Positions 1 through 64,000 of a stretch of DNA of 64,000 nucleotides are shown piece by piece. Origin of the DNA: Exiguobacterium alkaliphilum 12/1 (GTDB taxonomy: Bacteria > Bacillota > Bacilli > Exiguobacteriales > Exiguobacteriaceae). Made by a program: the position numbers and the translations under genes. The stretch covers positions 1 to 64,000 of the forward strand of contig NZ_JJMW01000022.1 of the NCBI RefSeq assembly GCF_000714435.1, written 5' to 3'. Every line of letters begins with the position of its first letter. Position 1 is the stretch's first letter. Below the pieces are notes generated by a model that did not search any database, was not told where the DNA came from, and worked only from the letters and a program-made list of their open reading frames with translations.

Positions 1-47
1 CATCGTTCAGTTTTCAAAGTTCGTCTGTCGCGCTTGGCGACTTTATT

Positions 48-77
48 AATCTATCACGTCGTCGTTCTCCCAGTCAA
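48..77 (-). promoter_or_regulatory. rrn-type promoter P2 (leftward, rRNA operon outside window)
   Basis: On the minus strand a -35 TTGACT (complement of 72-77) and a -10 TAGATT (complement of 48-53) are separated by 18 bases. Downstream, towards the left edge, lie a GTCGC/GCGAC hairpin and the string CTTTGAAAACTGAACGATG, which is typical of the precursor leader and spacers of Bacillota rRNA operons. In B. subtilis ygxA also lies beside an rRNA operon. That an rRNA operon begins just left of base 1 is inference. Confidence 0.6.
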
Positions 78-134
78 CAACTTTTTTCACAAATTGTTTT
101 TCTGAAATAATCTTTTGCCGTGACAACGTTTATA

Positions 135-163
135 ACTATAATCTCTAATTCCCACATCGTCAA
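135..163 (-). promoter_or_regulatory. rrn-type promoter P1 (leftward)
   Basis: On the minus strand TTGACG (complement of 158-163) and TATAGT (complement of 135-140) are spaced by exactly 17 bases, a near-consensus sigma-A promoter. Together with the second promoter about 85 bases downstream it makes the tandem P1/P2 layout usual for rRNA operons. There is no leftward protein gene between it and the window edge, so its product must lie outside. Confidence 0.6.
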
Positions 164-185
164 TAGAAAATTCATAAATAAATAA

Positions 186-219
186 AAAAAGTTGAGCCTC
201 GTCTCTCGAGGCCCAACCC
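186..219 (-). terminator. intrinsic terminator of the PstS-like gene
   Basis: GTTG-GCCTCG pairs with CGAGGC-CAAC around a short loop (about 192-218). On the minus strand it is followed by a T-rich run (the AATAAAAAAA at 181-190). It ends the leftward transcript of the 221-1405 gene and insulates it from the rrn-type promoters. Confidence 0.75.
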
Positions 220-220
220 A

Positions 221-1405
221 TTAGTCTTTAGCGAGTGGAACATACCCTGTTCTCTCTACGAGCGTCTGCCCTTCTTCCGAACCCATCCAGTCTAGGAAAG
301 GCTTGAACTCTTCATAACGATCCTCAGTCGTGATCGCATAAAACTCCGACGTAATCGGATACGTCCCATCGGCAATCGTTTCAACCGTCGGAGCCACACC
401 ATTCACTTGAACCAGTTTAATGTCATGGTCTTCAATCATCTCGGTCGCATAGAAGCGGAAAGAGAAGCCAATCGCATTTTTATGGTTTTGGTAAGCGGCC
501 GTCTGTTCGATGATGCCACCCATACCTTCCGGGACATCCTCGACCGGGGCGTCCATCAATTTCCGTTCACCCATCATTCGCTGCAAAGCAGTCTGACTTC
601 CGCTTCCTTCCGGCCGCTGAAACGCACGAATCGAGTCATTCTTACCACCGACTTCTTGCCAATTCCGAATATCCCCTGAATAGATTTGCTGAATCTCTTC
701 TAATTCAAGTGAGTCGACCGGATTGTCTTCATGGACAAAGAAGATGAACGCCTCACGTCCAATTGGTGTCATGTTGAACGCGACACCTTTTCGTTCCGCT
801 GCGGCGATTTGTTGATCTGAAGGGCCGGCGACAAAAATGATATCCGTTTTCCCATTAATCAATCGTTCATACGCTTCACCCGTTGTCGTTGAGACGACCG
901 CACTGTTCCCCCACTCGATATCGTACGGGTCATAGTCTCCTTGTGGATAGGTCGCCTCGACAAAAGAAGCATAGAGTGGGTAGAGCGCTGTCGCCCCATC
1001 GAGACGAGGTAGTTCTTCCTCGACCTTAAAGGAAGCCGGCGCATCCAGTTTTGCTAAATTGGATTCCGGTTTAAATGGACGGTAGTCTTGTAGCTCCACG
1101 CCCCGCTCTTCAATTCGCAGCCCCGCCGTATATACATAATAGCCTTTGACGGATGCGAACAAGACGACCGCGATGACCGTTCCAACCAAGCCGACGCGTT
1201 TTAAGTTTTGTTTGGAGAGTTTTGAGAAATCATATAGCGCAATGATCACAATCGCCAGTGCGGCGACAAACCAAAGCGTCCATATGATTGGACGCCCTCC
1301 CGCAATCGGGTCTCCCATAGTAAATATCGCGACCACGAAAGTTAAAAAAACAGTCGCAACGATGATGGATACACTACTTAATAGAAACTTTATCACTTTC
1401 ATCAA
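221..1405 (-). CDS. PstS-like phosphate-type substrate-binding protein with N-terminal membrane domain
   Basis: 394 residues. The C-terminal two thirds (about residue 130 onwards) resembles the PstS/PBP-like family of phosphate ABC transporters, including an EGSGSQTALQ stretch near residue 270 that corresponds to the anion-binding GSG loop. The N terminus is unusual: instead of a signal peptide with a lipobox Cys there are three hydrophobic stretches (about 7-29, 40-59 and 70-90), so the binding domain is probably held at the outer face of the membrane. No pstC, pstA or pstB is adjacent; the gene starts about 28 bases after ygxA and may be cotranscribed with it. ATG at 1405 or 1402 both fit the GGGG-type ribosome site. 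The ligand is not shown by the sequence; phosphate is a family-based guess. Confidence 0.7.
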   Translation of the reverse strand: MMKVIKFLLSSVSIIVATVFLTFVVAIFTMGDPIAGGRPIIWTLWFVAALAIVIIALYDFSKLSKQNLKRVGLVGTVIAVVLFASVKGYYVYTAGLRIEERGVELQDYRPFKPESNLAKLDAPASFKVEEELPRLDGATALYPLYASFVEATYPQGDYDPYDIEWGNSAVVSTTTGEAYERLINGKTDIIFVAGPSDQQIAAAERKGVAFNMTPIGREAFIFFVHEDNPVDSLELEEIQQIYSGDIRNWQEVGGKNDSIRAFQRPEGSGSQTALQRMMGERKLMDAPVEDVPEGMGGIIEQTAAYQNHKNAIGFSFRFYATEMIEDHDIKLVQVNGVAPTVETIADGTYPITSEFYAITTEDRYEEFKPFLDWMGSEEGQTLVERTGYVPLAKD

Positions 1406-1433
1406 TCATACAATCCCCATTCTCATTCTATTC

Positions 1434-2300
1434 TTAAGAAATTTCATACGCGATTGCTTCAACCCCGACGCCCTTCGTCGGACGCGCAACTGCCCGGACA
1501 TAGCCTTTCCGGACAAGGAAACTAATGATGCTCCCTAAATCGACACGTAACTCTTGCAAGTCCGGGTGTTCCATTAGTTCTGAGAATGACCATGGTTCTT
1601 CTTGTCGTTGCATGACTTGAAGCAACAACAGTGTTCCCGGCAACACTTTCGATTGAATCAAGTGCTCCATCCCAATGATAACGAGATGAATGCGCTGTTC
1701 GAGCTCTTCGCCCCCGCTCACAAGCTCTTCGTGTAGCTTATACACTTCTAAATCTAATTTTCGGACTTGTTTCCATAAGATAATCTCCGGATGAATGCCG
1801 GCCTCTAAAATCGACAACCGCGCCAAGTGCGTCAAGGCATGATGGATTTGCGTGAATGCGTCTTGATATTCTCCTTGTAAAAACAAACTGCGGCCGTCTT
1901 CGAACCGTCTGAGCAGTTTCGCGAACGCAAGCGAGAGTTGGAGACGTTGTTCTTCATTTGAGAAGTTGCGCAATCGCTGCCGAAGTTCTAGTAAGAATTC
2001 ATTTCTCTCAAATAACACCATACCGTCCTCTATCCAATGAATGGCACGTCGATTTTCATTCAAGACAATCCAGCGATCCATCATCGAATCGCTCACAACG
2101 TGAAGGACAATTTTTTCTTGCCCGATTTGATAGTGTTTCACCGTCCAAAACGGATCGTCTTTCGCCTCGATAACAATCAACAGCCGATCCGATTGATCAG
2201 TCAACGGATCTCTCGGTCGCTTTTTCTTCACCTCGATAATCCCGAGCGTTGTTTTCAAGGCTGCATATTCTGAATAAATCGTTCGTGTGGCGTATTCCAT
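1434..2300 (-). CDS. ygxA: YgxA-like nucleotidyltransferase-family protein
   Basis: 288 residues from ATG at 2300, which has AAGGGG and AAGGTG upstream; an in-frame upstream ATG at 2348 has no good ribosome site. The N-terminal half looks like the degenerate nucleotidyltransferase fold of B. subtilis YgxA (short E/D-containing strands, the segment DRWIVLNENRRAIHWIEDG matches the family), followed by a helical region with HALTHLARLSILE. The function of YgxA is not known to me. Position next to ygzB and perR is the same as in B. subtilis, where ygxA also borders an rRNA operon, and this supports the assignment. Confidence 0.75.
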   Translation of the reverse strand: MEYATRTIYSEYAALKTTLGIIEVKKKRPRDPLTDQSDRLLIVIEAKDDPFWTVKHYQIGQEKIVLHVVSDSMMDRWIVLNENRRAIHWIEDGMVLFERNEFLLELRQRLRNFSNEEQRLQLSLAFAKLLRRFEDGRSLFLQGEYQDAFTQIHHALTHLARLSILEAGIHPEIILWKQVRKLDLEVYKLHEELVSGGEELEQRIHLVIIGMEHLIQSKVLPGTLLLLQVMQRQEEPWSFSELMEHPDLQELRVDLGSIISFLVRKGYVRAVARPTKGVGVEAIAYEIS

Positions 2301-2470
2301 CGTCACCTTGACCCCTTCTTTCTCATTGTGAACACTTCGTCCACACAAGTATCTACTCTGCTACGAAATTGATTCGCCTTGTTTATAAAATTCTCCTGCC
2401 ATTGAACGCACGAACTTCTCACCGCTCGATAGATAAGATATAGTAAAGGCAGACATGGAGGGATTGTGGA

Positions 2471-2830
2471 ATGAAAAAACGGGGGAATAAAATCAACCGA
2501 GCTCGGAACGTCGCGCTATTGCTCATCTTCGGCGGAATCGGTGTCATGTACCTCGGGTTGCTCGCGAAGAACATCACGTGGCTGATGATTATTTTCATGT
2601 TACTCGGTTTCTTGATGGTGTTATCGAGTTCTGCCCTTTACTTCATCATCGGAATGGCATCGACGAAAGCAATCATCGTCACGTGCCCGAATTGTGAGAG
2701 AGAGACAAAGATGCTCGGCCGCGTCGATTTATGTATGCATTGCGACGAGCCATTGACGATTGATCGCTCATTAGAAGGAAAAGAGTTTGACGAAAAGTAT
2801 AACAAACGCCAATCCGGGCAACACGATTAA
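2471..2830 (+). CDS. ygzB: YgzB family (UPF0295) membrane protein
   Basis: 119 residues, ATG preceded by GGAGGG. Two hydrophobic segments (about 14-32 and 38-62) are followed by a cytoplasmic or external tail with CPNC and CMHC, a two-pair Cys arrangement (CPNCERE ... CMHCDEPL) typical of a small zinc ribbon. This matches the UPF0295 family including the conserved tail ending LEGKEFDEKYN. A TATAGT -10 lies at about 2438-2443. Role unknown; it sits convergent to perR in the order seen in B. subtilis. Confidence 0.8.
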   Translation: MKKRGNKINRARNVALLLIFGGIGVMYLGLLAKNITWLMIIFMLLGFLMVLSSSALYFIIGMASTKAIIVTCPNCERETKMLGRVDLCMHCDEPLTIDRSLEGKEFDEKYNKRQSGQHD

Positions 2831-2862
2831 AAAACACATCCGCGTGTCGGATGTGTTTTTTA
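2829..2862. terminator. bidirectional terminator between ygzB and perR
   Basis: AAAAAACACATCCG and CGGATGTGTTTTTT form a 14-base perfect stem with a four-base loop, flanked by A and T runs so that it works in both directions. It overlaps both stop codons. Confidence 0.9.
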
Positions 2863-3303
2863 ATGTGTATGCGTTTGTTCAGCCTGGCACGTCGGACATG
2901 TCCCGTACACTTCAAGACGGTGACGATCGACTTTGAAGCCGGTCAACTGAGAAGCGACCGCTTCAATCTCATCGAGTACCGGGTAGTTGAAGTCGACGAC
3001 TTTTCCGCACGTATCACAGATAATGTGATAGTGACGCGAAGTGACGAAATCAAATCGGCTCGAGGCATCTCCATAGTTCATTTCTTGAACGAGTCCAATC
3101 TCTTTGAAGACGCGCAAGTTATTATATACCGTGGCGACACTCATGTTCGGAAAACGTCCCGATAGCGCCTTGTAAATATCATCCGCCGTCGGATGACTGT
3201 GCTCCGTGACGAGGTACTCCAAAATGGCCTGGCGCTGAGGCGTCATTCTGACTCCATGTTCTCGGAGCGACTGAACAGCATGGTCAAGCATCTCGCTTCC
3301 CAC
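2860..3303 (-). CDS. perR: PerR peroxide-sensing repressor (Fur family)
   Basis: 147 residues. The regulatory-metal ligands of B. subtilis PerR are all present at identical numbers: H37, D85, H91, H93 and D104; the structural zinc Cys are C96, C99, C136 and C139. D104 (rather than Glu) is the residue that distinguishes Fe-responsive, peroxide-sensing PerR from Fur. Winged-helix DNA-binding part is roughly residues 10-83. GTG start at 3303 fits a GAGGG site seven bases upstream and keeps the ligand numbering. It would repress oxidative-stress genes and be inactivated by metal-catalysed oxidation of H37/H91. Divergent from the hemL-type gene; two TTAGAAT half-sites (3325-3331, 3348-3354) in its upstream region are only weakly like a Per box. 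Confidence 0.93.
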
Positions 3304-3483
3304 GTCAATCCCTCATTTCTTCTATTAGAATTCATGCGAAATGTTAGTTAGAATTAACCTATTTCTTACATAGTAATCTTTATAAATAGTGTACTGATTT
3401 CTAAAGCAGTCGTCAAACGTCGAGCTTAAGCGGTTGACGGCTATGATACAATAAGTGCGAATTTGTAAAAGGAGGCAATACAT

Positions 3484-4782
3484 ATGTCAACATCATCTAC
3501 CCGGAAACAGTCAGACGTCTTGTACGAAGAGGCACAGACCCACATCGTCGGTGGCGTCAACAGTCCTTCACGCTCGTTTAAGGCCATTGGCGGCGGCGCT
3601 CCCGTCTATATGGAGCGCGGGGAAGGGGCATATTTTTATGATGTGGATGGCAATCGCTATATCGACTATTTAGCGGCTTACGGTCCAATCATCACCGGTC
3701 ACGCCCACCCGCACATTCATCGCGCCTTGATGGAGGCGTCGTCAAAAGGACTGCTTTACGGGACACCCCACGCCCTTGAAGTCGATTTTGCGAAGAAATT
3801 GAAAGCTGCCATCCCATCGATGGATAAAGTCCGGTTCACCAACTCCGGGACGGAAGCCGTCATGACGACGATCCGGGTTTCCCGTGCCTACACCGGACGC
3901 GAACTCGTCGTCAAGTTCAGCGGTTGCTACCATGGCCACTCAGACTTGATGCTCATCGCCGCAGGAAGCGGTCCGGCGACACTCGGCTCACCAGATTCTG
4001 CCGGTGTCACACGTGCGACCGCCAAAGAAGTCATCACCGTCCCGTTCAATGACGTCGAGGCGTTCCGTAACATGATGAACGAATGGGGCGAACAAGTCGC
4101 TTGCGTCCTCGTCGAGCCGATCGTCGGGAACTTCGGCATCGTAGAACCAAAACCAGGTTTCCTCCAAGCCGTCAACGACATCACCCATGAACATGGCGCC
4201 CTCGTCATCTATGATGAGGTCATCACGGCGTTCCGCTTCACATACGGTAGCGCGCAACAAGTGTACGGCATTGAGCCAGACATGACGGCACTCGGAAAAG
4301 TGATCGGTGGCGGATTGCCAATCGGTGCTTATGGCGGGAAAGCTGAAATCATGGAGACCGTCGCGCCGCTCGGCCCTGCGTACCAAGCCGGGACGATGGC
4401 CGGAAACCCTGCTTCGATGGCGACCGGGATCGCCTGCCTTGAAGTGTTGGAACAGCCGGGCGTCTATGAGAAACTCGACGCCCTCGGCGCCCGGCTCGAG
4501 GCCGGAATTCGCGAGGCGGCAAACACACACGGTGTGACGATCACCCTCAACCGCTTGAAAGGGGCGCTCACGGTCTACTTCACAGACGAAATCGTCACCG
4601 ACTATGACGGTGCCGAAAAGTCGGACGGCGAAGTGTTCGGCCGTTTCTTCAAGCTCATGCTCGAGAATGGCGTCAACCTGGCCCCTTCGAAATACGAGGC
4701 CTGGTTCTTGACGACAGAACATACGGAACAAGATATCGACGAGACGATCGCCGCGGTCAACCGCGCGTTCGCCGAACTATAA
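3484..4782 (+). CDS. hemL: glutamate-1-semialdehyde 2,1-aminomutase
   Basis: 432 residues with AAAGGAGGC seven bases before ATG. PLP-dependent fold type I enzyme of tetrapyrrole synthesis that converts glutamate-1-semialdehyde to 5-aminolevulinate. Seen in the sequence: GGVNSPSR near the N terminus, [10 protein letters not shown] (about 115-125), the cofactor Asp in YDEVITAFR and the Schiff-base Lys in [15 protein letters not shown]. Length is the family norm. By position next to perR it corresponds to the second B. subtilis copy, gsaB, rather than the hemAXCDBL copy, so another hemL is expected elsewhere in the genome. Confidence 0.92.
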
Positions 4783-4818
4783 AGAAACGGAGATGCCGCG
4801 GCATCTCCGTTTCTTTAT
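4783..4818. terminator. bidirectional terminator
   Basis: AAAGAAACGGAGATGCC and its complement form a near-perfect palindrome with A and T tails. It serves both the hemL-type gene and the convergent SgrR-like gene and overlaps the end of the latter. Confidence 0.9.
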
Positions 4819-6452
4819 AGCGATGGTCGAATCCAAAGCTGCTCGTAGCGCGGATGACCATAGATGTCGATCGGCACATCGCCGAGGAAACTCGGGAATC
4901 GTCGTTCGCGGGCCACATGATAAAGCGGGACGACGTACGCTTGCTCGGTCACGTAACGTTCGACTTCACGATGAAGGTGCGGCCAGACGTCCAAATCGAC
5001 TTGATGATATCGGTCCATCATCGTCCGAAGCGTCGCGTCTTCACCGAGCAACTTCCCGACAAGCGATAACTCGCTCGTCATGAACGCCAGAAACGCCAAG
5101 TCGCGGTCTTCATTCATCATCTCGCCACAAAGGATGATGTCGGCGCGCCGGAGCGTCTCTTCCTCGAACAAGACGGACAACGTATACACTTCTGTCTCCA
5201 CGGTGAAACCCGCAAACGTCAATTGTTGTGCAATCAAGTTGGCGTCTTCCGTCGCCGTCGCGTAAGGCAAATGCAAGAGACGGATCGGACGCACATCGAT
5301 GCGGTCTTCCGCTTCTCGCTTCACTTCTTGACTCGCTTCTGGGAAAAAGCCATGGGCGACTTGATGCCGCTCTCCGCCTAATGCGACGAGTGCCGTTTTG
5401 TCGATGGTACGGAGAATCGCTCGCCGAACGTCCGGGGCGTCCTTCAACCAAGAATGCCTCATGTTGAAGACGGCGTAACGCGCCCCAGCTTCGGCGACCC
5501 ATTTCACGAGGCGATGGTCGTCTCGCATGCTCCATTCGGCGTGGTCCGCCTCCGAGAACGTCACGAACTCGACGACATCCAACGACGGCCGCGGACGCAA
5601 GCCCCGTTCGAACGCTTGGAAACGCGTGACGTCTTCGGACACACGTTCGAGTTTGAACGGCCCTGTCCCGACCGTCCCCTCAAACCCTTTATACGAAATC
5701 GAGGCGGGCGTCTGCGCTAAGAGCCGCTCGATGTAACCACCGTGCGCAGATGTATAGATGTCGACGATAAAAGGAGCCGGTGAATCGACTCGCTCGATTG
5801 GCGCGAACAGCCACCGTTGTTTCCCGTATCGCAACAATCGGTTGAGCGAGTAGACGATCTCATTCGCCGAGAGCGACATCCCGTTATGGAACAGTACCCC
5901 TTTTCGGATATATAAGCGAAAACCGAAACGTGTTGCTTCTATATGATGGGCGAGCGATGGTCGGATGACATTCCCGTCCCATTCGAACAACCGGTCGAAC
6001 AGGTGGCGGGCGAGCGACGCCTCCATCGCGATGTGGATATCGAGCGGGTCGAGCGAGGCGAGCGCTCTCGTTCGCGGGAAGATGAAACGATCCTCTTCCG
6101 TCTGTTCGAAGCCGAATCGCCCCCAGATGTGAGCCTGGATTTTCTCTCGCAACAGCGGCGGCCATTCCCACTCTAGCCATTTTGCCGCCTCGGCCATCGT
6201 GATGCGGGCGAACGTCGTATCTACCCAAGTCGTCAACACCTGATTAAACGACGGCGCGAACTGAATGACGGACTCGTGCCCCCTGCCCCGGCCCGGGCGA
6301 TACTCGACCCATCCGGACTGCGCCCACACGTTCACGTCTCGCTTGATTTGTTTTTCACTATACCCCGTGGCGTTGACCGCTTCGCGTAACGTCACGTCCT
6401 CTCGGTCCCGCTCGATGGCATAGCGATAGATGGAAACAAGCTTCGGATTCAT
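4815..6452 (-). CDS. SgrR-like regulator fused to a family 5 solute-binding domain
   Basis: 545 residues. Residues 1-110 are a winged-helix domain of the SgrR_N type (LREAVNATGYSEKQIKRDV, then a basic wing RPGRGRGHES), and about 150-500 resemble family 5 extracellular solute-binding proteins (dipeptide/oligopeptide type) but without a signal peptide, so the binding domain is a cytoplasmic sensor. This is the architecture of E. coli SgrR, which responds to sugar-phosphate stress. It is divergent from an MFS transporter, as SgrR is from the setA region. AAGGGGGAG precedes ATG at 6452. The effector is unknown; autoregulation through the shared 93-base gap is likely. Confidence 0.8.
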   Translation of the reverse strand: MNPKLVSIYRYAIERDREDVTLREAVNATGYSEKQIKRDVNVWAQSGWVEYRPGRGRGHESVIQFAPSFNQVLTTWVDTTFARITMAEAAKWLEWEWPPLLREKIQAHIWGRFGFEQTEEDRFIFPRTRALASLDPLDIHIAMEASLARHLFDRLFEWDGNVIRPSLAHHIEATRFGFRLYIRKGVLFHNGMSLSANEIVYSLNRLLRYGKQRWLFAPIERVDSPAPFIVDIYTSAHGGYIERLLAQTPASISYKGFEGTVGTGPFKLERVSEDVTRFQAFERGLRPRPSLDVVEFVTFSEADHAEWSMRDDHRLVKWVAEAGARYAVFNMRHSWLKDAPDVRRAILRTIDKTALVALGGERHQVAHGFFPEASQEVKREAEDRIDVRPIRLLHLPYATATEDANLIAQQLTFAGFTVETEVYTLSVLFEEETLRRADIILCGEMMNEDRDLAFLAFMTSELSLVGKLLGEDATLRTMMDRYHQVDLDVWPHLHREVERYVTEQAYVVPLYHVARERRFPSFLGDVPIDIYGHPRYEQLWIRPSL

Positions 6453-6466
6453 CGGACTCCCCCTTA

Positions 6467-6525
6467 AAAGTGGACATCTCCACTTTATTTGTCTCTTTTT
6501 TCCAAGTGTAGTCCACGTTTAAAGT
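6467..6525. promoter_or_regulatory. candidate operator between sgrR-like and MFS genes
   Basis: A perfect inverted repeat AAAGTGGA-CATC-TCCACTTT lies at 6467-6486. A diverged copy (AAGTG ... TCCACGTTT) follows at 6504-6520. Both share the half-site GTGGAC in the same relative setting. Position between two divergent genes, one of them a DNA-binding protein, suggests the binding site of the SgrR-like regulator; this is inference. Confidence 0.55.
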
Positions 6526-6545
6526 AGGTGCAAGGAGGTGCTCAC

Positions 6546-7778
6546 ATGAAATTTAAAGATTTTCCTACAAACGTCCGACTCCGGCTCGTCTGCGGCTTTT
6601 TTATCCGCATCGTCGGTTCGGCTATCTTCCCCTTCATGGCTTTATACTTTTCAGCAGAACTCGGCAAAATCGCCGCCGGGATCATCATGACATCTTTTGT
6701 CATCGTCGGGTACGTCACCGGCTTGTTCGGTGGGTACTTCTCGGACCGGTTCAATCGAAAACACGTCTTGCAAATCGGGCAAGTCGTTCAAATTTTATGC
6801 TTCATCGGCATGACGGTCGCGATTCACCCCTCGAACAACTGGGCACTCGCCGTCGCCGTCCTTTACTTCGGTCATGCGATTTCAAACGGATTGAACTATC
6901 CGGCGCTCGAGGCGATCGTTATCGACTCGATGGAAGAATCGAATCGAAAAGCGATTTACGTGTATGACTACTGGCTTGTCAACTTGGCCATCGCAGGCGG
7001 GGTCATGCTCGGCGGGTTGTTCTATCGCGATCATCGCTTCGCCTTATTCGTCGGGATGACGCTCGTCTTACTCATCACGACACTCGTCCTGCAGCGGTAT
7101 CTCGTCGATTCGTATACCGGTAACCGCGCCACACCGGCGAACCCGATCGTCGGAGTCATCACGAACTACCGGATCGCCCTCGCCGACCGGCGTTGGATGC
7201 TGTTTGTCCTCGGCAGCATGCTCGTCTTCTCGACCGAGTTCCATATGGCGAACTATATCGGTGTTCACCTCGCCGAGACGTTTCAAGAACGAACGATTGT
7301 CGGTGTCCCATTTGACGGGGTGCGGATGATGGCGTTCATGCAACTCGAGAACACGCTCCTCGTCGTCGCAATCACGTTCGCCGTCACCGCCTTCGTCAAA
7401 CGTTTCCGCGAGAAACACGTGTTCTTTATCGGTCTCGCGTTATACGTCACCGCATTCGCGGCAATCACGTCAATGAGCTCATTTTTCGTCTTGGCCGTCC
7501 TCGCCGTCGTCTTCACGGTCGGGGAACTCCTTTATTCTCCTATTCGCCAAGTGAAGCAAGTCGATTTGCTCGACCCGGAACGGCGGGCCTCATATTTGGC
7601 GTTCGGCGGATTGACGTTCCACGGGGCCAAACTCGTGGCCGCTGCCGGCATCGTCGTCGGTGCGTTCATCGGACCGGTCTTCATGAGCGGCTACATCTTC
7701 GCTTTCGGCGCGCTTGGAGGATATTTGTATTACTTGTCTCTCTACAAGATGGCGTCGACCCGACAACTGGCGGCATGA
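6546..7778 (+). CDS. MFS transporter, drug or sugar efflux type
   Basis: 410 residues from ATG 6546, eight bases after AAGGAGGTG; an in-frame GTG at 6528 includes that ribosome site and is rejected. About 12 hydrophobic segments; the loop between segments 2 and 3 has the MFS signature GGYFSDRFNRKHVL. It faces the SgrR-like gene, and by analogy with E. coli SgrR/SetA it may export the compound sensed by that regulator. The substrate cannot be read from the sequence. Confidence 0.8.
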   Translation: MKFKDFPTNVRLRLVCGFFIRIVGSAIFPFMALYFSAELGKIAAGIIMTSFVIVGYVTGLFGGYFSDRFNRKHVLQIGQVVQILCFIGMTVAIHPSNNWALAVAVLYFGHAISNGLNYPALEAIVIDSMEESNRKAIYVYDYWLVNLAIAGGVMLGGLFYRDHRFALFVGMTLVLLITTLVLQRYLVDSYTGNRATPANPIVGVITNYRIALADRRWMLFVLGSMLVFSTEFHMANYIGVHLAETFQERTIVGVPFDGVRMMAFMQLENTLLVVAITFAVTAFVKRFREKHVFFIGLALYVTAFAAITSMSSFFVLAVLAVVFTVGELLYSPIRQVKQVDLLDPERRASYLAFGGLTFHGAKLVAAAGIVVGAFIGPVFMSGYIFAFGALGGYLYYLSLYKMASTRQLAA

Positions 7779-7831
7779 CGTTTAACCTTTTGCTTGAGCG
7801 GTAACTACGAAGAGTGAAGGAGGCGATGTTT

Positions 7832-8248
7832 ATGCCAGCAATCGTATTGTTCGACGGGGACTGCAATTTTTGTGATGCGAGTGTCCAATTCATTCTGAAT
7901 CGTGACACGAAAGGTCACTTTCATTTTGCATCGCTTCAAGGCGAAGCCGGAAAAGCGTTACGGACCCGGCACCGGATTCCAGAAGCCATCGATAGTATCG
8001 TGCTTTTGAAAGATGGTGTCCCTTATCTCAAGTCAGATGCGGCCATCCGGATTGCAGAAGGGTTGGATGGGGGATGGCGTTGGCTCGGGCTCATCCGTAT
8101 CGTACCGAGACCGCTTCGCGATTTCGGATACGACGTCATTGCCAAAAATCGCTACAAATGGTTCGGAATGAAAGAGACGTGTAAACTTCCGACACCAGAA
8201 GAACGGAGTCGGTTCCTCGATCAACAGACAAACCCGCCAACCTCTTGA
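7832..8248 (+). CDS. DCC family thiol-disulfide oxidoreductase-like protein (DUF393)
   Basis: 138 residues from ATG 7832, eight bases after AAGGAGG. The N terminus carries the family hallmark DGDCNFCDASVQFI (DxxCxxC, residues about 9-22), followed by the usual DSIVLL and YLKSDAAIRIAEGL blocks. Homologous to B. subtilis YuxK. Thioredoxin-like redox role is predicted for the family; the actual partner is unknown. Only about 50 bases separate it from the MFS gene, so the two may be cotranscribed. Confidence 0.85.
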   Translation: MPAIVLFDGDCNFCDASVQFILNRDTKGHFHFASLQGEAGKALRTRHRIPEAIDSIVLLKDGVPYLKSDAAIRIAEGLDGGWRWLGLIRIVPRPLRDFGYDVIAKNRYKWFGMKETCKLPTPEERSRFLDQQTNPPTS

Positions 8249-8263
8249 AGGTGGCGGGTTTTC
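8230..8263. terminator. bidirectional terminator
   Basis: AACCCGCCA pairs with TGGCGGGTT around ACCTCTTGAAGG, followed by TTCTT. It overlaps the end of the DCC gene and abuts the stop codon of the convergent 8264-9412 gene. Confidence 0.8.
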
Positions 8264-9412
8264 TTATTGCATACACGTGAGGTATGTCCAGTGACAGTAC
8301 GGTAAAGGCTGAGCCATAAAGCTGACGCCCAAATCGTCGGCTCGGTGAATGGTGATCCACGGCGCCTCTCCCATGCGAAGATAAATCTCATGGTGGGGAG
8401 ACTGTGTATGCTCACCAGACAACTTGAACGTCGGTCGATTTTTCAGATGTGCGACAATCGTATACTTAATGTCCGGTGCAATCACGAGCGGATTGCCGAC
8501 TGAATGTTTAAGACGATACGTCACTTCTCCGGGCTCGATGGAGACATCTTCTAAATAGACTTGATCGACGGAAGCCACGTCTTCTCCCGTCAATTTATGA
8601 TGTTTCGTATAGCCTCTCGTCACGTTCGCATCTTTCTTAATCGAGACGAATGGCACGTCACGCAACTGTTCGACCATGACTTCGGTTCGCGTTCGATAAT
8701 CTTCAGCGTAAACATTGTATGAGCGACCATCCCCCTCAAAGTAAGGATGCGGGGAGAACACGTTCGGATTCTTTAAAATTGGCGGTTTTATGAACGGCTG
8801 GACACGTAACTGCACGTCGCTCACTTCTATGGTTTCCGGAGTCGACGGACTGACCATAAAGTACATGACATACAGCTCGCTATCCCGTCTCGTCGAGAGC
8901 GTATGTTCTTTCCCGAGCGTCATCGCCTTCCCGACAAAATCAATCAACTGCGTACCGGGCTTGCGGGAATGTTTCACCGGACGCAATGCCCGTACTTCAT
9001 AAAACGTCGGCTCGTGTAACGGTGTATCATCGATATATCCGGACCCGCTCACTTCCGCGACGCGGCGCCCTTGGCGATAAATCGCATACGACTCCACGTC
9101 TGGTATCGGATCCCAATGCAAGTAGGTGCCTGCATCGGTTACGACAGCCGCGGTCAAATGTCGGTTCCAATATACGTCGTCTTTCGGGTTGACGGCCGCC
9201 GTGTAGACGCACGCCTCTTCCCCTGACGCAAACGTCAACTGATAGGCCACTTGTTCGCCGACTTTTGTTTCAAGGTCCACATAATGGTGCTCGGTTCCTT
9301 CGTAAACGTCCGTGCCATTTCGAACGACGTGTACTTCCCCTTCGAGTGACCACGTTAATTCAATCCCTTCATTGAGCGGCCGAACTTGAATCAATCCTTC
9401 CCCGTTCATCAT
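8264..9412 (-). CDS. hypothetical protein with fibronectin-type beta domains
   Basis: 382 residues, no signal peptide or membrane segment. The first about 160 residues read as two beta-sandwich repeats of fibronectin type III style (IELTWSLEG ... YQLTFASG, then TYLHWDPIPDVESYAIYRQG ... FYEVRAL). The rest contains FEGDGRSYNVYAEDYRTRTEV, which resembles the DUF3238 group of Bacillus proteins; I am not certain of that. AGGGGG precedes the double ATG at 9412/9409. A cytoplasmic or non-classically released binding protein is possible; function unknown. Confidence 0.6.
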   Translation of the reverse strand: MMNGEGLIQVRPLNEGIELTWSLEGEVHVVRNGTDVYEGTEHHYVDLETKVGEQVAYQLTFASGEEACVYTAAVNPKDDVYWNRHLTAAVVTDAGTYLHWDPIPDVESYAIYRQGRRVAEVSGSGYIDDTPLHEPTFYEVRALRPVKHSRKPGTQLIDFVGKAMTLGKEHTLSTRRDSELYVMYFMVSPSTPETIEVSDVQLRVQPFIKPPILKNPNVFSPHPYFEGDGRSYNVYAEDYRTRTEVMVEQLRDVPFVSIKKDANVTRGYTKHHKLTGEDVASVDQVYLEDVSIEPGEVTYRLKHSVGNPLVIAPDIKYTIVAHLKNRPTFKLSGEHTQSPHHEIYLRMGEAPWITIHRADDLGVSFMAQPLPYCHWTYLTCMQ

Positions 9413-9476
9413 TGAATCGTCCCCCTTTTCATGTCGTTACCTCATTCCCGTCTCGCACGAACGAAAAACAAAAAAA

Positions 9477-9502
9477 AGACTTCGAGTTTAGAACTCGAAG
9501 CC
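9477..9502. repeat. 26-bp direct repeat, distal copy (terminator hairpin)
   Basis: This 26-base sequence is identical to 9820-9845. It is itself a hairpin (stem CTTCGAGTT, loop TAG) and here is preceded by an A run, so on the minus strand it acts as an intrinsic terminator. The two copies bracket the hairpin element at 9503-9812. Confidence 0.85.
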
Positions 9503-9812
9503 AGCTTGTTGACTAACATCAATCGAATCGCTCGTCCTTCCGGCGCCCACGCTTTCCGCAGGCAATCCCGGAGCCGCATCGCGACTTTCGTCGCTGCTGG
9601 GTCTCCGTTGGATTGCGTTCCTGTCGGAGTCGGGGCGCCGTCGGAAGATCAACACAAACGGTCGCCGTCTGGCGGCCATTTTTTTCTGTCGCCACGATGG
9701 CCGAAACGACCGTCGACATCGTACGTCATCCATTCCGAGTCGGGGTGAACAGATCAAGCTCGTTGAACACAAAAAAAGACGAACCCATTCGCTTTTTACG
9801 AATAGATTCGTC
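9503..9812 (-). repeat. dispersed hairpin element, copy B
   Basis: Non-coding element, about 310 bases, read on the minus strand downstream of the ygaD-type gene. It shares three blocks with the element at 57343-57562: a terminator hairpin starting GACGAA and ending TTCGTC plus a T run and GTGTTCAA; a block ending CGGCGACCGTTTGTGTT; and about 105 bases, almost identical, ending GTCAACAAGCT. The centre (9537-9648) folds into a long rod: CTTCCGGCGCC pairs with GGCGCCGTCGGAAG, and GGAG at 9570-9573 pairs with CTCC at 9603-9606 around the conserved apical loop. GTTGAC-type sequences at both ends look like short terminal inverted repeats. Small ORFs inside are not conserved as proteins. Confidence 0.8.
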
Positions 9813-9819
9813 AACAGCC

Positions 9820-9845
9820 AGACTTCGAGTTTAGAACTCGAAGCC
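9820..9845. repeat. 26-bp direct repeat, proximal copy (terminator of ygaD-type gene)
   Basis: Second copy of the 26-base hairpin, directly after the stop codon at 9846. Without the inserted element this hairpin would be followed by the T run now found at the distal copy, so the element appears to have split or duplicated the terminator of the ABC gene. Confidence 0.8.
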
Positions 9846-11594
9846 TTATTCGACGACAGCTAAGTCTTGAATCATATACAGGTCGTAGTAGGCACCCCGT
9901 CGACGCATCAATTCTTCATGCGTCCCGGTCTCCATGATTCGTCCATTGTCGACGACGACGATTTTGTCGGCGTCCGTGATTGTAGACAAGCGGTGCGCGA
10001 CGATTAACGTCGTCCGCCCTCTCGTCAAGCGCGCGAGCGAGTCTTGAATCATCGCCTCACTCTCGAGGTCGAGTGCACTCGTCGCTTCATCGAGGATGAT
10101 GATCGGCGGGTGTTTCAAGAAGACGCGGGCGATGGCGAGGCGTTGCTTTTGACCGCCTGACAGTTTCACGCCTTTCTCCCCGACTGGTGTATCATACCCG
10201 TTCGGCAAGTTCGAGATGAACTCGTGCGCGTTCGCTGCTTTCGCGGCGGCGATGACGTCCTCGTCTGACGCTTCCGGATTCCCCATCCGGATGTTCATCG
10301 CGACCGACTCGCTAAAGAGCACAGAGTCTTGCATGACCATACCGATTTGATCGCGGAGCGCGCGCAGTTTGAAGTCCCGCACGTCGACACCGTCGATTTT
10401 GATGCTCCCATCCGTGACGTCATAGAAGCGCGGGATCAAACTGACGAGCGTCGACTTCCCACCGCCGGACATACCGACGAAGGCGACCCGTTCCCCTTCC
10501 CGAATCGATAGGCTCACGTCATGAAGGGCACGTGTGCCTTCCTTCTCATAGGCGAACCCGACACGGTCGAGCTCGATTTTACCGGCCGTCTGGACCGGCA
10601 CGAATGCGCCTCTTTTCTCTTCGATGTCATACGGTTCATCGAGGAACTCGAACACCCGGTCCATCGACGCGACCGACTGCGTGAGCGTCGTCGCCGAGTT
10701 GACGAGTCGGCCGAGCGGTGCATACAACCGATCGATATATGCGATGAACGCGACGAGCGTCCCGAGTGAGACTTGATCTTGCAAGACGAGCCATGAGGCC
10801 GTCGTGAAAATCAAAATCGGGGCGATGTCCGTAATCGTCGAGACGACGACATACGTCTTCGCGTTCCAACCCGTGTGTCGAAGCGCCGCTTTCAAGAAGC
10901 CACCGTTCTGTTGTTCGAACGCCTTGTTCTCATACGGTTCGAGGGCGAAGCTGCGGATGACGGCCATGCCGTTCACCCGTTCCGTCAAATGACCTTGCAA
11001 ATCGGCGAGTGCGGCCGAACGTTCACGTGTCAAACGACGCAGGCGACCGTAAAAGTAACGGACAGCAATCGCATAGAACGGGAGCGGCAAAATCGCGATG
11101 AGCGTCAGTTGTGGGTCGATCGTATACATGATGGCGATGGCGATTAAAATCGTCACCATATCGAGCCAAATGTTCATGAGGCCGGTGATGACGAAGTCTT
11201 TCGTCTGCTCGACGTCGTTGATGATGCGGGAGATGATTTGCCCGGTCTTGTTGTTCGAATAATAACGGAGCGATAGCTTCTGCACGTGGTCGAACAAACG
11301 GTTCCGGACATCGAATAAGATTCGCGTTGCCGCCCATTGTGCCAAATATTGACGTAAATATTCAATCGGCGGTTTCAAGACGAGAAAGATGAAGAAGACG
11401 ATGCTGAACAGCCAGACGAGCTCGGTGTAATCGGCCGCCGGGTCTGGATCTGTCAAATAAGTATCAATGACATATTTATAAAGTAACGGTAATCCGAGCG
11501 GAATCGAAAATTTCAAGATTCCGACGAAGATGGTGAGCGCAATCTGTTTCTTATACGGTTTAACAAATTGCAAATAACGTTTAATACTGCCCAT
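9846..11594 (-). CDS. ygaD: YgaD-like ABC multidrug-type exporter (fused permease-ATPase)
   Basis: 582 residues from ATG 11594, which follows GGAGGAAC; the longer frame to 11630 overlaps a terminator. Six transmembrane helices in about 1-310, ATPase in about 335-582 with Walker A GMSGGGKST, signature LSGGQKQRLAIARV, Walker B plus catalytic Glu IIILDEATSALD, and the switch His in VAHRLSTI. One intact site per chain means a homodimeric exporter. Order relative to ygaC and mutY is as in B. subtilis. Substrate unknown. Confidence 0.85.
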   Translation of the reverse strand: MGSIKRYLQFVKPYKKQIALTIFVGILKFSIPLGLPLLYKYVIDTYLTDPDPAADYTELVWLFSIVFFIFLVLKPPIEYLRQYLAQWAATRILFDVRNRLFDHVQKLSLRYYSNNKTGQIISRIINDVEQTKDFVITGLMNIWLDMVTILIAIAIMYTIDPQLTLIAILPLPFYAIAVRYFYGRLRRLTRERSAALADLQGHLTERVNGMAVIRSFALEPYENKAFEQQNGGFLKAALRHTGWNAKTYVVVSTITDIAPILIFTTASWLVLQDQVSLGTLVAFIAYIDRLYAPLGRLVNSATTLTQSVASMDRVFEFLDEPYDIEEKRGAFVPVQTAGKIELDRVGFAYEKEGTRALHDVSLSIREGERVAFVGMSGGGKSTLVSLIPRFYDVTDGSIKIDGVDVRDFKLRALRDQIGMVMQDSVLFSESVAMNIRMGNPEASDEDVIAAAKAANAHEFISNLPNGYDTPVGEKGVKLSGGQKQRLAIARVFLKHPPIIILDEATSALDLESEAMIQDSLARLTRGRTTLIVAHRLSTITDADKIVVVDNGRIMETGTHEELMRRRGAYYDLYMIQDLAVVE

Positions 11595-11611
11595 AGTTCC
11601 TCCTTCAAGAA

Positions 11612-11642
11612 AAAAAGCGGAGATGAACAATCATCTCCGGTA
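11612..11642 (-). terminator. terminator between ygaC and ygaD, touching the ygaD ribosome site
   Basis: On the minus strand CGGAGATGA and TCATCTCCG form a nine-base stem with a four-base loop followed by CTTTTTTT. It overlaps the ygaC stop codon, and the ygaD ribosome site GGAGG starts only a few bases after the T run. It should reduce, not prevent, readthrough into ygaD unless ygaD has its own promoter inside ygaC. Confidence 0.8.
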
Positions 11643-12173
11643 ACGTGCTTCGTATTCGCGATACCATTCATCGACGAATGTTGGGTTGAACGGCCCTTTC
11701 CGTCCTCGAATCCAGTTGATAAGTTCTTGAACGTTCTGTTTCAAGATTCGATCAATCGCTTTCGGATAATTCATCTCGCGACGATGCCGCTCGTATTCAT
11801 CCTCATCTAAAATCGTGTACGACATATCTGGGAACACCTTGATGTCCAAATCGTAGTCGATGTACTTGATGGCGCGTTCGTTGCCATCAAACGTCGTCGG
11901 CGAACCTAGATTACAGTAATAGTAAATCCCATCTTCGCGAATCATACAGATGACATTGAACCAAAACTCAGATGAAAAGTAGCAAATTGCCGGCTCTCGC
12001 GTTCTCCATTGCCGGCCGTCTGACTCGCTGACCATGATACGGTCATTGAATCCGATCATATCCGTTTTTGACGACTGAAGGACGAGCGTTTCTTCCCAAA
12101 CGCGATGCAAAGTTCCGTTGTGCTTGTAGCTCTGTATCTCGATCTTGCTACCTGCTTTGGGAAATAAGCTCAT
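11631..12173 (-). CDS. ygaC: YgaC-like DUF402 nucleoside di/triphosphatase
   Basis: 180 residues, AAAGGAGGAGC before ATG. DUF402 family, of which a Staphylococcus member has been described as a nucleoside di- and triphosphatase. Family features visible: [15 protein letters not shown] near the N terminus, [18 protein letters not shown], the acidic [15 protein letters not shown] block and the final [17 protein letters not shown]. Order ygaD-ygaC is conserved with B. subtilis. The precise physiological nucleotide is not known from the sequence. Confidence 0.85.
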
Positions 12174-12262
12174 AAGCTCCTCCTTTCCGCTATGATGCTA
12201 TACAATTCTCATATTTAATTATAGCGACTTTCAGAACCAATGAAAAAGGAAATCTCTTATTT

Positions 12263-12688
12263 TCAGGAATTTAGTATGTTTTGGAAAGCAGTAGCGCGTG
12301 ACTTGAACATCGAGCGCAGCACGAAACGTTCGACGAGCACGTTCGGAAGATAACTGTCGAACGTGACTTCATCGATCATGACCGCCCGCCCCTCACGTGT
12401 CTCGACGCGATGGACGTGGCAAAATCGTTTGAACGGAAACGGTAGCTTCACGCCTTGATCACAAAAGGCACGGTCTCCAGCCAACGTGATGACGCTATTC
12501 CAAGGCAAAGAGACCGGACCGATTCCGATGCGGAGTTGGACGACGTTCCCTTCAACCGAGGCCCCGTCCCCTACGAGCGTCACTTTCGGGAATGACGTCA
12601 GTTTTGATAAGAGCGATGCGTCTTGCAGCAACGCCCATAGTTGCTCCGATGACGTCTCAAACGTCGTCGTTACGTCGAACTGTCTCAT
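12263..12688 (-). CDS. SRPBCC (START-like) family protein
   Basis: 141 residues with the start-like fold pattern FDVTTTFETSSEQLWALLQDASLLSKLT at the beginning and a C-terminal amphipathic helix (FVLRSMFKSRATAFQNIL), as in CoxG/polyketide-cyclase-like proteins. It overlaps the last 32 bases of mutY and is therefore translationally linked to it. The ribosome site (GGCAGGTG) is modest. Ligand and role unknown. Confidence 0.75.
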   Translation of the reverse strand: MRQFDVTTTFETSSEQLWALLQDASLLSKLTSFPKVTLVGDGASVEGNVVQLRIGIGPVSLPWNSVITLAGDRAFCDQGVKLPFPFKRFCHVHRVETREGRAVMIDEVTFDSYLPNVLVERFVLRSMFKSRATAFQNILNS

Positions 12689-13709
12689 CGTCTACACCTG
12701 CCATCTGTTCTAATTTTTGTTGCGCGACCGACACCGTCAACTTGGCCCGCTCTTCCCCGTCGAGCCAGACCCAATCCCCTTCCGGTAGCGTCTCGACGAC
12801 GTACAAATCTAAATACCAAACGATGTGCGAGAAAACATGCTTCACTTGTCCCACATAGGTTCCGTTTACCTGTTCCCCTGTTCCACGTTCTGTAAGCGGG
12901 TATTGCCACATTCCGGCGAGCAGACCCGCGTCCGGTCGTTTGACATAAGCTGTCTTCCCATCGCGGCGGCAATAGAGTGCGTCATACATCTCAATTCGGG
13001 ACGCCCCTTTTTTCGTTTTGACAGGGAGTTCCTCTTGCACGTTATGGGTGTAAGCATAGCAGTGCTCTTGGACGGGGCAAAGCGAACACATCGGGTTTTT
13101 CGGCGTGCATACCGTCGCCCCGAGTTCCATAACGCCTTCATTAAAATCAGAGGCATGGCTCGGGTCCATCAAGCGCCGGACGACTCGTTCGAACAGCTTT
13201 CGCGTCTTCGGGAGGGCGATGTCGTCATAAATACCGAACTGCCGCGACATGACGCGCATGACGTTGCCATCAACGGCCGGTTCCGGTTGATTGTAGGCGA
13301 TTGAGAGTACGGCCCCTGTCGTATACGGTCCGACCCCTTTTAGCTTTTCGAACCGCTCTTTCTCTTCCGGGACAATCCCGTCATAAACGGCGACGACTTC
13401 GCGGACCGCTTGATGAAGGTTGCGAACACGTGAGTAATACCCGAGCCCTTCCCAATACTTGACAACATCTTCTGGTTCGGCCTCAGCGAGCGACTCCATC
13501 GTCGGGAATCGCTCCATGAATCGATTGAAATAGGGGATGACCGTATCGACACGCGTCTGCTGTAGCATGACTTCGCTGACCCAGACACGATATGGATTTT
13601 TATTGTGGCGCCAAGGTAAATCGCGTTTTTCTCGATTGAACCACGTCACTAAATTTTCATTGAATTCAGGAATAGTATAATTTGTGAACAATTTATCAAG
13701 ATCAAGCAT
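12657..13709 (-). CDS. mutY: adenine DNA glycosylase MutY
   Basis: 350 residues. Removes adenine mispaired with 8-oxoguanine in base-excision repair. Visible: catalytic Glu in VSEVMLQQTRV, helix-hairpin-helix LKGVGPYTTGAV, the catalytic Asp in AVDGNVMRV, the iron-sulfur cluster pattern CTPKNPMCSLCPVQEHC (C-x6-C-x2-C-x5-C), and a C-terminal NUDT1-like domain from about 235. B. subtilis mutY is also near yfhP. Full length for the family. Confidence 0.93.
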   Translation of the reverse strand: MLDLDKLFTNYTIPEFNENLVTWFNREKRDLPWRHNKNPYRVWVSEVMLQQTRVDTVIPYFNRFMERFPTMESLAEAEPEDVVKYWEGLGYYSRVRNLHQAVREVVAVYDGIVPEEKERFEKLKGVGPYTTGAVLSIAYNQPEPAVDGNVMRVMSRQFGIYDDIALPKTRKLFERVVRRLMDPSHASDFNEGVMELGATVCTPKNPMCSLCPVQEHCYAYTHNVQEELPVKTKKGASRIEMYDALYCRRDGKTAYVKRPDAGLLAGMWQYPLTERGTGEQVNGTYVGQVKHVFSHIVWYLDLYVVETLPEGDWVWLDGEERAKLTVSVAQQKLEQMAGVDDETVRRNDDV

Positions 13710-13793
13710 TTCGTTTCCCCTCGTTTTAGAAATATTGTATGATATATGAGATCAGTTAACGACGTGTTTATTTGATGGAGGTGCTGAAGCACA

Positions 13794-14774
13794 TTGGATA
13801 CAGCTACTCACATTGGGATGGGACTTGGTTTAAGTGCCATGGCGACACTCAGCCCGGAAGTGTCAGGCGACGCACAGCTTTTCCTCGCCATGACCGCCAC
13901 GGCGCTTGTCGGCTCGCACGCTCCGGATTTTGATACGGTCTTCAAATTAAAAGGCAATAGCACGTATTTACGCCAGCATCGCGGTCGTTCACACGGAATC
14001 ACCGCACTCCTTGCTTGGCCGATCATCGTCAGCGCAGTCATCGGGACCGTGCTTGGCGTCAACCCCGCTTCGCTCTGGGTCATGGCCCAAATCGCCGTGT
14101 TGCTCCATGTTACCGTCGATTTGTTTAACGCCTATGGGACGCAGGCGCTACAACCGTTTTCGAAAAAATGGATCGGTTGGGGCGTCATCGGAACGTTCGA
14201 TCCGTACTTGTTCTCCGCCTATTACGGAGCATATGTATTATGGCTCATCACAGGGGCGACTGTCCCGATTTTTGCATTGCTCATTGCGCTCGTCGTCAGT
14301 TATTATGCGATTCAGTTCAAGTTGCGTAACCGCGCGCTCGCCACGGTCGCGCGTCACTTCGCCGGTGCCCATGAGCTCTTCATCTCCCCAGGAATCGGTT
14401 GGGATGATTGGCACGTCGCGGTCCGTTTCCGTGATGGTCTCGGTGCCGTCAAAGTGAAAAAAGGGGAAGTCATTGAATGCGGCCGGTTCCGTGACAAACC
14501 GATGCCAGGTGAGGACGACCTTCATTTCGTCGAGGCACGAAAAAATGCCGACTTGCAAGCGTTCCTGGCGTTCTCGAAGATTCACACGTACACGGTCACA
14601 CGCCACAACGGCATGATCGAGTACCGGTTCACGAACTTGCGCTACTTTTCAAAAGACATCTATCCGTTCGTCGCCGTCGTCATCGTCGACGAAGGATCGA
14701 ACGAAGTGTTGTCTTCGTTCACCGGCTGGGTGTTCAGTGAAGAGAGCTTGCAGAAAAAATTGGCTTATGAATAA
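13794..14774 (+). CDS. yfhP: YfhP-like membrane-bound metal-dependent hydrolase (DUF457)
   Basis: 326 residues. Starts with TTG (GGAGGTG ten bases upstream); the family start MDTATHIGMG confirms this unusual start. Conserved His/Asp residues DTATH, GSHAPDFD, HRGRSHG and HVTVDLFNAYG form the metal site of the LexA-induced hydrolase (YdjM/DUF457) group, set among about five transmembrane segments in residues 1-175. The C-terminal 150 residues are soluble. In B. subtilis YfhP is described as a regulator of its neighbours; here the role is open. Confidence 0.85.
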   Translation: MDTATHIGMGLGLSAMATLSPEVSGDAQLFLAMTATALVGSHAPDFDTVFKLKGNSTYLRQHRGRSHGITALLAWPIIVSAVIGTVLGVNPASLWVMAQIAVLLHVTVDLFNAYGTQALQPFSKKWIGWGVIGTFDPYLFSAYYGAYVLWLITGATVPIFALLIALVVSYYAIQFKLRNRALATVARHFAGAHELFISPGIGWDDWHVAVRFRDGLGAVKVKKGEVIECGRFRDKPMPGEDDLHFVEARKNADLQAFLAFSKIHTYTVTRHNGMIEYRFTNLRYFSKDIYPFVAVVIVDEGSNEVLSSFTGWVFSEESLQKKLAYE

Positions 14775-14808
14775 GAAAAGTCGCTCCGCGGAGCGACTTT
14801 TTATTATG
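14774..14808. terminator. bidirectional terminator
   Basis: AAAAGTCGCTCCG and CGGAGCGACTTTT form a perfect palindrome between the convergent yfhP and yceI-type genes. Confidence 0.88.
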
Positions 14809-15337
14809 CCTCCGATTCCGTGAACTGGAGCTCGAAATCGAATTTGACTTTCTTATCGACGAGGACGCCGCCCGCTTCGAGCGCTTGGTTCCACGTCAAA
14901 CCGTAGTCTTCACGGTTGATCGACCCATCACCGGTGAAGGCATGCTTCATGTTGCCCCAAGGATCTTTGGCGCTTCCTTCATACTCGACTTCAAACGTCT
15001 CTTCACGCGTCGTCCCGCGAATCGTCAAGTTGCCTGTCAACTCGAATTCGCTGCCGCCTTTTGAGCGGAACGACGTCGACTCGAACACGATGTCCTCGTG
15101 TTGCTCCACGTCAAAGAAATCACCGGACCGCAAGTGGTTGTCGCGATCACCATTGTTCGTGTCAATCGATGCCGCTTTAATCGTCACCTTCACACTCGCG
15201 TTCGCGAGATCATCCGGTTGCCCGTTCGCCTCGACGTTGAAATCTTTAAATTCGCCTTTCACTTTCGAGATCATCATATGTTTGACGGTAAAGTTGATGG
15301 TGCTATGGGCTGGGTCGACTTGATACGTTTTTGCCAT
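14804..15337 (-). CDS. YceI family lipid-binding-like protein
   Basis: 177 residues from ATG 15337 (AAGGAG upstream); a GTG four codons earlier overlaps that site. YceI family: lipocalin-like barrel that binds polyisoprenoids in characterised members. Hallmarks: YQVDPAHSTINFTVKHMM, the RDNHLRSGDFFDVEQH block and GDGSINREDYGLTWNQ. There is no signal peptide, so unlike E. coli YceI this one is cytoplasmic. Ligand unknown. Confidence 0.88.
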   Translation of the reverse strand: MAKTYQVDPAHSTINFTVKHMMISKVKGEFKDFNVEANGQPDDLANASVKVTIKAASIDTNNGDRDNHLRSGDFFDVEQHEDIVFESTSFRSKGGSEFELTGNLTIRGTTREETFEVEYEGSAKDPWGNMKHAFTGDGSINREDYGLTWNQALEAGGVLVDKKVKFDFELQFTESEA

Positions 15338-15558
15338 AAGTACGTCCACTCCTTCGGATTATGAATTCATTCTAATATGGTTTTTACCACAAATCTTGAC
15401 TTCAAAACATTTTTTCGCAAATGTGACAAATTATTGTCGAAAAATTTTGACTTTTATCACAACTACCCGTTAGGATGGAAAAGGGAGCTATTTGCTTACT
15501 TGAAAATGTAAGCGCATACATAGGTTCCCGATACTTTACGGAAAAGGGAGGAACGACC

Positions 15559-17079
15559 ATGATTTATGAAGTCCCAAACTCGACAGGCACGAAAGTACAC
15601 TTTAAAGACCGCTATGAGAATTACATCAATGGCAAGTGGACAGCGCCTGCCGGGGGAGAATATTTTGAGAACACCTCTCCGGTCAACGGTAAAGTTTTAT
15701 GTGAAGTCGCCCGCTCGACAAAGGAAGATGTCGAACTCGCGCTAGACGCGGCTCACGCCGCAAAAGAAGATTGGGGCAAGACGTCGGTGACGGAACGTGC
15801 CGTCATCTTGAATAAGATTGCCGATCGTATGGAAGAAAACCTTGAGATGCTCGCTTACGCCGAGACATGGGAGAACGGGAAAGCCGTCCGCGAGACGCTG
15901 AATGCCGATCTTCCGCTCGCCATCGATCATTTCCGATACTTTGCCGGGGTCATCCGCTCCCAAGAAGGTGGCATCAGCGAACTCGACAACGACACGGTCG
16001 CCTATCACTTCCAAGAGCCGCTCGGTGTCGTCGCGCAAATCATTCCTTGGAACTTCCCAATCTTGATGGCCGTCTGGAAAGTCGCGCCGGCCCTCGCCGC
16101 CGGGAACTGTATCGTCTTGAAACCAGCGGAACAGACACCTGCGTCAATCATGGTGCTCCTAGAATTGATTGAAGACCTGCTCCCGCCAGGCGTCTTGAAT
16201 ATCGTCAACGGGTTCGGGCTCGAGGCGGGTAAACCGCTCGCGTCGAGCGACCGTGTCGACAAGGTCGCCTTTACAGGTGAGACGACGACAGGCCGCCTCA
16301 TCATGCAATACGCGTCACAAAATATCATCCCGGTGACGCTCGAGCTCGGTGGAAAATCGCCGAACATCTTCTTCGCCGACATTATGGATGCGGACGATGA
16401 TTTCTTCGATAAAGCGATTGAAGGGCTCGTCATGTTCGCCTTGAACCAAGGTGAAGTATGCACGTGTCCATCACGTGCCCTCATCCACGAGTCGATTTAT
16501 GAGCCGTTCATGGAACGCGTCCTCGAACGCGTGAAAGTGATCAAGCTTGGCAACCCGCTCGACCCTGACGTCATGATGGGCGCCCAAGCGTCGAACGAGC
16601 AGCTCGAGAAAATCTTGTCGTACCTCGAGATCGGCAAATCGGAAGGTGCCGAGTGCCTCATCGGTGGTGAGCGCAACGTGATGGATGGTGAGCTCGCGGA
16701 CGGCTTCTACGTCCAACCGACGATTTTCAAAGGCCATAACAAGATGCGTATTTTCCAAGAAGAAATCTTTGGACCGGTCCTCTCGGTGACGACGTTTAAA
16801 GACGACGCCGAAGCAATCGCCATCGCCAATGACACGCTCTACGGCCTTGGTGCCGGTGTATGGACGCGCGACATGAACCGGGCTTACCGTTTCGGGCGTG
16901 AGATTCAAGCCGGTCGCGTCTGGATCAACTGTTATCATCAATACCCGGCGCACGCGGCGTTCGGCGGCTATAAGATGTCAGGGATCGGCCGTGAGAACCA
17001 TAAGATGATGCTCAGCCATTATCAACGGACGAAAAACATGCTCGTCAGTTACAGCGAACAAAAACTCGGGTTCTTCTAA
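15559..17079 (+). CDS. NAD-dependent aldehyde dehydrogenase (acetaldehyde type)
   Basis: 506 residues from ATG 15559 (GGGAGGAACG upstream). Classic ALDH fold: NAD-binding [13 protein letters not shown], general base Glu in LELGGKSPN, and the nucleophile in [12 protein letters not shown], the Cys context of the ExaC/AcoD subgroup that oxidises acetaldehyde and similar short aldehydes. The immediately following DUF779 gene is the usual partner of this subgroup and supports the assignment. Cytosolic. Confidence 0.88.
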
Positions 17080-17080
17080 G

Positions 17081-17440
17081 ATGGTGAACCGCGTCGAGGC
17101 CACCCCCGCCACGCTCGCGCTTCTCGATCGACTGAAACAAAAGCATGGACCACTCCTGTTTCACCAGTCTGGCGGATGTTGTGACGGAAGTTCACCGATG
17201 TGCTTTCCCCAAGGTGAATTTCTCGTCGGTGATCACGACGTCTTACTTGGCGAAATCGGGGGGTGTCCGTTCTATATCCACGAGAAGCAATATGATTATT
17301 GGAAGCATACGCAACTGATCATCGACGTCGTCGATGGCAGAGGCGGCATGTTCTCCGTCGAAGGCGTCGAAGGGAAGCGGTTTTTAAGCCGTTCGCGTGT
17401 CTTCACAGACGAGGAGCGGGCCGAGCTGCAACAGTCGTGA
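17081..17440 (+). CDS. DUF779 family protein, ALDH partner
   Basis: 119 residues, starting two bases after the ALDH stop. Contains the family motif HQSGGCCDGSSPMCF (three Cys and a His, a likely metal or redox site) and GGCPFYI. DUF779 genes commonly follow exaC-like aldehyde dehydrogenases. No strong ribosome site is visible, so translation is probably coupled to the upstream gene. Biochemical role not established. Confidence 0.85.
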   Translation: MVNRVEATPATLALLDRLKQKHGPLLFHQSGGCCDGSSPMCFPQGEFLVGDHDVLLGEIGGCPFYIHEKQYDYWKHTQLIIDVVDGRGGMFSVEGVEGKRFLSRSRVFTDEERAELQQS

Positions 17441-17457
17441 ATGAACTCTCACTTGAA

Positions 17458-17494
17458 TACAAAAAAGTCCCGCTCATCTTCGAGCGGGACTTCT
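17458..17494. terminator. bidirectional terminator
   Basis: AAGTCCCGCTC and GAGCGGGACTT pair around ATCTTC, with an A run on the left and a short T tract on the right. It ends both the ALDH-DUF779 transcript and the leftward pot operon. Confidence 0.85.
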
Positions 17495-17495
17495 G

Positions 17496-18566
17496 TTATT
17501 TACTCTGCATTTTGAAGCGCAAATACAACTCGTTGTAATACGCGTTCATGCGCTTGCCTAAATTCTCATACACCTCAAGCTCGTCCGTCACTTCTTTATC
17601 GGGATAGAACCGTTCATCCGTGACGACTTCTTCATCGAGGAACTCGAGCGCGGCCTCGTTCGGTGTCGAATAGCCGACATAGTCCGTGTTGCGTGCCGCA
17701 ATCTCGGCGTCGAGCATGAAATCGATGAACTGATGGGCCCCTTCGACGTTACGGGACGTGCTCGGGATGACCAAATTGTCGAACCAAAGATTCGTCCCTT
17801 CTTCCGGGATGACGTACGTCAACTCTTCGTTCTCGTACATGATTTCTGAGGCGTCACCGGACCAGACGACGGCCGCGGCTGCTTCCCGGTTCGCCATGAG
17901 CATCTTAATCTCATCGCCGACGATCGCTTTAATGTTCGGCCACAGCGTCTCGAGCTTTTTCTCCGCCTCGAGCAGTTCCGCTTCGTCAGTCGTATTGAGC
18001 GAGTAACCGAGCGAGTTCAGACCGAAGCCCATGACTTCCCGTGTTCCGTCCGCGAGCAAGATGTCGTTTTCAAGCGGCATCTCCCATAAATCGTTCCACG
18101 ACGTGATCTCTCCGTCGACAAGTTCTGGATTATAGACAATCCCGACCGTTCCCCAGAAGTAAGGGACCGAGTATTTATTGCCGGGGTCAAACGACTTATC
18201 GAGGAAGCGCGGGTCGATGTTGTCGAAATTCTCAAGCTTGGTATAGTCGATTGGGACGAGTAAATCCTCTTCAATCATTTTGCTGATAGCGTAGTCGGAC
18301 GGGACAGCGATGTCGTAGGCCGTCCCACCTTGCTGGATTTTCGTGAGCATCGCCTCGTTCGAATCAAACGTCTGATAGATGACCTTCAACCCGGTCTCTT
18401 CCTCAAACTCATCAATCAAGTCCTCATCGATATAGTCGCCCCAGTTGTAGACGACGAGCGTATTGTCCCCGCCAAACCCTTGCGCCATATTGATTTGATA
18501 AATCCAAAGCAAGATGCCGAAGCTGACGACGAGCGGCGCCGTCAACATGATGACTAACTTTTTCAT
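17496..18566 (-). CDS. potD: spermidine/putrescine-binding protein PotD
   Basis: 356 residues; overlaps potC by four bases and has its own GAAGGAGGTC site. Matches the polyamine-binding family: NTLVVYNWGDYIDEDLIDEFEEETG, YDIAVPSDYAISKM, PYFWGTVGIVYN and AAAVVWSGDA. The N terminus has one hydrophobic helix (about 5-25) but no lipobox Cys, so it is probably anchored by an uncleaved helix rather than by lipid. Last gene of the operon, as usual. Confidence 0.9.
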   Translation of the reverse strand: MKKLVIMLTAPLVVSFGILLWIYQINMAQGFGGDNTLVVYNWGDYIDEDLIDEFEEETGLKVIYQTFDSNEAMLTKIQQGGTAYDIAVPSDYAISKMIEEDLLVPIDYTKLENFDNIDPRFLDKSFDPGNKYSVPYFWGTVGIVYNPELVDGEITSWNDLWEMPLENDILLADGTREVMGFGLNSLGYSLNTTDEAELLEAEKKLETLWPNIKAIVGDEIKMLMANREAAAAVVWSGDASEIMYENEELTYVIPEEGTNLWFDNLVIPSTSRNVEGAHQFIDFMLDAEIAARNTDYVGYSTPNEAALEFLDEEVVTDERFYPDKEVTDELEVYENLGKRMNAYYNELYLRFKMQSK

Positions 18567-19357
18567 CGTCTGACCTCCTTCGCCGTGCGTCGCGCGAGTA
18601 CATAGTACCCGAGGACGAGCATGAGCGTGAACAAGAACAGTAGCGTCGACAAGGCGTTAATCTCAAGCGAGATCCCTTGACGTGCCCGTGAATACACTTC
18701 GACCGCGAGCGTCGAGAACCCGTTCCCCGTGACGAAGAACGTGACGGCGAAGTCATCGAGCGAATACGTGAGTGCCGTGAAGAACCCGGCGAAGATGCCC
18801 GGTGTGATGTACGGCAAGATGACTTTCGTGAGCACGTCCCATGTGCTCGCCCCTAAATCGCGCGACGCATCGATTAACGTCGGGCTCATCTCTTGTAGCT
18901 TCGGCAAGACGAGGATGACGACAATCGGGACCGAAAACGCGATATGGGCCAACAGCACCGAGTAGAACCCGAGCTGAATACCGAGCATCGTGAACAAGAT
19001 GAGAAACGACGCCCCGATAATGACGTCCGGGCTGACAATCAGCACGTTGTTGAGTGACAAGAGCGACGTCTTCGTGAACTTCTGCTTGGCCGTATAGATG
19101 GCGAGCGCACCGATGACTCCGAGCACGGTCGAAATCGTCGCCGAGAGCAGCGCGATGACGATTGTATTTAAGACGATGACGAGGAGACGTGTATCGGTGA
19201 AGAGCGCCTCGTACCATTCGAGGGTGAACCCTTCAAAGCTGCTCATCGTCCCACCGCTATTGAACGAGTAAACGACCAAATAGAGAATCGGCGCGTAAAG
19301 AATGAAGAACACCGCCATCAAATACAAGTTCGCTAATTTGAATTTTCGTTGTTTCAT
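18563..19357 (-). CDS. potC: polyamine ABC transporter permease PotC
   Basis: 264 residues, six hydrophobic segments. The EAA-type coupling motif is seen as [20 protein letters not shown] near residue 165. Starts inside the potB stop (ATGA overlap) after AAGGGGCGG. Pairs with PotB to form the membrane channel. Confidence 0.9.
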   Translation of the reverse strand: MKQRKFKLANLYLMAVFFILYAPILYLVVYSFNSGGTMSSFEGFTLEWYEALFTDTRLLVIVLNTIVIALLSATISTVLGVIGALAIYTAKQKFTKTSLLSLNNVLIVSPDVIIGASFLILFTMLGIQLGFYSVLLAHIAFSVPIVVILVLPKLQEMSPTLIDASRDLGASTWDVLTKVILPYITPGIFAGFFTALTYSLDDFAVTFFVTGNGFSTLAVEVYSRARQGISLEINALSTLLFLFTLMLVLGYYVLARRTAKEVRR

Positions 19358-20175
19358 CGGCGCACCGCCCCTTTCGCACCCCAGTCACGCGTGATGACCA
19401 TGACGAGCACCATCGCCAAAATTAAGAACACGGCAATCGTCGAGCCCATGCCCCAGTTTTGCGTGACGAGGAATTGTTGTTCAATCGCCGTACCGAGCGT
19501 GATGACACGGTTCCCGGCGATGAGACGTGTAATCATGAAGAGTGAGAGTGCCGGGATGAAGACGATTTGAATCCCGGACTTGACGCCGTCGAGCGTGAGC
19601 GGGAAGATGACCCGTCGGAACGTCGTCCAATTCGAGGCCCCGAGGTCACGCGACGCATAGACGAGTGACGGCGGCAACTTCTCGATGGCGTTATAAATCG
19701 GCAAAATCATGAACGGGATAAAGATATACACCGACACGAACACGAAACTGAAATCCGTGAACAAAATCTGCCGTGACCCGATACCAATCGCATCTAAAAA
19801 CTGGTTCGTGATACCGTACGTCCCGAAAATCCCGAGAAACGCGTAGGCTTTGAGCAACAAGTTGATCCATGACGGCAAGATGATGAGGAGGAGCCACAAC
19901 TTTTTGTGCTTCGTCTTCGTCAACAAGTACGCCGTCGGATAGCCGATGAGAAGCGAGAAGAATGTGATTAAGAACGCGTACCAGAACGACGACAGCGTCA
20001 TCGTCAAATACGTCGACGTGAAGAACGTCCGATAGTTCTCTAAACTCAAGTTCCCTTCAATATCAAAGAAGGAATAGTAGAGAACGAGGAAGAGCGGTGC
20101 GATGACGAACAGGGCAATCCACACCCAATACGTCGTCATATAGACCGTCTTCGCCGTTTGACTAGTTCGATTCAT
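19354..20175 (-). CDS. potB: polyamine ABC transporter permease PotB
   Basis: 273 residues from ATG 20175, preceded by GAGGAGGTC; five codons upstream there is another in-frame start that would lie in the ribosome site. Six hydrophobic segments; coupling motif [20 protein letters not shown]. Overlaps the potA end by 14 bases, so translation is coupled. Confidence 0.9.
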
Positions 20176-21268
20176 GGCCGACCTCCTCATACGATTCGAG
20201 GCGGCGGTCGAACTCTTCTTCCGTTTCTCCTAGGCGCATGACATGAATCGCTTCCTCGTCGAACGTGAGCCCAATCTTGGATCCGACGACTGATTTTTTC
20301 GTCGAATGGACGAGCCACTCGTTCCCTTCCTCGTCATAACAGCAAATCTCATAATGGACGCCGCGGAACAGCTGGGAATCGACATCGACGACAAGTTTTG
20401 CCGACTCGACCGACGTCATCTCCAAATCCTCTGGACGAATGATGACTTCGACGTTCTCATTGCGGTCGAATCCTCGGTCGACACAGTCGAACGTCTTCCC
20501 AGCGAACGAGACGATGTTGTCTTCCGGCATGACGCCCGGCACGATATTCGATTCGCCGATAAAGTCGGCGACGAAACGGTTGATTGGTTCGTCGTAAATG
20601 TCGGTCGGCGTCCCACTTTGGACGATGCGCCCGTTGTTCATGACGAAGATCTCGTCCGACATGGCGAGCGCTTCTTCTTGGTCGTGTGTGACGAAGATGA
20701 ACGTGATACCGAGGCGCTGTTGCAATTCGCGGAGCTCATACTGCATCTCGGTCCGGAGCTTCAAGTCGAGCGCCGAGAGCGGTTCATCGAGCAAAATGAC
20801 TTCCGGCTCGTTGACGATGGCGCGCGCGATGGCAACACGTTGGCGCTGCCCGCCCGACATCTCATCGATTTCACGCGATTCGTATCCGACCAAGTTGACG
20901 AACTTGAGCGCTTGCTCGACTTTCGTCTTGATGTCGGCCTCTTTCATCTTCTTGATGCGTAGACCGAACGCGACGTTCTCGAACACGTTCAAATGAGGGA
21001 AGAGTGCATAGTCTTGGAACACCGTGTTCACTTGACGTTTATTCGCCGGCACGTCATTGATTCGTTTCCCATCAAAGTGAATGTCTCCATTGGAAGCCTC
21101 GATAAACCCCGCGATGAGCCGAAGAATCGTCGTCTTCCCGCATCCCGATGGTCCGAGTAGCGTGTAGAACTTCCCTCGCTCAATCTCAAAACTGATGTTC
21201 TCTAAGACGACGGTATCGTCGTAGCGTTTCGACACGTTATCAAAACGGATAATTGTCTGTTCGTTCAT
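20162..21268 (-). CDS. potA: polyamine ABC transporter ATPase PotA
   Basis: 368 residues from ATG 21268 (GGGAGGAAATGAG). Walker [11 protein letters not shown]-loop [15 protein letters not shown], signature [14 protein letters not shown], Walker [13 protein letters not shown], and a C-terminal TOBE-type regulatory domain from about 250 (IRPEDLEM). It energises uptake of spermidine or putrescine by PotBCD. Confidence 0.92.
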
Positions 21269-21284
21269 CTCATTTCCTCCCTGT

Positions 21285-21824
21285 TCATAAATATGAATGT
21301 GTCGCGACAACGAGACATTCGGTCACGTCCTCGTAATCGTTGACGAGTTGGTGCGAGTCCGACGCGACATAGTAAAGTGTTTCACCCGCTTTGGCAAAAT
21401 ACGTATGGTTCCCAAGCTTCAAAGCGACGCGTCCCGATAACACATAAACGAACGTCTCCGAGCGCGAAGGCTCGTAACGCTTGAACTCACCGTGTCGGGC
21501 GAACGTCAGTAAAATGGGCTCCATCTCTTTCTCATTCGATTCCGGGATCAGCCACTCGGTCCGGTATTTTCGTTCCTCGTCGGCATAGACGGTCCGGTCG
21601 TCCTCAGTGTAAACGACTTTTTGAAAAATCTCTTCATCGAAAAACTCTTTCGGTGAACAACCTAGCACTTCCAATAAGTCAAAGAGTGTCTCAAGCGAGG
21701 GCGAACTCAAGTCCCGCTCAATTTGCGAGATGTACCCTTTGCTCAAATCGGTGCGTTCCGCCAACTCTTCTTGCGTCAATCCGTTTTTAACGCGGAGGCG
21801 CTTCAATTTTTGACCGACTTCCAA
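21285..21824 (-). CDS. XRE-cupin transcriptional regulator of the pot operon
   Basis: 179 residues; TTG start at 21824 eight bases after GGAGG. Residues 1-60 are an XRE helix-turn-helix ([21 protein letters not shown]); about 110-178 are a cupin ([19 protein letters not shown] ... [13 protein letters not shown]). This PuuR-like layout, as first gene of potABCD, is common in Bacillota. The cupin probably senses a polyamine. It likely represses its own promoter at 21929-21956. Confidence 0.85.
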
Positions 21825-21928
21825 GTCGCGTTCCTCCTTTCGACTTTGCGGTAAGTTTAGTGAAAGATGATTCCAACTAAAGAAAGTTTATAAATACTTA
21901 ACTATCAAGCAAACAAATAGCGCCTTTT

Positions 21929-21956
21929 ATTATAACCAACTGTAACACGTTTGCAA
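21929..21956 (-). promoter_or_regulatory. promoter of the regulator-potABCD operon
   Basis: Minus-strand -35 TTGCAA (21951-21956) and a perfect -10 TATAAT (complement of 21929-21934) with a 16-base spacer. The start codon lies about 100 bases downstream, leaving an AT-rich leader that could hold the operator. Confidence 0.75.
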
Positions 21957-21958
21957 GT

Positions 21959-21990
21959 AAAAAATCACGCCAATTTGGCGTGATTGGCGT
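21959..21990 (-). terminator. terminator of the 22.0-22.6 kb gene pair
   Basis: AATCACGCC and GGCGTGATT pair around AATTT; on the minus strand a TTTTTTAC tract follows. A second partial GGCGTGATT copy adjoins, giving an alternative pairing. It lies just upstream of the pot promoter. Confidence 0.85.
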
Positions 21991-21994
21991 GATT

Positions 21995-22264
21995 TTAGTG
22001 AAGATCTCGTTTTGACATCAAGTGTTTGAACTTCTCGTTTTTCGTTTGGAATAGATGTAGTTGCGGGCCATACGCATCAATCTGTTGGACGACGTACTGA
22101 AACGATTTCGCCTCCCCCGGATACGGTTCTCCGGCTCGGGCAAGCGTCGTTTCAAAATCCTCCCACAGCACTTCGACCCACGTCAGCGCTTCGAGCTCGC
22201 TCAACACATCGTTTTTCGCCTTCAAGATTTCGGCCAACCTTTCATATTGCTCGGACCGGTTCAT
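21995..22264 (-). CDS. hypothetical protein, 89 residues
   Basis: Small acidic, helical, soluble protein without a recognised domain; WVEVLWEDFETTLARAGEPYPGEA is the most distinctive stretch. It overlaps the upstream DUF1811 gene by four bases (ATGA) and is thus its operon partner. No function assigned. Confidence 0.7.
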   Translation of the reverse strand: MNRSEQYERLAEILKAKNDVLSELEALTWVEVLWEDFETTLARAGEPYPGEAKSFQYVVQQIDAYGPQLHLFQTKNEKFKHLMSKRDLH

Positions 22265-22575
22265 GCCTTCACCTCCGACAGTTCAGAGAGCGGAATCGCA
22301 CGCTCCATCATTTCGCCTTCGAACGTCCCCCACCCCATGACGCCGTTGACGAACTTCAAGCGGAACGGACGTTCATTGTAGTTGACGATATACGTCTCTC
22401 CCGGTTTGAACGACGACGGGTCAATCAAATAGCTCTCGGCGATGGCGATGCGGCGCAAGACGACTTCAATCTCACTTACCATCCCCATCTGCTCCGCTTT
22501 CCGCTTCCGTTCGTGGAGCGCTTGAATCTCTTGCTCCAATTCGTATTTCGATAAGTCACTCAATCGTTTTTCCAT
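22261..22575 (-). CDS. yfhH: YfhH-like DUF1811 protein
   Basis: 104 residues from ATG 22575 (GAGGTG upstream). N-terminal helix pair (LEQEIQALHERKRKAEQMGMVSE) followed by a small beta domain with PSSFKPGETYIV and FVNGVMGWG, matching DUF1811/YfhH. B. subtilis yfhH is adjacent to recX and yfhF; here those lie about 7 kb away with an exporter operon and lldP in between, suggesting an insertion or rearrangement. Function unknown. Confidence 0.8.
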   Translation of the reverse strand: MEKRLSDLSKYELEQEIQALHERKRKAEQMGMVSEIEVVLRRIAIAESYLIDPSSFKPGETYIVNYNERPFRLKFVNGVMGWGTFEGEMMERAIPLSELSEVKA

Positions 22576-22618
22576 TTCGTTCACCTCACTTGTAGCGTAT
22601 CAGATTTTCGATAGAAAA

Positions 22619-22656
22619 GAAAAAGGCGAAACTGAACAGATCGTTCAGTTCGCCTT
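22619..22656 (-). terminator. terminator after rtcB
   Basis: AAGGCGAACTGAAC and GTTCAGTTCGCCTT form a 14-base stem with a five-base loop, T run on the minus strand. It overlaps the rtcB stop region and ends the leader-exporter-rtcB operon. Confidence 0.9.
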
Positions 22657-23820
22657 GAAGTTGTAGAGCGGTTTAATGACTTGGTCGATGGTGACGGCCG
22701 GTTCGATATAGCGAACGATTTCCTTCATCGATTTATAAACGAACGGTGACTCGTCAATCGTTGACGGCCGGACCGACGTCGACCAGACGCCGGACATCGC
22801 TCGTTTGAACTCATTGAAGTCGACACGCTTCCGCGCAGCCGAACGTGACATGATCCGTCCGGCTCCGTGCGGTCCGGAGAAGTTCCAGTCGGGATTCCCT
22901 TTCCCGGTACAGATGAGCGAGCCATCCCGCATGTTCATCGGGATGATGACCCGTTCCCCGTCTTTCGCCGAAATCGCCCCTTTTCGAAGGATCCGATCGT
23001 CATGGTCGATATAGTTATGCACCGTGTCGAATTGGTCAAGGACGCTCCAGTTCATCGCCTCGACGATGACATCGGTCATGGCAAGGCGGTTCATCGCGGC
23101 ATACTGTTGCGCGATCCGCACGTCGTGCATATAATCTTGCATCGCGTCGCCTTCGACGTAGGCGAGGTCGCGGAATTGTTTCCGCGTCTCACGCTCTGTC
23201 TCGAGATACGTTGAAATTTCATGCTCACGTCCGGTAGCTTTCAACTGTTCAATCGCTTCCATCACATCCGTCGTCTTCATCATGTGTTCGATTGCGCGAC
23301 TTTGATAATGATCGGCAATTTGTACACCGAGATGGCGTGACCCCGAATGGATGACGAGATATGTCCGCCCGTTGTTCTCATTTACTTCAATAAAGTGATT
23401 GCCCGACCCGAGCGTCCCGACCGAGCGTAAGGCACGGTCGAGTTTGAACGGGGCCCGGACGTCTTCTAACGGAAGCTTCGCGGCATAAGCATGGGCTTCT
23501 TCCCGAATGTTCATCCCGCTCGGCACCGCTTGACGAATGACGTCATCGAGTTTTTGAAAATCGATTCGTTTCGCCTTGATCTCGGTACAGAGCATGCCGC
23601 ATCCGAGGTCGACGCCGACCAAATTCGGCACAATCTTATCGTGAATCGTCATCGTCGTGCCGACGACCGAACCTTTACCGGCGTGCATGTCCGGCATGAT
23701 GCGAATCGTCGCGCCTTCTGTGAACGGTTGATCGACGAGCGTCTGCAGTTGCGCACGCGTCATATCATCCATCCGTTCATTGAATACTTTGGCGCGGTTG
23801 TGCTTTCCGATAATCTCCAT
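22645..23820 (-). CDS. rtcB: RtcB family RNA ligase
   Basis: 391 residues. RtcB joins 2',3'-cyclic phosphate (or 3'-phosphate) and 5'-OH RNA ends using GTP and Mn2+. All signature elements are present: GVDLGCGM (metal Asp and Cys), TLGSGNHFIE, VIHSGSRHLG, the QQYAAMNR block, HNYIDHDD, RKGAISAKDG, and SGPHGAGRIMSR, whose His is the residue that is guanylylated. The gene begins nine bases after the bmrD-type stop, with TAAGGAGGCAAT serving as ribosome site, so it is almost certainly cotranscribed with the exporter. No archease gene is visible beside it. Confidence 0.9.
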   Translation of the reverse strand: MEIIGKHNRAKVFNERMDDMTRAQLQTLVDQPFTEGATIRIMPDMHAGKGSVVGTTMTIHDKIVPNLVGVDLGCGMLCTEIKAKRIDFQKLDDVIRQAVPSGMNIREEAHAYAAKLPLEDVRAPFKLDRALRSVGTLGSGNHFIEVNENNGRTYLVIHSGSRHLGVQIADHYQSRAIEHMMKTTDVMEAIEQLKATGREHEISTYLETERETRKQFRDLAYVEGDAMQDYMHDVRIAQQYAAMNRLAMTDVIVEAMNWSVLDQFDTVHNYIDHDDRILRKGAISAKDGERVIIPMNMRDGSLICTGKGNPDWNFSGPHGAGRIMSRSAARKRVDFNEFKRAMSGVWSTSVRPSTIDESPFVYKSMKEIVRYIEPAVTIDQVIKPLYNFKAN

Positions 23821-23829
23821 ATTGCCTCC

Positions 23830-25875
23830 TTAACTGATGGCTTGTTGTTTACTTTGTAGCTCATGCATGCGGGCGTAGACACCGCCGTCTGCGATGAGCG
23901 ATTGATGGTTCCCGCGTTCGATGATGTGACCATGGTCGAGGACGAGGATTTGGTCGGCTTCTCGAATCGTCGACAGGCGGTGGGCGATGACAAATGTCGT
24001 CCGGCCTTTCGTCAGCGTCTTAAGCGCCTCTTGGATGAGCGCCTCTGTCTCTGAATCGACACTCGCTGTCGCCTCGTCTAGGACGAGGATGGCCGGGTCG
24101 AAGACGAGCGCGCGCGCGAAGCTGATCAGTTGTCGTTCACCGCTCGAAAGCGATGCGCCACGTTCGATGACCGGTTCCTCTAGTCCGTTCGGCAACTGCT
24201 TGACGAAGCGGTCGGCTCCGACCGCCGTGAGCGCCCGCCAGACGCGCTCATCGGAAATCGTCTCGTCGCCGAGCGTCACGTTCGTCTTAATCGACCCCGT
24301 AAACAGGAACGGGTCCTGGAGGACGATGCCGAGATGGTCACGGACCGCTTGTGTCGGCAGTTTTGTCACGTCCATCCCATCGATGTTGAGCGCCCCATGT
24401 GACGGATCATAGAAGCGCATGAGCAGGTTCATGATTGAGCTCTTGCCACTTCCGGTATGCCCGACGAGCGCCACCGTTTCTCCAGGTGCGGCGTGGATGT
24501 CGATGTGTTGGAGCACCGGTTTTCCGGCCTCATAACTGAACGAAACGTCATCGAAGACGACTTCGCCTTTAAAGCGTGGGATGCGTTCTGACGACACGTC
24601 TTCCCCTTTCTCATCGAGCAACTGGAACATCCGGTCTGCCGAGACGAGCGCCTGCTGGAGTGGCGACAGTTGGTTCATGATTTGCGTCACCGGCTCGAAA
24701 ATCCGTGAGACGTAATCGATATACGCGTACAGAATCCCGAGCGTGAGCACGCTGCCCGTACCGAGCGTCTGCGCCCCAACGACCCAGATGAGCAAGGCAA
24801 GTGCCATATTGCGGAAAAAGTTGACCAAGTTGTGCGACATGAGCGCGTCGAGCTTGAGCAACTTCCGACGCGTCTGGAAATTGTCACTGTTCTTCTCGTT
24901 GAACTCGTCATAGACGAGGTCTTCTTTCACATACGATTGAATGATTGGCATCGTTTGAATGCTTTCATTCAATTGGGCGTTCATATCGGCGACGAGTGCC
25001 CGCACCCGGAAGTTGTTCCGTGTCGACAGACGTTGGAACAACTTGATCCAGACGATGACGACCGGGATGATGATGAGCGAGACGAGACCGAGTCGGACGT
25101 CTAAGAAGAACATGGCGATCAAGACACCAATCATCATGACGACGCTTTGGAATACACGGGCAAGGACGCCTAAATAAAGGTCGCGAATCGTCTCGGTGTC
25201 GTTCGTGACCCGGCTGACGATTTTCCCGATTGGTGTCTGGTCAAAGTAACGCACAGGAATCGTCTGTAAGTGCCGCATGACATCGAGCCGCATCGTCTTG
25301 ACGATTTGGTGGGCCGAACGTTGGAGGAGCATCTGTTGTCCCCAGTTCAACCCTGCCGCAATCAAAAGCAAGATGACATAAAGTCCGGATAAGAAGAGGA
25401 CAGCCCGGAGATCTGTCTCATAAAATCGGAACACGTCCGTCGATGAGAGCGGCACGATGTTTTCGTAAGTGGCGGCCTCATCGCTTCGCGTGATGGTGAG
25501 GACGTCGTTCTCTACTTCGCGGACTCCCCCGCTCATGACGGCATCCGGTACGAGATAGTAGCCATCTGTCGTCTGGACGATCGAGACCGGCCGGACGACC
25601 GTCTCCCCGTCGAGTCTTGATTCTTTCTCGTAGACGTTCCCGGCAAACGAGACGCTACCCCCTGATTCGACTTGTACCCAATCGCGCTCGATGGCGACGA
25701 TATGGTCGTCAATGATGATTTTTGCAATATACGGACCGGCAAGTTCTGCGCCGACCGCTAAAAAGAGTAACAACAGACCTAGGAAAATCGAACGCTTCAC
25801 TTGTTTGGCATAGCCGACGAGTGAGCGAATCGTCTTTTTCCTGCGAACTGGATCTAATTCGTGTTGATCGATCAT
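23830..25875 (-). CDS. bmrD: heterodimeric ABC exporter subunit, BmrD/YheH type
   Basis: 681 residues from ATG 25875 (AAGGGGGA upstream). Distinctive of the BmrD/YheH subunit is a roughly 90-residue extracytoplasmic insertion between the first two membrane helices (about residues 60-150). ATPase domain: Walker A GHTGSGKSS, signature LSSGERQLISFARAL, Walker B with intact catalytic Glu ILVLDEATASVD, switch IAHRLSTI. It supplies the catalytic Glu of the one competent site when paired with the preceding gene. Multidrug export is the role known in B. subtilis; the substrate here is unproven. Confidence 0.88.
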   Translation of the reverse strand: MIDQHELDPVRRKKTIRSLVGYAKQVKRSIFLGLLLLFLAVGAELAGPYIAKIIIDDHIVAIERDWVQVESGGSVSFAGNVYEKESRLDGETVVRPVSIVQTTDGYYLVPDAVMSGGVREVENDVLTITRSDEAATYENIVPLSSTDVFRFYETDLRAVLFLSGLYVILLLIAAGLNWGQQMLLQRSAHQIVKTMRLDVMRHLQTIPVRYFDQTPIGKIVSRVTNDTETIRDLYLGVLARVFQSVVMMIGVLIAMFFLDVRLGLVSLIIIPVVIVWIKLFQRLSTRNNFRVRALVADMNAQLNESIQTMPIIQSYVKEDLVYDEFNEKNSDNFQTRRKLLKLDALMSHNLVNFFRNMALALLIWVVGAQTLGTGSVLTLGILYAYIDYVSRIFEPVTQIMNQLSPLQQALVSADRMFQLLDEKGEDVSSERIPRFKGEVVFDDVSFSYEAGKPVLQHIDIHAAPGETVALVGHTGSGKSSIMNLLMRFYDPSHGALNIDGMDVTKLPTQAVRDHLGIVLQDPFLFTGSIKTNVTLGDETISDERVWRALTAVGADRFVKQLPNGLEEPVIERGASLSSGERQLISFARALVFDPAILVLDEATASVDSETEALIQEALKTLTKGRTTFVIAHRLSTIREADQILVLDHGHIIERGNHQSLIADGGVYARMHELQSKQQAIS

Positions 25876-25897
25876 GAGAGATTCCCCCTTTCCCGGA

Positions 25898-27622
25898 TTA
25901 CTCCGTCTCCCCTTGTCGAACGTATTGTTCATAATACCAACCGTGTCGTTCCATCAGTTGGTCGTGCGTACCGCGTTCCGTGACGCGGCCGTCTTGTAAG
26001 ACGAGAATCTGGTCGGCATGGGCCACGGCCGATAGGCGGTGGGCGACGATGAACGTCGTCTGTTCCGACCGGCTCGTCCGGACCGAGTCGATGATTCGTG
26101 ATTCCGTTTTCGCGTCGACTGCAGAGAGCGAGTCGTCGAGTAATAGAATCTCAGGGTCTTTGAGCAAGGCTCGGGCAATCGAGAGACGTTGTTTCTGTCC
26201 ACCCGACAGCATGACCCCTTGCTCACCGACGACCGTATCGAGTCCGTTCTCTAAATGATTGATATCGGTATCGAACGCCGCAAGGCGAATGGCCGTTTGA
26301 AGGTCGTCCTCGGTCGCATCGGCCGCCCCGAACAAGATGTTGTCGCGGACCGTCTTCGAGAACAGCAAGTGTTCTTGCGACACGTAGCCGCTCCAGCCTC
26401 GGACTTGTTCGAGCTTGATGTCTGAGATGGGGATGCCGTTGACGAGCAACGCATCGTCAATCGGGTATTCCCGGAGCAGTTGACGCAAGAGCGTCGTCTT
26501 CCCGGCCCCGGTCGGCCCGACGATCCCAATCGTCTCTCCGCGTGACACGTGGAGCACGATGTCTTCAAGCGACGCACGGTTTGACCCCGGGTACGTGAAC
26601 GTGAGCGACTTGAACGTGATCTTCTCAGGAACGGCGACATCCGTCGTCCCCGTCGACTCGACGTCTGGCCGTTCGTTCATCGTCGCTTCAATCCGCTCTA
26701 AGCTCGCCGTTCCGCGTTGGACGACGTTAATCAATTCTCCGAACGCATACATCGGCCAGATGAGCATCCCGAGATAAATGTTGAACGAGACGAGTTGACC
26801 GAGCGTGATGTCGTTCGTGAAGACGAGATACGTCCCGAACGACAGGCCAATCAAGTAGCTCAGTCCGACGAGTAGTTTGATGACCGGCTCGAACAAGACG
26901 TCGATTTTGGCGACGTGCATGTTTTTCGCCATGACGTCGTCGGTGATCGTGTCGAACTTCTTCGTATCCGCCTCTTCTTGGACGAACGAGCGGACGACAC
27001 GAAGCCCTGAAATCGATTCGACGACTTGGTCGTTCATGACCCCGAACGAATCTTGCGCCGCCGTGAAGCGTGCATGGATTTGGCGCCCGAGCTTGTTCAT
27101 CGACCAGGCGAGAATCGGCATCGGCAACAGTGCCGCGAGCGTCAGCTTCCAATCGATGAACACGCCCATGATGGTGAGCGCGATGAGCGTCATGTTGAAC
27201 GAATCGACGAGCGTCATGACGCCGAACCCGGCCGTTCGTTCGACCGCTTTCAAATCGTTCGTCGCGAGCGCCATCAAGTCACCCGTGCGATGCTGCTGAT
27301 AAAATCGCGGCGTCTGCCGAAGCAAATGACCAAAGAAGCGACCCCGCAATTTTTTCTCTAGCAGGAAGGCCGTCCCGAACAAGCGGGCGATCCACAAGTA
27401 CGACATGACGTACGACAAGACCATGATCCCGAGGAGCGACCCGACGATGAGGATGAGCCGCTCTGTCGTCAAACTCCCTTCCCGAATCGCATCGATCGCC
27501 TGGCCGATAATCCACGGTGGCAACATGTCGACGACACCCGTGATGATTAACAGAATGATGGCGATGAGATACGTCCGTTTTTGCCGTTTAATAAACCAAT
27601 CCAATTGTCTAATCAGTTTCAT
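25898..27622 (-). CDS. bmrC: heterodimeric ABC exporter subunit, BmrC/YheI type
   Basis: 574 residues from ATG 27622 (AAGGGGGAAATC upstream). Six membrane helices, then ATPase domain with Walker A GPTGAGKTT, signature LSGGQKQRLSIARAL and a degenerate Walker B end ILLLDDSLSAVD, where Asp replaces the catalytic Glu. That degenerate site is the hallmark of the BmrC half of BmrCD. Gene order (C then D, 22 bases apart) is that of B. subtilis. The start lies just behind an attenuator terminator. Confidence 0.88.
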   Translation of the reverse strand: MKLIRQLDWFIKRQKRTYLIAIILLIITGVVDMLPPWIIGQAIDAIREGSLTTERLILIVGSLLGIMVLSYVMSYLWIARLFGTAFLLEKKLRGRFFGHLLRQTPRFYQQHRTGDLMALATNDLKAVERTAGFGVMTLVDSFNMTLIALTIMGVFIDWKLTLAALLPMPILAWSMNKLGRQIHARFTAAQDSFGVMNDQVVESISGLRVVRSFVQEEADTKKFDTITDDVMAKNMHVAKIDVLFEPVIKLLVGLSYLIGLSFGTYLVFTNDITLGQLVSFNIYLGMLIWPMYAFGELINVVQRGTASLERIEATMNERPDVESTGTTDVAVPEKITFKSLTFTYPGSNRASLEDIVLHVSRGETIGIVGPTGAGKTTLLRQLLREYPIDDALLVNGIPISDIKLEQVRGWSGYVSQEHLLFSKTVRDNILFGAADATEDDLQTAIRLAAFDTDINHLENGLDTVVGEQGVMLSGGQKQRLSIARALLKDPEILLLDDSLSAVDAKTESRIIDSVRTSRSEQTTFIVAHRLSAVAHADQILVLQDGRVTERGTHDQLMERHGWYYEQYVRQGETE

Positions 27623-27657
27623 GACTGATTTCCCCCTTCCGCCCTTTCCATGCACGC

Positions 27658-27707
27658 AAAAAAGCGCACGTCACCTGATTGTGCAACCAATCGGATGAAG
27701 TGCGCTT
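27658..27707 (-). terminator. attenuator terminator in front of the BmrC-type gene
   Basis: On the minus strand AAGCGCAC and GTGCGCTT close a long stem that is extended by TCATCC/GGTGA and GATTG/CAATC pairs around GTTGCA, followed by TTTTTT. It lies between the leader peptide and the exporter start, so it must be read through for expression. Upstream segments near the leader stop (TTGAC with GTCAA, CTGC with GCAG) could form competing structures, but I could not fold them reliably. Confidence 0.85.
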
Positions 27708-27767
27708 GACAGTCTTCAGTCTTTTGCATGGTCAGGGAAAGGACACTACCCCTATCCAGCTGCCCGT

Positions 27768-27839
27768 TTAAGCAGTCAAATACGAGTAGCCATATGATGT
27801 TGTGTGTGTGCGTTGTAGTGTTGTGATGTACTTCATCAT
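27768..27839 (-). CDS. leader peptide, 23 residues, in front of the exporter operon
   Basis: Starts ATG ATG with GAGAGGAG five bases upstream, a stronger ribosome site than most genes here. It encodes MMKYITTLQRTHTT followed by a Tyr-rich end (SYGYSYLTA). It lies between the promoter and the attenuator hairpin. B. subtilis bmrCD is preceded by bmrB, a leader peptide whose stalled translation lets transcription pass a terminator in the presence of antibiotics; the same arrangement is seen here with no obvious sequence identity known to me. Too short for routine gene callers. Confidence 0.7.
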   Translation of the reverse strand: MMKYITTLQRTHTTSYGYSYLTA

Positions 27840-27878
27840 GCTGGCTCCTCTCGTTTCATAGTTTTAAAATCTACTAAA

Positions 27879-27908
27879 ACCTTAGCAGACTGTTCAGAAA
27901 ATTGTCAA
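27879..27908 (-). promoter_or_regulatory. promoter of leader-exporter-rtcB operon
   Basis: Minus-strand -35 TTGACA (complement of 27903-27908) and an extended -10 TGCTAAGGT (TAAGGT is the complement of 27879-27884), spacer 18 bases. The leader peptide start follows about 40 bases downstream. Confidence 0.65.
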
Positions 27909-27938
27909 TATTATTTTGTAAAGAAATTGTAATTTATT

Positions 27939-29579
27939 TTAGTTGATGAAGAACGTCGCCAAAACCACACCGACAATCCCCGTCGCCACGACGTAGTAAA
28001 TCATCGGCATGAGCGTGTAACGGATGATCGTTCCTTCTTTTCCGAGGAGACCGGCGACCGAAGCAACCGCGACGACGTTCAAGACGCAAATCATGTTACC
28101 GGCGTTCGCCCCTGCCATTTGCATCGATAGGGCGAGCGTCTCACTCATGCCGACCGATTCGGCGACACTCGTCGTCAAGCTCGAGAACATCATGTTCGAG
28201 AACGTGGCGGACCCGGATACGAACGACCCGAGTGCCCCAATCCACGGCGCGACGAGCGGCCAAACCCCACCGAACGTGTCAGCCGCAGCCGTTGCAAGTT
28301 CGACCGGCATGGAACCTAACCCTGCCCCGCCATTCTCCGAGTGGATGAAGATGCGGACCATCGGCACGGACGCCGCGAGGGTGATGAGTGTCCCGCCGAT
28401 GCCGAGCGTCGTCGATTTAAACACCGACGTCACTTGCGACCAACTCATATTGTGCAAGAAGAACGTCGCGATCATCGTCAAAATGAACATGAACCCTGGC
28501 GAGTAGAACGGCTCCCACGATGTCGAGATTCCGACGACCCCTAAGATGTCTGGCAAGTTGATGCGGACACTTCGCGTCAGTTCGTTCAAGAACGGGACAG
28601 TCCGCGTCAAGATGAGGAAAATCGTCAAAATCAAGTAAGGGGCCCACGCTTTCCATTGCGGCAGTTCACGCTTGCCTGTCTTGACGGTCGGTTGTTCGAG
28701 CGGCTCGTCGAGTTCGTCGACGTATCCGTCAAACGTCCAAACACGCTTCGGCATCAAGATGCCCTTCTTCGCCATCGCAACCAAAATGACGAGACCTGTC
28801 AATCCACCGAGCATACCTCCAAATTCAAATCCTAGGGCGAGCGTCCATAAATAGGCCGGGATGCTGTAGACGAGCGCTGCGACGAGCGCGATTGGCAACA
28901 CTTCAAACGCCGGTTTGACCGACTTTTGTTTACTGAAGAACCGCGTCAGCATCAAAATGAGAATGAACGGAATAAACAGACCGACGACCATATCGATGAG
29001 CACCGTCTGCAAGACGACGCTCGTCAAAAACTCAATCGCTTCCGGTTGACTCACGTCGAGCGAAAGACCGTTCCCGATTCCGATGAGCGCCGGTGTTCCG
29101 ACCGCGCCGAACGTGACGGCCGAAACGTCAGCCGACAAGGCAATGACGACGGCCGCAATCGGCGGAAAACCTAACGCGATCAGAAGCGGAGCCGCGACCG
29201 TGGCCGGAGTCCCGAAACCGGATGCCCCTTCGATGAAAGAAACGAACAGCCAGCCGACGATGAGTACTTGAATCCGTGGATCCGGCGTAATCGTGACAAA
29301 CCCGGAGCGGATGGCGTTCATCCCACCGCCCTCTTTCATCGTGTTCATCATTCCAATCGCACCGTAGACGATCCAAGCCGCCGTAATGGCGATGACGAGC
29401 CCTTGTAGAACAGCCGCCGTGATTTGTGTGGCGTCGAGTTGCCAGACGAAAAATGCGAGAATTGCTGTTAAAACGAGCGAAAGTGGCATCGCAATCGATG
29501 CCGGTAACCGCATAATGACCAGTAAGATGAGCACCGATACAATCGGCATCAGTGCTGTAATCCATTCGAAAATCGTCAA
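27939..29579 (-). CDS. lldP: L-lactate permease
   Basis: 546 residues with about 13 hydrophobic segments. Family features: the [17 protein letters not shown] segment, [19 protein letters not shown], and [20 protein letters not shown] start at 29579 with AAGGTGG eight bases upstream; the next in-frame ATG would cut the first helix. Probably a proton symporter for L-lactate or glycolate. No lactate-utilisation genes are adjacent, and it is flanked by recX and the exporter operon. Confidence 0.88.
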
Positions 29580-29630
29580 TGTAGACCCACCTTTTCAGTT
29601 TTTTCCCCTATACCGTAAACCGATGTCCCA

Positions 29631-30443
29631 CTACGATTGTTCCTCAACGAGGCGCTCTAACGCGCGCTCGATGACATCATATGGAAATCCTTTGCGCCGA
29701 AGCTGCATCTTCATGCGCTGTTTCCGTTCGAATGCATCATATCCGCTATACTTTCGATTCAACTTTTCGGCTTGTGTCAAACAGGCCGCAAGCTCGACGT
29801 CCTCATCCTCGTTTTCCCAAAACGTGTGAATCGCCTCTGAAATAATATCAAACGTGAAACCCCTTTGCATCAGGTTTTGTTGAATTCTTTGTTGCACTTC
29901 TGTGGCGGAACGTCGATTTGTTTCCATTTGTTTCCTTTTAACAAACTTTCCGGCCTTTTCGAGCTGATCCTCATGCGTGAGGGAGGCGATCACGTCTTCG
30001 ATGATCGTTTGGGCGATGCCAAATTGCGCAAGCTCTCGTTTGATTTTCACAGGTCCGCTCGGACTCGTGTTGAACTTCGTCTGCACGTAGGCTTTGGCGA
30101 ACTCTGCATCGTTCAAGTAACGCTGTTCGATCAAACGGTCCGTAACGCGTTTAATGACCGGTTCGCTTACTTCTTTCTTCATCAAATAGTCATGCACCTC
30201 TGAAACGGCACGCATTCGGTACGACAAATAGTTAACGGCCGCTTTGTAAGCCTTTTGCTCCTCTTCGGCTTCGAGTACGTCACGGACGAAGTCATCTTCA
30301 AGCTCCATCCCTCTCGTCAATCCATATTTAATGAACACATCGACATCGATCGCAAAGGCAAACTCTTCTTTGCCGTCTTTCTCGACGAAGACGTTCAACC
30401 GGTCTTTGTTTTTCTGTTGCGTCGTAAACTTGGCGATTTTCAC
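29631..30443 (-). CDS. recX: RecX regulatory protein
   Basis: 270 residues of repeated three-helix units: AAVNYLSYRMRAVSEVHDYL, RLIEQRYLNDAEFAKAYV, GPVKIKRELAQFGIA, and two further C-terminal repeats (MQRGFTFDIISEAI, RRKGFPYDVIERAL). RecX modulates RecA filaments. Length agrees with the Bacillus protein. Divergent from yfhF, the B. subtilis order. Confidence 0.92.
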   Translation of the reverse strand: MKIAKFTTQQKNKDRLNVFVEKDGKEEFAFAIDVDVFIKYGLTRGMELEDDFVRDVLEAEEEQKAYKAAVNYLSYRMRAVSEVHDYLMKKEVSEPVIKRVTDRLIEQRYLNDAEFAKAYVQTKFNTSPSGPVKIKRELAQFGIAQTIIEDVIASLTHEDQLEKAGKFVKRKQMETNRRSATEVQQRIQQNLMQRGFTFDIISEAIHTFWENEDEDVELAACLTQAEKLNRKYSGYDAFERKQRMKMQLRRKGFPYDVIERALERLVEEQS

Positions 30444-30601
30444 AAAAACCCTCCTTTTCCTAGTTCTAACATATCACGTTCCCCGCTTAAGGAGGATTTT
30501 TGATAAGTTAGAAGAAAGGGTATTCACAATACGAACGACCCACTTTCTTTATGGAACTCATACCCGTTTTGAAATCGCTTCAATATACTGGAGGGAGACT
30601 C

Positions 30602-31510
30602 ATGAAAATTGCAATTACCGGTGGGACCGGATTGATCGGTCGTCCGCTCGTCCGCGCCCTTGCTGAGGCCGGCCATCAAGTCGTCGTCCTGACACGCAAT
30701 CCGCGGCCGCGGCAAGGAGGCATCTCCTTCGTGGAATGGATGACACCGGACAGCCAGCCGGAAACAGCGCTCCAAGACGTCGACGCCTTCATCCATTTGG
30801 CCGGCGCCTCGATCAACGACGGGCGTTGGACCCATAAACAAAAACAAGCCATCCTACAAAGTCGACTCGACGGAACGAAAGAGCTTGTGCGCATCATTAA
30901 AAATATGAAGCAAAAACCGAGTGTCGTCATCAGCGGCTCGGCCATCGGAATATATGGTGAAGACCGCTCGATCACGTACTCCGAGTCCACACCGCTCCCG
31001 GAACGGACAAACTTCTTAGGGAACGTATGCGTGCTTTGGGAAAAAGAAGCCGCCCCAATCGAAGAGATGGGAATCCGGCTCGCATTTATGCGGACAGGTG
31101 TCGTCCTATCAAATGACGGCGGCGCGTTCCCGCTCATGAAGTTACCGTACACGTTTGGCGTCGGCGGAAAAATCGGTTCCGGAAAACAGTGGGTCCCGTG
31201 GGTTCACCTCGACGACCTCGTTCGTCTATTTGTCCATGTCATCGAGACCCCGGCCATCGCGGGTCCCGTCAACGGAACAGCCCCGACGCCAGTCACGATG
31301 GATGAGTTCGGACGAACCATCGCCCGCGTCATGCATCGTCCGCACTGGATTCCCGCACCGGCACCGCTCATGAAACTCGCGCTCGGTGAGAAAAGCGTCA
31401 TCGTCTTAGAAGGCGCGAAAGTCGTCCCGACGAAAGCGCTCAACCATGGGTTCAAGTTCCGTTATGAGACATTGGAGCCCGCACTGAAACAACTGCTACA
31501 TTTAACTTGA
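30602..31510 (+). CDS. yfhF: YfhF-like NAD(P)-binding epimerase-family protein (TIGR01777)
   Basis: 302 residues from ATG 30602, behind GGAGGGAG. Extended SDR fold with ITGGTGLIGRPLV at the N terminus, the SGSAIGIYG motif with YxxxK-like region altered (no clear catalytic Tyr-x3-Lys), FLGNVCVLWEKEA, and the C-terminal DUF1731 segment (MHRPHWIPAPAPLMKLALGE ... GFKFRYETLEPAL). A housekeeping protein of uncertain reaction. The downstream amidohydrolase starts 16 bases later. Confidence 0.88.
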   Translation: MKIAITGGTGLIGRPLVRALAEAGHQVVVLTRNPRPRQGGISFVEWMTPDSQPETALQDVDAFIHLAGASINDGRWTHKQKQAILQSRLDGTKELVRIIKNMKQKPSVVISGSAIGIYGEDRSITYSESTPLPERTNFLGNVCVLWEKEAAPIEEMGIRLAFMRTGVVLSNDGGAFPLMKLPYTFGVGGKIGSGKQWVPWVHLDDLVRLFVHVIETPAIAGPVNGTAPTPVTMDEFGRTIARVMHRPHWIPAPAPLMKLALGEKSVIVLEGAKVVPTKALNHGFKFRYETLEPALKQLLHLT

Positions 31511-31526
31511 GGAGGATATACAATAC

Positions 31527-32681
31527 GTGAGTAACTTATTGATTCGTAACGCCCATATTTACCCGATCACCGCTCCCCACTTCTACGGGGACTTGCGCGT
31601 CAAAGACGGCAAGATTGTCGAAATGGCCGATCTTCTCGACCCGCTCGAAGATGAGACGGTCATCGAGGCCGAGGGAAACTTCTTATTCCCCGGTTTTATC
31701 GATGCCCATACGCACCTCGGACTCTATGACGAAGGAACCGGCTCGGTCGGGAACGATGCGAACGAGACGGTCGAAGCGATGACGCCGCATGCCCGGGCCA
31801 TCGACGGTGTCTATCCGCTCGACGAAGGGTTTGAAGAAGCACTTCGGGCCGGTGTCACGGCCGTCCAAGTCATGCCCGGTAGCATGAACGTCATCGGCGG
31901 CGTGACAAGCGTCATCAAAACACACGGTCGCTTCATCGAAGATATGATTCTCAGGCGGTATGCCGGGCTCAAGATGGCGCTCGGCGAAAACCCGAAGCGC
32001 ATCCACAGCATGGGCAAGACAGGTGATTTGACGAGGATGGGGATTATGGGGCTTCTGCGCGAGGCGTTCCGGACCGTCGACTCGACGAAGACGATTGGCA
32101 CGTTCGGCAGCCAGATGATCCAGCTCGCCCTTGACCGAAAGATGCCGGTTCGAGTCCACGCCCATCGCGCCGATGATATTTTATCGGTCGTCCGTTTCGC
32201 CGAAGAGTTCGACCTCGACTACCGCATCGAACATTGCACGGAAGGTCATCTCGTCGCCGAAAAGTTGCGTGAGCTTGGGGTGAAGCACGTCACCGTCGGG
32301 CCGACGTTCACGCGCAAATCAAAAATCGAGCTTCAAAACAAGACGTGGGAGACGTACCGTATCCTACACGAGCACGGCATGATCGTCTCGATCACGACCG
32401 ACCACCCGTATACACCGGTCCAATACTTGAACCTTTGTGCCGGACTCGCCGCACGTGAAGGGCTGCCGGTCGATGTCGCGCTACGCGCCATCACGATTCA
32501 CCCGGCCGAATCGCTCGGTGTCGACGACCGAATCGGCTCGCTCGAAGTCGGGAAAGATGCCGACCTTGTGCTCTGGAGCCACTTCCCGCTCGACTACATG
32601 TCGAAGCCGATTATGACGATTGTGAACGGTCAAATTGTGTATGCGACAGAACGCGCGAAAACGCATCATGAGATGGACTAA
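31527..32681 (+). CDS. metal-dependent amidohydrolase family protein
   Basis: 384 residues; GTG start with GGAGG eleven bases upstream. TIM-barrel amidohydrolase: N-terminal metal pair GFIDAHTHLG, later His in RVHAHRAD and RIEHCTEGH, Asp in ITTDHPY, and the final beta-sandwich DRIGSLEVGKDADLVLW. It most resembles imidazolonepropionase-like or DhaH-type hydrolases without a carboxylated Lys that I can identify. Substrate unknown. Probably cotranscribed with yfhF. Confidence 0.82.
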   Translation: MSNLLIRNAHIYPITAPHFYGDLRVKDGKIVEMADLLDPLEDETVIEAEGNFLFPGFIDAHTHLGLYDEGTGSVGNDANETVEAMTPHARAIDGVYPLDEGFEEALRAGVTAVQVMPGSMNVIGGVTSVIKTHGRFIEDMILRRYAGLKMALGENPKRIHSMGKTGDLTRMGIMGLLREAFRTVDSTKTIGTFGSQMIQLALDRKMPVRVHAHRADDILSVVRFAEEFDLDYRIEHCTEGHLVAEKLRELGVKHVTVGPTFTRKSKIELQNKTWETYRILHEHGMIVSITTDHPYTPVQYLNLCAGLAAREGLPVDVALRAITIHPAESLGVDDRIGSLEVGKDADLVLWSHFPLDYMSKPIMTIVNGQIVYATERAKTHHEMD

Positions 32682-32859
32682 TTTTCATTATTTTTCATAA
32701 GCGTTTTTACGCATAATTTACTTGCTTTTTTAAAAAATCTATATAAAATTATCTTGTAACTTCAAAAAAGCAACCAAGGCGGTTCGAACAGCGAAGCCAG
32801 AAGTATGCTTTCGTTACGACTATTCTTCAGCGGTCTGAAATAGGAGGAGGAATGTAAAG
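32682..32859. other. AT-rich intergenic region with a likely promoter
   Basis: The 178 bases hold no convincing gene. TTTACT and TATATA with a 17-base spacer (about 32718-32746) could be the promoter of the acetyltransferase gene. A small GCGTTTTTACGC hairpin at about 32701-32712 lacks a T run. Confidence 0.45.
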
Positions 32860-33426
32860 GTGCTCAAATTTCGTGAGCTCACCGACTGCGCGGAGTTGTT
32901 CGAACTGATGCAACACCCAGATGTCTTTCCGTATGTCCGTCAAAAGACGGTCCACTTTGACGAGTTTTTATTTAGCACGAAGCAAGTGATCGAGCTAGAA
33001 GAGCAAGGAAACATCATCTCACGCACCATCACGAACGAGTTCGGGACCCCGATTGGGACAATCAGCTTGTTCGATGTGGAATCCGGCTACGGGTTCCTCG
33101 GTACGTGGCTTGGCAAACCGTATCACGGGAAAGGTTACAATCAAGTCGCGAAAGAAGCGTTCTTCTCAGAATTGTTCTTCGAGCTTGATATTGAAAGTGT
33201 GTTTTTAAAAATCCGAAAATCGAATGAACGCTCGATCGCCGCGGCCGAAAAGTTGCCGTACGCGTTTTGCGCCAATGAGATTCGTTCGGAGCTGCTTGCT
33301 GAAATCAATCAAGGGGACGTCGAGTACGTACTATATGAAGTGTCAAAGTCGAGCTTCCAGCTTTACTTGCACTCGCTCCATGCCCCAGAATTCGAGATTG
33401 CCTACGAGGCGCAACTCGAAGCTTAA
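32860..33426 (+). CDS. GNAT family N-acetyltransferase
   Basis: 188 residues. GTG start nine bases after GGAGGAGG; an ATG-TAA pair lies in between and cannot be the start. RimJ/RimL-like GNAT fold: GTPIGTISLFDVESGYGFLGTWL (beta strands 4-5) then the acetyl-CoA loop YHGKGYNQVAKEAFF and KSNERSIAAAEKL. The C-terminal 40 residues (LYEVSKSSFQLYLHSLHAPEF) extend past the usual fold. Substrate unknown. Confidence 0.8.
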   Translation: MLKFRELTDCAELFELMQHPDVFPYVRQKTVHFDEFLFSTKQVIELEEQGNIISRTITNEFGTPIGTISLFDVESGYGFLGTWLGKPYHGKGYNQVAKEAFFSELFFELDIESVFLKIRKSNERSIAAAEKLPYAFCANEIRSELLAEINQGDVEYVLYEVSKSSFQLYLHSLHAPEFEIAYEAQLEA

Positions 33427-33456
33427 GCCAATTCTGACAAAGAATTGGCTTTTTTG
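33422..33456 (+). terminator. terminator of the acetyltransferase gene
   Basis: AAGCCAATTCT and AGAATTGGCTT pair around GACAA, followed by TTTT. Confidence 0.9.
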
Positions 33457-33594
33457 TGGCGTTTTTGTGTGGATTGCATGAGGACAACTTTACGGCGATG
33501 AATATTTCTGTTCTAATTCGGAGAGATAGGTATGATAGAAGTATGAGGGATTTCTCACACGCCCCGTTAACTGTTTTGTAAAGGAGAATGGACC

Positions 33595-34284
33595 ATGTCA
33601 GAACCAACGTTTCGAATTTTAGTGACTGATGATGAAGAACAAATGCGGGATTTGCTCGTCTCGAACTTAGAGAAGGAAGGATACGAGACCGTCACGGCGA
33701 CGAACGGGCTCGAAGCGATCGAGCTGTTGAAAGCACAGTCGTTCCACCTCGTCTTACTCGATGTGATGATGCCTGAACTTGACGGGCTAACGGCGTGCAT
33801 GCGTATCCGTGAGTTCTCGAACGTGCCGATCATCATGCTCACGGCCCGTTCCGAGGAACTCGACCGCATTCACGGATTGAAGATTGGGGCAGACGACTAC
33901 ATCACAAAGCCGTTCAGCCCACGGGAACTGCTCGCCCGGATTGAAGCGACGCTTCGCCGGACACACAACTTCTCAAAAGAACAAGAAGCGACGTTCGATG
34001 TCGGCGTGTTATCGATTGATATCGAAGGACGTGCGGTCAGCGTGAAAGGAAAGACCGTCAACTTGACCCGTAAAGAGTTCGACCTCCTCTACTTGTTCAT
34101 CACGAACGAAGAGAAAGTCTTCTCTCGCGAACAGCTGCTCGACCAAATTTGGGGAACCGAGTATCACGGGAACCTTCGCACGGTCGACACACACATTAAA
34201 ACGCTCCGCCTGAAGCTCGGCGAAGCCGGCGGCTACATTCAAACGGTCTGGGGGATCGGCTATAAGTTCGAGGCGAACGTATGA
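33595..34284 (+). CDS. OmpR/PhoB family response regulator
   Basis: 229 residues. Receiver domain: acidic pocket TDDEEQ, phosphoacceptor Asp in LLDVMMPELDG (about residue 55), MLTAR and YITKPFSPREL; winged-helix DNA-binding domain from about 130 (LTRKEFDLLYLF ... VDTHIKTLRLKL ... TVWGIGYKFE). AAAGGAGAATGG precedes ATG. It overlaps the kinase gene by four bases. Target genes unknown. Confidence 0.9.
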   Translation: MSEPTFRILVTDDEEQMRDLLVSNLEKEGYETVTATNGLEAIELLKAQSFHLVLLDVMMPELDGLTACMRIREFSNVPIIMLTARSEELDRIHGLKIGADDYITKPFSPRELLARIEATLRRTHNFSKEQEATFDVGVLSIDIEGRAVSVKGKTVNLTRKEFDLLYLFITNEEKVFSREQLLDQIWGTEYHGNLRTVDTHIKTLRLKLGEAGGYIQTVWGIGYKFEANV

Positions 34285-35697
34285 AGCAATACACGATCCG
34301 GAAGCGGATTTGGATCACCATTTGGACGGCCAGCCTCTTCTCCGCGTTCGTGTTCATCATCATGACGTTTTACTTGTACGACAAGTTCTACATCCAGACG
34401 CAAGAAGAACTACTCATCAACCGCGGAGAGAAGCTCGTCACCATCTACAAGGCAGACGGGTTCTCTGACGCGTTCTCTGACAGCATGACCTACACGAACG
34501 AATTGACGGAGACGAAAGTGTTCTTATCTTCCGTCAAAGAGGACGGGCTCGGCTCAGGCAAGACGTTTTTGCGCGAACAAGACCTAGCCCGACTCCAGGA
34601 CGGCTACGCCATCTCGGTCACACGCAAGCATCCGACCGAGGACGTCGATATCCTCATGTCGGCCTTCCCGCTCATTCGTAACGGAGAGCTCGACAACGCG
34701 CTCATCCTTTATATGGAGCTGAGTAAAATCAGTGAGCCGTTCCAACCGATTCGGCTCATGATCACGTTTTTACTCCTCCTCATGGTCGTCAATCTGCTCA
34801 TCTTCGGGACGCAAATCATCGACACCATCATTCAACCACTCATCCAGATGAAACGCGCCTCACAAGTATATGCCAAAGGCGACTTTTCGCACCGCATCCC
34901 CATCTACTATGATGACGAGATCGGTGAACTGGCCGAGACGCTCAACCGGATGGCCGAATCGCTCGGGCTCGTCGAAGAGCAGCGAAAAGAGTTTTTGGCG
35001 AACGTCAGCCATGAGCTCCGGACCCCGCTGTCTTACATCCGCGGTTACACGGAGATGCTTCAAGACCCATCGCTCGATGAGAAGACGAAAGCACAATATT
35101 ACGACATCATCGAGAACGAGACGGAACGCTTGCAACGGCTCGTCAACGATTTACTCGACCTCGCCCAACTTGAACGCGACTCGTACCCGATGACGAAAGA
35201 GCCGGTCGTCTACTCGCAAGTGCTTGAAGACGTATTGTATCGCTTCGAACCGATTGCACAGGCGAAAGGCGTCGCCATCGAGACGGATCTCGACTTTGAC
35301 CTCATCATCCTCGGAGACCACGATCGCCTCGAACAAGTCGTCGGGAACTTGCTCGATAATGCGCTACGGTATACGGAGGCCGGCAAAGCCATCCATGTGA
35401 AGACGTTTTCTGAGGAAGGATATGCCATCACCGAGATTCGTGATGAAGGCCGCGGCATCCCGCGGGAAGATCTCGACAAGTTGACGGAACGATTCTATCG
35501 CGTCAACAAGTCCCGGACCCGCGAAGACGGTGGCACCGGTCTCGGACTCGCCATCGCCAAACACATCATGGAACGTCACGGAGGCTCGATCCATTTCGCT
35601 TCCGAAGTCAGTCAAGGCACACGGTCACACTTGGCCTGCCACTGCTACCGGATGACGAATTCGACATATAAAAAGGCAGCTGCGGCTGACTATCGGA

Positions 35698-35727
35698 CTG
35701 TAGACAAAACATTGTCTGCAGTTTTTT
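35698..35727 (+). terminator. terminator downstream of the two-component genes
   Basis: CTGTAGACAA and TTGTCTGCAG (one mismatch) pair around AACA, followed by TTTTTT. It lies inside the readthrough part of the kinase frame, which supports a true end of the gene before it. Confidence 0.8.
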
Positions 35728-35733
35728 ATTTGT

Positions 35734-35848
35734 CCGACCGGGCACAGCTCGCTTTTCTGGGGGCAAGCAGGGAGCCGCATCGCTTAACGCTGCTGGGGTC
35801 TCCCTTTGCTTGCTGTTCCCCTAGAGGTCTCGCCGTGCCCTTGGTCGG
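35734..35848 (-). repeat. dispersed hairpin element, copy C (divergent)
   Basis: A rod-like inverted repeat: CCGACCGGGCAC with GTGCCC-TT-GGTCGG outside, GCAAGCA with TGCTTGC in the middle, and GGGAG with CTCCC near the tip. The apical part (35771-35803) matches the cores at 9570-9606 and 57459-57495, namely GGAGACCC-AGCAGCG and GATGCGGCTCC on the minus strand, although the arms differ in sequence while still pairing. Conserved tip and covarying arms suggest a structured unit rather than chance. Confidence 0.65.
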
Positions 35849-35949
35849 TCCACGCATCCATCTCTCTTTTCGTACCCTCGTCCCTTTTTTATAATGAGAG
35901 GTAGAGAACCCGTCATGGGGGCGAATCGGACGATCAGGAAATCAACAGA

Positions 35950-36172
35950 ATCGGAAACCAATCGAACACGATTGGAGATGGTCACGCCAGACGAGCGCGT
36001 GTTCGCGGACGCAAAAGAGAAGCATGACATGCGTTGGACCCGTTACCGGGGACTTGAAAAAGTTTCAATGCAGACGATGCTTACCTTTGCTGCCCTCAAT
36101 CTCAAGAAGATGGCGGGCAGAGCGCCCTCATTTGTGTGGCCGTCAACAGTGGTTGAGGTCTTTTTACTTTAA
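35950..36172 (+). pseudogene. IS1182-type transposase C-terminal remnant
   Basis: An open frame in this stretch contains DERVFADAKEKHDMRWTRYRG and LEKVSMQTMLTFAALNLKKM, the very conserved C-terminal end of IS1182-family transposases. Nothing of the N-terminal or catalytic part remains. The upstream sequence (35896-35912, AGGTAGAGAACCCGTCA) recurs in similar form at about 37075, possibly a relic of the element's end. A dead fragment. Confidence 0.75.
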
Positions 36173-36741
36173 TTACCGAAAGCTGCTGCACATGATCCGA
36201 CCACTGATGATACCCCGAAAAGGTCTAATAAAGCCTCTCTCGTATCTGGACCAGCATCTTTGGCAGCTAGTCGGACGGCTTGATTGAGTGATGCTGTCTT
36301 ACTTAGCTTATCCTCTCGCGACATTTGGTAATACGGTTTGACGGCTTTTACGAACTTAGTTGCTCCTCCGACCGATTTAAGTGCAGATTTGATTTTAAGG
36401 ATTTTAGCGGGTGTGAAGTTAACCACGAGTGCAGTGCCCACTGCTCCTACACAACCAGCAATCGACGAGACACTTGCTGCCCGGAACACAACTGATTCTC
36501 CATTCTCATTTAATTCAAGATGGAAGCTGACTTCGCTCTCGATATGAGCCTTAATAGCATCTTCACCCTGCAAGATTATCTCATCAGGCATGTTCTCGAT
36601 TGCAGTCAATAATTCAATTAATTCCAAATCCTCCTCACTTAATTCTTCCTCAGCACTAGCTACACCCATTGGGATGAAAGCTACTGAAAACAGGAGTACT
36701 ATCGACATTACAAGAGATAAAAGTTTTGACTTTTTGGGCAT
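36169..36741 (-). CDS. putative secreted protein of unknown function
   Basis: 190 residues from ATG 36741 (AAGGAGGACTG). A clear signal peptide (MPKKSKLL then a hydrophobic core, VASAEEE cleavage near residue 29). The mature part has an acidic stretch (EEELSEEDLELIELLTAIEN), then two Cys (in AGCVGAVG and VGSCAAAFGN) enclosing a hydrophobic, basic region FTPAKILKIKSALK. Two Cys at the ends of a hydrophobic C-terminal domain after an acidic propeptide would suit a processed toxin or bacteriocin-like peptide, but I do not recognise a family. The gene is visibly AT-rich and uses AT-ending codons unlike its neighbours, a sign of transfer. Confidence 0.7.
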   Translation of the reverse strand: MPKKSKLLSLVMSIVLLFSVAFIPMGVASAEEELSEEDLELIELLTAIENMPDEIILQGEDAIKAHIESEVSFHLELNENGESVVFRAASVSSIAGCVGAVGTALVVNFTPAKILKIKSALKSVGGATKFVKAVKPYYQMSREDKLSKTASLNQAVRLAAKDAGPDTREALLDLFGVSSVVGSCAAAFGN

Positions 36742-36745
36742 GATC

Positions 36746-36916
36746 TCAGTCCTCCTTAGTAGTTTTGACTGCAAACTTAAGTCCAACAACAGCTATAAAT
36801 ACTGCAATGGTGACTATAGTCTTTGTTGTATTGGTCATTCCATCGACAAAGAAATACATAAATGTTACTGCGGCGAGCAACAAAATGTAAATCCACTCTT
36901 TAGCTGAATTTTTCAT
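36746..36916 (-). CDS. small membrane protein, 56 residues, partner of the secreted protein
   Basis: ATG at 36916 follows TTAGGAGGTTGGAC, a very strong site. MKNSAKEWIYILLLAAVTFM and VTIAVFIAVVGLKFAV form two membrane helices with a short polar loop (DGMTNTTKT) and a charged tail. It ends four bases before the next start, so the two genes are one operon. Size and topology resemble small immunity proteins, which is only a suggestion. Confidence 0.7.
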   Translation of the reverse strand: MKNSAKEWIYILLLAAVTFMYFFVDGMTNTTKTIVTIAVFIAVVGLKFAVKTTKED

Positions 36917-37083
36917 ATGTCCAACCTCCTAACAGTTGCCAAATTAACATACTCAATCATGGAACGAAACCCCTGGAAAAATCGTTAAAGGGAAAAGACA
37001 TGCGTCTTAAATTGGAACTAGGGAAATATATATTTTACGGCGGTTATGAAAAAAGTAGACTTATGAAAGGTAGAGAACCAGTC
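36917..37083. other. AT-rich intergenic region, possible IS end relic
   Basis: No gene. It should contain the promoter of the leftward operon; no consensus pair is clear. AGGTAGAGAACCAGTCA near 37071-37087 matches 35896-35912 in 16 of 17 positions. Confidence 0.45.
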
Positions 37084-37085
37084 AA

Positions 37086-37126
37086 CGAAAAAGTCACGTT
37101 TCAGTTCGCCTGAAACGTGACTTTTT
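37086..37126. terminator. bidirectional intrinsic terminator
   Basis: GAAAAAGTCACGTTTCAG and CTGAAACGTGACTTTTTC form a long perfect stem. There is no intact rightward gene directly before it. Confidence 0.85.
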
Positions 37127-37135
37127 CTTCAATCT

Positions 37136-37166
37136 GAAAGGCAGCCGCGGCTACCTTTTTTTATAT
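37136..37166 (+). terminator. terminator hairpin resembling the sequence behind the kinase gene
   Basis: AAAGGCAGCCGCGGCTACC followed by TTTTTTT. The sequence directly after the corrected kinase stop (35671-35691, AAAAGGCAGCTGCGGCTGAC) is a close copy without the T run, as if 35.69-37.14 kb had been inserted into the original terminator with duplication of the hairpin. Confidence 0.7.
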
Positions 37167-37448
37167 GTCTTGGCCTTTGAACGTTTCTTCCGATTCGTTC
37201 ATGAGCCGCTCACGCTCGGCGTGGGTCTGCGGGAAGCCGTTCGCTTGCCATTCGGCCCGGTGGTTCGAGTCGAGCTGGGTGAGTCCCGCCTCGGCCTCGT
37301 CCTTATCCGAATCGACACTCTCCATCCGGTCCATCTTGCTCCACGTGTCATCCTCGCGGTCTTGCGTCAGCAGTGCCGCCACTTTCGGCGCCACGAGCGC
37401 GGCCCCGGCGACGCCGAGGACGATGCCCATTAACACTTTTTTATCCAT
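37161..37448 (-). CDS. hypothetical small membrane-anchored protein
   Basis: 95 residues, AGGAGGGGTAGC before ATG. One N-terminal hydrophobic helix (VLMGIVLGVAGAALVAPKVAALL) with two Lys in front, followed by a long charged, probably disordered tail. Resembles YtxH-like small proteins only in layout. Function unknown. Confidence 0.7.
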   Translation of the reverse strand: MDKKVLMGIVLGVAGAALVAPKVAALLTQDREDDTWSKMDRMESVDSDKDEAEAGLTQLDSNHRAEWQANGFPQTHAERERLMNESEETFKGQDI

Positions 37449-37570
37449 GCTACCCCTCCTTAGTCACTATGTACGGATAATTCCACCATTGTTTTAAATC
37501 GAAACCATTTCGTGAAGCGTTTACACGAAATCGGAAAGTGGAATAACAGAGAGACAAGGAGGCGAAACGA

Positions 37571-37771
37571 ATGAAAAAAGAAAACCAGCCATCTAAGCGT
37601 CGCTTCGACAATCCGGACGCCGTCGATACAGACAAGGACAGCATCTTCGACGAGGAAGGGATGGAGACGGTCGACCCGATTCCAGTCGAAGAATTGAATC
37701 AAGAAGTGAAAGACGAGAAGCGTAAGCGCCACTCAAAAGACGACTCGGTTAGCGAGAAAAAATATAACTAA
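37571..37771 (+). CDS. hypothetical hydrophilic protein, 66 residues
   Basis: AAGGAGGCGAAACG precedes ATG. Very charged, no hydrophobic core (MKKENQPSKRRFDNPDAVD ... KRKRHSKDDSVSEKKYN), likely disordered. A strong ribosome site and its own terminator argue that it is real. Not recognised. Confidence 0.65.
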   Translation: MKKENQPSKRRFDNPDAVDTDKDSIFDEEGMETVDPIPVEELNQEVKDEKRKRHSKDDSVSEKKYN

Positions 37772-37808
37772 CGTAAAAGGATGCGGCTCGGCCGCATCCT
37801 TTTACGTT
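37770..37808. terminator. bidirectional terminator
   Basis: GTAAAAGGATGCGG and CCGCATCCTTTTAC, a 14-base stem with a short loop, between the convergent 66-residue gene and cdd. Confidence 0.9.
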
Positions 37809-38209
37809 AAATCTTTCGGCGAGAAGCCGTATGGAAGCATCTCTTCTTTCGTCATCACTTTCGTGTCTCCCGCCATATTCGCCAAAATCAACGTGAAGTC
37901 GTCACTCGCGAACTCGGCGATGACTTGACGGCAAGCACCGCACGGCGAGATCGGCCCGTCTGTGTCACCGACGACGACGACCGTCTCAATCGTCTTGCTG
38001 CCTTCTGACACGGCCTTAAAGATGGCCGTCCGTTCAGCACACATCGACAAACCGTATGAGGCGTTCTCGACGTTACAACCGGAAATCTCTTTCCCCGTCT
38101 CATCGATGACGACGGCGCCGACATTGAATTTTGAATAAGGCGTATATGCGCGCGTACGGGCCGCGATCGCCTTTTGGACAAGTTCGTTCACTTGGTCTTG
38201 TGGAATCAT
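37802..38209 (-). CDS. cdd: cytidine deaminase
   Basis: 135 residues from ATG 38209, which has GCGGAGGAAC upstream; the frame extends to 38293 but without a ribosome site. Tetrameric CDA type: VGAVVIDETGKEISGCNVENASYG, catalytic MCAERTAI (Cys-Ala-Glu) and PCGACRQVI (zinc Cys pair). Converts cytidine and deoxycytidine to uridine in nucleoside salvage. Lies alone behind rlmD. Confidence 0.92.
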   Translation of the reverse strand: MIPQDQVNELVQKAIAARTRAYTPYSKFNVGAVVIDETGKEISGCNVENASYGLSMCAERTAIFKAVSEGSKTIETVVVVGDTDGPISPCGACRQVIAEFASDDFTLILANMAGDTKVMTKEEMLPYGFSPKDLT

Positions 38210-38265
38210 TGGATGTTCCTCCGCTTCGTTTTCTAAAGGAAGTCTGACATCTGAACTATACAATG

Positions 38266-38292
38266 AAAACGCTTTCTCATCAAGCGTTTTCA
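38266..38292 (-). terminator. hairpin after rlmD
   Basis: GAAAACGCT and AGCGTTTTC pair around a nine-base loop just after the rlmD stop. The T run is short, so termination may be partial and readthrough into cdd possible. Confidence 0.55.
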
Positions 38293-38300
38293 TCGACTTG

Positions 38301-39677
38301 TCAATATTTCTTCTTTTTCTTTTTCTCGAAGACGACGACCGACTCGACGTGCGCCGTCTGCGGGAACATATCGTACGGCTGGACGTAATTCACTTTGTAT
38401 CCGGCTTTCATGAGTTGGTCCGCGTCACGGGCGAGCGTCTGTGGGTTACATGACACATAGACGAGTCGTTGCGCTTTCGAAGAGATGATCGCGTTCAACA
38501 GTTGGTGGTCGACTCCGGTGCGCGGTGGGTCGACGACGATGACGTCAGGGATCCATCCGTCCTTCACCCAACGCGGAATCCAGTGCTCGGCCCGACCTTC
38601 GACATACGTCGCATGGTTGAACCCGTTCTCGCGCATATGGGCATTGGCGTCTTCGACCGCCTCTGGGACGACTTCCATCCCGCGAATCTCTTTGGCGTGC
38701 GGCGCGAGCCACAGCCCGATCGACCCGACGCCGGCATACGCGTCGATGACACGTTCTTCGCCCGTCAAAGCGGCCGCCTCGACGACTTCACGATACATGA
38801 CCTCGGTCTGGGCCGGGTTCAGTTGGAAGAACGCGCGTGGCGACAAGTGGTAATGGACGTCGTCGAGCTGTTCGTCCATCTTCTCTTGGCCGGCGATGTG
38901 AATCGTACGATAGCCGAAGATGACGCCCGAACGGTTCGAGTTGATGTTCAAATGGAACGAGACGACGTTCGGCAACCCCATGATGCGATCGCTAAGTTCG
39001 TCTAGGTCCGGTACATCTTCATGCCCGACGACGAGGACGACTTGGACGTCGTTCGTCTTATAGCCCGAGCGGACGACGACAGTCCGGGCAAAGCCAGTAT
39101 CACGACGCGCGTCGTACACCGGGATGTCGAGCTCGTTCAAGATCCGGACGATGGCGTTGTTGATATTCGTCGTGTCGCGCTGTTGGACCATACAATGTTC
39201 AATCGGGACGAGCGTATTCGAGTTCGGTTTATACAGCCCCGACACGATTTCACCACGACGGACACTGAGCGGGAACTGAGATTTGTTTCGGTAATACCAA
39301 GGATCTTTCATCCCTTTTGTCGGGCGGATGTTCGATTTGTCGACGTTCAGTTTCGTCTTTTGACGGAACGCGTTGCGAACGATTTCTTCCTTATACTCCA
39401 TTTGAAGGCGTGGGCTCATATGTTGAATCTGACAGCCCCCACACTCGTCATAGATTGGGCACGGCGGTTTGACACGGTCTTTTGACGCATTGTCGCGCTT
39501 GACGACACGGGCCTCGGCATAGTTTCGTTCGACGCGTGTAATCTCGACTTTCGCCTCTTCACCCGGCAACAAGTTCGGAATAAAGACGACCATCCGATTG
39601 ATGGTCGCAATCCCCTCCCCGTTAATTCCGAGACGTTCGGCGGTGACGCTCTTGTAATCTCCTACGATCAGTTTCAA
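38301..39677 (-). CDS. rlmD: 23S rRNA (uracil-5-)-methyltransferase, RlmCD/RlmD family
   Basis: 458 residues. TTG start at 39677 with AAAGGATG upstream. N-terminal TRAM domain (about 1-60), iron-sulfur Cys pattern CPIYDECGGCQIQH plus a later EHC, SAM motif VIDAYAGVGSIGLWLA, and catalytic VSCNPQTLARD preceded by VVDPPRTGVD. Makes 5-methyluridine in 23S rRNA. Ends in a run of six Lys. Six bases after yfjT, so they form an operon as in B. subtilis. Confidence 0.9.
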   Translation of the reverse strand: MKLIVGDYKSVTAERLGINGEGIATINRMVVFIPNLLPGEEAKVEITRVERNYAEARVVKRDNASKDRVKPPCPIYDECGGCQIQHMSPRLQMEYKEEIVRNAFRQKTKLNVDKSNIRPTKGMKDPWYYRNKSQFPLSVRRGEIVSGLYKPNSNTLVPIEHCMVQQRDTTNINNAIVRILNELDIPVYDARRDTGFARTVVVRSGYKTNDVQVVLVVGHEDVPDLDELSDRIMGLPNVVSFHLNINSNRSGVIFGYRTIHIAGQEKMDEQLDDVHYHLSPRAFFQLNPAQTEVMYREVVEAAALTGEERVIDAYAGVGSIGLWLAPHAKEIRGMEVVPEAVEDANAHMRENGFNHATYVEGRAEHWIPRWVKDGWIPDVIVVDPPRTGVDHQLLNAIISSKAQRLVYVSCNPQTLARDADQLMKAGYKVNYVQPYDMFPQTAHVESVVVFEKKKKKKY

Positions 39678-39683
39678 TGTGTT

Positions 39684-39881
39684 TCATCCTTTCGATCCTT
39701 GTTCTAAATCTTTGGCGTAACGTACGACTTTCGCACGTAAGGAATCAATGTCAGCTAACAGGCGATGCAAATCCTCTGGCGTCGTGTGCTCGTCCAACGT
39801 ATTGACTGACAGACAGAGCAATTCCGTTCTCGATTTCAACACATTCATTTTTCCTGCCGTATCGGTTCGTGATTTACCCAT
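39684..39881 (-). CDS. yfjT: SE1561 family small protein (YfjT-like)
   Basis: 65 residues with AAGGAGCG upstream. Matches the SE1561/YfjT family by the MGKS start, the central LKSRTELLCLSVNTLD helix and the acidic segment before a final LRAKVVRYAKDLEQG helix. Always next to the rlmC/D gene; function unknown. Confidence 0.75.
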   Translation of the reverse strand: MGKSRTDTAGKMNVLKSRTELLCLSVNTLDEHTTPEDLHRLLADIDSLRAKVVRYAKDLEQGSKG

Positions 39882-39966
39882 CTCATGATCGCTCCTTTGG
39901 TTCGTGACAAAGAGTTGTTATTATAGCATACTATTTCGTGTGACTAGATGAAAAGGTGGAATCAAC

Positions 39967-41073
39967 ATGCAAAACATCTCGACAACGTTTGATCCGTGGG
40001 AAGCGTATCTCGATCAAACCGAGTTCGGTCGTCTCGTCCTTTCGAACGTGGAAGTGACGACGACCAAACTATGCAACATGCGCTGCGAACACTGTGCCGT
40101 CGGCTATATGCTCGACCAGACCGAAACTCCTGAAGTGCCCCTCGAACTGCTCATCTCGCGTCTCGACGAGATTGAACATTTGCGTGCGTTCTCGATTACG
40201 GGCGGCGAGCCGATGCTATCAATGAAATCGGTCCGCAACTACGTCGTGCCGCTGCTCAAATATGCCAAGGAACGCGGGGCTAGGACGCAAATCAATTCGA
40301 ACTTGACGTTGCCGTTGTCTCGCTATCATCTTATTACCCCGTACCTCGACGTTTTGCACATTTCGCATAACTGGGGGACGGATGCCGACTTTTTAGAAGG
40401 CGGATTCGCGATGATGGATCGGAAGCCGAGCGAGGCCGCGCGGTTGAAGATGCTCCAGACGATGAAAGACAACGCCCGTGCCCTCACGTCAGAAGGCATT
40501 ATCGTATCGGCCGAGACGATGCTCAACAAACGGACGATTCCTCATCTGAAGGCAATCCATGAGGAAATCGTCTCGCTCGGCTGTCAGCGCATGGAGGTAC
40601 ACCCGATGTACCCCGCCGACTTTGCGAGCGCGCTCGAATCGGCCTCACTCCCGGACATTCGCCAAGCCATCCACGACCTGCTCGACGTGCGGGATGAAAA
40701 CGTTTGGATGCTGTTCGGTACGTTGCCTTTCTATGCGTGTTCCGACTTACCGGAAGACCGCGCCTTGTTGAAGCGGCTGCATGAAGCGAAAAACGTCACG
40801 GTCCGAAACGACCCAGACGGCCGTTCTCGTTTGAACACGAACATCTTTGACGGTGAGATTATCGTCACTGATTTCGGCGATGAACTCGGGTCGCTCGGGA
40901 CGTTGTATGACACATCGTTCCAAGAGGCGTATGAGACGTGGACGAACAGTACCTTGAACGCGACGTTGTCTTGTCATTGTCCGGCCGTGAAATGTCTCGG
41001 TCCGAACGCGCTCGTCAAGCAAGCGTACTATCCAGAAATTGACTTTCAAAAACGTGTCGCCGACCCGTTTTAA
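39967..41073 (+). CDS. yfkAB: YfkAB radical SAM/CxCxxxxC-motif protein
   Basis: 368 residues. Radical SAM cluster CNMRCEHC (CxxxCxxC), SAM-binding SITGGEPML, and the C-terminal family motif CHCPAVKCLG (CxCxxxxC) near residue 335, which probably holds a second cluster. Corresponds to the joined yfkA-yfkB of B. subtilis. Reaction unknown. AAAAGGTGG precedes the start. Confidence 0.9.
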   Translation: MQNISTTFDPWEAYLDQTEFGRLVLSNVEVTTTKLCNMRCEHCAVGYMLDQTETPEVPLELLISRLDEIEHLRAFSITGGEPMLSMKSVRNYVVPLLKYAKERGARTQINSNLTLPLSRYHLITPYLDVLHISHNWGTDADFLEGGFAMMDRKPSEAARLKMLQTMKDNARALTSEGIIVSAETMLNKRTIPHLKAIHEEIVSLGCQRMEVHPMYPADFASALESASLPDIRQAIHDLLDVRDENVWMLFGTLPFYACSDLPEDRALLKRLHEAKNVTVRNDPDGRSRLNTNIFDGEIIVTDFGDELGSLGTLYDTSFQEAYETWTNSTLNATLSCHCPAVKCLGPNALVKQAYYPEIDFQKRVADPF

Positions 41074-41125
41074 TTCCTTCGCATCGGGAAATATTTAGTA
41101 TCTAAACTGAATCGAGGTGTATGAG

Positions 41126-41320
41126 ATGACTGCCATCTATGTATTCATGATCACCGTCATGGCCATCATCATTTTCGGTGGTGTGCTTAGCATCTTATTG
41201 ACAGCCGCATTCGTTTCAGACAAAGTAGACCGTGATGAAGTTTTCAGTCAAGGCAGTTGGGACGATGAGCTCTTACATTTGAACCATCTCACTCAACCGA
41301 TTGACGAAACAAAAAGCTGA
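41126..41320 (+). CDS. small membrane protein, 64 residues
   Basis: ATG at 41126 six bases after GAGGTG. One hydrophobic helix (IYVFMITVMAIIIFGGVLSILL) then an acidic tail. Lies between yfkAB and an MFS gene and has its own terminator behind it. Not recognised. Confidence 0.65.
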   Translation: MTAIYVFMITVMAIIIFGGVLSILLTAAFVSDKVDRDEVFSQGSWDDELLHLNHLTQPIDETKS

Positions 41321-41345
41321 GAACCTTCTCAGCTTTTTACTATGT
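41314..41345 (+). terminator. intrinsic terminator
   Basis: AAAAAGCTGAGAA and TTCTCAGCTTTTT form a 13-base stem. It overlaps the stop of the 64-residue gene and precedes the MFS gene by about 17 bases. Confidence 0.9.
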
Positions 41346-41361
41346 AATGACGAGGTGAACT

Positions 41362-42504
41362 ATGCAACGGTTTCGTTTTTCGATTTTATTGCTTATCGTA
41401 TTTATTTCCGGGTTGATTCAAGGGGCGCTCATCCCGCTGTTATCGACGCTCATCGAACGCGACGGGACCCCTGCATGGTTGAATGGCCTGAACGCCACGA
41501 TGCTCTATCTCGGTGTCATCGTCTCGGCGCCATTGCTCGAACGGTTCGTCCGCAAGTACGGGTTTCGACCGACCATCGTCTTAGGCATCGTCTTGACGGC
41601 GCTCGCGACGTTCTTCTTACCACTTTGGCCAACGCTCCTTGCCTGGGCCGTCATGCGTTTCGTCATCGGTTTTGGTGACTCCGCACTCCATTACGGCTCG
41701 CAAGTATGGGTGACGTCCGTGAGCGAAAAACGAAGCCTCGGTCGAGCGATGGCGTACTACGGCATGTCGTTCAGTCTCGGCTTTGCCGTCGGTCCACTCA
41801 TCGCACCGCTCGTCGACCTGCATTTCTGGTTGCCGTTCCTCGTCTTGATTTTCTTCTGTCTCGCCTCACTCGTCCTCATCTTTAAAGTCGAGAACGAATT
41901 CCCTGAAGCGGAGAAAGTGAAAACAGACTCGACCGGGCGGATTCGGCTTGTGTTGATTGGTGCCGGCTATACGCTGCTCCCTGCCTTTACATACGGGTTT
42001 CTCGAGGCGAGCTTGAATGCGAACTTGCCAATCTTCACGGTCCGAAACGACATCGGGCTCGCTCAGACGAGTACGCTGATCACGACGTTCATCGTCGCTT
42101 CCATCCTCGTCCAACTCCCGCTCGGTCGTCTTGCCGATCACTTCGGGAAGAAACGCATCTTACAAATCGTGTTGACGCTCGGTACGGTATTGTTTGCGCT
42201 CGCGAACTTAGCCGTCGACCATTATGTGTGGCTACTCGTCTTGTTCGCCTTGGCCGGGGCCGGTCTCGGATCGACTTATTCCCTCGGCCTCGCCCATATG
42301 ACCGAAGTGTTGCCACGCTCGCTGTTACCGACCGGCAACATGCTCTATAGCATCGCGTTCAGCGTCGGTTCGATTAGTGGTCCGATGATTGGTGCGTTTT
42401 GGATCAGTTTGCCAAAAGACGTATATTTTCTCATGTATACACTCATCCTCGGGATTCTCGCCGTCAGCCTGTTCACGGCCAAAGCCAAACCGATTGATAT
42501 GTAA
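41362..42504 (+). CDS. yfkF: MFS transporter, YfkF-like
   Basis: 380 residues, 12 hydrophobic segments. MFS signature between helices 2 and 3 reads LERFVRKYGFRP and again in the second half LADHFGKKRILQ. Position beside yfkAB suggests YfkF of B. subtilis. Efflux substrate unknown. GAGGTG upstream of ATG. Confidence 0.8.
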   Translation: MQRFRFSILLLIVFISGLIQGALIPLLSTLIERDGTPAWLNGLNATMLYLGVIVSAPLLERFVRKYGFRPTIVLGIVLTALATFFLPLWPTLLAWAVMRFVIGFGDSALHYGSQVWVTSVSEKRSLGRAMAYYGMSFSLGFAVGPLIAPLVDLHFWLPFLVLIFFCLASLVLIFKVENEFPEAEKVKTDSTGRIRLVLIGAGYTLLPAFTYGFLEASLNANLPIFTVRNDIGLAQTSTLITTFIVASILVQLPLGRLADHFGKKRILQIVLTLGTVLFALANLAVDHYVWLLVLFALAGAGLGSTYSLGLAHMTEVLPRSLLPTGNMLYSIAFSVGSISGPMIGAFWISLPKDVYFLMYTLILGILAVSLFTAKAKPIDM

Positions 42505-42542
42505 AAAGGGATGGAGCTCGCCGGAGCCCCATCCCTTTTCGT
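42505..42542. terminator. bidirectional terminator
   Basis: AAAAAGGGATGG-GCTC and GAGC-CCATCCCTTTT with a small bulge, between the MFS gene and the convergent hypothetical gene. Confidence 0.85.
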
Positions 42543-42845
42543 TTATTCTCTCGCCGGACCGACGCGGACGTCATTTCGCTCGAACGCCTGAATGAACACT
42601 TCATCGAGCGCGTACGGTTCTGTCTCAAGTGTGGCCAACACGTCCGACTTGAGCGTCACCTCGATGACCCGGTCGTTAATTTGCCATTTCGTCTGAATGT
42701 CGTCGCCTTGTCGCACGGCACGCGCATCCACTTGGTCATGGTGCTCTTTTAACCCCCGACTCACGCACTTCATCACGTACTTGACGTACTCATCACGCGG
42801 TTGCCGCGAGACGAGTATATTGCGGACAATCTGGTTTCTCGTCAC
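42543..42845 (-). CDS. hypothetical protein, 100 residues
   Basis: GTG start at 42845 chosen because AAGGAGGAAAGAAC lies directly before it; the longer frame to 42953 has none. Small soluble alpha/beta protein (TRNQIVRNILVSRQPRDEYV ... RVIEVTLKSDVLATLETEPYALDEVFIQA). Not recognised. Confidence 0.65.
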   Translation of the reverse strand: MTRNQIVRNILVSRQPRDEYVKYVMKCVSRGLKEHHDQVDARAVRQGDDIQTKWQINDRVIEVTLKSDVLATLETEPYALDEVFIQAFERNDVRVGPARE

Positions 42846-42977
42846 GTTCTTTCCTCCTTCCTTTATGACACGTTGTACGCAAGTCTTTACGACGAAGACC
42901 GACTGTGAACTGAAAGAATTCAGAATTTTTAATATATTTTCCCATGAGAACACAATTCCGTCAACCGCGCTTCAATC

Positions 42978-43913
42978 TCATTTGCGCACAGACTGTTTAC
43001 GACCTTGGAAGTAAGTCGATAAATAAATCCCCGCGACGACGAACAACAGCCCGACGAGTGCATTCCACGGAATCGTCTCTCCGAGTAAAACACCCGATAA
43101 GATGACCCCGAATAAGGGAACAAAGAACATATAGAGTGACACGCGGCTGACCGGATTATATTTCATCAGCGTGTTCCATAAGGTGAACCCGACCGCAGAT
43201 AACAGTGCCAAGTATAAGAGGAATAACAGCGTTTTCCCGGTGTAAGGCAAGAACACACCACCTGGGTCCAGTACCACGCCAACGGTGAGCAGGCCGAGCG
43301 ATCCGAACACCATCGCCCAAGCCGTCATCGGCGCAACGTCGTGGCTACGGGAGTAATCTTTTGCGATCAAGTTGCCGAACGCCCCCGAGACCATCGCCAA
43401 AATGAGCAACACTTCCCCGACCCCAAACCCGATCTCTGAACTCGCGGACGGCCAGTTGGCGATGACGATGCCGGAAAAGCCGAGTGTGAGGGCGATTCCT
43501 TTCAACCGATTCAACCGGTCGTCCTCGTACCGAAAATGCGCAAGCGCCATTTGGAAGAAGGATGTCGAACCTGCGATAATCGAACCTTGCACGCCCGTCG
43601 ACAGCGACAGTCCGACGTAGAAAAACAAATATTGTAAAAATGTCAGAAACGCACCGAGGTGCGCATACGCCTTCACGCGTTCGACCGTCAAATGAATCGG
43701 TCGCTTGAAGACGGTACGGCTTATCAATAAAAGTAAGACACCCGCAAGCAAAAACCGTTCTCCAGCAAAAATGAGTTGCTGACCATATTCGTCCGGACTG
43801 ATTTCAAGCGCTTCATAGCTCAGTTTGATAAACGGGAACGCACTCCCCCATAAGAACGTGTTCAATAAAGCGAACAACGTGACGGTCCAAGGCCGTTGAA
43901 ACAAGTTGGGCAT
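42978..43913 (-). CDS. EamA/DMT-family transporter
   Basis: 311 residues from ATG 43913 (AAGGAGATT). Ten hydrophobic segments in two EamA repeats; typical features are NTFLWGSAFPFIK in helix 1 and PVSRVSLYMFFVPLFGVILSG in the second repeat. Exporter of a metabolite, unknown. Shares its upstream region with the metal ATPase; a Fur/Per-like box at 43979-43993 lies 66 bases from its start. Confidence 0.82.
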   Translation of the reverse strand: MPNLFQRPWTVTLFALLNTFLWGSAFPFIKLSYEALEISPDEYGQQLIFAGERFLLAGVLLLLISRTVFKRPIHLTVERVKAYAHLGAFLTFLQYLFFYVGLSLSTGVQGSIIAGSTSFFQMALAHFRYEDDRLNRLKGIALTLGFSGIVIANWPSASSEIGFGVGEVLLILAMVSGAFGNLIAKDYSRSHDVAPMTAWAMVFGSLGLLTVGVVLDPGGVFLPYTGKTLLFLLYLALLSAVGFTLWNTLMKYNPVSRVSLYMFFVPLFGVILSGVLLGETIPWNALVGLLFVVAGIYLSTYFQGRKQSVRK

Positions 43914-43978
43914 GTCACCAAATCTCCTTAATCTTTTAGTTTGTGAGTTGTTCTCTTCCATGATAAAATAACCTTACA

Positions 43979-43993
43979 TGATAATAATTATAA
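43979..43993. promoter_or_regulatory. Per/Fur-type box
   Basis: TGATAATAATTATAA is a 7-1-7 palindrome that differs from the Per box consensus TTATAATnATTATAA in one position and from the Fur box TGATAATnATTATCA in one. It lies between the EamA and metal ATPase genes. A PerR gene is in the same window. Confidence 0.7.
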
Positions 43994-44017
43994 ATAAGGA
44001 TAATCGATTAAAACCAA

Positions 44018-44042
44018 TAAAAACCCTCATTTTAAGGGTTTG
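44018..44042 (-). terminator. hairpin with minus-strand T tract
   Basis: AAACCCT and AGGGTTT pair around CATTTTA; on the minus strand TTTTTATTGG follows. There is no gene for it to terminate on that strand except as an attenuator in the EamA leader. Confidence 0.4.
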
Positions 44043-44061
44043 GATAATGATAATCATCCTC
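44043..44061. promoter_or_regulatory. Fur-type box in front of the metal ATPase
   Basis: GATAATGATAATCATCCTC matches the classic 19-base Fur box (GATAATGATAATCATTATC) in 17 of 19 positions. A further ATTATC half-site follows at about 44066. It lies 50 bases before the ATPase start, where a repressor would block transcription. Confidence 0.7.
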
Positions 44062-44111
44062 ATTCATTATCATTTAAGTGATATCCATTATCAATTAGAA
44101 AGAGGTGCTTC

Positions 44112-46016
44112 ATGAACACATCAACCGCTACACACGAAAAAAGCCACGTCTTCAAACGGGCAAGTTGGTTCGAGCATATCGAGCTCATCATGGCGCTCTT
44201 CAGCGGTGTATTGATTGTACTCGCTTATCTCGCTGAAAAACAAGTTGGAACGCCGTGGATTTATGTCACTTTGTATTTGTCTGCCTTCTTGATTGGGGGG
44301 TACGCCAAGGCGAAAGAAGGATTGACCGACACGTGGGAGACGCGGTCGCTGAACGTCGAGCTGTTGATGATCATCGCGGCGATCGGCGCCGCCTCGATTG
44401 GCTATTGGATGGAAGGTGCCATCCTCATTTTCATTTTCGCCTTATCGGGTGCCCTCGAGACGTATACGATGAACAAGAACGAGCGTGCCCTCGAGTCGCT
44501 CATGGAACTGCAACCTGAACAAGCGACACGCGTCACGGGCGACCGGCTCGACGTCGTCCCGATCGAGGAGTTGGCTGTCGGCGACCACATTTACGTCCGC
44601 CCCGGCGAGCGTATCCCGGTCGACGGGCGCATCTTGAGCGGTTACGCCTCGGTCGAAGAAGCCGCCATCACGGGTGAGTCAATCCCGGTCGACCGCGGGG
44701 TCGGTGACGACGTGTTCGGCTCAAGCGTCAACTTGAACGGCGTCTTAACGATTGAAGTCACGAAGCTCGCCACGGAGACGTTGTTCCAAAAGATCATTCA
44801 AATGGTCCAGAAAGCCCAAGAAGAAAAGTCCCCGTCCGCCCAATTCATCGATCGGTACGAAGGACGTTACGTCCAAATCGTCCTCGCCTCGGTGGCCGCG
44901 ATCATCTTGCTCGGGCCAGCGCTCACGCCATGGTCGCTCGAGACGAGCATATACCGCGGCATGATTCTGCTCGTCGTCGCCTCACCTTGCGCCCTCGTCG
45001 CCGCCATCACACCGGCCGCCTTGGCTGCCATCGCCTCGTCTGCAAAGCACGGGATTCTATTTAAAGGTGGCGTCCATATCGAGAATATGGGACGACTCAA
45101 AGCAATCGCGTTTGACAAGACCGGCACACTTACGATCGGCAAACCCGAAGTCCAGCATGTGTTGCTTCACCCGGACGTCACCCGAGACGATGTTTTCCGC
45201 GTCGTCAGCTTGATTGAAGAACATTCCATGCACCCGCTCGCCGAGGCGCTCGTCGCCTACACAGGCAAACATACCGGCACGATGGAACAGTTCAAAGACG
45301 TGACCGGTTCGGGCATCGAGGCGATGATTGACGGAGTGACGTATCGCGTCGGCAAACAAAAGTTCGCCGATGTGAGTGGTGACTTCTTCCCCGATCAAGT
45401 CGAACAGTTGAAATCAGCCGGTCACACGCTCGTCTTCATCAGTGACGCGTCACGCACACTCGGTGCGTTCGCCCTCCGCGATACATTGCGTCCGGAAGCG
45501 AAACAAGCGATTGAACGCTTGAACCGTCTCGGCATCGCAACAATCATGATCACCGGCGACAATGAGGCGACCGGGCGGGCCATCGCGACAGAAGCTGGTT
45601 TGACCCGTTATATCGCCGAGTGCCTGCCGGATGAGAAGGTCGAACAAATCAAGTTGTTGAAAGCGGAATACGGCTCGATCGGTATGATTGGGGACGGCAT
45701 CAATGATGCCCCGGCGCTCGCGACGGCCGACGTCGGCATCGCGATGGGCGAAGGAACGGACGCCGCACTTGAAACGGCAGATGTCGTCCTCATGAAAAAC
45801 GACCTCGTCCGCCTCAGTTCCGCCATCGAGCAATCGCGCAAACTGAATCGGATTGTCCTTCAAAATGTCGTCTTCGCTCTCGGGGTCATCCTCGTGTTGA
45901 TTGCCTCGAACATCTTTGAGTTACTCGTCATGCCGTTCGCCGTCGTCGGACATGAAGGGTCGACCATTCTCGTCATTTTGAACGGCCTCCGCTTGCTCAG
46001 CTCATCATGGGACTGA
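44112..46016 (+). CDS. P1B-4-type metal-transporting ATPase (PfeT/ZosA/FrvA-like)
   Basis: 634 residues without an N-terminal metal-binding domain. Core motifs: TGES loop ITGESIPVD, phosphorylation site [10 protein letters not shown] dipeptide in [10 protein letters not shown], and [16 protein letters not shown]. The membrane metal motifs are SPC ([10 protein letters not shown]) and HEGST near the C terminus; this pair without a CPC motif points to the P1B-4 subgroup, whose Bacillota members PfeT (ZosA) and FrvA export ferrous iron. Fur/Per-like boxes upstream agree. Fe(II) as substrate is inference. Confidence 0.82.
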
Positions 46017-46133
46017 CAAATTTCGACACGTCACGAAACCGTCATTGAAAGCAAATGCCGATTTCGCTATAATGGAAACAATGTGTCTAACAGACCGAAA
46101 CAATAGGTAGATTGGCTAAAGGTGGTACAAGGT

Positions 46134-47060
46134 ATGAATACGATTGCAGTAATCGGCAAGGTGTTTGTCGACATTAAAGGAACGTCGTTCGCCCCGCTTC
46201 ATAAAGATGCGAAAAACGTCGGAGACATCGCGTTCTCAAACGGCGGTACCGGTCGCAACGTCGCCCAAAACTTAGGTGTGCTCGGGAACGATGTCCGCTT
46301 CGTCTCGACCGTGACGAACGATCAAATCGGCATCGGTGTCCTCGAAGAACTTCGTGGTTTGAACGTCAACGTCGACCATGTCGACTTGCTCGAAGACAAC
46401 GGTATGGGCATGTGGCTCGCGGTCATGGACAACAACGGAGACCTCCAGACGTCAATCTCAAAACAACCTGACGAGGCGATGATGGAAGAGTGCATCCTCC
46501 GTCGCATCGATACCGTGTTCGCTGAGAGCGCGGCCGTCGCCATCGACCTCGACTTGTCGGTCAACGTCTTGAACGAGACAATCGAATTGTGCCGCGAGAT
46601 GAAGCTCCCGCTATACGGTGTATGCGGCCATCTCTCGGTCATCGAACGCAACCGTCACTTGCTCCAAGGGTTCACGGGCTTCATCTGTAGCCGCGAAGAA
46701 GCCGAGATTCTCTCGGATATGTCCATCGTCACGGTTGACGATGCCCTTCGCGTCGCCGAGGTGCTCGCCATGAAAGGCGCGCCGCTCACGATTGTCACGA
46801 TGAGCGAGCTCGGCGCCGTCTACGTCGACCTTCGTACGAACGAACAAGGTCACGTGCCGACGACGAAAGTGAAAGTTGCCGACTCCACAGGCGCCGGGGA
46901 TTCCTTCTTCTCTGCCGTTATTTCCGAGCTCATGAAAGAGCATTCGATTGAAGATGCACTTCGTCTCGGCATGCGTGTCGCCGGGAAAGTCATCGGCTCT
47001 CATGACAACGGACTGACGCCTGAGATGTATGCTTCACTTGAACAACCAACACGTGACTGA
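46134..47060 (+). CDS. PfkB-family carbohydrate/nucleoside kinase
   Basis: 308 residues from ATG 46134 (AAAGGTGG upstream). Ribokinase fold: FSNGGTGRNVAQNLGVLG (substrate GG motif), and DSTGAGDSFFSAVISEL with the catalytic Asp. The closest functional group may be pseudouridine or ribokinase-like kinases, but no nucleosidase partner is near, so the substrate is open. Confidence 0.82.
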   Translation: MNTIAVIGKVFVDIKGTSFAPLHKDAKNVGDIAFSNGGTGRNVAQNLGVLGNDVRFVSTVTNDQIGIGVLEELRGLNVNVDHVDLLEDNGMGMWLAVMDNNGDLQTSISKQPDEAMMEECILRRIDTVFAESAAVAIDLDLSVNVLNETIELCREMKLPLYGVCGHLSVIERNRHLLQGFTGFICSREEAEILSDMSIVTVDDALRVAEVLAMKGAPLTIVTMSELGAVYVDLRTNEQGHVPTTKVKVADSTGAGDSFFSAVISELMKEHSIEDALRLGMRVAGKVIGSHDNGLTPEMYASLEQPTRD

Positions 47061-47098
47061 GCTAACGCATCGACCGCCGTGTCGATGCGTTTTGTTCT
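47058..47098 (+). terminator. terminator of the PfkB gene
   Basis: AACGCATCGAC and GTCGATGCGTT pair around CGCCGT, followed by TTG; the tract of T is short. Confidence 0.7.
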
Positions 47099-47126
47099 CG
47101 GTTTTAAGAAAGGAATGATTGAATTC

Positions 47127-47561
47127 ATGAGAACGAAACAACGGAGCGCCATCATTCTCGTCAATGAACAAGATGAGATCGCCCTCATTCGTCGCGAAAA
47201 AGCTGACGTCCTTTATTATGTCTTCCCGGGCGGAGGTGTCGAATTTGGCCATACGACCGAAGAAACGGCGATACGCGAAGCGCACGAGGAACTCGGCGTA
47301 CACGTCGAACTTGAAGGCGTCGCCGCCCATGTCGCATTCAACGGTGAATTGAACCCCTACTACTGGGCCCGCGTCACCGGTGGCGAATTCGGGACCGGGA
47401 CGGGCGAAGAGTTTCAAGCCGAACAGACGGAAGGATCCTACACACCGATGTGGATCAAACGGAGTGCACTCAGCCACCTTCCCGTCCGTCCGCCCTCGCT
47501 CGCAGAATTGCTTAGTCAGTCTTCAGAGCGCTTTTACGACAAAACATTGGCCGAAGATTGA
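47127..47561 (+). CDS. Nudix hydrolase
   Basis: 144 residues from ATG 47127 (AAAGGAATG upstream). The Nudix box reads GGVEFGH then TTEETAIREAHEELGV: the REAHEELGV half is complete, whereas the first Glu of the consensus is His. Such variation occurs, but the metal site may be altered. Substrate unknown. Confidence 0.8.
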   Translation: MRTKQRSAIILVNEQDEIALIRREKADVLYYVFPGGGVEFGHTTEETAIREAHEELGVHVELEGVAAHVAFNGELNPYYWARVTGGEFGTGTGEEFQAEQTEGSYTPMWIKRSALSHLPVRPPSLAELLSQSSERFYDKTLAED

Positions 47562-47628
47562 ATTTATAGTGTAACCTCCTCACAAATCGGGAAGATAGTT
47601 TCTAACGATAACGTTCAGGAGGCATGTT

Positions 47629-48576
47629 ATGGACACGAAAGAAGTGAAAGAAAAAAAGAATTGGCTCGCGTTCGGAAAAGAATTATTGCGCCGATTTAAA
47701 GATCATAACGTCCAAGACTTTGGTGCGACGCTCGCTTTTTTTTGGTTTTTATCTATTTTCCCAGGAATCATCTTCATTCTGGCGCTGCTGTCGTTCTTTG
47801 ACATCACACAGGCGTCGTTTCAAGAGCAGTTGAACGATTTGGCACCGGGTGCCGCTGCGACCGAGTTCCTATCGGGCATCTTTGAAGCGCTCGGGGAACC
47901 GCGTGGCGGACTGCTCTCCATCGGTGCGATTTTAGCGATTTGGTCGGCCTCGAAAGGGGTCGAGCGGCTCATCAACATGGCGATTCACGCCTACGGGGAA
48001 GACAACGAACGAAATTTCTTTGTCAGTAAAGGCATCGCCCTCGGATTGACGTTCTTACTCGGTGTTGGCGTATTGCTCCTCATCGTCTCGAACGTGTTCG
48101 GGTCGCAGATCATCTCGTTCCTTATGGAATTCCTTCCGATTTCCGGGGCCGAGGTCATCTTAATCAATATTTTTCGTTACGCGCTGACGACGGTCATCTT
48201 GATTTTGACGCTGTCGATTTTCTATAAAATCGCACCCCAGCAACACGTCTTTTGGAAGAGCACGATTCCAGGCGCCATTTTCGGGGTCATCACGTGGCAA
48301 CTCGTCTCGCTCGGGTTTAGTCTATACGTGTCGAACTTCGGAAACTACGATTCGACGTACGGTTCGCTCGGCGGAATTATCGTGACACTATTATGGCTTC
48401 AATTGACCGGTATGATCATCTTGATCGGCTCCGAGATCAACGCCACGTGGATGCGATTCTTCAAGTCCCCAAGCGAACAAGAATATGAACGTGATTTCAA
48501 GAAGAACAAGAAAGCGAAGAAAAAAGGCGAAACAGAAGACGATTATAAAGATATCCCAATCAATACGTACGGATGA
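47629..48576 (+). CDS. yfkH: YihY/UPF0761 family membrane protein (YfkH-like)
   Basis: 315 residues, six hydrophobic segments, highly basic C-terminal tail (KKNKKAKKKGE). Family features: DFGATLAFFWFLSIFPGIIF, IWSASKGVERLINMAIHAYG and YGSLGGIIVTLLWLQLTG. CAGGAGGC upstream. Sometimes annotated as ribonuclease BN or BrkB; those functions are not supported for this family. Confidence 0.85.
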   Translation: MDTKEVKEKKNWLAFGKELLRRFKDHNVQDFGATLAFFWFLSIFPGIIFILALLSFFDITQASFQEQLNDLAPGAAATEFLSGIFEALGEPRGGLLSIGAILAIWSASKGVERLINMAIHAYGEDNERNFFVSKGIALGLTFLLGVGVLLLIVSNVFGSQIISFLMEFLPISGAEVILINIFRYALTTVILILTLSIFYKIAPQQHVFWKSTIPGAIFGVITWQLVSLGFSLYVSNFGNYDSTYGSLGGIIVTLLWLQLTGMIILIGSEINATWMRFFKSPSEQEYERDFKKNKKAKKKGETEDDYKDIPINTYG

Positions 48577-48614
48577 GAAAAGGCGAACTCGACAGTCGAG
48601 TTCGCCTTTTCTGA
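48577..48614. terminator. bidirectional terminator
   Basis: AAAAGGCGAACTCGAC and GTCGAGTTCGCCTTTT form a 16-base stem between yfkH and the carbonic anhydrase gene. Confidence 0.9.
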
Positions 48615-48615
48615 T

Positions 48616-49167
48616 TCACACCTCGACGACGTCGAGTCGCCCCGTTCCCGGGTCGATGACAAATCCATGGACGTTCGTTTCCGGTGGCAAGAGCGGATGA
48701 TTCTTAATCAAGCTGACCGAGTTCATGACGTTCGCCTCGACCGAATCGAATCCGTGCAACCACTTCTCCAAATCCATCCCGGACGCTTTGAGTGTTTGAA
48801 GCGTCTGAGGGTCAATCCCCCGCCGCTCCATCTCAGCAATGACCGCGTTCGGATCAATGGCGGCCATCCCGCAGTCATAGTGTCCGACGACGATCACTTC
48901 CTCCGCTCCGAGCGCATATAAAGCGACGAGAATCGAACGCATGACCGAACCGAACGGATGCGATAAGACGGCTCCTGCATTTTTAATAATTTTGGCGTCC
49001 CCGTTTTTGAGCCCGAGCGCCTGCGGCAACAAAGCTGTCAATCGTGTGTCCATACACGTCAAAATGACGATTTTTTTATCTGGAAACTTATCGGATACGA
49101 ACTGCTCGTACTGTTTTTCCGTCACGAATCGTTCATTGAACGCTAACATTTCTTTGACGACTGTCAT
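48616..49167 (-). CDS. beta-class carbonic anhydrase (YtiB-like)
   Basis: 183 residues from ATG 49167, eight bases after AAGGAG. Zinc ligands in LTCMDTRL (Cys, then the Asp-Arg dyad) and VVGHYDCG (His and Cys). Short bacterial YtiB/type-V-like group. Interconverts CO2 and bicarbonate. Starts 18 bases behind menA and is probably in its operon. Confidence 0.85.
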   Translation of the reverse strand: MTVVKEMLAFNERFVTEKQYEQFVSDKFPDKKIVILTCMDTRLTALLPQALGLKNGDAKIIKNAGAVLSHPFGSVMRSILVALYALGAEEVIVVGHYDCGMAAIDPNAVIAEMERRGIDPQTLQTLKASGMDLEKWLHGFDSVEANVMNSVSLIKNHPLLPPETNVHGFVIDPGTGRLDVVEV

Positions 49168-49185
49168 CTTCCCCACTCCTTTACG

Positions 49186-50085
49186 TTATGTGATCACGCG
49201 GGCGACCATCAGACCGATGACCATCCACGCCCCGAACAATGTGTTCACCTTCGCCGTCATCGCCATCGCCGGCATCAATTCAACCGGTTCACGTTTCACC
49301 CAGAACCGCTTCACAGCGCGGACCATGAGTGGAATCGTGAACAGTGACAGCAATACCCATGGCGTAACACCATACACGAACACACCGACGAGAATTCCGA
49401 CTAAAGCTGCCACGAAAAATCCTGCCAATACGAGCACAGCTCGGCGATGCCCGACGAGACATGCGATCGTCCGTCGACCGTTCTCTTTATCGTTATCTAA
49501 GTCCCGGATGTTGTTGGCGAGTAAAATCGCCCCGATCAACAGTGCCATCGGGAATGAGACGATGAGCAGTTCAGTCGTCACCGTCCCGACTTGAATATAT
49601 CCAGAAATCCCGATAATGACATATCCCATGAATAGTCCCGCGACCAGCTCGCCAAATGGTGTATAGGCGATCGGCAGCGGCCCGCCCGTATACAAATAGC
49701 CGACGACCATCGACAAGGCGCCAATCCATAATAAGTGCCAGTTTGTAGACGCGGCAATATAGAGACCGAGCGCGGCCGCGACCCCATACATCCCGAGGGC
49801 AATCCCGAGTATTTGCCCTGGCGTGAAGCCATCCCGGACAATCGAGCCACCGATTCCAATCGATCCTTCATGGTCCAGACCACGTTTATAGTCATAGTAT
49901 TCGTTAAATAAGTTCGTTGCGATTTGAATCAAGACGGACGCGATGAGCATTGCTAAAAACAATCCCCATTTCAACTCGACTTGACCGACGACGATAAACG
50001 TCCCGAGCAACACCGGAATAAAGCTTGCCGTCAACGTATGCGGCCGAATCATGCGCCAATACGCACCTTTCTCTCTCTGTTTCAT
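49186..50085 (-). CDS. menA: 1,4-dihydroxy-2-naphthoate polyprenyltransferase MenA
   Basis: 299 residues, nine hydrophobic segments. UbiA-family Asp-rich motifs NLFNEYYDYKRGLD (about 58-71) and NNIRDLDNDKENG (about 190-202) bind the prenyl diphosphate through Mg2+. Attaches the prenyl tail to DHNA in menaquinone synthesis. Divergent from menF, so the 148-base gap serves both halves of the pathway. Confidence 0.92.
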   Translation of the reverse strand: MKQREKGAYWRMIRPHTLTASFIPVLLGTFIVVGQVELKWGLFLAMLIASVLIQIATNLFNEYYDYKRGLDHEGSIGIGGSIVRDGFTPGQILGIALGMYGVAAALGLYIAASTNWHLLWIGALSMVVGYLYTGGPLPIAYTPFGELVAGLFMGYVIIGISGYIQVGTVTTELLIVSFPMALLIGAILLANNIRDLDNDKENGRRTIACLVGHRRAVLVLAGFFVAALVGILVGVFVYGVTPWVLLSLFTIPLMVRAVKRFWVKREPVELMPAMAMTAKVNTLFGAWMVIGLMVARVIT

Positions 50086-50233
50086 ATCCTTCCCTCCCTT
50101 CGTTAGTTTACGTCTACGTAAAAAAATCTGTCAATGCCCGCCGTTTCCTCGAGCATTTGACAGGCAGTTCGACAGCCAAGTCATGATACACTAAAAGATG
50201 AGAATTCTATCGGATTGAGGAGGCTTTTCGTTC

Positions 50234-51619
50234 ATGCCAGATACTCAAACACATATTAAACAACGAATCGAACAGGCCCATAAACGTGCCCGCGCTTGGC
50301 AACGTCCTGTCCTTGCGTCATACACGTGGGAAATCCCTTCGTTCGATGCGTTTCATATCATTCAAAACACGGAAACGTCCCATTATTATTTCACTTCCGC
50401 TGACCGTTCCCTCGAGATGCTCGGCTGTGCCGACGCCCTCGTTCTAACAGCGTCAGGTGCGGAGCGCTTTCAGCGACTACAGTACGACTGGAGCTTGCAT
50501 CGCCGAGACGTCGACGCGATTTTATACGCGTTCTCGGGCTTTTCATTCGATACGTTCGTTCGGCCTCAAAAGAACATGTGGGAAGCGTTCGGGGAAGCTT
50601 CTCTCGTCGTGCCGAAATTTTTATATCGCCGGCTCGGCGATACGCACACGCTGACCGTGTCGACGCTCGTATCGGCAAAACAATCGGTCGAACAGTACTT
50701 GATTCAATTGGCAGACCAGTTGGCCCAGTTTAGCTCGCTCCAGACGCCAGACAGCCCGTCCCCTACGTATACGCAAGTGAAGAATGGGGTCGATCATTTT
50801 AAATCGAGCTTCCAACAAGCCAAACAAGCGATCAAGGAAGAAAAAGTTGAAAAGATTGTCATCGCCCGAGAAGAGATTTACCAGACGTCCGATGAAGCGT
50901 TTCCGTTTGCCGAGACGTTACGTCATCTCGAAGCGCAACAACTCGGAAGCTACATCTTCTTATATCAACCGAAACGAGAAATGGGCTTCTTCGGCGCTAC
51001 GCCAGAGCGATTAGTGAAAAAAGAGGGACCGTATATCGAGACGGCAGCCATCGCCGGGACGACAAAACGTCCACTCTCAGAAGACGAAGCCGAGGCGGCG
51101 AAAGCGCACTTGCTCCACGATCAGAAAAACCTTGAAGAGCATGATATCGTCGTCAAATCGATTAAACACGCACTCGCACCTTATTCGGCGACCATTAAAG
51201 CGCCTGAGTCACCTCGCATATTACAGACCCGCTCCGTCTACCACCTGCATACGCCGATTCAAGCGACACTCGATACGAATGCCTCGCTCTTATCGATTAT
51301 CGAGTCGCTCCATCCGACGCCTGCCCTTGGCGGATACCCGAAACGGACATCCGTCAGGCTGCTTCGTGACATCGAGCGATTCGACCGCGGTTGGTACGGA
51401 TCCCCGTTCGGATGGCTCAGTACCGAGGGCGAAGGCGAGTTTGTCGTTTCTATTCGTTCGGCGCTCGTCCATCACCAATTTGTCGCGATGTATGCAGGCT
51501 GTGGAATCGTCCAAGAGTCTGAGCTCGAATCAGAATTAGCAGAGACCGAGATGAAACTGAGCCCAATCAAAGAAGCGCTCGGATTAAATCGCGTCACACC
51601 AGGAGGCAGTCCATCATGA
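50234..51619 (+). CDS. menF: isochorismate synthase MenF
   Basis: 461 residues, GGAGGC before ATG. Chorismate-binding family: KVEKIVIAREEIY (about 215), GSYIFLYQPKREMGFFGATPERLV, TAAIAGTTKRPLSEDEA, LHPTPALGGYPK and GWYGSPFGWLSTEGEGEFVVSIRSAL. Converts chorismate to isochorismate, first committed step. Overlaps menD by four bases. Confidence 0.92.
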   Translation: MPDTQTHIKQRIEQAHKRARAWQRPVLASYTWEIPSFDAFHIIQNTETSHYYFTSADRSLEMLGCADALVLTASGAERFQRLQYDWSLHRRDVDAILYAFSGFSFDTFVRPQKNMWEAFGEASLVVPKFLYRRLGDTHTLTVSTLVSAKQSVEQYLIQLADQLAQFSSLQTPDSPSPTYTQVKNGVDHFKSSFQQAKQAIKEEKVEKIVIAREEIYQTSDEAFPFAETLRHLEAQQLGSYIFLYQPKREMGFFGATPERLVKKEGPYIETAAIAGTTKRPLSEDEAEAAKAHLLHDQKNLEEHDIVVKSIKHALAPYSATIKAPESPRILQTRSVYHLHTPIQATLDTNASLLSIIESLHPTPALGGYPKRTSVRLLRDIERFDRGWYGSPFGWLSTEGEGEFVVSIRSALVHHQFVAMYAGCGIVQESELESELAETEMKLSPIKEALGLNRVTPGGSPS

Positions 51620-53265
51620 ACGACACGTTAACGGGATGGGTCGCCCATATGGTGAACCGGCTCGTCGAACAAGGCGTCACGGACGTCGTCATCAGTCCCG
51701 GCTCTCGTTCGACGCCGCTCGCCATGGCCGCCTATCTCCATCCAGAAATCCGGCATCACATCGTCGTGGACGAACGTTCGGCCGCCTACTTCGCGCTCGG
51801 TTTGACCCGCTCGGGTGAAACGATTCGACCGGTCGCACTCGTCTGCACGAGCGGAACGGCCGCGACGAACTATTTCTCCGCCGTCGCCGAGGCGATGATT
51901 GCGCAATTGCCGCTCGTCGTGTTGACGACCGATCGACCGCACGAGTTGCGAAACGTCGGTGCACCGCAAGCCATCGATCAAGTTCGTCTCTACGGGGAAC
52001 ACGTCAAAGCGAGTGTCGACTTGCCGGTACCAGACGATGCCGCGCTTTCCTACATGGGTCAGACGATGAGCCGGCTCGTCCGGCTCGCCACCGCGGCGCC
52101 GCTCGGACCGGTTCACGTGAACGTCCCGTTCCGTGAACCGCTCGTACCGGACATCGACCAGTTGAAGGCGCGCTTTTGTTCGACACGTTCACCGAGCGAG
52201 CCGACTTACGTCCGTCCAACACCCCAAGATATATCACGGTTCATTGAATACGCCCACGTCGAACGGCTCGCCTTCGTCGTCGGACCTGGTACACCTGACG
52301 ACTGGTTAGCAGCCATTCACGAGACGGCATCCGTCCATCGTATTCCGATTTTCGCAGATCCGCTCAGTGGAATGCGACGCTTCGAGAACGTATGTGTCAA
52401 CTATGATACGTGGCTCGCGAGCGAGCATCGGGATGAATGGCTTCCCGATACGACCATCCGTTTCGGGGCCGCCCCGGTATCGAAGCGATTGAATCAATGG
52501 CTCGGAAGCACGACACAAGTCGTCATCGAACAACTCGGCTCATTCCGCGACCCTTCTAGCATGGCGACCGTCGTCTACGGGGATGCCCGGGACTATTTGC
52601 GGGAAATCGACAGCACGTATGACGAGGTGTACCATGCGCGCCTCGAGTCGTTCGAACGGGTGACAGAGGCCGCGAAAGGTGGGCTGACAGGAGAGAGCGC
52701 ATTGACACGCCACCTGCTCCAAACATCAATCGAGCGCTTATTCGTCAGCAACAGCATGCCGATTCGTGATGTCGACACGACGCTAAGCGCCGGTCGACGC
52801 ATCGACGTCCTCGCCAATCGCGGTGCGAATGGGATTGACGGGATTTTATCGAGTGCACTCGGCGCTTGCTATGACACGGAACACGCCGCCCTTCTCGTCG
52901 GCGACTTGGCGTTTTATCACGACAGTAACGCGTTACAGTTGTTGAAGACGCACCCGGGGACGTTCTCGGTCGTCGTTGTCAACAACAATGGCGGCGGCAT
53001 CTTCTCGTTCTTGCCACAAGCATCCATCGAGCCGCAACTATTCGAAGACTTGTTCGGCACCCCGCTCGAGTTGAATATCCATGGATTCGCCGACACGTAC
53101 GGACTGAGCTATCGTCTCGTCGAAGAGCCAGAAGCCGTGCAAGAAGCCATCGAAGCGGGGGTCCAATTGATCGAGTTCCCGTCTGACCGGGCCGCGAACG
53201 TCACCGCCCATCGCGAATGGACAGCTTTACTCTGCGACCGGTTGACGTTGGAGAATGGGACGTGA
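51616..53265 (+). CDS. menD: SEPHCHC synthase MenD
   Basis: 549 residues, slightly shorter than usual. ThDP enzyme: VISPGSRSTPLAMAAYLHP, conserved Glu-type region VVDERSAAYFALGL, CTSGTAATNYFSAVAEA, and the ThDP/Mg motif GDLAFYHDSNAL ... VVVNNNGGGIFSFLPQ. Condenses isochorismate with 2-oxoglutarate. AGGAGGC precedes ATG; ends inside the GTG of menH. Confidence 0.93.
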   Translation: MNDTLTGWVAHMVNRLVEQGVTDVVISPGSRSTPLAMAAYLHPEIRHHIVVDERSAAYFALGLTRSGETIRPVALVCTSGTAATNYFSAVAEAMIAQLPLVVLTTDRPHELRNVGAPQAIDQVRLYGEHVKASVDLPVPDDAALSYMGQTMSRLVRLATAAPLGPVHVNVPFREPLVPDIDQLKARFCSTRSPSEPTYVRPTPQDISRFIEYAHVERLAFVVGPGTPDDWLAAIHETASVHRIPIFADPLSGMRRFENVCVNYDTWLASEHRDEWLPDTTIRFGAAPVSKRLNQWLGSTTQVVIEQLGSFRDPSSMATVVYGDARDYLREIDSTYDEVYHARLESFERVTEAAKGGLTGESALTRHLLQTSIERLFVSNSMPIRDVDTTLSAGRRIDVLANRGANGIDGILSSALGACYDTEHAALLVGDLAFYHDSNALQLLKTHPGTFSVVVVNNNGGGIFSFLPQASIEPQLFEDLFGTPLELNIHGFADTYGLSYRLVEEPEAVQEAIEAGVQLIEFPSDRAANVTAHREWTALLCDRLTLENGT

Positions 53266-54083
53266 TTCGTCGAATCCGAGATGTCGATTATGAACTGTTC
53301 GACCACGGGAGCGGACGGCCAGTGCTCCTCTTGCATGGGTTTACCGGGCGAGGGGATTGGTTCGACCGCTTCCCCGACCTGTCTGTACGCCTCGTCTCCC
53401 CGTCGCTCCTCGGACACGGCGGGACGAGCCATCGCGATGTCAATCGGATGCGGATGAGTCAGCAAGTCAGGGACTTGTCTAACCTGCTCGACCTCGACGA
53501 TCGACCGTGGACGGTCATCGGCTACTCACTCGGTGGGCGAATCGGTATGACGTTAGCCGCATGTGACGACCGGGTCGAGCATTTCATCGGGATTAGCACG
53601 ACCCCGGGACTCGAATCCGCAATCGAACGGCGTGAGCGTAGAGCACAAGACGCAGAGCTCGCCGCTTTCCTCGAGCAACGTGGCATCGAGGCGTTCGTCG
53701 ACCGGTGGGAACGGCTCCCGCTTTGGCATCAGACCGACGAGATGCGCGCGACGCTTCGTCTGGAGCGGCTCGCCCAACGTCCCGAGGCGCTAGCGGATAG
53801 CCTCCGTGCCATCGGGAGCGGCAGCATGCCATCTATCTGGCCGATGCTCGACCGTTTGCCGCGTACCGATTTGATTGTCGGAGGACGCGACGTCAAATTC
53901 AAAGACATCGCGAGACGGATGCAAGCACGACAACCACATATTCAACTATACGAAATTCCTGACGCCGGCCATGCTCCACATATCGAGAATGCCCAACAAT
54001 TTGGTACAATGATAGAGAAATTGATTTTAGGGGGAAATGAGAATGGAATCAGTAGCAAACTGGACATCGGTCCGAACGTATGA
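53262..54083 (+). CDS. menH: SHCHC synthase MenH (alpha/beta hydrolase)
   Basis: 273 residues; GTG start that shares GTGA with the menD stop, with GGAG upstream. Alpha/beta hydrolase fold: oxyanion [11 protein letters not shown], nucleophile elbow GYSLGGRIG (Ser), final His in [10 protein letters not shown]. Eliminates pyruvate from SEPHCHC. The end ([18 protein letters not shown]) overlaps menB by 41 bases; the last about 14 residues look non-native and may be a recent stop loss. Confidence 0.88.
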
Positions 54084-54867
54084 AGATATTAAATACGAGA
54101 AATGGAACGGGATCGCCAAAATCACGATCAACCGCCCGGAAGTGCGGAATGCTTTCCGTCCACTAACGGTAAACGAATTGATTGACGCGTTCGCCCGCGC
54201 CCGTGACGACAAGGAAGTCGGCGTCATCATCTTGACAGGCGAAGGTGAAAAAGCATTCTGTTCAGGCGGCGACCAAAAGGTTCGTGGCCACGGTGGATAC
54301 GTCGGTGACGATGAAATCCCACGTTTGAACGTCCTCGACCTTCAACGCTTGATTCGCGTCATCCCGAAACCGGTCATCGCGATGGTCGCCGGTTTCGCCA
54401 TCGGCGGCGGACACGTCTTGCACGTCGTCTGTGACTTGACGATTGCCGCGGATAACGCACGTTTCGGTCAAACCGGACCAAAAGTCGGTTCGTTCGACGC
54501 TGGATACGGCTCAGGCTATTTGGCGCGCATCATCGGCCATAAGAAAGCCCGTGAGATTTGGTACTTGTGCCGTCAGTACGACGCACAAGAAGCACTCGAC
54601 ATGGGACTCGTCAACACGGTCGTCCCACTCGAGCAACTTGAAGCCGAAACGATTCAATGGTGCCAAGAGATTTTGCAACACTCACCGACTGCACTCCGTT
54701 TCTTGAAAGCCGCGATGAACGCGGACACGGACGGCCTCGCAGGTCTTCAACAGCTCGCAGGGGATGCGACGCTCCTTTATTACACGACAGACGAAGCAAA
54801 AGAAGGACGCGACGCGTTCAAAGAAAAACGCGACCCGGACTTCGGTCAGTTCCCGCGTTTCCCTTAA
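54043..54867 (+). CDS. menB: 1,4-dihydroxy-2-naphthoyl-CoA synthase MenB
   Basis: 274 residues from ATG 54043, eight bases after AGGGGG; ATG 54037 is too close. Crotonase fold: [17 protein letters not shown] (oxyanion loop), [34 protein letters not shown] (catalytic Asp region) and C-terminal DFGQFPRFP. Cyclises OSB-CoA. Translation may be coupled to menH. Confidence 0.94.
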
Positions 54868-54871
54868 TCTG

Positions 54872-54904
54872 TACGAGAGTAGCGACTTCGCTACTCTTTT
54901 TTTG
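54872..54904 (+). terminator. terminator inside the men operon, touching the menE ribosome site
   Basis: AGAGTAGCGA and TCGCTACTCT pair with a minimal loop, followed by TTTTTTT and then immediately GGAGGT of menE. It should lower menE-menC expression relative to menFDHB, or be bypassed by a promoter I cannot see. Confidence 0.8.
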
Positions 54905-54916
54905 GAGGTATGCCTG

Positions 54917-56281
54917 ATGAATGCACTGAACCATCCGACTGATCACATCGCCCTCGTCACGGCCGGACGCCGTTTGACATGGGGCACGTTGTGGAACGAG
55001 AGCGCACGCCTCGCGCACTATGTGAAACGGAACGCACCCGATGCCCGTCATATCGGACTGTATGCTGCCAATAGCGCCGAGTACGTCATCGCTGTCCATG
55101 CCGTTCTCTTACTCGGGAAAGTGCTCGTCCCACTGAACACACGGTTGACGAAAAGTGAGATCAAGACGCAACTCGAGACGGCGGATGTCGATCTTTTGCT
55201 CGTCGACGAAACGTGCGACGTCCCGGTTCCCCAGCTGACGCTCACGATGCGCGACGACGAACCAATCTCTGACTTCCACGCGTGGAAACAAGACGAGGTC
55301 ATGTCGCTCATGTTCACGTCCGGGACGACCGGACGCGCGAAAGCGGTCAAGCAGACGTACGGCAACCATGTCGCAAGCGCCGTGGCCGCTCGAGAGCACC
55401 TCGGCTATGGCACACGCGACCGCATGCTCGTCGTGACCCCGCTGTTTCATATGAGCGGGCTCGCCCAAGTGTATCGGGCCGCCTGTTTCGGTTCGACATT
55501 ATACGTGGAACCGAAGTTCGACGCCGCCCGGACGCTCGACTTGATTACACGCGAACACATCACCCACGTTTCACTCGTCGCCGTCATGCTCGACCGGTTG
55601 CTCGCAATCGGACTACAGCGCCAAGCCCTGCGCGTCGTACTCGTCGGGGGTGGCCCAGTACCGAAGCCGCTCCTCGAGGAAGCCGAGCGCCGTCACATCC
55701 CGGTCGCCCAAACGTACGGCATGACCGAGACGTGCTCCCAAGTGGCGACGTTACTCCCGTCGGAAGCACTCGACCATCTCGGTTCTAGCGGTCGAGCCAT
55801 CTTGCCGACACGAGTCCGCATCAATCCAGATGGCGAGATTGAAGTGAGCGGTCCGACCGTGACACCCGGCTACTATAAGCAACCAGAAGCCGACGCGTGG
55901 ACGACAGACGGGTTTTGGCGGACCGGAGACTTGGGTACAATCCAAGACGGCTATTTGTACGTCCACGACCGAAGAAGCGACTTAATCATCTCAGGGGGCG
56001 AGAACGTCTACCCGGCCGAGATTGAGAGCGTGCTCCGGCGTTGCCCTGGCATTGAAGACGCCGGGGTCACCGGACGCCTTGATGCGACATGGGGAACCGT
56101 CCCTGTCGCCTATATCGTCGGGTCGTATGACCCGCTCGAACTGGAACGCTTGCTGACGGAACACTTAGCCAGCTATAAACATCCGAAAGCGTTCTATTCC
56201 GTCCGTGAACTCCCACGCAACGCAAACGGGAAATTGATGCGCCATCGCCTAAAGGAGACCGCTTATGATTCGACACGCTGA
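54917..56281 (+). CDS. menE: O-succinylbenzoate-CoA ligase MenE
   Basis: 454 residues from ATG 54917, GGAGGT upstream. ANL superfamily: phosphate loop MFTSGTTGRAKAVKQTYGNH, VAQTYGMTETCSQ, FWRTGDLGTI, DRRSDLIISGGENVYPAEIE, and catalytic Lys in NANGKLMRH. Activates OSB to its CoA ester. Overlaps menC by 17 bases. Confidence 0.92.
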   Translation: MNALNHPTDHIALVTAGRRLTWGTLWNESARLAHYVKRNAPDARHIGLYAANSAEYVIAVHAVLLLGKVLVPLNTRLTKSEIKTQLETADVDLLLVDETCDVPVPQLTLTMRDDEPISDFHAWKQDEVMSLMFTSGTTGRAKAVKQTYGNHVASAVAAREHLGYGTRDRMLVVTPLFHMSGLAQVYRAACFGSTLYVEPKFDAARTLDLITREHITHVSLVAVMLDRLLAIGLQRQALRVVLVGGGPVPKPLLEEAERRHIPVAQTYGMTETCSQVATLLPSEALDHLGSSGRAILPTRVRINPDGEIEVSGPTVTPGYYKQPEADAWTTDGFWRTGDLGTIQDGYLYVHDRRSDLIISGGENVYPAEIESVLRRCPGIEDAGVTGRLDATWGTVPVAYIVGSYDPLELERLLTEHLASYKHPKAFYSVRELPRNANGKLMRHRLKETAYDSTR

Positions 56282-57332
56282 ATTATATATCGTCCCATTG
56301 ACGTTCAAACATCCGATTGTAACCGCCCACTCCGTCCTCTCGACCCGACGGACGATCATTCTCCGGCTCGAGACGACGGACGGCCTCATCGGATACGGGG
56401 AAGGTGTTGCTTTTGAGACGCCCTGGTATACGGCAGAGACGGTTCGCTCGACAATCGATGTCTCGACGCTCATCACCAACCTGTTAGCGGGGCAGTCCGT
56501 GTCACCCCACTCGTTTCCGGCGCTCGTCCGATCCATCATTGGCCATCCGATGGCCAAGGCGATGTGGGAGAGTGCCTGTTGGGAGATTGAAGCAGCCCGG
56601 CAACAGAAGACACTCAAACAACTGCTCGATGCGGGTGACACGGTCGACTGCGGACGAACGATTGGGATCGGTCTTCTGGCCCAGACGCTTAAATCGATTG
56701 AAGGGGCACTCGAGTCGGGTTTCGACCGCATCAAGCTGAAGGCAGCACCGGAAGAGTTGTTGTACTCGTTGAACGAGATTCGTGCCGTCTTCCCCGATGC
56801 CCCCCTCATGATCGATTTGAACGGGAGCGGGGTCGAACAGCCGCTCTCGTGGTTCGAACAGTTGGATGCGCATCGCCTCTTGATGATTGAACAGCCGTAC
56901 CCGAGCACATATTGGGCTGCGTCTACCGATTTACAAGTCCGGCTCGAGACACCGATTTGTCTCGACGAGTCCATCACATGCCGGCAAGACGTCGAGACGA
57001 TGACCAGACTCGGTGCCGGCCGCATCGTCAACATTAAACCGGCCCGCGTCGGCGGCTTGACCGAGGCGCTCGCCATCCGTGAAACGAACGTACCGTATTG
57101 GGTCGGCGGCATGTATGAGTCCGCAATCGGTCGTTACCATACGCTCTTGTTCGCTTCCTTGAGCGGTGCCGCTTACCCAGCCGACATGGCGGGAACGAGC
57201 GCCTATTTCGAGACCGATTTGCTCGACACACCGCTCGAGGTCAACGGCGGACAGCTCATCATCCCGGACGACCCGCGACCTGATTGGGCAAAGATCCGGC
57301 GCTTAGCCGAAGAGACGATTCAGCTGAAATAA
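56265..57332 (+). CDS. menC: o-succinylbenzoate synthase MenC
   Basis: 355 residues, AAAGGAGACC before ATG. Enolase superfamily: KxK pair in DRIKLKAAP, metal ligands in MIDLNGSG, MIEQPYPS and CLDESITC, then NIKPARVGGL. Dehydrates SHCHC to OSB. The N-acylamino-acid racemase-like subgroup. Last gene of menFDHBEC. Confidence 0.9.
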   Translation: MIRHAELYIVPLTFKHPIVTAHSVLSTRRTIILRLETTDGLIGYGEGVAFETPWYTAETVRSTIDVSTLITNLLAGQSVSPHSFPALVRSIIGHPMAKAMWESACWEIEAARQQKTLKQLLDAGDTVDCGRTIGIGLLAQTLKSIEGALESGFDRIKLKAAPEELLYSLNEIRAVFPDAPLMIDLNGSGVEQPLSWFEQLDAHRLLMIEQPYPSTYWAASTDLQVRLETPICLDESITCRQDVETMTRLGAGRIVNIKPARVGGLTEALAIRETNVPYWVGGMYESAIGRYHTLLFASLSGAAYPADMAGTSAYFETDLLDTPLEVNGGQLIIPDDPRPDWAKIRRLAEETIQLK

Positions 57333-57342
57333 AAAGGCAGAT

Positions 57343-57562
57343 GACGAACCCATTCGCAAAAAGCGGCTCGGTTCGTCTTTTTTGTGTTCAAGAAGATCGA
57401 GTCCCCCAGAAAACACAAACGGCCACCCGACGGCGACCGTTTGTGTTGCTCGTCCGACGGAGACCCAGCAGCGAAGCGAGTCGCGATGCGGCTCCGGGAT
57501 TGCCTGCGGAAAGCGTGGGCGCCGGAAGGACGAGCGATTCAATTGATGTTAGTCAACAAGCT
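57343..57562 (+). repeat. dispersed hairpin element, copy A, including the menC terminator
   Basis: Begins with a terminator hairpin (GACGAACC with GGTTCGTC, then TTTTTT, 57343-57382) that ends menC. Next AACACAAACGG pairs with CCGTTTGTGTT (57411-57446). Then GCTCGTCC (57448-57455) pairs with GGACGAGC (57527-57534) around the conserved core 57459-57495 (GGAGACCCAGCAGCG ... GATGCGGCTCC). The last 105 bases to GTCAACAAGCT are nearly identical to 9503-9607 in inverted orientation. No conserved protein. Confidence 0.8.
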
Positions 57563-57569
57563 GAGGCAG

Positions 57570-58322
57570 TCAACGGAACGAACCCGTCAACACTTCAAAG
57601 CCGTCCTCGGTGACGACGACCGTATGTTCAAATTGCGATACGAGACTATTGTTTGGCGTGAAGAGCGACCAACCGTCCTCTTCCGACTGATAGACAACTT
57701 CGTCTTTCGTCGAGATGAACGTCTCGACGGCAATGACTTGGCCGACTTTCAAGATGTCGTTCTCTTCCCGGTTGTAGTAGTTCGAAATCGACTCCGGCTC
57801 CCCATGGAGTGTACGCCCCAACCCGTGTCCGGCCAAGTTGCGGATTACCGTGAAGCCGTTCTTTCTTGCATCGGCGTAAATCGCCTTTCCGATTTGGTTC
57901 ACTTTCGTCCCGGCTTTCACTTTGCTGAGCCCAGCTTCGAGCGATGTGAGCGACACTTCGACGAGCCGTTCGTGCTGTGATGATTTTGGCGTACCGGCGA
58001 TGACCGTCCGCCCGGTGTCCGCGTAATAACCGTCCTTCACAGCCGAAACATCGATGTTGACGAGGTCCCCGTCTTGAATGACAAGTTCGCCCGGGATGCC
58101 ATGTGCGGCAATCTCGTTGACCGAGATGCACGTATAGCCCGGAAACTCGTACATCGTGATCGGCGCCGATGCCGCTCCTTCTGCTTCGAGAATTCGTTGT
58201 CCGATCTCATCCAGCTGTTTCGTCGTCATTCCCGGTGTGACGGCTTTCGCCATCTCATCCCGGGCCAAGGCGACGATGCGTCCAATTTCACGTAATGCGT
58301 CGTAATCATAATCAAGCATCAT
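57570..58322 (-). CDS. map: methionine aminopeptidase type I (MapB/YflG-like)
   Basis: 250 residues. Metal ligands: Asp pair in VNIDVSAVKDGYYADTGRT, His in AGHGLGRTLHGEP, Glu in AVETFIS and in QFEHTVVVTEDG. Removes N-terminal Met. As no secY-adk cluster is near, this is the second copy, YflG-like. Starts 11 bases after ykuI; ATG 58322 or 58319 possible. Confidence 0.9.
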   Translation of the reverse strand: MMLDYDYDALREIGRIVALARDEMAKAVTPGMTTKQLDEIGQRILEAEGAASAPITMYEFPGYTCISVNEIAAHGIPGELVIQDGDLVNIDVSAVKDGYYADTGRTVIAGTPKSSQHERLVEVSLTSLEAGLSKVKAGTKVNQIGKAIYADARKNGFTVIRNLAGHGLGRTLHGEPESISNYYNREENDILKVGQVIAVETFISTKDEVVYQSEEDGWSLFTPNNSLVSQFEHTVVVTEDGFEVLTGSFR

Positions 58323-58333
58323 ATATCCCTCTT

Positions 58334-59515
58334 TCAGTCTAATAATCGATTTTGGTATAAGTATTCCTCCGACAAGTCGGCGAATAAGAACATGCCATCT
58401 GGCAACGGATAGCTAAACGTCCGCGTCACTTCATTCGAGCTGAAGTCTCGATAGTCATCGGATAAATAACCGCGCCCGCGAACACGCATCGCCGCCATAG
58501 TCTGAATGAAATACGGACGAAAGCTCCAGTTGTAACCCCGATACGTATTGTCGACTCTCCATTCGGCATCCGCCTGATAAACGTTCGCACTCGTCTGGAA
58601 ACCGGTACGGTCGGTCAAATAATACCGCACGAACTTCCCTTCGAGCTTCGTCGCGATATGAAGTAGCCACTCATCCTTCTTGTCACGGGACCACTTTCCG
58701 GCCGCGAGCTCTTGGATTTGACGGTGTAACTCAAATTCGAGTTCATAAAGGCGCTGCAACCGTTCTTGGTCGTGAAGAAAGAATGACGGTACTTCTTGCG
58801 CGAGGACGTTCATCCCTTTCGTCTCCAGAACAGGCGACGTCGCTCGCTGGCCAAGCAGTCCGCCCATGTAAAAACGCCCACCGTGTTGCCACGCGTAACG
58901 CAACTGCCCGACGTGATCGATTGATTTATAGAGGAGCGGAGCCCCGAGCTTTGAAGCGATATACTCCATCGTTTGCAACATGTGCGGATACGTCACCGGC
59001 AACGTCTTCTTCTCGACCATCGTCGCTAAGTCCACGAGTAATAGCTCCGGCGCGATGGCCATGATGTCCTCGATGCTCGTCGACTCAGCGAAATCGAGCG
59101 CGATTTTCACCCCGTATGAACGATAATACTGGACGACGCGCGACAGTCTCGATACGTCGACGAGATCGGTCCCTTGAATCGTCACGTAAATGCGATGGAG
59201 CGGGAAGTTCAGTTCGTGAAGCGGCGCAAGGAACGCTTCGCCCCCTGCTTCAAGAATCCATTCGGCCCGGCATCGAAACGTGACGAACTGTTTCGCATCT
59301 CGCAGCGACTCCGCAGCCAAACGTTCCATCCGTTTTGCGATGTCGAGCTGATACTCGACCGGCACGTCGTCATCATAAAAGAACGATGTGAGCGAGTCAC
59401 CCCTGAACTGGCCATGCACCATATAGCCTTCGACTTGAAACGTAGCCGCCCCAAGAATCGGCTCATACGTCACCTCGACTTCGTCTGGATTCATCATCAC
59501 ATCCACTGCATCCAC
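58334..59515 (-). CDS. ykuI: YkuI-like EAL-domain c-di-GMP-binding protein
   Basis: 393 residues. EAL-type domain in about 15-250 but with a degenerate signature (VEGYMVHG in place of EALxR), and substitutions in the catalytic Asp/Glu set, which suggests a c-di-GMP receptor, not a phosphodiesterase. C-terminal PAS/Cache-like YkuI_C domain (about 285-393: YYLTDRTGFQTSANV ... GYNWSFRPYF). GTG start at 59515 with GAGGTG. Same design as B. subtilis YkuI. Confidence 0.85.
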   Translation of the reverse strand: MDAVDVMMNPDEVEVTYEPILGAATFQVEGYMVHGQFRGDSLTSFFYDDDVPVEYQLDIAKRMERLAAESLRDAKQFVTFRCRAEWILEAGGEAFLAPLHELNFPLHRIYVTIQGTDLVDVSRLSRVVQYYRSYGVKIALDFAESTSIEDIMAIAPELLLVDLATMVEKKTLPVTYPHMLQTMEYIASKLGAPLLYKSIDHVGQLRYAWQHGGRFYMGGLLGQRATSPVLETKGMNVLAQEVPSFFLHDQERLQRLYELEFELHRQIQELAAGKWSRDKKDEWLLHIATKLEGKFVRYYLTDRTGFQTSANVYQADAEWRVDNTYRGYNWSFRPYFIQTMAAMRVRGRGYLSDDYRDFSSNEVTRTFSYPLPDGMFLFADLSEEYLYQNRLLD

Positions 59516-59539
59516 TCGTCATCACCTCATTCATTTAAT

Positions 59540-59575
59540 CAAAAATAAGAAAGCGAGCCGGTTTCAGCTCGCTCG
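59540..59575 (-). terminator. terminator of the 83-residue membrane protein gene
   Basis: GCGAGC and GCTCGC pair around CGGTTTCA; the minus strand continues TTTCTTATTTTT. It overlaps the stop codon at 59564. Confidence 0.75.
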
Positions 59576-59815
59576 TGTATGCACATACATATAGGCACCG
59601 AAACAAGCAATGAAATACACGATACTCATTACCCCATAGCCGATTCCCATTTTCCCACCGACACCGATGGCCATGACGAGCCAAATCATCGCGCCAAATA
59701 GTAACGTCGCTACGGGGATATAGCGAAAATTCGGCCGGTCCGTCTTTGATACGATTGGCTTTAACGCCAATACACATACCAACAGTATGACGAAACCGAA
59801 ACTAAGTTCTACCAT
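59564..59815 (-). CDS. small membrane protein, 83 residues
   Basis: ATG 59815 has GAGGTG seven bases upstream. Three hydrophobic helices (FGFVILLVCVLAL, VATLLFGAMIWLVMAI, VMSIVYFIACFGAYMYV). Layout like YesK-type proteins, which I cannot confirm. Function unknown. Confidence 0.65.
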   Translation of the reverse strand: MVELSFGFVILLVCVLALKPIVSKTDRPNFRYIPVATLLFGAMIWLVMAIGVGGKMGIGYGVMSIVYFIACFGAYMYVHTRAS

Positions 59816-59866
59816 CCATTGACACCTCATCCTTCCATCTCTACTCGTTTAGTGTAGCATGACCGC

Positions 59867-59908
59867 AATAAAAAAACCGCAAATCCACTTAAGGAAATGC
59901 GGTTTTGA
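59867..59908 (-). terminator. terminator of cshA
   Basis: AAAACCGCA and TGCGGTTTT pair around a 16-base loop; T run on the minus strand. Confidence 0.8.
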
Positions 59909-59916
59909 TTTATCGA

Positions 59917-61443
59917 TTAGTCACGTGGACGGCGTGGGCCACGGTCGTCTGAACGACGGCGATCGTCCGAACGACGACGGTCGTCTCCACCGCTACGTTT
60001 GCCACGGTATCCACCGCCGCCACCGCTACGGCCGCCACGGTCTCCGCCGCCACGACGTTCGCCGCCGCCACTACGGTTTCCACGGTATCCACCGCGGTCG
60101 TTGCGTCCGCCTTGACGCTTCACGCGAATTGGGTCTGCGTATGAGATTTCAACTGGTGTTGAATCCGGCTCTTTCGTCAATCCACGAAGGGCTGCCGCAA
60201 GAATTTCAACTGCTTCATACTCTTCAAGAAGCTCTGTCGCAAGTTGCGTGTAAGCTTTGAAATCGCCCGCTTGAACGCGTTCGATCAACTCTTCAGCTGC
60301 TTGCTTTTGGTTGCCTTCGAGTACTTCCGCGATCGTCGGTACGTGACGACGGTTCATCTTCTTGTTCGTCACGCGCTCGATTGCTTTCACTTGGCCGAAC
60401 TCACGTGGTGTGATGAACGTAAGGGCAGTACCTGTTTTACCAGCACGGCCTGTACGTCCGATCCGGTGCACGTAGCTTTCCGGGTCTTGTGGCACATCGA
60501 AGTTGTAAACGTGTGTCACACCTGAGATGTCAAGACCACGTGCCGCTACGTCTGTTGCGACTAAGATGTCAATCGTGCCGTTTTTGAAACGACGGATGAC
60601 TTGGTCACGTTTCGACTGCGTCAAGTCACCGTGAAGACCATCAGCCGTGTAACCACGCTTGATGAGGGCTTCTGTCACTTCGTCAACGCGTTTCTTCGTA
60701 CGAGCGAAGATGATGCTGAGTTCTGGTGAGTCGATGTCAATCAAACGGCAAAGCGTATCGAATTTCTGGCCTTCGCGCAATTCGAGGAACTGTTGGTTGA
60801 TGTTCTCAACTGTCATTTCCTTCGCTTTTACTTTGATGATTGTCGGCGACTTCATGAAGCGTTCAGCAATCTTCTTGATCTGTGGTGGCATCGTCGCTGA
60901 GAAGAGAAGCGTCTGACGCTCAGCTGGAAGACCAGCCAAAATCGTCTCGATATCTTCTACGAAGCCCATGTTGAGCATTTCATCCGCCTCGTCCAAGATG
61001 ACCGTTTGGATCTCGTCGAGTTTGATCGTCTTGCGTTTCATGTGGTCCATGAGACGTCCTGGTGTCGCAACGACGATTTGTGGGTTCTTTTTCAAGCCGC
61101 GGATTTGACGGTCGATTTGTTGACCACCGTAAACAGGGAGTGCGTATACACGTTTTGATTCCCCAATTTTGTTTAATTCTTCTGCAACTTGAATCGCAAG
61201 TTCACGTGTCGGTGCAAGAACGAGTGCTTGGACTTGACGCGCCTTTGAATCGATTCGCTCAATTGTCGGAATACCGAAAGCTGCTGTTTTCCCTGTACCT
61301 GTTTGTGCTTGTCCTAATACGTCCACTCCAGTGAGTGCGACAGGAATTGTTTCAGCTTGGATCGGTGTCGCTTCTTCGAAGCCCATCTTGAGTACACCTT
61401 TTACTAATGCTTCACTTAACTGTAAATCTTGGAATTTTGTCAA
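59917..61443 (-). CDS. cshA: DEAD-box RNA helicase CshA
   Basis: 508 residues from TTG 61443, eight bases after AAAGGAG; the longer frame starts inside a leader hairpin. Q motif GFEEATPIQ, Walker [31 protein letters not shown] and [10 protein letters not shown]. The C-terminal tail (about 435-508) is rich in RGG and Arg-Ser-Asp repeats for RNA binding. Works in RNA decay, ribosome assembly and cold tolerance in Bacillota. Confidence 0.93.
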
Positions 61444-61463
61444 ATTATATTCTCCTTTGTTCA

Positions 61464-61501
61464 TACAAAAAACGTCTGAGAGTTCGTTCAACAGACGTTC
61501 T
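61464..61501 (-). terminator. terminator-like hairpin in the cshA leader
   Basis: On the minus strand AACGTCTG and CAGACGTT pair around a 13-base loop and are followed by TTTTTT, ending about 20 bases before the start codon. No gene ends here, so it is a candidate attenuator of cshA. A TATAGT -10 with TTTCAT 17 bases before it lies upstream at about 61533-61561. Confidence 0.7.
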
Positions 61502-61606
61502 TTCAATGTTTCCTCTTAGTCAACTTTACTAACTATAACGTATTCATTTCTAAAATGAAAGAAATACATTCTAAAACTTTTCATGACTGCGTCAGCATGA
61601 GTAATC

Positions 61607-62458
61607 TTATTTCAATTTGTACCCGTTGTCGAGCTTTTCAACTCGCTTTTCTTTTAATAACTTACCGAGCGCACGTTTGAAGGCCGCTTTGCTCATCCCG
61701 AACTCCCGGTCGATGATGTCAGGTGCCGTTTTATCGCCATAAGGCATTTGGCCACCTCGTTCTTCAATATAAGAGAGAACGTTTCCTGCGTCCCCTTCAA
61801 TCGCTTCGTACGCACGTGGCTTCATTGAGACGAGTACCGTACCGTCTTGTTTCACTTTCGTCACGCGGACTGTCAACTGCTCACCGAGGCGTGGCCATCT
61901 TGTCATCTCCGCTTCATGTAAGAAACCGAGTGACTCGTTCTCGACCCAAACGTTGACCCCGACGTCTCGTTTATTTAATACGATTGCCGACACGTCTTGG
62001 TTGCCCCACTCTTCTTTTGCGGGGCGAGCTAATAAATTCAAGTAAGCGTATGGAGCCGGGTCGCCTAACAGACGCCCTTTTTGGTCGTACTTGAGGCGAA
62101 CGCATAGCTTGTCGCCTTCTTTTGGCCAGTACGACCGATTTTCAGGAAGGTCGTCTTGTGAGACGAGCACATCTTTTTGAATCCCGATATTGACGAACAC
62201 GCCCGTATTGTACCGGACACCCGTCACTTCGAACCATTCGTACTCATCGAACGTCACGTTCGGAATCGTCATCGTCGAGGCGAGCCGTCCTTCTGAATCA
62301 TGATAAAGGAAGACACGCACCGTCTGTCCGACCGTGACTTCTTCCGTTTGCTCTTTTCGATGAAGCAGTACTTCTTCACGACCGTTTCCGATGAACACAC
62401 CGAAATCAGCGGAACGTTCCGCGACCAAGTCTACGACTTCTCCTGCACGTAATGCCAT
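61607..62458 (-). CDS. cvfB: CvfB/YitL S1-domain RNA-binding protein
   Basis: 283 residues from ATG 62458; a GTG three codons upstream is also possible. Tandem S1-type OB domains: about 1-60 (GVFIGNGREEVLLH), 65-140 (GVFVNIGIQKDVLVS) and 145-215 (GVNVWVENESLGFLHE), then a winged helix (MSKAAFKRALGKLLKEKRVE). Matches CvfB, a virulence and RNA-metabolism regulator in Staphylococcus. Next to cshA. Confidence 0.88.
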   Translation of the reverse strand: MALRAGEVVDLVAERSADFGVFIGNGREEVLLHRKEQTEEVTVGQTVRVFLYHDSEGRLASTMTIPNVTFDEYEWFEVTGVRYNTGVFVNIGIQKDVLVSQDDLPENRSYWPKEGDKLCVRLKYDQKGRLLGDPAPYAYLNLLARPAKEEWGNQDVSAIVLNKRDVGVNVWVENESLGFLHEAEMTRWPRLGEQLTVRVTKVKQDGTVLVSMKPRAYEAIEGDAGNVLSYIEERGGQMPYGDKTAPDIIDREFGMSKAAFKRALGKLLKEKRVEKLDNGYKLK

Positions 62459-62588
62459 ATGATCCACATCCTTTTTTCTTCTATTACTGTCAGTATACCT
62501 ACCTACACACGTTCCTAATCATATCATGTTCCTTTTTCTTCCCCCAAACAAATGTGACCAAAATGTGAACACAAACCCTCATATGAAA

Positions 62589-62614
62589 AGAAAAAAAGAC
62601 CGGCTTATGCCGAT
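62589..62614 (-). terminator. orphan terminator-like hairpin
   Basis: CGGC and GCCG (62601-62612) around TTAT, with seven A on the left, i.e. a T run on the minus strand. It lies between cvfB and the rightward 49-residue gene where no leftward gene precedes it. Could mark a small RNA or a cvfB leader attenuator. Confidence 0.4.
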
Positions 62615-62745
62615 AATGTTCAAATGATTGTGACAATTTTGTGAACGGCGTATTTCCATCTAGTATCCACATTTTGAAAACGTTATTATAAGAGAAGTGT
62701 TGTTTAACAATTAGGTTTCAGCCATGGCCGAACGGGGGATATAAA

Positions 62746-62895
62746 ATGTTTGATGTTCAATCTCGCTCATTTGCGAAACGCTTTATGAAGGGGCTATTGA
62801 TTACGTTCTTCGCCCTTCTCGCTTCACTTAGCTTCATTTTCTCAAACGGTGTCGACACGAACGTGTCTTCATCGGTCACAATGGTTCAAGAGTGA
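62746..62895 (+). CDS. small peptide, 49 residues, with N-terminal membrane segment
   Basis: ATG after GGGGGATAT; reads MFDVQSRSFAKRFMKG then the hydrophobic LLITFFALLASLSFIF, and ends SNGVDTNVSSSVTMVQE. Basic front plus hydrophobic core suggests a secreted or membrane-anchored peptide. A solid terminator follows at once. Not recognised. Confidence 0.65.
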   Translation: MFDVQSRSFAKRFMKGLLITFFALLASLSFIFSNGVDTNVSSSVTMVQE

Positions 62896-62928
62896 AACGC
62901 CTCTCTATTCGGGAAGGCGTTTTTTTCT
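62896..62928 (+). terminator. terminator of the 49-residue gene
   Basis: AACGCCT and AGGCGTT pair around a 12-base loop, followed by TTTTTTCTTTTG. Confidence 0.85.
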
Positions 62929-63021
62929 TTTGTTCGACAGAAAAAGGAATTTATCTGGCGATTGTCGAACGAATTTAACGTTCGGCACTTTTTGAATCTT
63001 GTCGGAAAGGAAGAGTCACTC

Positions 63022-63264
63022 ATGCTATTTTACTTTCTCGCCACGATTGTTTCGGTCGTCGGTTTATCCGTCTCGTTCCAAACCGGTTTTTTCAAGGACC
63101 CGATCGGCACGTTCTTATTCGCAGCGCTGCTCGCGATGGGATTGTCTTCATGCAAGCAGTTGATCGCGCAAACGAACAACCTGCTCAAAGAACGGCGTGA
63201 CCAAAAGCGAATCAATCGAATCGTCGCCCGGATGCACTCTAGCTCGCGCAAACGCTCTACATAA
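63022..63264 (+). CDS. hypothetical membrane protein, 80 residues
   Basis: ATG 63022 follows GGAAAGGAAG; the frame extends to 62962 without a site. Two hydrophobic helices (FYFLATIVSVVGLSVSF, GTFLFAALLAMGLSSC) then a basic tail (KERRDQKRINRIVARM), placing the tail in the cytoplasm. Unknown function. Confidence 0.65.
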   Translation: MLFYFLATIVSVVGLSVSFQTGFFKDPIGTFLFAALLAMGLSSCKQLIAQTNNLLKERRDQKRINRIVARMHSSSRKRST

Positions 63265-63350
63265 CACTCGTCTTCGACGGTCAGTTTTGTTATTCTAATG
63301 AAGATAGTAGATCGCATAACGGATTTGAACCGTAGGAGGCACACACACGT

Positions 63351-63611
63351 ATGAATGAAATCCCCTTATCGAACGAATGGATCTTACGCTATTCACCGGT
63401 CATGGAGCTATGGCTGAAAGAAGACGGAATCTTGCTCGTCGACGATGACAACCGGATTCGGCTCACGCTTGAAATCGGGAACGATCAAGCGATGCAAATC
63501 AAAAGCATCGAGCAAGACGGTGCTTACTTCGTCGTCGACCCGGTGAATAAACGAATGACGTTCGAACTCGAGGAAGAAGAAGAGGAAAGCGATTCTCGCT
63601 TCTGGGAATAA
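63351..63611 (+). CDS. hypothetical acidic protein, 86 residues
   Basis: GTAGGAGGC upstream of ATG. Soluble, beta-rich, ending in a run of six Glu (LEEEEEESDSRFWE). No recognised domain. May be coexpressed with the acyltransferase gene 80 bases downstream, although a weak AGAGTC/GACTCT hairpin lies between. Confidence 0.65.
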   Translation: MNEIPLSNEWILRYSPVMELWLKEDGILLVDDDNRIRLTLEIGNDQAMQIKSIEQDGAYFVVDPVNKRMTFELEEEEEESDSRFWE

Positions 63612-63693
63612 GGTTTCATGCCGTAGAGTCGGATTCTCCATTCGAGAAGAAGACTCTTTCTTATTGCGCGCTACATGGAAAGGAGACAACTGT

Positions 63694-64000
63694 ATGATTC
63701 GCACCGCTGTTTGGTTTTTCTCATTTTTCGCCGTACTTCCAGTGACATTGCCGTTTTTAAAGAAGGCAAGCACGATCGAGGTACCGGCCCGCTATCGCTA
63801 CGTGCAAGACATCGCCTATAAATGGGCCACCTTTTTATTAAAGGTTGCCGGGGCGAACGTTCGTGTGAAGGGACTCGAAAACATCCCGAACGAACCGGTC
63901 GTCTACGTCGCGAACCACCAAGGAAACTTCGACGTCCCGATTATGATCACGGCGACGAAACACCCGAAAGCGTTCATTTCAAAAATCGAAGTTCAAAAAT
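63694..64000 (+). CDS. plsC: 1-acyl-sn-glycerol-3-phosphate acyltransferase, partial
   Basis: First 102 codons only; the gene runs out of the window. ATG after AAAGGAGAC. N-terminal membrane helix (WFFSFFAVLPVTLPFL), then the acyltransferase motif I NHQGNFD (NHxxxxD catalytic pair) at about residues 73-79 and the start of motif II region. Makes phosphatidic acid from lysophosphatidic acid. Confidence 0.88.
   Translation, partial: MIRTAVWFFSFFAVLPVTLPFLKKASTIEVPARYRYVQDIAYKWATFLLKVAGANVRVKGLENIPNEPVVYVANHQGNFDVPIMITATKHPKAFISKIEVQK

Follow-up and report, generated by a model that had tools for sequence, protein, structure and literature searches.

The window analysed here, a 64,000-nt stretch of DNA from Exiguobacterium alkaliphilum 12/1, probably carries a ribosome-controlled transcription attenuator in front of a bmrCD multidrug exporter operon on the minus strand, and we infer that this attenuator responds to drugs. 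Sequence comparison supports the leader open reading frame (ORF), the terminator, the BmrCD operon and a pairing between the ribosome-binding region of the leader and its own last codons (segments A and B). Ribosome stalling would be the signal that switches the RNA from this A:B pairing to an alternative B:C pairing, leading to antitermination and a response to antibiotics. The original prediction that the attenuation logic of Bacillus subtilis bmrCD also operates here is thus supported in outline, with stalling, switching and the drug response as its inferred parts. The comparisons favour conservation of an RNA architecture rather than of a leader peptide.

Leader region of the Exiguobacterium bmrCD operon

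The operon downstream of the leader consists of a bmrC-type ABC exporter subunit gene (25898-27622, with its ATG at 27622) and a bmrD-type subunit gene (23830-25875, with a likely ATG start at 25875). Their best matches among solved structures are B. subtilis YheI (BmrC; E = 2.6e-205) and YheH (BmrD; E = 1.6e-203), respectively, both far ahead of all other solved relatives. Judged from these matches, the operon is of the BmrCD type and encodes an orthologous heterodimeric exporter, as originally predicted.

The leader promoter comprises a -35 element TTGACA (27903-27908), which is invariant in the aligned genus members, and a weak but conserved extended -10 element TGCTAAGGT (TG-C-TAAGGT, 27879-27887), separated by an 18-nt spacer. 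The aligned genus members keep the site, and an equivalent TTGACA marks its counterpart in a sister genus; a generic promoter scan of the region did not score it and found no site. A Shine-Dalgarno (SD) sequence AGGAG (27845-27849), invariant in 19 genomes, lies 5 nt before the ATG at 27839 and opens a 23-codon ORF encoding MMKYITTLQRTHTTSYGYSYLTA (27768-27839, stop codon included), which contains six Thr and four Tyr codons. The intrinsic terminator is a hairpin at 27664-27705 (5' arm F, 27705-27688; loop, 27687-27682; 3' arm G, 27681-27664) that starts 62 nt after the leader stop codon, has a predicted energy of -25.4 kcal/mol on its own and is followed by a conserved U6 tract (27658-27663). 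Internal mismatches probably explain why a pattern scan of the window region for terminators did not pick up this hairpin. The promoter, the ORF, the hairpin and the exporter start all lie on the minus strand where the original prediction had placed them; the ribosome site described there as strong is present, but it is a 5-nt match of only moderate strength. The fold of the whole leader (-83.8 kcal/mol) is far more stable than those of shuffled sequences (-65.0 ± 4.4 kcal/mol; z = -4.3; 0 of 200 shuffles). An Rfam search of the leader region returned no family and only chance-level matches, and a literature search yielded nothing about an Exiguobacterium bmr leader.

The leader element is present once in each of the 19 genus genomes examined, and its ORF is intact in all of them, as expected of a functional leader in the original prediction, with one in-frame 3-nt indel and either TAA or TGA as the stop codon. 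The C-terminus of the peptide, TSYGYSYLTA, is invariant in the 19 genomes with synonymous changes only, and the N-terminal half is variable across the genus. The peptide differs from that of B. subtilis, as had been proposed, but its Thr/His-rich N-terminal half is not conserved in the genus.

The conserved C-terminal codons are also predicted to form RNA helices. Segment A (27834-27846), the SD/start strand of a putative anti-antiterminator, pairs through AGCCA (27846-27842) and AUGAUG (27839-27834) with segment B (27788-27799), which lies in the TSYGY codons and contributes CAUCAU (27799-27794) and UGGCU (27792-27788). The A:B duplex is stronger than expected by chance (p about 0.01 in the window and 0.006-0.015 in genus members), and its 11 pairs are kept in 19/19 genus genomes, yet without variation. 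The alternative hairpin B:C (27746-27789; CUACUC/GGGUAG, UAUUUG/UGGAUA and CUGC/GCAG), a candidate part of an antiterminator, has 16 pairs that are likewise kept in 19/19 genomes, with a single G-U to A-U change. Because the A:B and B:C helices are invariant within the genus, covariation is uninformative there. Segment C, together with segments D and E, belongs to an almost invariant 54-nt RNA after the stop codon (27711-27764). When a collection of about 85,000 species was searched for an exact 24-mer of this RNA, all 14 matching records were from Exiguobacterium. In the terminator, all 16 pairs are kept in the 19 genomes, with four wobble changes. Mutually exclusive folds, as the original prediction required, are thus predicted to exist, namely SD region with C-terminal codons, C-terminal codons with post-stop RNA, and the terminator; when no ribosome is present, the window RNA can form A:B and B:C at the same time.

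An additional predicted stem joins RNA that precedes the terminator (CAUGCAAAA, 27730-27722) to RNA right after the U-tract (UUUUGCGUG, 27653-27661), and would form only in readthrough RNA. It is kept in 19/19 genomes apart from one unpaired cell, and the equivalent readthrough-only stem in the sister genus (locus L041) covaries. A candidate outer stem, CCAUGCA/UGCAUGG, enclosing the terminator of the window was rejected, since it is not kept in relatives, whereas the shifted CAUGCAAAA/UUUUGCGUG version is.

Leaders of the sister genus, other Bacilli and B. subtilis

The sister-genus operon is orthologous (BmrC 70-73% identical) and is preceded by a leader encoding MK...(M/T)(A/T)ETLE(L/H)V and then a terminator. 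Evidence bearing on the covarying stems sought in the original prediction comes from this sister genus: its terminator shows both-side changes in 11 cells (only 1 of 500 shuffles was as high), and one position of its helix between the SD and the C-terminal codons is occupied by U-G, U-A and C-G pairs. The leaders of the two genera can be aligned for some pairs, strongly with L070 (0 of 300 shuffles) and more weakly with L041 and L048. In the alignment, the two genera read the shared sequences ATATGGC and ACTCGTAT in different frames, so that the homologous segment becomes AETLELV in the sister genus. These data point to selection that keeps the RNA pairing and not the peptide, a point that is suggestive, since only one of the three sister-genus sequences tried aligns strongly. 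The recX-like end of a gene appears directly upstream of the sister-genus leader, in place of the lactate permease gene (lctP) found in the window.

To place these leaders in a wider context, BmrC orthologs were collected across Bacilli, and 116 upstream regions were examined. In 66 of the 116 orthologs, bmrC is preceded by an SD-led ORF of 8-45 codons and then a terminator, an arrangement seen in 0 of 232 shuffled regions. The leader peptides are unrelated and fall into 35 clusters; in 23 of these clusters, which were defined by peptide similarity alone and may not all be fully independent, the SD/start region pairs with the last codons of the same leader at p<0.05 (1.8 expected; binomial 5e-22). 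When 34 ordinary genes within the window were used as a control, SD pairing with early codons was found in none. This predicted fold suggests that pairing between SD/start and last codons serves as an anti-antiterminator. Pairing of the last codons with post-stop RNA (B:C) is also enriched (9 of 31 leader types). For the terminator 5' arm, neither pairing with the SD region (A:F; 4 of 35 leader types) nor pairing with post-stop RNA (0 of 31) is enriched, and A:F pairing was rejected as a universal antiterminator. Total sequestration of the terminator 5' arm was likewise rejected as an antiterminator signal, as it did not exceed that of shuffled sequences in the window (21/100) or across the survey (median p 0.48). 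As judged from these sequences, the leader peptides of bmrCD differ among lineages generally, and homology to BmrB is not a defining feature.

A second SD-led upstream ORF (uORF), mostly of 17-27 aa and ending in a conserved (L/I)E(G/S)G-stop, was observed in 64 of the 116 bmrC orthologs. It immediately precedes the bmrC SD, at 28-53 nt before the point where the BmrC alignment begins (in L115, the B. subtilis ortholog, and in L160, L130 and others), and its Gly, Ser and Leu codons vary synonymously. This uORF is absent in Exiguobacterium, and no description of it was found in the literature. The sister-genus leader end ETLE(L/H)V (L041, L047 and others) resembles the ESLE(S/G)G of the second uORF of Bacillaceae, possibly by chance.

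B. subtilis bmrCD is known to be induced by lincomycin, erythromycin and chloramphenicol through an attenuator. When leader translation is removed, expression falls and induction is lost (PMC4191407), as an anti-antiterminator model predicts. In the leader region of a genome with a 100% identical YheI (L115:1168-1399), we found a perfect AAGGAGG and an ATG that open a 23-aa ORF, MPRNLRVYQTVSYWRGKPFVLFS, in a frame other than that of the annotated 53-aa BmrB, the GTG start of which falls inside the 23-aa ORF. In the B. subtilis group, all 17 genomes retain the 23-aa ORF, but about half have an interrupted 53-aa frame. As in the window, the SD of the 23-aa ORF pairs with its own last codons; this A:B duplex (-31 kcal/mol) gave p 0.001 in a dinucleotide shuffle and 0.16 in a synonymous-codon shuffle. 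In the work of Reilman et al. (2014), a BmrB-GFP fusion on a plasmid fluoresced but a chromosomal in-frame one did not, and the changes in their no-start mutant extended to 5'-UTR start codons or RBSs (PMC4191407). By sequence, the 23-aa ORF appears to be the better-supported B. subtilis leader, and the GFP and mutant data are consistent with this assignment without proving it. No paper re-assigning bmrB was found in the open literature. The original comparison with B. subtilis therefore holds for the kind of attenuator, but annotated bmrB is probably the wrong comparator, the 23-aa ORF in the other frame being the appropriate one.

Proposed mechanism and alternative explanations

In the default state, the nascent RNA would pair A with B as an anti-antiterminator, and transcription would stop at 27658. 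A ribosome inhibited on the SD or on early codons would prevent A from pairing, leaving B free to pair with C, the invariant RNA after the stop codon. The B:C hairpin would in turn free D/E to compete for the terminator 5' arm, allowing RNA polymerase to enter bmrCD, so that the pump would be made when ribosome-targeting drugs slow translation. Folds of the window RNA with a masked ribosome gave B:C together with D/E:F for a ribosome on early codons and C:D for one on late codons. Early stalling would fit drugs acting at initiation or early elongation, and it would leave the leader peptides free to vary. In the full-length RNA at equilibrium, the terminator beats every alternative fold; antitermination would therefore have to be kinetic. 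The candidate antiterminator is the weak link of the model: such folds are predicted, but sequestration of the terminator arm is no greater than in shuffled sequences.

The same C-terminal codons could instead encode a drug-dependent arrest peptide, in which the ribosome stalls on TSYGYSYLTA, or on its LTA-stop end, and the segment A thus freed pairs with the terminator 5' arm. The invariance of this peptide in the 19 genomes would be accounted for; moreover, masking late codons with a ribosome lets A and F form a duplex of about 14 bp in the nascent RNA, and the A:F duplex is stronger than in shuffles in three genus members (p 0.001-0.05). However, in the remaining three members tested the duplex does not reach significance, nor does it, as noted above, across Bacilli, where the leader peptides are moreover unrelated, and the two RNA helices carried by the same codons are enough alone to explain the invariance. 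We consider the arrest peptide unlikely, and rank it below the RNA-based attenuator because the reading frame of the homologous segment changes in the sister genus.

An amino-acid-starvation attenuator, in which Thr or Tyr codons would respond to the charging of their tRNAs as the trp and his leaders do, is very unlikely: the numbers of these codons in the window leader would suit it, but the downstream genes encode a drug exporter and not a biosynthetic pathway, Thr content falls in other genus members, and the sister-genus leaders contain few Thr and no Tyr codons. Equally improbable is that the terminator merely ends lctP transcription or fixes a low level of bmrCD, with the ORF being incidental or encoding a small protein. 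The gene upstream of the leader encodes an lctP-family lactate permease (lctP, 27939), and no terminator was seen in the sequence between it and the leader (27909-27938); the hairpin would therefore end lctP transcripts as well. Against a role confined to this function stand the leader's own promoter, the in-frame indel, the conserved SD and start codon, the invariant post-stop RNA and the fact that many families have the same arrangement ahead of bmrC.

Relation to known attenuators

The window leader resembles the B. subtilis bmrB leader (PMC4191407) in its orthologous exporter operon, own promoter, short leader ORF and intrinsic terminator before bmrC, and in the alternative RNA folds predicted here. 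It differs in that its peptide is unrelated in sequence to BmrB and that its terminator lies beyond the leader ORF, whereas the B. subtilis terminator is inside the annotated 53-aa ORF. The B. subtilis vmlR leader is composed of an anti-antiterminator, an antiterminator and an intrinsic terminator (AAT, AT and T), and the AAT contains a uORF (PMC9226507). The same order is predicted for the window, and A:B can be likened to SL-1 of vmlR as the anti-antiterminator; readthrough in vmlR is triggered by stalling on the uORF, as would be the case here. The vmlR uORF, however, has three codons and a single-stranded SD ahead of SL-1, whereas the window ORF has 23 codons and its SD/start region is itself a strand of the hairpin; vmlR encodes an ABCF factor rather than an exporter. 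In E. coli toiL-topAI, a multipurpose uORF is similarly proposed to sense several antibiotic classes through stalling at different positions (PMC12121999), but toiL acts on topAI translation and Rho-dependent termination and not on an intrinsic terminator.

There is about an even chance that Bacilli bmrCD operons in general share a peptide-independent sensor, in which SD/start and last codons are the strands of the anti-antiterminator and the peptide sequence is unconstrained, so that even a frameshift between sister genera is tolerated. In the same proposal, the 53-aa BmrB of B. subtilis would not be the sensor, the 23-aa ORF in the other frame taking its place, and the second uORF ending in LE(G/S)G-stop would add a layer of control in Bacillaceae. 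The analysis proposes a specific revision of the B. subtilis bmrB model and shows why peptide searches miss such leaders. The window locus itself joins a known type of attenuator. The wider pattern across Bacilli is the more interesting part, as it may provide a general rule, open to testing, for the way in which ribosome-targeting drugs turn on a common multidrug exporter.
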